Shown piece by piece: positions 1 through 12,518 of a stretch of 12,518 nt of DNA. Origin of the DNA: an uncultured Mucispirillum sp. GTDB taxonomy: Bacteria; Chrysiogenota; Deferribacteres; Deferribacterales; Mucispirillaceae. The stretch's first letter is position 1. Each line of letters begins with the position of its first letter. The position numbers were made by a program, and so were the translations under genes. Below the pieces are notes generated by a model. The model was given only the letters and a program-made list of their open reading frames with translations, made no database searches and was not told the DNA's origin. The stretch is taken from contig CAMEZN010000013.1 in NCBI GenBank assembly GCA_945947845.1, positions 1-12,518 of the forward strand, written 5' to 3'.

Positions 1-684
1 ATAATCATTGCAGCCCCTATGGGTATAGGTATGGCTGTATTTATTGTGGAAATGTGCCCGTCATTTTTAAAAGGCTTTATAAGTTCAGCTATTGAGCTTT
101 TAGCAGCTATACCGAGTATTATATATGGTATGTGGGGGCTTTTTATATTTGCTCCTTTTTTAGAAAATACTTTACAGAAATGGGTATCAGGTGCACTGGG
201 GGATATTCCTTTTATTGGTTCATTTTTTCAGATAAATTATGCTGGCGGTATAGGGCTTTTAACATCAGGCATAGTATTAAGTATAATGATAGTTCCTTTT
301 ATAGCAAGTATTGCAAGGGAAGCTCTATCGCGAGTGCCAAAAGAATTAAAAGAATCAGGTTACGGTTTAGGTGCAGAAAAATGGGAAACAATAAGAGATG
401 TATCACTGCCTTACACAAAAACAGCTATTTGGGGTGGTATAATAATAGCATTAGGCAGGGCATTAGGAGAAACAATGGCTATTGCTTATATTATAGGTAA
501 TATGAATATATCGCTAACTTCTGTATTTGACCCGTATGTAACAGTAACAAGTGTATTAGTAAATGAATTTAACGAAGCATCAGGGCTTCAAATGTCATCA
601 TTATTTTTTCTGGCACTTTTACTTTTCATATTAAATTTTTTAACACTGATTGCTGCAAAAATGTATATATCAAGGAGCAGATAA
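1..684 (+). CDS. pstC: Phosphate ABC transporter permease PstC (C-terminal part, 5' truncated)
   Basis: Inner-membrane permease subunit of the high-affinity phosphate transporter PstSCAB, which pairs with PstA to form the channel driven by PstB. The reading frame is open from base 1, so the start lies upstream; the visible 227 residues are the C-terminal three quarters of a protein usually near 300 aa. Several hydrophobic membrane segments are visible. The segment AIPSIIYGMWGLFIFAP is typical of PstC, and the permease coupling (EAA) loop begins EALSRVPKELKESGYGLGAE and continues to a Gly-Gly before the next helix; in the family this loop contacts the ATPase. GRALGETMA follows, also characteristic. 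The stop codon is immediately followed by the pstA ATG, so the two are translationally coupled. Identification is firm; only the N-terminus and promoter are out of view. Confidence 0.95.
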   Translation: MIIAAPMGIGMAVFIVEMCPSFLKGFISSAIELLAAIPSIIYGMWGLFIFAPFLENTLQKWVSGALGDIPFIGSFFQINYAGGIGLLTSGIVLSIMIVPFIASIAREALSRVPKELKESGYGLGAEKWETIRDVSLPYTKTAIWGGIIIALGRALGETMAIAYIIGNMNISLTSVFDPYVTVTSVLVNEFNEASGLQMSSLFFLALLLFILNFLTLIAAKMYISRSR

Positions 685-1527
685 ATGAATTACAGGTTTT
701 TACGAAGAATAAAAGGTTATATAATGCTTTCTCTTTCTGCACTTGCTGCAATTATCGGAGTAGTTTTACTTTTTGCTATACTTTATAAAGTTATCCAGAC
801 AGGTATGGCAGGTTTAAATCTTGCACTATTTACAGAAGATTCTGCACCTGCATGGCTTGAAGGAGAAGGCGGTATGCGCCATGCTTTTGTAGGACAGATA
901 GTTTTAACAATTGCTGCATCTATCATTGGTATACCAATAGGAATACTTGGCGGTATATATCTTTCAGAATATGGCAGCAGCTCAAAACTTGGCAGGTTTA
1001 TAAGCAGTTTAGCAGATGTAAGTGTAAGTATCCCGACAATTATTATAGGCACATTTATATATTCCCTTCTTGTTAAACCACTAGGCACATTTAATGGGTG
1101 GGCAGGGGCTGTTGCACTTGCTGTTATTTTGATACCTGTAATTATGCGAACAACAGAAGAATCATTAAAGCTTATTCCATGGCAGTTAAGGGAAGCAGCA
1201 CTTGCTCTTGGCACACCTTATTATAAGGTAATAAAAGATATTATTTTAAAAAGTGCATTAACAGGTATATTTACAGGAGTATCACTTGCTATTGCAAGGG
1301 TAGCAGGGGAGACTGCACCGCTTTTATTTACATCGTTTAACAATAATTATTTATCATTTAATATGAATGAGCCTATGCCTTCATTAACTGTAACAATCTT
1401 TCAGTATGCAGGTTCACCTTATGACAGCTGGATAATTTCTGCATGGGCTTCTGCTTTGGTGATTACTGTTTTTATACTTCTTACAAATATTATATTAAAA
1501 TACATTATGAAAAAAAGGAGTTTTTAA
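685..1527 (+). CDS. pstA: Phosphate ABC transporter permease PstA
   Basis: Second membrane subunit of PstSCAB, 280 aa, a normal length for the family. A first membrane helix lies at about residues 12-35, a periplasmic stretch at about 36-65, then a five-helix permease core. [12 protein letters not shown] (113-124) is the PstA counterpart of the conserved PstC segment. The EAA coupling loop (about 169-198) starts [17 protein letters not shown], and [13 protein letters not shown] (204-216) is a PstA hallmark. The ATG directly abuts the pstC stop (TAAATG) and is preceded by AAGGAG at 672-677 with 7-nt spacing. Its stop shares bases with the pstB start. It sits in the pstC-pstA-pstB unit, so stoichiometric synthesis with both is expected. 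Confidence 0.96.
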
Positions 1528-2297
1528 TGGAAAACCAGTCTTTTGAAAAAGAAATAGAAGTAAATAACTTATCATTTTTTTATGGTGAAAAACTTGCAGT
1601 AAAAAATGTATCATTAGATATAGAAAAAAATAAGATTACCGCATTAATAGGGCCATCAGGCTGTGGTAAAACTACACTGCTTCGCTGTTTTAACAGAATG
1701 CACGATTTATATAAAGGCAACAGATATGAAGGAAGCATAATCTTTAAAGATGAAAATATACTTGATAAAAATACAGATATGACAAATTTAAGAGCCGAAA
1801 TCGGTATGGTATTTCAAAAGCCTACACCTTTTCCAATGAGTATATTTGACAATATTGCTTATGGTTTAAGGTTAAGGGGTATAAAAAATAAAACTGAACT
1901 TCAAGACAGAGTAGAAAGTGCATTAAAAAAAGCAGCTATATGGAATGAAGTTTCAGACAGGCTTTCAACTTCTGCCATGGGGCTTTCAGGTGGTCAGCAG
2001 CAAAGGCTTTCAATTGCAAGGACACTTGCACCAGAGCCAGATGTAATACTCTTTGATGAACCAACAAGTGCATTAGACCCAATTTCTACTAAAAAAATAG
2101 AAGAGCTTATGCAGGAGCTTCGGGGCAATATTACTATGCTTATAGTAACTCATAATATGCAGCAGGCAGCAAGGATTTCTGATAGAACAGCATTTATGTA
2201 TATGGGAGAATTAATAGAAGAAGGTCCTACTGATAAAATGTTTACAAACCCAGAAAAACAGATGACAGAAGAATATATTACAGGGAAATTTGGTTAA
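1527..2297 (+). CDS. pstB: Phosphate ABC transporter ATP-binding protein PstB
   Basis: Cytoplasmic ATPase that powers phosphate import through PstCA; 256 aa, usual family length. Visible motifs: Walker A GPSGCGKT (42-49), Q-loop Gln97 in [12 protein letters not shown] (a PstB-specific stretch), ABC signature LSGGQQQR (153-160), Walker B VILFDE (173-178) and the switch His209 in THN. All catalytic residues are present. An in-frame ATG 84 bases upstream (1443) exists, but the 1527 start is preferred: it follows AAGGAG (1515-1520) with 6-nt spacing, overlaps the pstA stop as TAATG, and gives the expected N-terminus. In many bacteria PstB also takes part, with PhoU, in signalling phosphate sufficiency to PhoR; that is family knowledge, not visible here. 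Confidence 0.97.
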
Positions 2298-2336
2298 TAT
2301 ATATTAAGTGATAAATTTTTAATTAAGGAGAAAAAT

Positions 2337-3035
2337 ATGTATTTAAACAGTGCAGAATATAAAGAACTTAAATCTATGGTTGCATATATTTGCAGCATAA
2401 CACAAGAGATGGCACAAAACAGTTTTGATGCTTATATTAATAAAGACATAAAAAAAGCACAGTATATAAGGGAAAGAGACAAGGAACTTGATAGTTATAG
2501 TCTTAAAATGGACGAGCTTTCTGGTAAAATTATAGCTTTATACTGGCCCCGTGGCAGTGATATGCGGTATGTTTTATCTACTATTAAAACATCATCAGAT
2601 TTTGAAAGGATAGGAGACCACTGCAAAAAAATTGGCAAGCAGATAGTAAAGCTTCAAGGAAGTAATTTTATTTTTGAGATGTCTTCTATAAAAGAGCTTT
2701 TTGAGAATGTTATTTTATCGGTTTCTTCATCATGTGATGCTTATTACAGGCTTGATGTTGATAAGGCTTCTGAAATAATTAATAATGATACAAAAATAGA
2801 TATCTTGAAAAGTGCAGCAATAAAAGATATAATACAATTTATGAGCGGGTGCAGCAGTGAAACTGGTGAGGCAGTTGTATCAGATTTAAAAACCGGTATT
2901 AACTTAATTAATATAGCAAGGCGGCTGGAAAGAATGGCAGACCATGCAACAAATATTGCAGAAGCTGTATATTATATAGTCAAAGGCAGCCATGAATTAA
3001 AGGAAAGTGTAAATGAGGAATGTGCTTCTAATTGA
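2337..3035 (+). CDS. phoU: Phosphate signalling regulator PhoU
   Basis: Cytoplasmic negative regulator that links the Pst transporter to the PhoR kinase and shuts the Pho response off when phosphate is plentiful. The protein is 232 aa, and the two-repeat helical-bundle architecture is visible as a duplicated metal-binding motif: DFERIGDH (88-95) in the first half and LERMADHATNIAE (197-209) in the second. These match the E/DxxxD signature of the family. The start has a strong AAGGAG at 2325-2330 with 6-nt spacing. A 39-nt gap separates it from pstB, with no promoter or terminator evident, so it is probably in the same transcript. The 3' end overlaps phoB by 23 nt. The last ten residues (NEECASN end) are non-conserved and probably tolerated extension caused by the overlap. 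Confidence 0.94.
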   Translation: MYLNSAEYKELKSMVAYICSITQEMAQNSFDAYINKDIKKAQYIRERDKELDSYSLKMDELSGKIIALYWPRGSDMRYVLSTIKTSSDFERIGDHCKKIGKQIVKLQGSNFIFEMSSIKELFENVILSVSSSCDAYYRLDVDKASEIINNDTKIDILKSAAIKDIIQFMSGCSSETGEAVVSDLKTGINLINIARRLERMADHATNIAEAVYYIVKGSHELKESVNEECASN

Positions 3036-3690
3036 AGATGATTTAGATATATCAGAACTTATTGCATATAATCTGCAAAAGGCTGGGTTTAAAGTTCATG
3101 CAGCAGATAATGCTAATGACGGGCTTATTATTTTAGATGAAGTGGCTTGTGATATTATACTTTTAGATTTAATGCTTCCCGGCCTTAAAGGTATGGATTT
3201 TTTAAAGATTATTCGCAGCAAGGAAAATACAGCGAATATTCCTGTAATTATTATTTCTGCAAAAAATACGGAGCATGATATAATATCTGGTTTAAATACT
3301 GGTGCAGATGATTATCTTCCAAAGCCTTTTAGCATGGAAATGCTTACTGCAAAAATAAATACAATTTTGCGCAGAGGTTCAGCTATTACAGGCAGGTCAT
3401 CAAGTATTATAGAGCATAAGGGTGTAAAAATAGATGATGCAAACCATAAAGTTTATATAGATGGGCTGGAAGTAAAATTAACCTATAAAGAGTATGAGCT
3501 TTTAAGGCTGTTTTTATTAAACCCTGATACTATATTTTCTCGGGACAGGCTTTTAAATTCAATATGGGGTTATGACAGCCAGTCATATACAAGAACAGTA
3601 GATGCACATATTGCATCTTTAAGAAAAAAACTGCTAAATTATGGTGATATGATAAAATCAGTATCAAAAACAGGATATGGGCTTCAATGA
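3013..3690 (+). CDS. phoB: Phosphate response regulator PhoB (OmpR/PhoB family)
   Basis: DNA-binding response regulator, 225 aa, phosphorylated by PhoR and expected to activate Pho-box promoters such as the one before pstS. Receiver domain about 1-122: acidic pocket Asp9-Asp10 (LLIEDD), phospho-acceptor Asp52 (LLDLMLPG), Ser82 in place of the common Thr, and Lys104 (KPF). OmpR-type winged helix about 130-225: YKEYELLRLFLLNPDTIFSR, then RTVDAHIASLRKKL (194-207), the recognition-helix region, and the terminal hairpin SVSKTGYGL. The start lies inside the end of phoU; AAAGGA at 2999-3004 with 8-nt spacing supports it, and the N-terminus MRNVLLIEDD fits the family. Its stop overlaps the phoR start as ATGA, indicating coupled translation. 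PhoB rather than PhoP naming is by convention; the pst-phoU context makes the role firm. Confidence 0.93.
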   Translation: MRNVLLIEDDLDISELIAYNLQKAGFKVHAADNANDGLIILDEVACDIILLDLMLPGLKGMDFLKIIRSKENTANIPVIIISAKNTEHDIISGLNTGADDYLPKPFSMEMLTAKINTILRRGSAITGRSSSIIEHKGVKIDDANHKVYIDGLEVKLTYKEYELLRLFLLNPDTIFSRDRLLNSIWGYDSQSYTRTVDAHIASLRKKLLNYGDMIKSVSKTGYGLQ

Positions 3691-5366
3691 TAAAATATTT
3701 CTTTAAAATATTTTTAAAAATATTTCTTCCATTTGTTATAGTTTTTTCTACTTATATTTTTGTAAGTTATAATACTGCTGTTAAAAATGCAGAGATAAGC
3801 TATAAAAGTATACTAAAAACATACTGGCATCTTGCAGCAGGCTATCAAGGCAGTAATATGGCAGAAAATATTGAATATTTTAAAAAAGCTGGCAGCAGCA
3901 GTGATATTCGCATAACTTTAATAGATATGCAGGGTAATGTTCTTTTTGATTCATCAGTTGATAATAAAAGTCTTTCTTCTCTTGATAACCATTTAACGAG
4001 AAAAGAGGTAGAAAATGCAGTAAATGGCAGGGAATATTATGATATTAGAAAAAGTGCTACAACTGGTAAATATTCTATATATTATGCTGCACCTTATAAG
4101 GATAAATATATTTTAAGACTGGTATCTGACGGCAGTATTTTTCATAATATATATAATAAAGCCAAGTCAGATGTTATTTTATTTTTTATTACTTTTTCAT
4201 GTTTTTTAATAATAGTATCTCTTTATATTACTTACAGACTTCTTCTGCCTGTGATAGCTTTATCTCGTGTTGCAAAGGCAATAAGTGAAAATCAGGCAAA
4301 TTTTATTATGCCTAAAATATCAGATAAAGTGCTTGGAGATGCTGCTGCATTAATTTATAATATTAACAGGCAGCTTTTAAGTGAAAAAGAAGCTCTTGAT
4401 ATGGAAAGGCATATACTATCAAATATTATTAATCATATTGATGAGGCAGTCATATTATTTAACAGTGATAATATTATCGTCAAATCAAATTTTCAAGCAT
4501 GTCATTTTTTCAGCAATTCTGTGAAGGAAGGTATAAACCCGGTTACAGAAAGTGTAGATTATGAAAAAGCTGCATTTTTTGATAATCTGCTTCATCAGGA
4601 AAAGGGCACAATAAAAAGTATATTATGTGAGCATGTTTTTGAAATATATGTAAGAAATATGCAGAAATACAGGCTTGTAGTTATAAGAGATATTACAGCC
4701 AGTGCAGACTATAATGATTTTAAGGCAGAATTAACAGCCAATATAGCTCATGAGATAAAAACACCTATTGCAATAATTATGGGTGCTGCTGAAACTTTGC
4801 TTGCTGATGATAATATGCCGGTAGATTTATCTAAAAAATTTCTTAATAAAATATATGCAGGTTCATCACGGCTGAATAATATAATCAACCAGACATTAGA
4901 ATTATACAGAGTAGAAAATACTGGAGTATATATTGAAGAACAGGCAGATATGGCACATATTATATCAAATATTATTCTGCATGATACAAATAAAGCAGTT
5001 CGCTATAACAATAAAACTAAACGTAAATATAATATAGACAGCTTTCATGTGGAGATGATATTAACTAACCTTATAAATAATGCAGTAAAATATTCTGGCG
5101 GCGATATAATAGATGTATCAATATATGAAGAAAATTCATCACTTATCATAGAAGTCGCAGATATGGGACCACAAATTGCAGAAAAAGAGCGAAGCAGAAT
5201 ATTTGAAAGGTTTTATACAGTCTCAAAATCTCGTAAAAATTCAGGCTTTGGACTTGGTCTTTCCATTGTAAAGCATATTGCCTTTATGTATAGCGGCAGT
5301 GCAAAAGTATACCCAAATAATAATAACGGCAATACTTTTAAAATAAAACTTTATGAACGAAAATAG
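3687..5366 (+). CDS. phoR: Phosphate sensor histidine kinase PhoR
   Basis: Membrane sensor kinase partner of PhoB, 559 aa. A first membrane helix lies at about 8-28, then an extracytoplasmic domain (about 30-160) with ITLIDMQGNVLFDSS (76-90), the pattern of the external PAS-like domain of PhoR proteins of the Bacillus type (E. coli PhoR lacks this large outer domain). A second helix at about 163-185 is followed by a HAMP-like linker and a divergent PAS-like region (about 245-340, HIDEAVILFNSDNIIVKSN). DHp box NIAHEIKTP carries the phospho-acceptor His355. In the ATPase domain: N box NLINNAVKYS (461-470), G1 box ADMGPQI (491-497), F box RIFERFY (504-510), G2 box GFGLGLSIVKH (520-530). G1 is odd: family DxGxG has Gln496 where the second Gly is expected. 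The start overlaps the phoB stop (ATGA). Confidence 0.93.
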   Translation: MIKYFFKIFLKIFLPFVIVFSTYIFVSYNTAVKNAEISYKSILKTYWHLAAGYQGSNMAENIEYFKKAGSSSDIRITLIDMQGNVLFDSSVDNKSLSSLDNHLTRKEVENAVNGREYYDIRKSATTGKYSIYYAAPYKDKYILRLVSDGSIFHNIYNKAKSDVILFFITFSCFLIIVSLYITYRLLLPVIALSRVAKAISENQANFIMPKISDKVLGDAAALIYNINRQLLSEKEALDMERHILSNIINHIDEAVILFNSDNIIVKSNFQACHFFSNSVKEGINPVTESVDYEKAAFFDNLLHQEKGTIKSILCEHVFEIYVRNMQKYRLVVIRDITASADYNDFKAELTANIAHEIKTPIAIIMGAAETLLADDNMPVDLSKKFLNKIYAGSSRLNNIINQTLELYRVENTGVYIEEQADMAHIISNIILHDTNKAVRYNNKTKRKYNIDSFHVEMILTNLINNAVKYSGGDIIDVSIYEENSSLIIEVADMGPQIAEKERSRIFERFYTVSKSRKNSGFGLGLSIVKHIAFMYSGSAKVYPNNNNGNTFKIKLYERK

Positions 5367-5367
5367 T

Positions 5368-5397
5368 TTTACAAAAATTTTACAAATATTTAGACAA
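5368..5397 (+). promoter_or_regulatory. Pho box (PhoB binding repeats) upstream of pstS
   Basis: TTTACAA occurs at 5368-5374 and again exactly 11 nt later at 5379-5385, one DNA turn apart; a degenerate third copy, TTAGACAA (5390-5397), follows at 11-12 nt. This resembles the TT(A/T)ACA repeats with about 5-nt A/T spacers bound by Bacillus PhoP more than the E. coli CTGTCAT repeat. It begins 1 nt after the phoR stop. Possible -10 elements downstream are TAAATA (5401-5406) or TATAGT (5418-5423); no normal -35 is seen, as expected for an activator-dependent Pho promoter. Predicted function: phosphate-starvation induction of pstS independent of the upstream operon. Confidence 0.75.
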
Positions 5398-5431
5398 TTT
5401 TAAATACTGCTGTGGCATATAGTTTTCATAA

Positions 5432-5443
5432 GGGGTTCGCCCC
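5432..5443 (+). promoter_or_regulatory. 5'-UTR hairpin with UUCG tetraloop ahead of pstS
   Basis: GGGG-TTCG-CCCC forms a compact 4-bp all-G/C stem capped by a UUCG loop, an exceptionally stable tetraloop, in an otherwise A/T-only leader. It ends 11 nt before the pstS Shine-Dalgarno (TAGGAG, 5453-5458). It is followed by A-rich, not T-rich, sequence, so it is not a terminator for the + strand. A plausible role is protecting the 5' end of the pstS message or blocking nucleases coming from the phoR side; that is inference. Confidence 0.5.
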
Positions 5444-5464
5444 ATAAAAAATTAGGAGAACTAT

Positions 5465-6451
5465 ATGAAGAAAATAATAATAACATTATTATCACTAGTA
5501 ATTGCTGTTCCAGCAATCTCAGCAGAAACATTAAACGGTGCAGGTGCATCATTTCCTTATCCAGTATATTCAAGCTGGGCATATTCCTATGAAAAAGAAA
5601 CAGGTGTTAAAGTAAACTATCAGTCTATTGGTTCAGGCGGTGGCATAAAACAGATTACAGCAGGCACAGTTGATTTTGGTGCCAGTGATGACCCATTATC
5701 TCAGGCTGATTTAGATAAAAACAACCTTATGCAGTTTCCAGCAATCACTGGTGGAATAGTTGTAATAGTAAATGTTAAAGGTTTAAATAAACAAAAAATC
5801 ACCCTTAACGGCAGTATCTTAGCAGATATTTTCATGGGTAAAATTACAATGTGGAATGATGCAGCAATAGTGGCATTAAATAAAGGATTAAAATTACCAG
5901 CAGCAAAAATCACAGTTGTTCGCAGGTCAGACAGCTCAGGTACAACAGCAGTATTTACTAAATATCTTTCAGAATGTTCAGAAACATGGGCAAAAGAAAT
6001 AGGCAGCGGTAAATCAGTAAACTGGAAAACAGGTCTTGGAGCAAAAGGAAATGATGGAGTGTCAAACATGGTTCGCCAGACTAATAACTCTATCGGCTAC
6101 ACAGAATATACATATGCAGAACAGGCTAAACTTGATTACACAAATTTAGTAAATAAAGCTGGAAAAGTAGTAACTGCAAATTTAGAAAGCTTTGCAAAAG
6201 CAGTTTCATCAGTAGACTGGCACAAAAACCCATCTTATGCAGTATCTCTAACTAATAGTGCAGATGAGCAGGCATGGCCAATTGCAGCAGCATCATTTAT
6301 ATTAGTTCGTAAAGATAAACCAGAAGCAGCAGCAAATGTTATGAAATTTTTTAAATACAGTTTTGAAAAAGGTGATAAGGCAGCTCAATATTTAAAATAT
6401 GTTCCACTTTCTAATAATATTAAAACTGAAATTCTTGGGAAAATAAAATAA
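5465..6451 (+). CDS. pstS: Periplasmic phosphate-binding protein PstS
   Basis: High-affinity phosphate-binding protein that delivers phosphate to PstCA, 328 aa. A signal peptide is visible: Lys2-Lys3, hydrophobic core 4-16, predicted cleavage after AISA (position 20), giving ETLNGAGASFPYP. There is no lipobox cysteine, so it should be free in the periplasm. Phosphate-site motifs are conserved: GAGASFPYP (25-33), GSGGGIKQI (56-64), DFGASDDPL (70-78) and RSDSSGTTAVF (154-164), plus GNDGV (195-199). The Shine-Dalgarno TAGGAG at 5453-5458 has 6-nt spacing. It lies downstream of phoR rather than ahead of pstC, and has its own Pho box and leader hairpin, so its output can exceed that of the transporter genes. 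A second pstS upstream of pstC, outside the window, cannot be excluded. Confidence 0.96.
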   Translation: MKKIIITLLSLVIAVPAISAETLNGAGASFPYPVYSSWAYSYEKETGVKVNYQSIGSGGGIKQITAGTVDFGASDDPLSQADLDKNNLMQFPAITGGIVVIVNVKGLNKQKITLNGSILADIFMGKITMWNDAAIVALNKGLKLPAAKITVVRRSDSSGTTAVFTKYLSECSETWAKEIGSGKSVNWKTGLGAKGNDGVSNMVRQTNNSIGYTEYTYAEQAKLDYTNLVNKAGKVVTANLESFAKAVSSVDWHKNPSYAVSLTNSADEQAWPIAAASFILVRKDKPEAAANVMKFFKYSFEKGDKAAQYLKYVPLSNNIKTEILGKIK

Positions 6452-6462
6452 TATTATCTCAC

Positions 6463-6486
6463 AAAAGGAAACTCCCTAATCCTTTT
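6463..6486 (+). repeat. Inverted repeat in the pstS 3' UTR
   Basis: AAAAGGA (6463-6469) and TCCTTTT (6480-6486) form a 7-bp inverted repeat with a 10-nt loop between the pstS stop and its terminator. It lacks its own T tract. It may add 3'-end structure to the pstS mRNA; functional significance is unproven and the repeat could be chance. Confidence 0.35.
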
Positions 6487-6502
6487 CATACTTATAGTGC
6501 AA

Positions 6503-6527
6503 GCCAGAGTGTATACTCTGGTTTTTT
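6503..6527 (+). terminator. Intrinsic terminator of pstS / pst-pho cluster
   Basis: CCAGAGT (6504-6510), loop GTAT, ACTCTGG (6515-6521) make a perfect 7-bp stem followed directly by six T residues (6522-6527). It lies 53 nt after the pstS stop and closes the phosphate cluster on the + strand. Confidence 0.9.
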
Positions 6528-6624
6528 ATATTATAAAAAGATAAGTATAAACATTGCAGTATTTAGAGATATATATGGTAAATCAAAAAGATAATAAGAT
6601 ATGAACTAGAAATGGATTTTAAGC

Positions 6625-6654
6625 AAAAAAAAATCGGGGTATATATACCCCGAT
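6625..6654 (-). terminator. Intrinsic terminator of efp
   Basis: A perfect 22-bp palindrome at 6633-6654, with arms beginning ATCGGGGTATA, lies within 4 nt of the efp stop. On the - strand it is followed by an uninterrupted run of T (complement of A 6625-6633). The G4/C4 core makes it stable. It lies between the convergent ends of pstS and efp; on the + strand no T tract follows, so it acts only for efp. Confidence 0.88.
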
Positions 6655-6657
6655 AAT

Positions 6658-7230
6658 TTATTTTTTAGTGCTTACTCTTTCAATATATGAAGCATCGCGA
6701 GTATCAATTTTTAATACATCGCCTTCGTTAATAAATAATGGAACTTGGATTTTACCGCCAGTGATAACTGTTGCACCTTTTGAGCCGCCTGTTACAGTAT
6801 CGCCTTTAACACCCGGTTCACATTCAGTAACTTCTAACTCTACAAAGTTAGGCAGTGTAACACCTATTGGTTTACCATTAAAAAACTGCACTGCAACATC
6901 TAATGATTCTGGCATAAATAAGTATGAATCACCAACACAGTCATCATCAAGATGAACCTGCTCATAGCTTTCTTGGTCCATAAAAATATATTCAGTGCCA
7001 TCATGGTAAAGATATTGCATTCTTTTTTCTTCAAAATCAGGTTCTTTTAATTTTTCACCTGAATCATAAGTTCTTTCAAGCACTCTGCCTGATATTAAGT
7101 TTTTAATTTTAGTGCGAACTGTGGCTCCACCCCTGCCGCATTTAATGTGCTGCCATTCTATTACAGCGTATGGCTCACCATCAACTTCAATTTTAGAGCC
7201 TCTTTTAAATTGGTTTGGAGTAATTGGCAT
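6658..7230 (-). CDS. efp: Translation elongation factor P (EF-P), Arg-tip type
   Basis: Binds the ribosome between P and E sites and relieves stalling at consecutive prolines. 190 aa from Met at 7230, the normal EF-P length, with a KOW-like domain I (about 1-65) followed by two OB-type domains. FMDQESYEQV in the middle and the C-terminal EF-P signature region INEGDVLKIDTRDASYIERV (about residues 167-186) are typical. An in-frame ATG 39 nt upstream (7269) was rejected: it would lie beyond the predicted transcription start, whereas the 7230 ATG follows GAGGA (7235-7239) and yields the family N-terminus MPITPNQFKRG. At the domain I tip the sequence is HIKCGRGGAT, with Arg33 where E. coli has the beta-lysylated Lys34. 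This excludes the EpmA/EpmB route; the Arg could be rhamnosylated by EarP or unmodified as may apply to the similar LGRGGA-type proteins. The gene stands alone with its own promoter and terminator. Confidence 0.95.
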   Translation of the reverse strand: MPITPNQFKRGSKIEVDGEPYAVIEWQHIKCGRGGATVRTKIKNLISGRVLERTYDSGEKLKEPDFEEKRMQYLYHDGTEYIFMDQESYEQVHLDDDCVGDSYLFMPESLDVAVQFFNGKPIGVTLPNFVELEVTECEPGVKGDTVTGGSKGATVITGGKIQVPLFINEGDVLKIDTRDASYIERVSTKK

Positions 7231-7259
7231 ATTTTCCTCTATTTCATAAATTTTTTCAG

Positions 7260-7288
7260 AGTATATCATTATTTTTCATAAATTGCAA
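7260..7288 (-). promoter_or_regulatory. Sigma-70 promoter of efp
   Basis: On the - strand: -35 TTGCAA (7283-7288), 17-bp spacer, -10 TATACT (7260-7265). Transcription would start near 7253, leaving a leader of about 22 nt that holds the GAGGA ribosome site. Hexamer quality and ideal spacing make this the best-formed housekeeping promoter in the window. Confidence 0.75.
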
Positions 7289-7337
7289 GCAAAAGCAGTA
7301 TAATATATTTTACAGAGTAATAAATGTATAAAATATA

Positions 7338-7372
7338 AATTAATCAGTCTGATTAATCCAGACTGATTAATT
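7338..7372. repeat. 14-bp inverted repeat between efp and the lipoprotein operon (possible terminator or operator)
   Basis: AATTAATCAGTCTG (7338-7351) and its perfect complement (7359-7372) flank the 7-nt loop ATTAATC. The loop itself creates a second, nested palindrome with the left arm (ATTAATCAG-T-CTGATTAAT), so the element holds overlapping symmetric sites. It lies 34 nt past the stop of the last gene of the - strand operon and about 50 nt upstream of the efp -35. On the - strand it is followed by TATATTTTAT rather than a clean T run, so it may be a weak terminator; its nested symmetry would also suit a dimeric regulator site. Confidence 0.5.
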
Positions 7373-7405
7373 ATATTATATTATATGATAATATTTGAAG
7401 TTTAT

Positions 7406-8470
7406 TTATAATTCATTACATTGTCCAGTAATAAATGAATCAGAAACATATTTGCACATATTTTTTAGCAGTGGCTTATATATTTCCATTAATTGTTTAT
7501 ATGCTTTATTATCAAAAATAAATACATAATCACCATTAAATTCAGCGCGGATAGGTATAGTGTTAACAAAATATTTAAATGTATTAATCTGTTGTTTCAA
7601 CTCATTTTTATAAGCCGTATCAATTTGTTCTAGTAAAAAAATACTATAATATAGATATTCTAAATATATTTCATAATATATACTGCTGTTCGGGTTTTTG
7701 TTAATAATGAAGTTATTATAATAATGAAAAAGTTGTTCAGCAACAGTATCTGTATTAAGATATACCATATCATTAATGCTGTAAAATATTTCATCTAAAT
7801 AATTATCGCTTAATAATCCTTTATTTATAAAGTTTTCTTTACTATTAACTTTATTTATTATTTTTATATACTGCGGATTATCTGGTTTTATTATTGATGC
7901 TTCCTTTTTTTGGGCTTCTATTTTTGCTTGTTTTTCAGCTTCTTCTTTTTCTTTTTCGGCTTTCTGTTTTTCTTTATTTCTTTTATCTATAATGCTTTGA
8001 GGTGCTTGCCAAGTAGTATATCCCTTATGAAAAGCATCATTCATAATCATATCAGTAACATAATCTACAATTTCATTCCATTCATTTATATTTTTATCAT
8101 TGTTTAATTTAAAATATGCTTGGTTATTTTGTATGATAACAGGAAGTTGATTTATGTGATATGTAAATCCATAAATTTCATTATCATAAATATACTGGAA
8201 TGACTTGTTTAATTTTTGTAACGACATTATTAATAAAGAAACATTATTAACAGAAACAAGTCCAGAGTTTGTTTTACTTGATTTAAACGATTTTTTTACA
8301 ATATCAAATATTTTATCTTCATTACTATTAATATGCTTGTTTGCATTTTGCAAAGCATTATTTACATATTTATTCCAAGTATTAGAATTTGGTAAATATA
8401 CTTGAGAGTATGCATTATATGGTAAATATAATAAAAATAATAAGAAAATATTTAAAAGATATTTTGTCAT
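7406..8470 (-). CDS. Secreted protein of unknown function with central charged coiled coil
   Basis: I do not recognise a family. 354 aa. The N-terminus MTKYLLNIFLLFLLYLPYNA is a signal peptide with likely cleavage near AYS (20-22), so the protein should be exported. Residues about 160-191 are a lysine/glutamate/alanine stretch (KEKQKAEKEKEEAEKQAKIE region) forming a highly charged helix or coiled-coil linker between two globular halves. The first half (23-158) is Asn/Lys-rich with a WNEIVDYVTDMIMNDAFHKG helix; the second (195-354) is rich in Tyr, Ile and Asn. Two cysteines near the C-terminus (339, 351) could form a disulfide. The start shares bases with the stop of the upstream lipoprotein gene (TAATG) and has only a weak ribosome site, implying coupled translation. 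Last gene of a three-gene operon of envelope proteins. Confidence 0.8.
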   Translation of the reverse strand: MTKYLLNIFLLFLLYLPYNAYSQVYLPNSNTWNKYVNNALQNANKHINSNEDKIFDIVKKSFKSSKTNSGLVSVNNVSLLIMSLQKLNKSFQYIYDNEIYGFTYHINQLPVIIQNNQAYFKLNNDKNINEWNEIVDYVTDMIMNDAFHKGYTTWQAPQSIIDKRNKEKQKAEKEKEEAEKQAKIEAQKKEASIIKPDNPQYIKIINKVNSKENFINKGLLSDNYLDEIFYSINDMVYLNTDTVAEQLFHYYNNFIINKNPNSSIYYEIYLEYLYYSIFLLEQIDTAYKNELKQQINTFKYFVNTIPIRAEFNGDYVFIFDNKAYKQLMEIYKPLLKNMCKYVSDSFITGQCNEL

Positions 8471-8823
8471 TATCTTAATCCATAAACTTCAACATAAAAC
8501 TGTCCTTTTTCTGCTTTTTCTACAGTATATGTAATTGGATATTGCTGTTGATTGTTTTCATATTTTATATTTAAGTTAGCTTTGCAAGAGTGTGAACCTG
8601 TATCTTTGTTTGTTTCTGCAGTTCTAATTGTATCAATATCTAATTTTAATTTTTTAGTATCAACTTGTTTTCCTAAGACATTTAATTGTCTTTGCAGCTC
8701 ACTTGATGATAAATCAATGACTGTTTTTATAACTTCACTGTTATCACAACCTGGTGCCATTTTATTGCAGCCAGATATTATTATAATAGTAGTTAATAAT
8801 GATAGTATAAGTATTTTTTTCAT
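8470..8823 (-). CDS. Small putative lipoprotein
   Basis: 117 aa. The N-terminus has Lys2-Lys3, a hydrophobic core and the lipobox ISGC with Cys19, so signal peptidase II processing and a lipid anchor are predicted. The mature part is about 99 aa and includes Cys26 and Cys80, which could pair in a disulfide; the C-terminal half (residues 78-115, CKANLNIKYEN then a beta-strand pattern ending GQFYVEVYGL) looks like a small beta-rich domain. It has the feel of small lipoproteins found in many Gram-negative genomes with a YTV...FYVEVYGL ending, but I cannot name a family. AAAGGAG precedes the start by 9 nt. The upstream membrane-protein gene ends 18 nt before, and the downstream secreted-protein gene overlaps its stop. 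Confidence 0.82.
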   Translation of the reverse strand: MKKILILSLLTTIIIISGCNKMAPGCDNSEVIKTVIDLSSSELQRQLNVLGKQVDTKKLKLDIDTIRTAETNKDTGSHSCKANLNIKYENNQQQYPITYTVEKAEKGQFYVEVYGLR

Positions 8824-8841
8824 ATTAAATGACTCCTTTTT

Positions 8842-9237
8842 TTAGTTTTCAAATGCACTTTCAGGTAATGACCAGTTTTGCTTTGCCATATTAATTTTAT
8901 AATCTTCTTTATCAATTATTTTATATCCAAGTTTAATATAATTTAATGCAGTCATTTTATTTCCCTTAATTCCTAAGAATATATTAAGCCCAAACATGCC
9001 AAATTGAACTATATACATTAAAAATTCCAGTGCGGAATAATAGTAAAATTCTGTAAATACTGTAAGAGTAATATTAATAGCTTCTAGTATAAGCATAATT
9101 ACCCCCAATAAATATAATTTTCTAAGAAATAATGGTATACCAAAAAAAGATGAAAATAAGAATAGTATCCAGCTGAAACCTGCTTTTACTGTTGCAGTTT
9201 CACCTGTTATACTGTTTTTGAATGTTATTTTATTCAT
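8842..9237 (-). CDS. Small multi-pass membrane protein, DUF2628-like
   Basis: 131 aa, first gene of the operon. The N-terminus KITFKNSITGETATVKAGFS is soluble and short, then GFSWILFLFSSFFGIPLFLR (20-39) forms a membrane hairpin, followed by helices at about 41-61 and 70-92. LGIKGNKMTALNYIKLGYKI after the last helix resembles the pattern (valine-Gly-Phe-Ser-Trp entry, then an N/K...LxxGYK exit) of DUF2628 and related small inner-membrane proteins; this is recognition by eye and not certain. Function unknown. The start has GGAGGT (9243-9248) 5 nt upstream; an ATG at 9242 is followed at once by a stop and can be dismissed. Its promoter contains a C9 tract, so expression of this and the two following genes may switch on and off. 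Confidence 0.8.
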   Translation of the reverse strand: MNKITFKNSITGETATVKAGFSWILFLFSSFFGIPLFLRKLYLLGVIMLILEAINITLTVFTEFYYYSALEFLMYIVQFGMFGLNIFLGIKGNKMTALNYIKLGYKIIDKEDYKINMAKQNWSLPESAFEN

Positions 9238-9262
9238 AACATACCTCCAAAAAATTTTGTTT

Positions 9263-9289
9263 ATTATATCATGGGGGGGGGATTGTCAA
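9263..9289 (-). promoter_or_regulatory. Putative phase-variable promoter with C9 tract in the -35/-10 spacer
   Basis: On the - strand a perfect -35 TTGACA (9284-9289) and a perfect -10 TATAAT (9263-9268) are separated by 15 bp: AT, nine C, ATGA. The C9 run (G9 on the + strand, 9273-9281) is out of character for such AT-rich DNA. Spacing of 15 bp is too short for good sigma-70 activity; gain of one or two C would give 16 or the optimal 17 bp. Start of transcription would be near 9256, with GGAGGT of the first gene close behind. Slippage in such tracts is known to tune spacer length in Neisseria promoters; its occurrence here is inferred. Confidence 0.8.
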
Positions 9290-9530
9290 GTTATTTTTTC
9301 TATTTTTTTAAAATTTATATAATATATTGATATATAATACTTTTTATTAATAAATATACCGCTTGTATATAAAATAAATTATAAATAAATTGACAAAAAC
9401 AAAAACAGATATAAAACCAAATAATGAATAGATAAAAAACACTTGAAAAAAAATATACTAGCATATATAAATAAAGTTTAGAATATATAATAAAAATAAG
9501 AGTGTTAGACTCTTTTTTATGTTTTTTATG
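9290..9530. other. AT-rich divergent intergenic region
   Basis: This stretch, between the - strand operon promoter and the glyS promoter, is almost pure A/T and holds no convincing gene. A reading frame for 78 residues on the - strand (9315-9551) lacks a ribosome site and encodes only low-complexity Ile/Phe/Tyr, so it is not called. A possible + strand promoter is TTGAAA (9443-9448), 17 bp, TATAAA (9466-9471), which would read into the small terminator-like hairpin at 9498-9518, giving only a very short RNA. No other structure seen. Confidence 0.5.
9498..9518 (+). terminator. Small terminator-like hairpin upstream of glyS
   Basis: AAGAGT (9498-9503), loop GTTAG, ACTCTT (9509-9514) followed by further T residues to 9518. 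The stem is only 6 bp, with two A-T pairs at the base, but the T tract is good. No + strand gene lies upstream, so it would end a short leader-like RNA or shield glyS from read-through. On the other strand the stem is followed by ATTTTTATT, so it may work both ways. Confidence 0.45.
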
Positions 9531-9539
9531 TGATATAAT
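9531..9539 (+). promoter_or_regulatory. Extended -10 promoter element of glyS
   Basis: TGATATAAT at 9531-9539 is a consensus extended -10 (TGnTATAAT). The -35 position 17 bp upstream (TCTTTT, 9511-9516) is poor, which extended -10 promoters tolerate. Transcription would begin near 9546, giving a leader of about 45 nt before the glyS ATG at 9593. No T-box or other tRNA-sensing leader fits in so short a space. Confidence 0.6.
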
Positions 9540-9592
9540 GCACATAGTCATTAATATTAAAATATTAAAAAATATATAACGAGGATTAATTT

Positions 9593-11662
9593 ATGCCTTC
9601 ATATTTACTAGAAATAGGCTGCGAAGAAATACCAGCAGCATTTATTCCAACATCTGCAAAATATCTGCTTGATGAGTGGACAAAAAGGCTTTCAGCTTTA
9701 AACTTATCATTTTCATCAATAGAGTCTGGCGGCACTCCACGGAGACTTTATGTAAATATAGAAGGTCTGCCTGTTTCTCAGGCTGATAAAACTGAAATAA
9801 TTATGGGTCCACCTGCTGCTATTGCCTTTAACAGTGATGGTTCTTTGACAGAAGCTGCTAAAAAGTTTGCTTTATCTAAGGGAATAGAAGAATCTACCCT
9901 AAAAAAAGTAACTACCCAAAAAGGCGATTATTTACAGGGTGAGAAAAAAACAGGTGGAGCACAAACTGCTGATTTACTTCTTAAAACTGCACCTGAAATA
10001 ATAAAAAGCATACCATTTCCAAAATCTATGAAATGGGGTGATAATGATTTTAGGTTTGTTCGTCCTATTCACTGGTTTTTATCTGTATATGATGAAAAGG
10101 CACTTGTTTTTGAGACTGATGGTATTACTGCATCAAATATTACATATGGACACAGGTTTTTAGCACCAGATAAAATAGAAGTAAAAAATGCAGCAGAATA
10201 TAAAGAAAAACTTGAAAAAGCTTATGTTTATGTAGATACAGCTGCAAGAAGGGAGATTATTCTTTCTCAAATAAAAGATATAGAAGCAAAAGAAAATATT
10301 ACTGTTCAAACTGATGAAGGTCTTTTAAACACTGTATCTGATTTAGTGGAATACCCTTATGCAATTCTTGGTTCTTTTGAAGAATCTTTTTTAACTCTGC
10401 CAGAAGAAGTGCTTATTACTTCTATGAAAATACATCAAAAATATTTTCCAGTTAGAGCAGGTGATGGCAGACTGCTTAATAAATTTATAGGTATTGCAAA
10501 TATTAAATCCCCTAATGGAGACAGCACCATAAGGCAGGGTTATGAAAGAGTGCTTCGTGCAAGGCTTAATGATGCTTTATTCTTTTTTAATAATGATAAA
10601 AAAGTTAAGCTGGAAGAAAGAGCAGAACAGCTTAAAAAAGTTGTTTACCAAGAAAAGCTTGGCACAAGTTATGAAAAAATGGAAAGGTTTAGGGCTATTG
10701 CTGTATATTTGGCAGAAAAACTATGCAGCGATAAAAAAGAAAGTGTAGAAAAAACAGCATATCTCTGCAAAGCTGACCTTTTAAGTGAAATGGTGTATGA
10801 ATTTCCAGAACTTCAAGGAGTAATGGGTTATTATTATGCTAAAAATGAAGGGTTAGATGATGATATCGCCCGCGGTATTATGGAACACTATCTGCCTAAA
10901 TTTGCTGGTGATATTTTACCAGAAACAGAAGAGGGCAGGCTTACTTCTATTGCTGATAAGATAGATACTATCTCAGGAGTTTTTGCTGCTGGTATGAAAC
11001 CAACAGGTAATTTAGACCCTTATGGGCTTAGAAGAAGTGCCATTGGTATTATTGCCATTATTGAGCAGGCTGGATACAGAATAGAATTAAAAGATATAAT
11101 AAATATTACTCTTGATAAATTAAGCACTCGCCTTGCTTTTGATAAAGAAACAGTAATGAAAGAAATATTATCATTTATCAATTTAAGATATAAACAGATA
11201 CTAGTATCAAAAGAGATTGTAGCCCCAGATGTATTTGATGCAGTTTGTGATAAATCAAGCGATATATTAAAAACATTAAATCTTGCAAAAGTATTAACTA
11301 ATGCAAGAGCCACAGATGATTTCCAGACTATTGCTCAGGCATTTAAGCGGATTAATAATATATTAAAGAAAAATAACTGGGAAAAAGAAGAATTTTCTGA
11401 TGAGCTTTTACAAACTGATGAAGAAAAAGCTCTCGGAAGCCTTATAAGAAGCCAGAATATGCAGGCACTTTTAGATGAAGAAAAAAACTATGCAACACTT
11501 GATGAGCTTATGAAGTTTGCACCTGCTGTTGACAGTTTTTTTGAAAAAGTAATGGTTATGGCAGAAGATGTAAAAATAAGGGAAAACAGGCTTGGTTTAA
11601 TAGCATGTCTTAGAAAAGTATTTTTAATTATTGGTGATTTAGGAGCGATAGCTGCTAAATAA
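9593..11662 (+). CDS. glyS: Glycyl-tRNA synthetase beta subunit
   Basis: Beta chain of the alpha2beta2 glycyl-tRNA synthetase, which handles tRNA recognition while the alpha chain (GlyQ) forms glycyl-adenylate. 689 aa, the length of the E. coli protein. The N-terminus MPSYLLEIGCEEIPA is the family signature; further landmarks are TPRRLYV (48-54), KSMKWGD...FRFVRPIHW (144-161), YGHRFL (185-190), RVLRARLNDALFFFNNDKK (319-337), KADLLSEMVYEFPELQGVMG (393-412, HD-like domain), LDPYGLRRSAIGI (474-486), and the C-terminal helical anticodon-binding region closing with ENRLGLIACLRKVF. The start has GAGGA (9581-9585) with 7-nt spacing. The alpha gene glyQ, normally immediately upstream, is absent: the preceding genes are divergent and unrelated, so glyQ must lie elsewhere. 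The downstream GAF gene follows after 33 nt with no terminator. Confidence 0.97.
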   Translation: MPSYLLEIGCEEIPAAFIPTSAKYLLDEWTKRLSALNLSFSSIESGGTPRRLYVNIEGLPVSQADKTEIIMGPPAAIAFNSDGSLTEAAKKFALSKGIEESTLKKVTTQKGDYLQGEKKTGGAQTADLLLKTAPEIIKSIPFPKSMKWGDNDFRFVRPIHWFLSVYDEKALVFETDGITASNITYGHRFLAPDKIEVKNAAEYKEKLEKAYVYVDTAARREIILSQIKDIEAKENITVQTDEGLLNTVSDLVEYPYAILGSFEESFLTLPEEVLITSMKIHQKYFPVRAGDGRLLNKFIGIANIKSPNGDSTIRQGYERVLRARLNDALFFFNNDKKVKLEERAEQLKKVVYQEKLGTSYEKMERFRAIAVYLAEKLCSDKKESVEKTAYLCKADLLSEMVYEFPELQGVMGYYYAKNEGLDDDIARGIMEHYLPKFAGDILPETEEGRLTSIADKIDTISGVFAAGMKPTGNLDPYGLRRSAIGIIAIIEQAGYRIELKDIINITLDKLSTRLAFDKETVMKEILSFINLRYKQILVSKEIVAPDVFDAVCDKSSDILKTLNLAKVLTNARATDDFQTIAQAFKRINNILKKNNWEKEEFSDELLQTDEEKALGSLIRSQNMQALLDEEKNYATLDELMKFAPAVDSFFEKVMVMAEDVKIRENRLGLIACLRKVFLIIGDLGAIAAK

Positions 11663-11695
11663 TAAGTTTTAGCCTTAAAATGTTTGAGGTGAAGT

Positions 11696-12518
11696 ATGAA
11701 ACTGATAGATATTATTAACAAACGTTGTAATTGTAAAGTAACTCAGGTAATAGTCAAAAGCCCTATGGGTGAAAGAATTGCATACAGAGATATTCCTGTG
11801 GATAATTGTAATGAGTATAATCTTCATCTTATCACAGGTAATGTGGAGTTAGATATAAAATATTCATCAGATACAGAATTATCTGATGAGGCTGTCAGTT
11901 TACTTACAGATTTGATTGATGTATATGTGGAAAACAGAGCCACATGGGAAATAACTGAAAATGTTTCAAAAAGTCCAGATATATATGCTGGAAGAGCTAC
12001 TCTTGATGAGATGGTGAAAGTTGCAACAAATGCACTTGTATATTCTGGTCTTTTTGATAAAGCTGCTGTAATGTTTTTCAATGAAAAACTTATGGAACTT
12101 CGTGGTATATATATGACAAGCATACCGCCTTACAGCGATGAGCAGGTAAAAGCTTTCAGGAATAAGCGAGTGCCTGTTAAAAAATCTATTATTAAACAGT
12201 TACAGGAGTATAATAAGCACCCAGATGATATAGAAAAACATTTGGAGTTAGAAGATAAAATTTTTCGTTCCATAGATAATATTAAATTAACTAATCCGCT
12301 TATTATTGTCCCAATGATGACTGGAAATAAGATATACGGTATATTAATAACATATTCTAACAGTAAATATACTGATACACATGTATATACAACTCGCTCA
12401 ACAGCAAGGCTTTTAAATACAATGATGATGGCAGTAATTTCTAACCAGAAATATGAGTATACCACATCATTTTATAAAGAAATAGAATCTGAGATGCGCA
12501 GTAAGCAAAGTCTTGTTA
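11696..12518 (+). CDS. GAF-domain sensory protein, 3' truncated (possible histidine kinase)
   Basis: The reading frame is open from ATG 11696 to the window edge (274 residues seen). GAGGTGA at 11686-11692 is a good ribosome site. No signal peptide or membrane helix, so it is cytoplasmic as far as seen. Residues about 101-250 read as a GAF domain: TLDEMVKVATNALVYSGLFD (helix), KAAVMFFNEKLMELRGIYM (strands), then NPLIIVPMMTGNKIYGILIT (200-219) and a closing helix. The first 95 residues, with CNC at 11-13 and a strand-helix pattern ending SLLTDLIDVYVENRATWEIT, may be a degenerate half GAF. From about 256 a charged helix (FYKEIESEMRSKQSLV) begins, of the sort that leads into a kinase dimerisation domain, so a sensor histidine kinase is a reasonable guess, but no catalytic domain is in view. 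Probably co-transcribed with glyS. Confidence 0.8.
   Translation, partial: MKLIDIINKRCNCKVTQVIVKSPMGERIAYRDIPVDNCNEYNLHLITGNVELDIKYSSDTELSDEAVSLLTDLIDVYVENRATWEITENVSKSPDIYAGRATLDEMVKVATNALVYSGLFDKAAVMFFNEKLMELRGIYMTSIPPYSDEQVKAFRNKRVPVKKSIIKQLQEYNKHPDDIEKHLELEDKIFRSIDNIKLTNPLIIVPMMTGNKIYGILITYSNSKYTDTHVYTTRSTARLLNTMMMAVISNQKYEYTTSFYKEIESEMRSKQSLV

Follow-up and report, generated by a model that had tools for sequence, protein, structure and literature searches.

Homopolymeric tracts in promoter spacers

Slipped-strand changes of promoter spacing have been described in Neisseria for porA, fetA and opc (PMC2791445, PMC5320596). The surface expression of PorA, compared to that obtained with 11 G, is approximately 2-fold lower with 10 G and 13-fold lower with 9 G (PMC3639595), and a high-expression construct of fetA has a 17-bp spacer (PMC4577077). 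In Bordetella pertussis, a C-tract in the promoter region of fim2 and fim3 sets high or low expression (PMC2562373). The phase-variable tracts described for Campylobacter have a length of 9 in 53% and of 10 in 26% of the cases (PMC6321876).

The promoter described here lies in a window of 12,518 nucleotides, the whole stretch of DNA that was analysed, from an uncultured Mucispirillum. It resembles the promoters of porA, fetA and opc in its spacer tract of C or G, in a surface-protein target and in the proposed change of the distance between −35 and −10 (PMC2791445, PMC5320596, PMC3639595), and it resembles those of fim2 and fim3 in carrying a promoter-region C-tract (PMC2562373). As in this group of promoters, the homopolymer is located between the −35 and −10 elements and a surface-related gene follows downstream. 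Unlike in Neisseria, however, the Mucispirillum arrangement is a stereotyped module that combines consensus hexamers and, in most cases, an extended −10. The number of loci differs as well: three transcriptionally phase-variable genes are given for the gonococcus NCCP11945 (PMC5320596), compared to 10 promoter-class tracts in the genome of the window alone, and few fimbrial genes are concerned in Bordetella pertussis, compared to 30 gene clusters in Mucispirillum that encode, as judged by eye, mostly lipoproteins. Moreover, switching has been demonstrated in Neisseria, whereas in Mucispirillum we infer it from sequence.

The mechanism is already known, while the lineage, the number of loci and the stereotyped module were not found in the open-access literature among the matches listed. 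Papers with both Mucispirillum and phase variation were, among the matches listed, off topic by title. A word search of the main text of the M. schaedleri genome paper (PMC5285517) returned no word starting with phase, homopolymer, promoter or variable, and a word search of a 2025 review on phase variation (PMC11868660) returned neither Mucispirillum nor Deferribact.

Architecture of the promoter and its operon

Direct reading of the sequence from 9289 to 9263 on the reverse strand gives TTGACA-AT-CCCCCCCCC-ATGA-TATAAT, i.e. a C9 tract within a 15-bp spacer (Table 1). The exact hexamers, the tract and the spacing are therefore as stated in the preliminary description of this DNA, which overlooked that ATGA-TATAAT forms an extended −10 element (TGnTATAAT) and that the same arrangement is repeated across the genome and the genus.

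Table 1. Features of the poly-C promoter and of the three-gene operon behind it
Feature	Position	Strand	Basis
−35 hexamer TTGACA, exact consensus	9289-9284	−	sequence; hexamer-pair search of genome
AT, −35 to tract	9283-9282	−	sequence
C9 tract within promoter spacer	9281-9273	−	sequence, shuffle test, genome-wide run count
ATGA, tract to −10; TG at 9271-9270, giving extended −10	9272-9269	−	sequence; TGn in 39/39 (2,4)-split promoters
−10 hexamer TATAAT, exact consensus	9268-9263	−	sequence; hexamer-pair search
Ribosome-binding site GGAGG, gene 1	9248-9244	−	sequence
ATG start codon, gene 1	9237-9235	−	sequence
Gene 1: 131-aa membrane protein, function unknown	8842..9237	−	ORF; localisation by eye
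Gene 2: 117-aa lipoprotein, lipobox ...IISGC	8470..8823	−	ORF; lipobox by eye
Gene 3: 354-aa protein, signal-peptide-like start	7406..8470	−	ORF; signal by eye
Terminator-like hairpin, operon end before efp	7338..7372	−	hairpin scan

Two terminator-like sites, one per strand, are found at 7338-7372, where 0.3 are expected. Between 7250 and 9620, other promoter-like sites, counted with spacers of 16-18 only, are not above shuffles (31 compared to 25.7 expected, sd 5.0). Family searches with the three operon proteins returned nothing over the cut-off. A protein database search with gene 1 identified 29 homologues, of which one is assigned to Candidatus Mucispirillum faecigallinarum and one comes from a Desulfovibrio MAG. 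A search for this family regardless of tracts found the tract promoter in 5/5 close homologues within the genus, the window's own copy included; the loci of the homologue in G014, a genome of a neighbouring genus, and of nine weaker matches contain no C/G run of at least 6.

The glyS gene adjoining the promoter has 81-94% identity to five other Mucispirillum contigs (L085-L089). L085, L086 and L088, in which 324, 338 and 250 bp precede glyS, respectively, carry no tract in that region. In L087 and L089, pstS, efp and glyS are present and nothing matches genes 1, 2 or 3. The operon, which separates efp from glyS in the window, was thus not found at this place in these two other Mucispirillum, and in L087 a 400-aa ORF occupies the gap instead.

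Rarity and recurrence of the tract

The C9 tract is the only C/G run of at least 7 in the window, and its three overlapping 7-mer matches compare to 0.10 expected; none of 200 dinucleotide shuffles of the window reached three such matches. The 19 largest contigs, which add up to 265 kb of this genome and comprise the window, contain 331, 48, 5, 0, 0 and 3 C/G runs with lengths of 4, 5, 6, 7, 8 and 9, respectively, which places length 9 far above the trend. Counted by exact length, the window's genome contains no C7, two C8, 18 C9 and two runs of C10 or longer (22 runs of at least 8). The same preference is seen in the ten genomes of the genus (C7 15, C8 26, C9 227, C10 or longer 53), where C9 makes up 227 of the 321 runs of at least 7, and the four genomes of the related genus g2 contain 7, 4, 6 and 4 runs of these lengths. 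Since the C9 peak matches that of phase-variable tracts elsewhere, it is no sign of invariance. The pair of hexamers alone is not above the control, with 19 exact TTGACA-N14..20-TATAAT sites in the window's genome compared to 18 for the reversed hexamer-pair pattern; it is the tract-bearing sites, 7 of the 19 with a C-tract of 8-10, that stand out.

The pattern TTGACAN{1,5}C7 (TTGACA, 1-5 nt and C7 or more) is present in 9/10 genomes of the genus and in all seven that are at least 90% complete. In the family, 10/15 genomes contain it, with 155 overlapping matches compared to 5 for the reversed pattern, and in the phylum 11/50, the extra genome being G045 with one match. Genus g2 lacks TTGACA-C-tract promoters in all four genomes despite a few long C-runs. 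The matches correspond to 76 distinct tracts, of which 10 belong to the genome of the window, taken from the window and its own genome's contigs, and 66 to relatives, read in 63 DNA stretches.

An artefact of assembly or sequencing, or else a chance C-run, could be suspected because the window's genome is fragmented (336 contigs, 75% complete). The probability of this is virtually negligible. The layout recurs across the genus, including the single-contig 2.35-Mb genome G002, which refutes an artefact, and the shuffle and reversed controls are near zero; a chance origin of the tract is rejected on the shuffles, the recurrence, the reversed control and the run-length trend.

Some related forms were seen outside this pattern. 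G014 contains 60 exact C9 runs, only 5 of which are preceded by TTGACA, and 10 of the 20 tracts examined there were classed as coding. At L038 (2806-2814), a G9 tract directly precedes a TATGAT −10 with TTGACA 19 bp upstream, and, as judged by eye, L185 (5999-6007) and L193 (2512-2520) show the same G9 form on the other strand relative to the C-tract match. In IMG/VR, 34 contigs contain the pattern (raw count); these diverse phages carry the C-tract in promoter-like sites without resemblance to the Mucispirillum module. Similar promoter-like sites with a C7 spacer tract occur in the phage groups L253/L261/L264, L250/L252/L260 and L255/L257/L266.

A fixed non-tract spacer of 6 nt

The pattern search set only the −35 hexamer and the tract, leaving the position of the −10 free. 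A near-consensus −10 occurs somewhere within 40 nt in 72/76 tracts, and in 54/76 its non-tract distance is exactly 6, compared to 3 cases at 5 and 7 at 7. With the first −10 found, the nucleotides on the two sides of the tract are split as (2,4) in 39 cases, (3,3) in 10, (4,2) in 3 and (1,5) in 1. The total of 6 is often kept with tracts of 7, 8, 10 and 11 (1, 4, 3 and 1 cases). The spacer therefore equals the tract plus 6, i.e. 15 bp for C9, 16 for C10 and 17 for C11. All 39 promoters of the (2,4) class, the commonest split, have the TGn of an extended −10, as do 41/50 Mucispirillum cases with a non-tract total of 6.

It could be argued that C9 marks a regulon of envelope proteins as a fixed operator or sigma-factor signature, with the promoter working at 15 bp through its extended −10, the tract length under selection and no switch involved. 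In line with this, 61/79 promoter tracts are C9, most homologous tracts are equal in length (see below), TGn is invariable in the commonest split, the targets share one class, and it is always C and never G that directly follows TTGACA (0/15 family genomes with G). Such a signature is nevertheless rather unlikely. An operator would have a fixed distance to the −35, and what is fixed instead is the total, since the tract itself shifts in position (left flank of 1 to 4 nt) with the non-tract sum still 6. Furthermore, coding tracts without a promoter role are equally rich in C9 (G002 has 33 exact C9, only 5 of them in promoters), and near-identical promoters exist with C9 compared to C7 and with C8 compared to C9.

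These last cases come from a comparison of 29 homologous tract pairs, with one genome per species, some pairs sharing a member and 3 lying within one genome; the window's promoter has no orthologue among them. The tract lengths are equal in 22 pairs and differ in 7. Two differences, between L186 and L198, resemble substitution at the tract edge, and the other 5 are slippage-like: C9 in L189 and C7 in L209, where the upstream 120 nt are identical and the downstream sequence is 96.7% identical; C8 in both L190 and L208 and C9 in L217; C9 in L182 and C10 in L194; and C11 in L176 and C10 in L215.

Favoured promoter spacing

Genome by genome, 15 bp prevails among the spacers whose non-tract total is 5-7. 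The widest spread is found in the single-contig G002 (14, 14, 14, 15, 15, 15, 16, 16 and 17), and one relative has exact hexamers at 17 bp (L176, C11). The spacing favoured in the genus was surveyed in 582 tract-free upstream regions from the contigs fetched for the loci of ten genomes, with a permuted −35 as control. Allowing at most one mismatch per hexamer, the counts peak at 17 bp, with 33 sites compared to 13.1 in the control. The noise of this survey is large, as the values at 14, 15, 16 and 20 bp (22, 21, 18 and 22) also exceed their controls (13.9, 13.5, 14.5 and 12.7). When the −35 had to be exact, an excess was seen at each of 14, 15, 16 and 17 bp (5, 4, 3 and 6 compared to 0.5-0.7). 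As in Neisseria, 17 bp is probably the best spacing in this genus. A 15-bp promoter is not necessarily silent, however, as its conserved extended −10 may support some activity and render the spacer less critical. The initial proposal of a weak 15-bp and a strong 17-bp form thus finds only moderate support: the 17-bp peak speaks for it, while the exact −35 excess at 14-17 bp and the extended −10 speak against it.

The conserved TGn and the excess of all spacers from 14 to 17 bp where tract-free regions contain an exact −35 would also fit a tract that does slip under a dominant extended −10 and is a by-product of mutation that hardly affects regulation. That is very improbable, however, as neutrality would predict neither the precise placement between TTGACA and TGn in front of 30 gene clusters nor the retention of a non-tract total of 6.

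Genes behind the promoter tracts

The 76 downstream ORFs of at least 60 aa fall into 30 clusters, with L037 and L188 left apart though they are evident homologues. A lipobox pattern is found in 45/77 downstream ORFs compared to 7/185 background ORFs; the corresponding p of 2e-22 is an overstatement, because homologues are counted repeatedly. By eye, about 18 of the 30 cluster representatives are lipoproteins. Pfam searches with ten representatives identified RCC1 repeats (L165), MORN repeats (L036) and, below the cut-off, a weak outer-membrane barrel (L197), with weak or no matches for the remaining ones. A UvrB-like ORF behind L175 and an Obg-like ORF behind L227, both named by eye, are probably not targets.

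Tracts inside genes

By rule, the 22 tracts of the window's genome (G000) are divided into 10 promoter, 7 coding and 5 other tracts, one of the latter (L044) following TTGACA with a poorer −10. In G002, 45/54 tracts were examined (33/33 C9, 5/5 C7, 2/6 C8 and 5/10 longer), which comprise 10 promoter, 17 coding and 18 other tracts. Of the coding tracts, 16/17 in G002 and 7/7 in G000 have G on the coding strand, and 14/17 and 7/7, respectively, are in frame as assembled. Pfam searches with ten coding-tract genes identified two family-9 and two family-2 glycosyltransferases, an MBOAT acyltransferase, a sulfatase-fold protein, a DNA methylase, a molybdopterin oxidoreductase and an Ig-like lipoprotein, and left one without a match.

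The peak of runs at 9 and the in-gene G on the coding strand are shared with the poly-G phasome of Campylobacter (PMC6321876), and, as in that phasome, long tracts are in excess and occur in envelope-modifying and DNA-methylase genes. The distribution differs in that 77% of the poly-G/C tracts reported for Campylobacter lie in ORFs (PMC6321876), compared to 10/22 in promoter spacers in the window's genome.

The methylase gene (L046, 4886-6442 on contig C107 of the window's genome) encodes an N6_N4_Mtase DNA methylase with an in-frame G9 on the coding strand, and is a candidate phase-variable methylase. In six further ORFs, L318, L294, L299 and L301 in G002 and L325 and L333 in G014, a G9 tract is located ~44-47 codons past the start with ~660 codons after it. 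As assembled, the reading frame is kept across G9 in L318, L325 and L333 and broken in L294, L299 and L301. According to Pfam, L318 is a Tat-signal molybdopterin oxidoreductase.

Proposed mechanism and implications

The poly-C promoter is best explained by slipped-strand control of its spacing, with a probability of roughly 0.8. The preliminary description had proposed a slippage-prone spacer tract with an envelope operon downstream, and this is now supported by the architecture and its recurrence in 9/10 genomes, the fixed 6-nt non-tract spacer, the bias of the 30 gene clusters, the C9-peaked length spectrum and some length differences between homologues. Slippage within the population, its effect on transcription and the identity of the ON length are what we infer from these.

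According to this model, a slippage-prone C-tract would separate the −35 from the extended −10 of a sigma-70-type promoter. Gains and losses of C during replication would shift the −35/−10 distance (tract + 6 bp) and leave both recognition elements untouched, resulting in a heritable and reversible reset of the transcription of the three-gene envelope operon. At the usual C9, the 15-bp promoter would probably be weak or basal; C10 would give 16 bp, and C11, with 17 bp, would probably be strongest. The extended −10 may allow for basal activity and a graded response. The window promoter would then be one of a genus-wide set, mostly in front of surface lipoproteins, beside G-tracts in envelope-modifying genes. 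As the spacer is probably 2 bp too short at the usual C9, default-low switches would be likely.

In its widest form, the model describes a genus-wide default-low module in front of ~30 gene clusters, mostly lipoproteins, in which C9, as the equilibrium length, keeps the spacer 2 bp below the optimum and cells express small, changing subsets of their surface lipoproteins, with basal activity from the extended −10 and with coding G-tracts (glycosyltransferases, DNA methylase) as further layers; the odds of this extended version being correct are about even.

Single cells of Mucispirillum probably vary the expression of surface-protein genes at random through gain and loss of C. If true, this would constitute a large surface contingency-gene system for a genus of mucus-dwelling gut commensals, and a single genome or bulk RNA sample of Mucispirillum would mask the cell-to-cell diversity of the surface. 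The dozens of natural copies of the module open the joint tuning of slippage equilibrium and promoter spacing to study.
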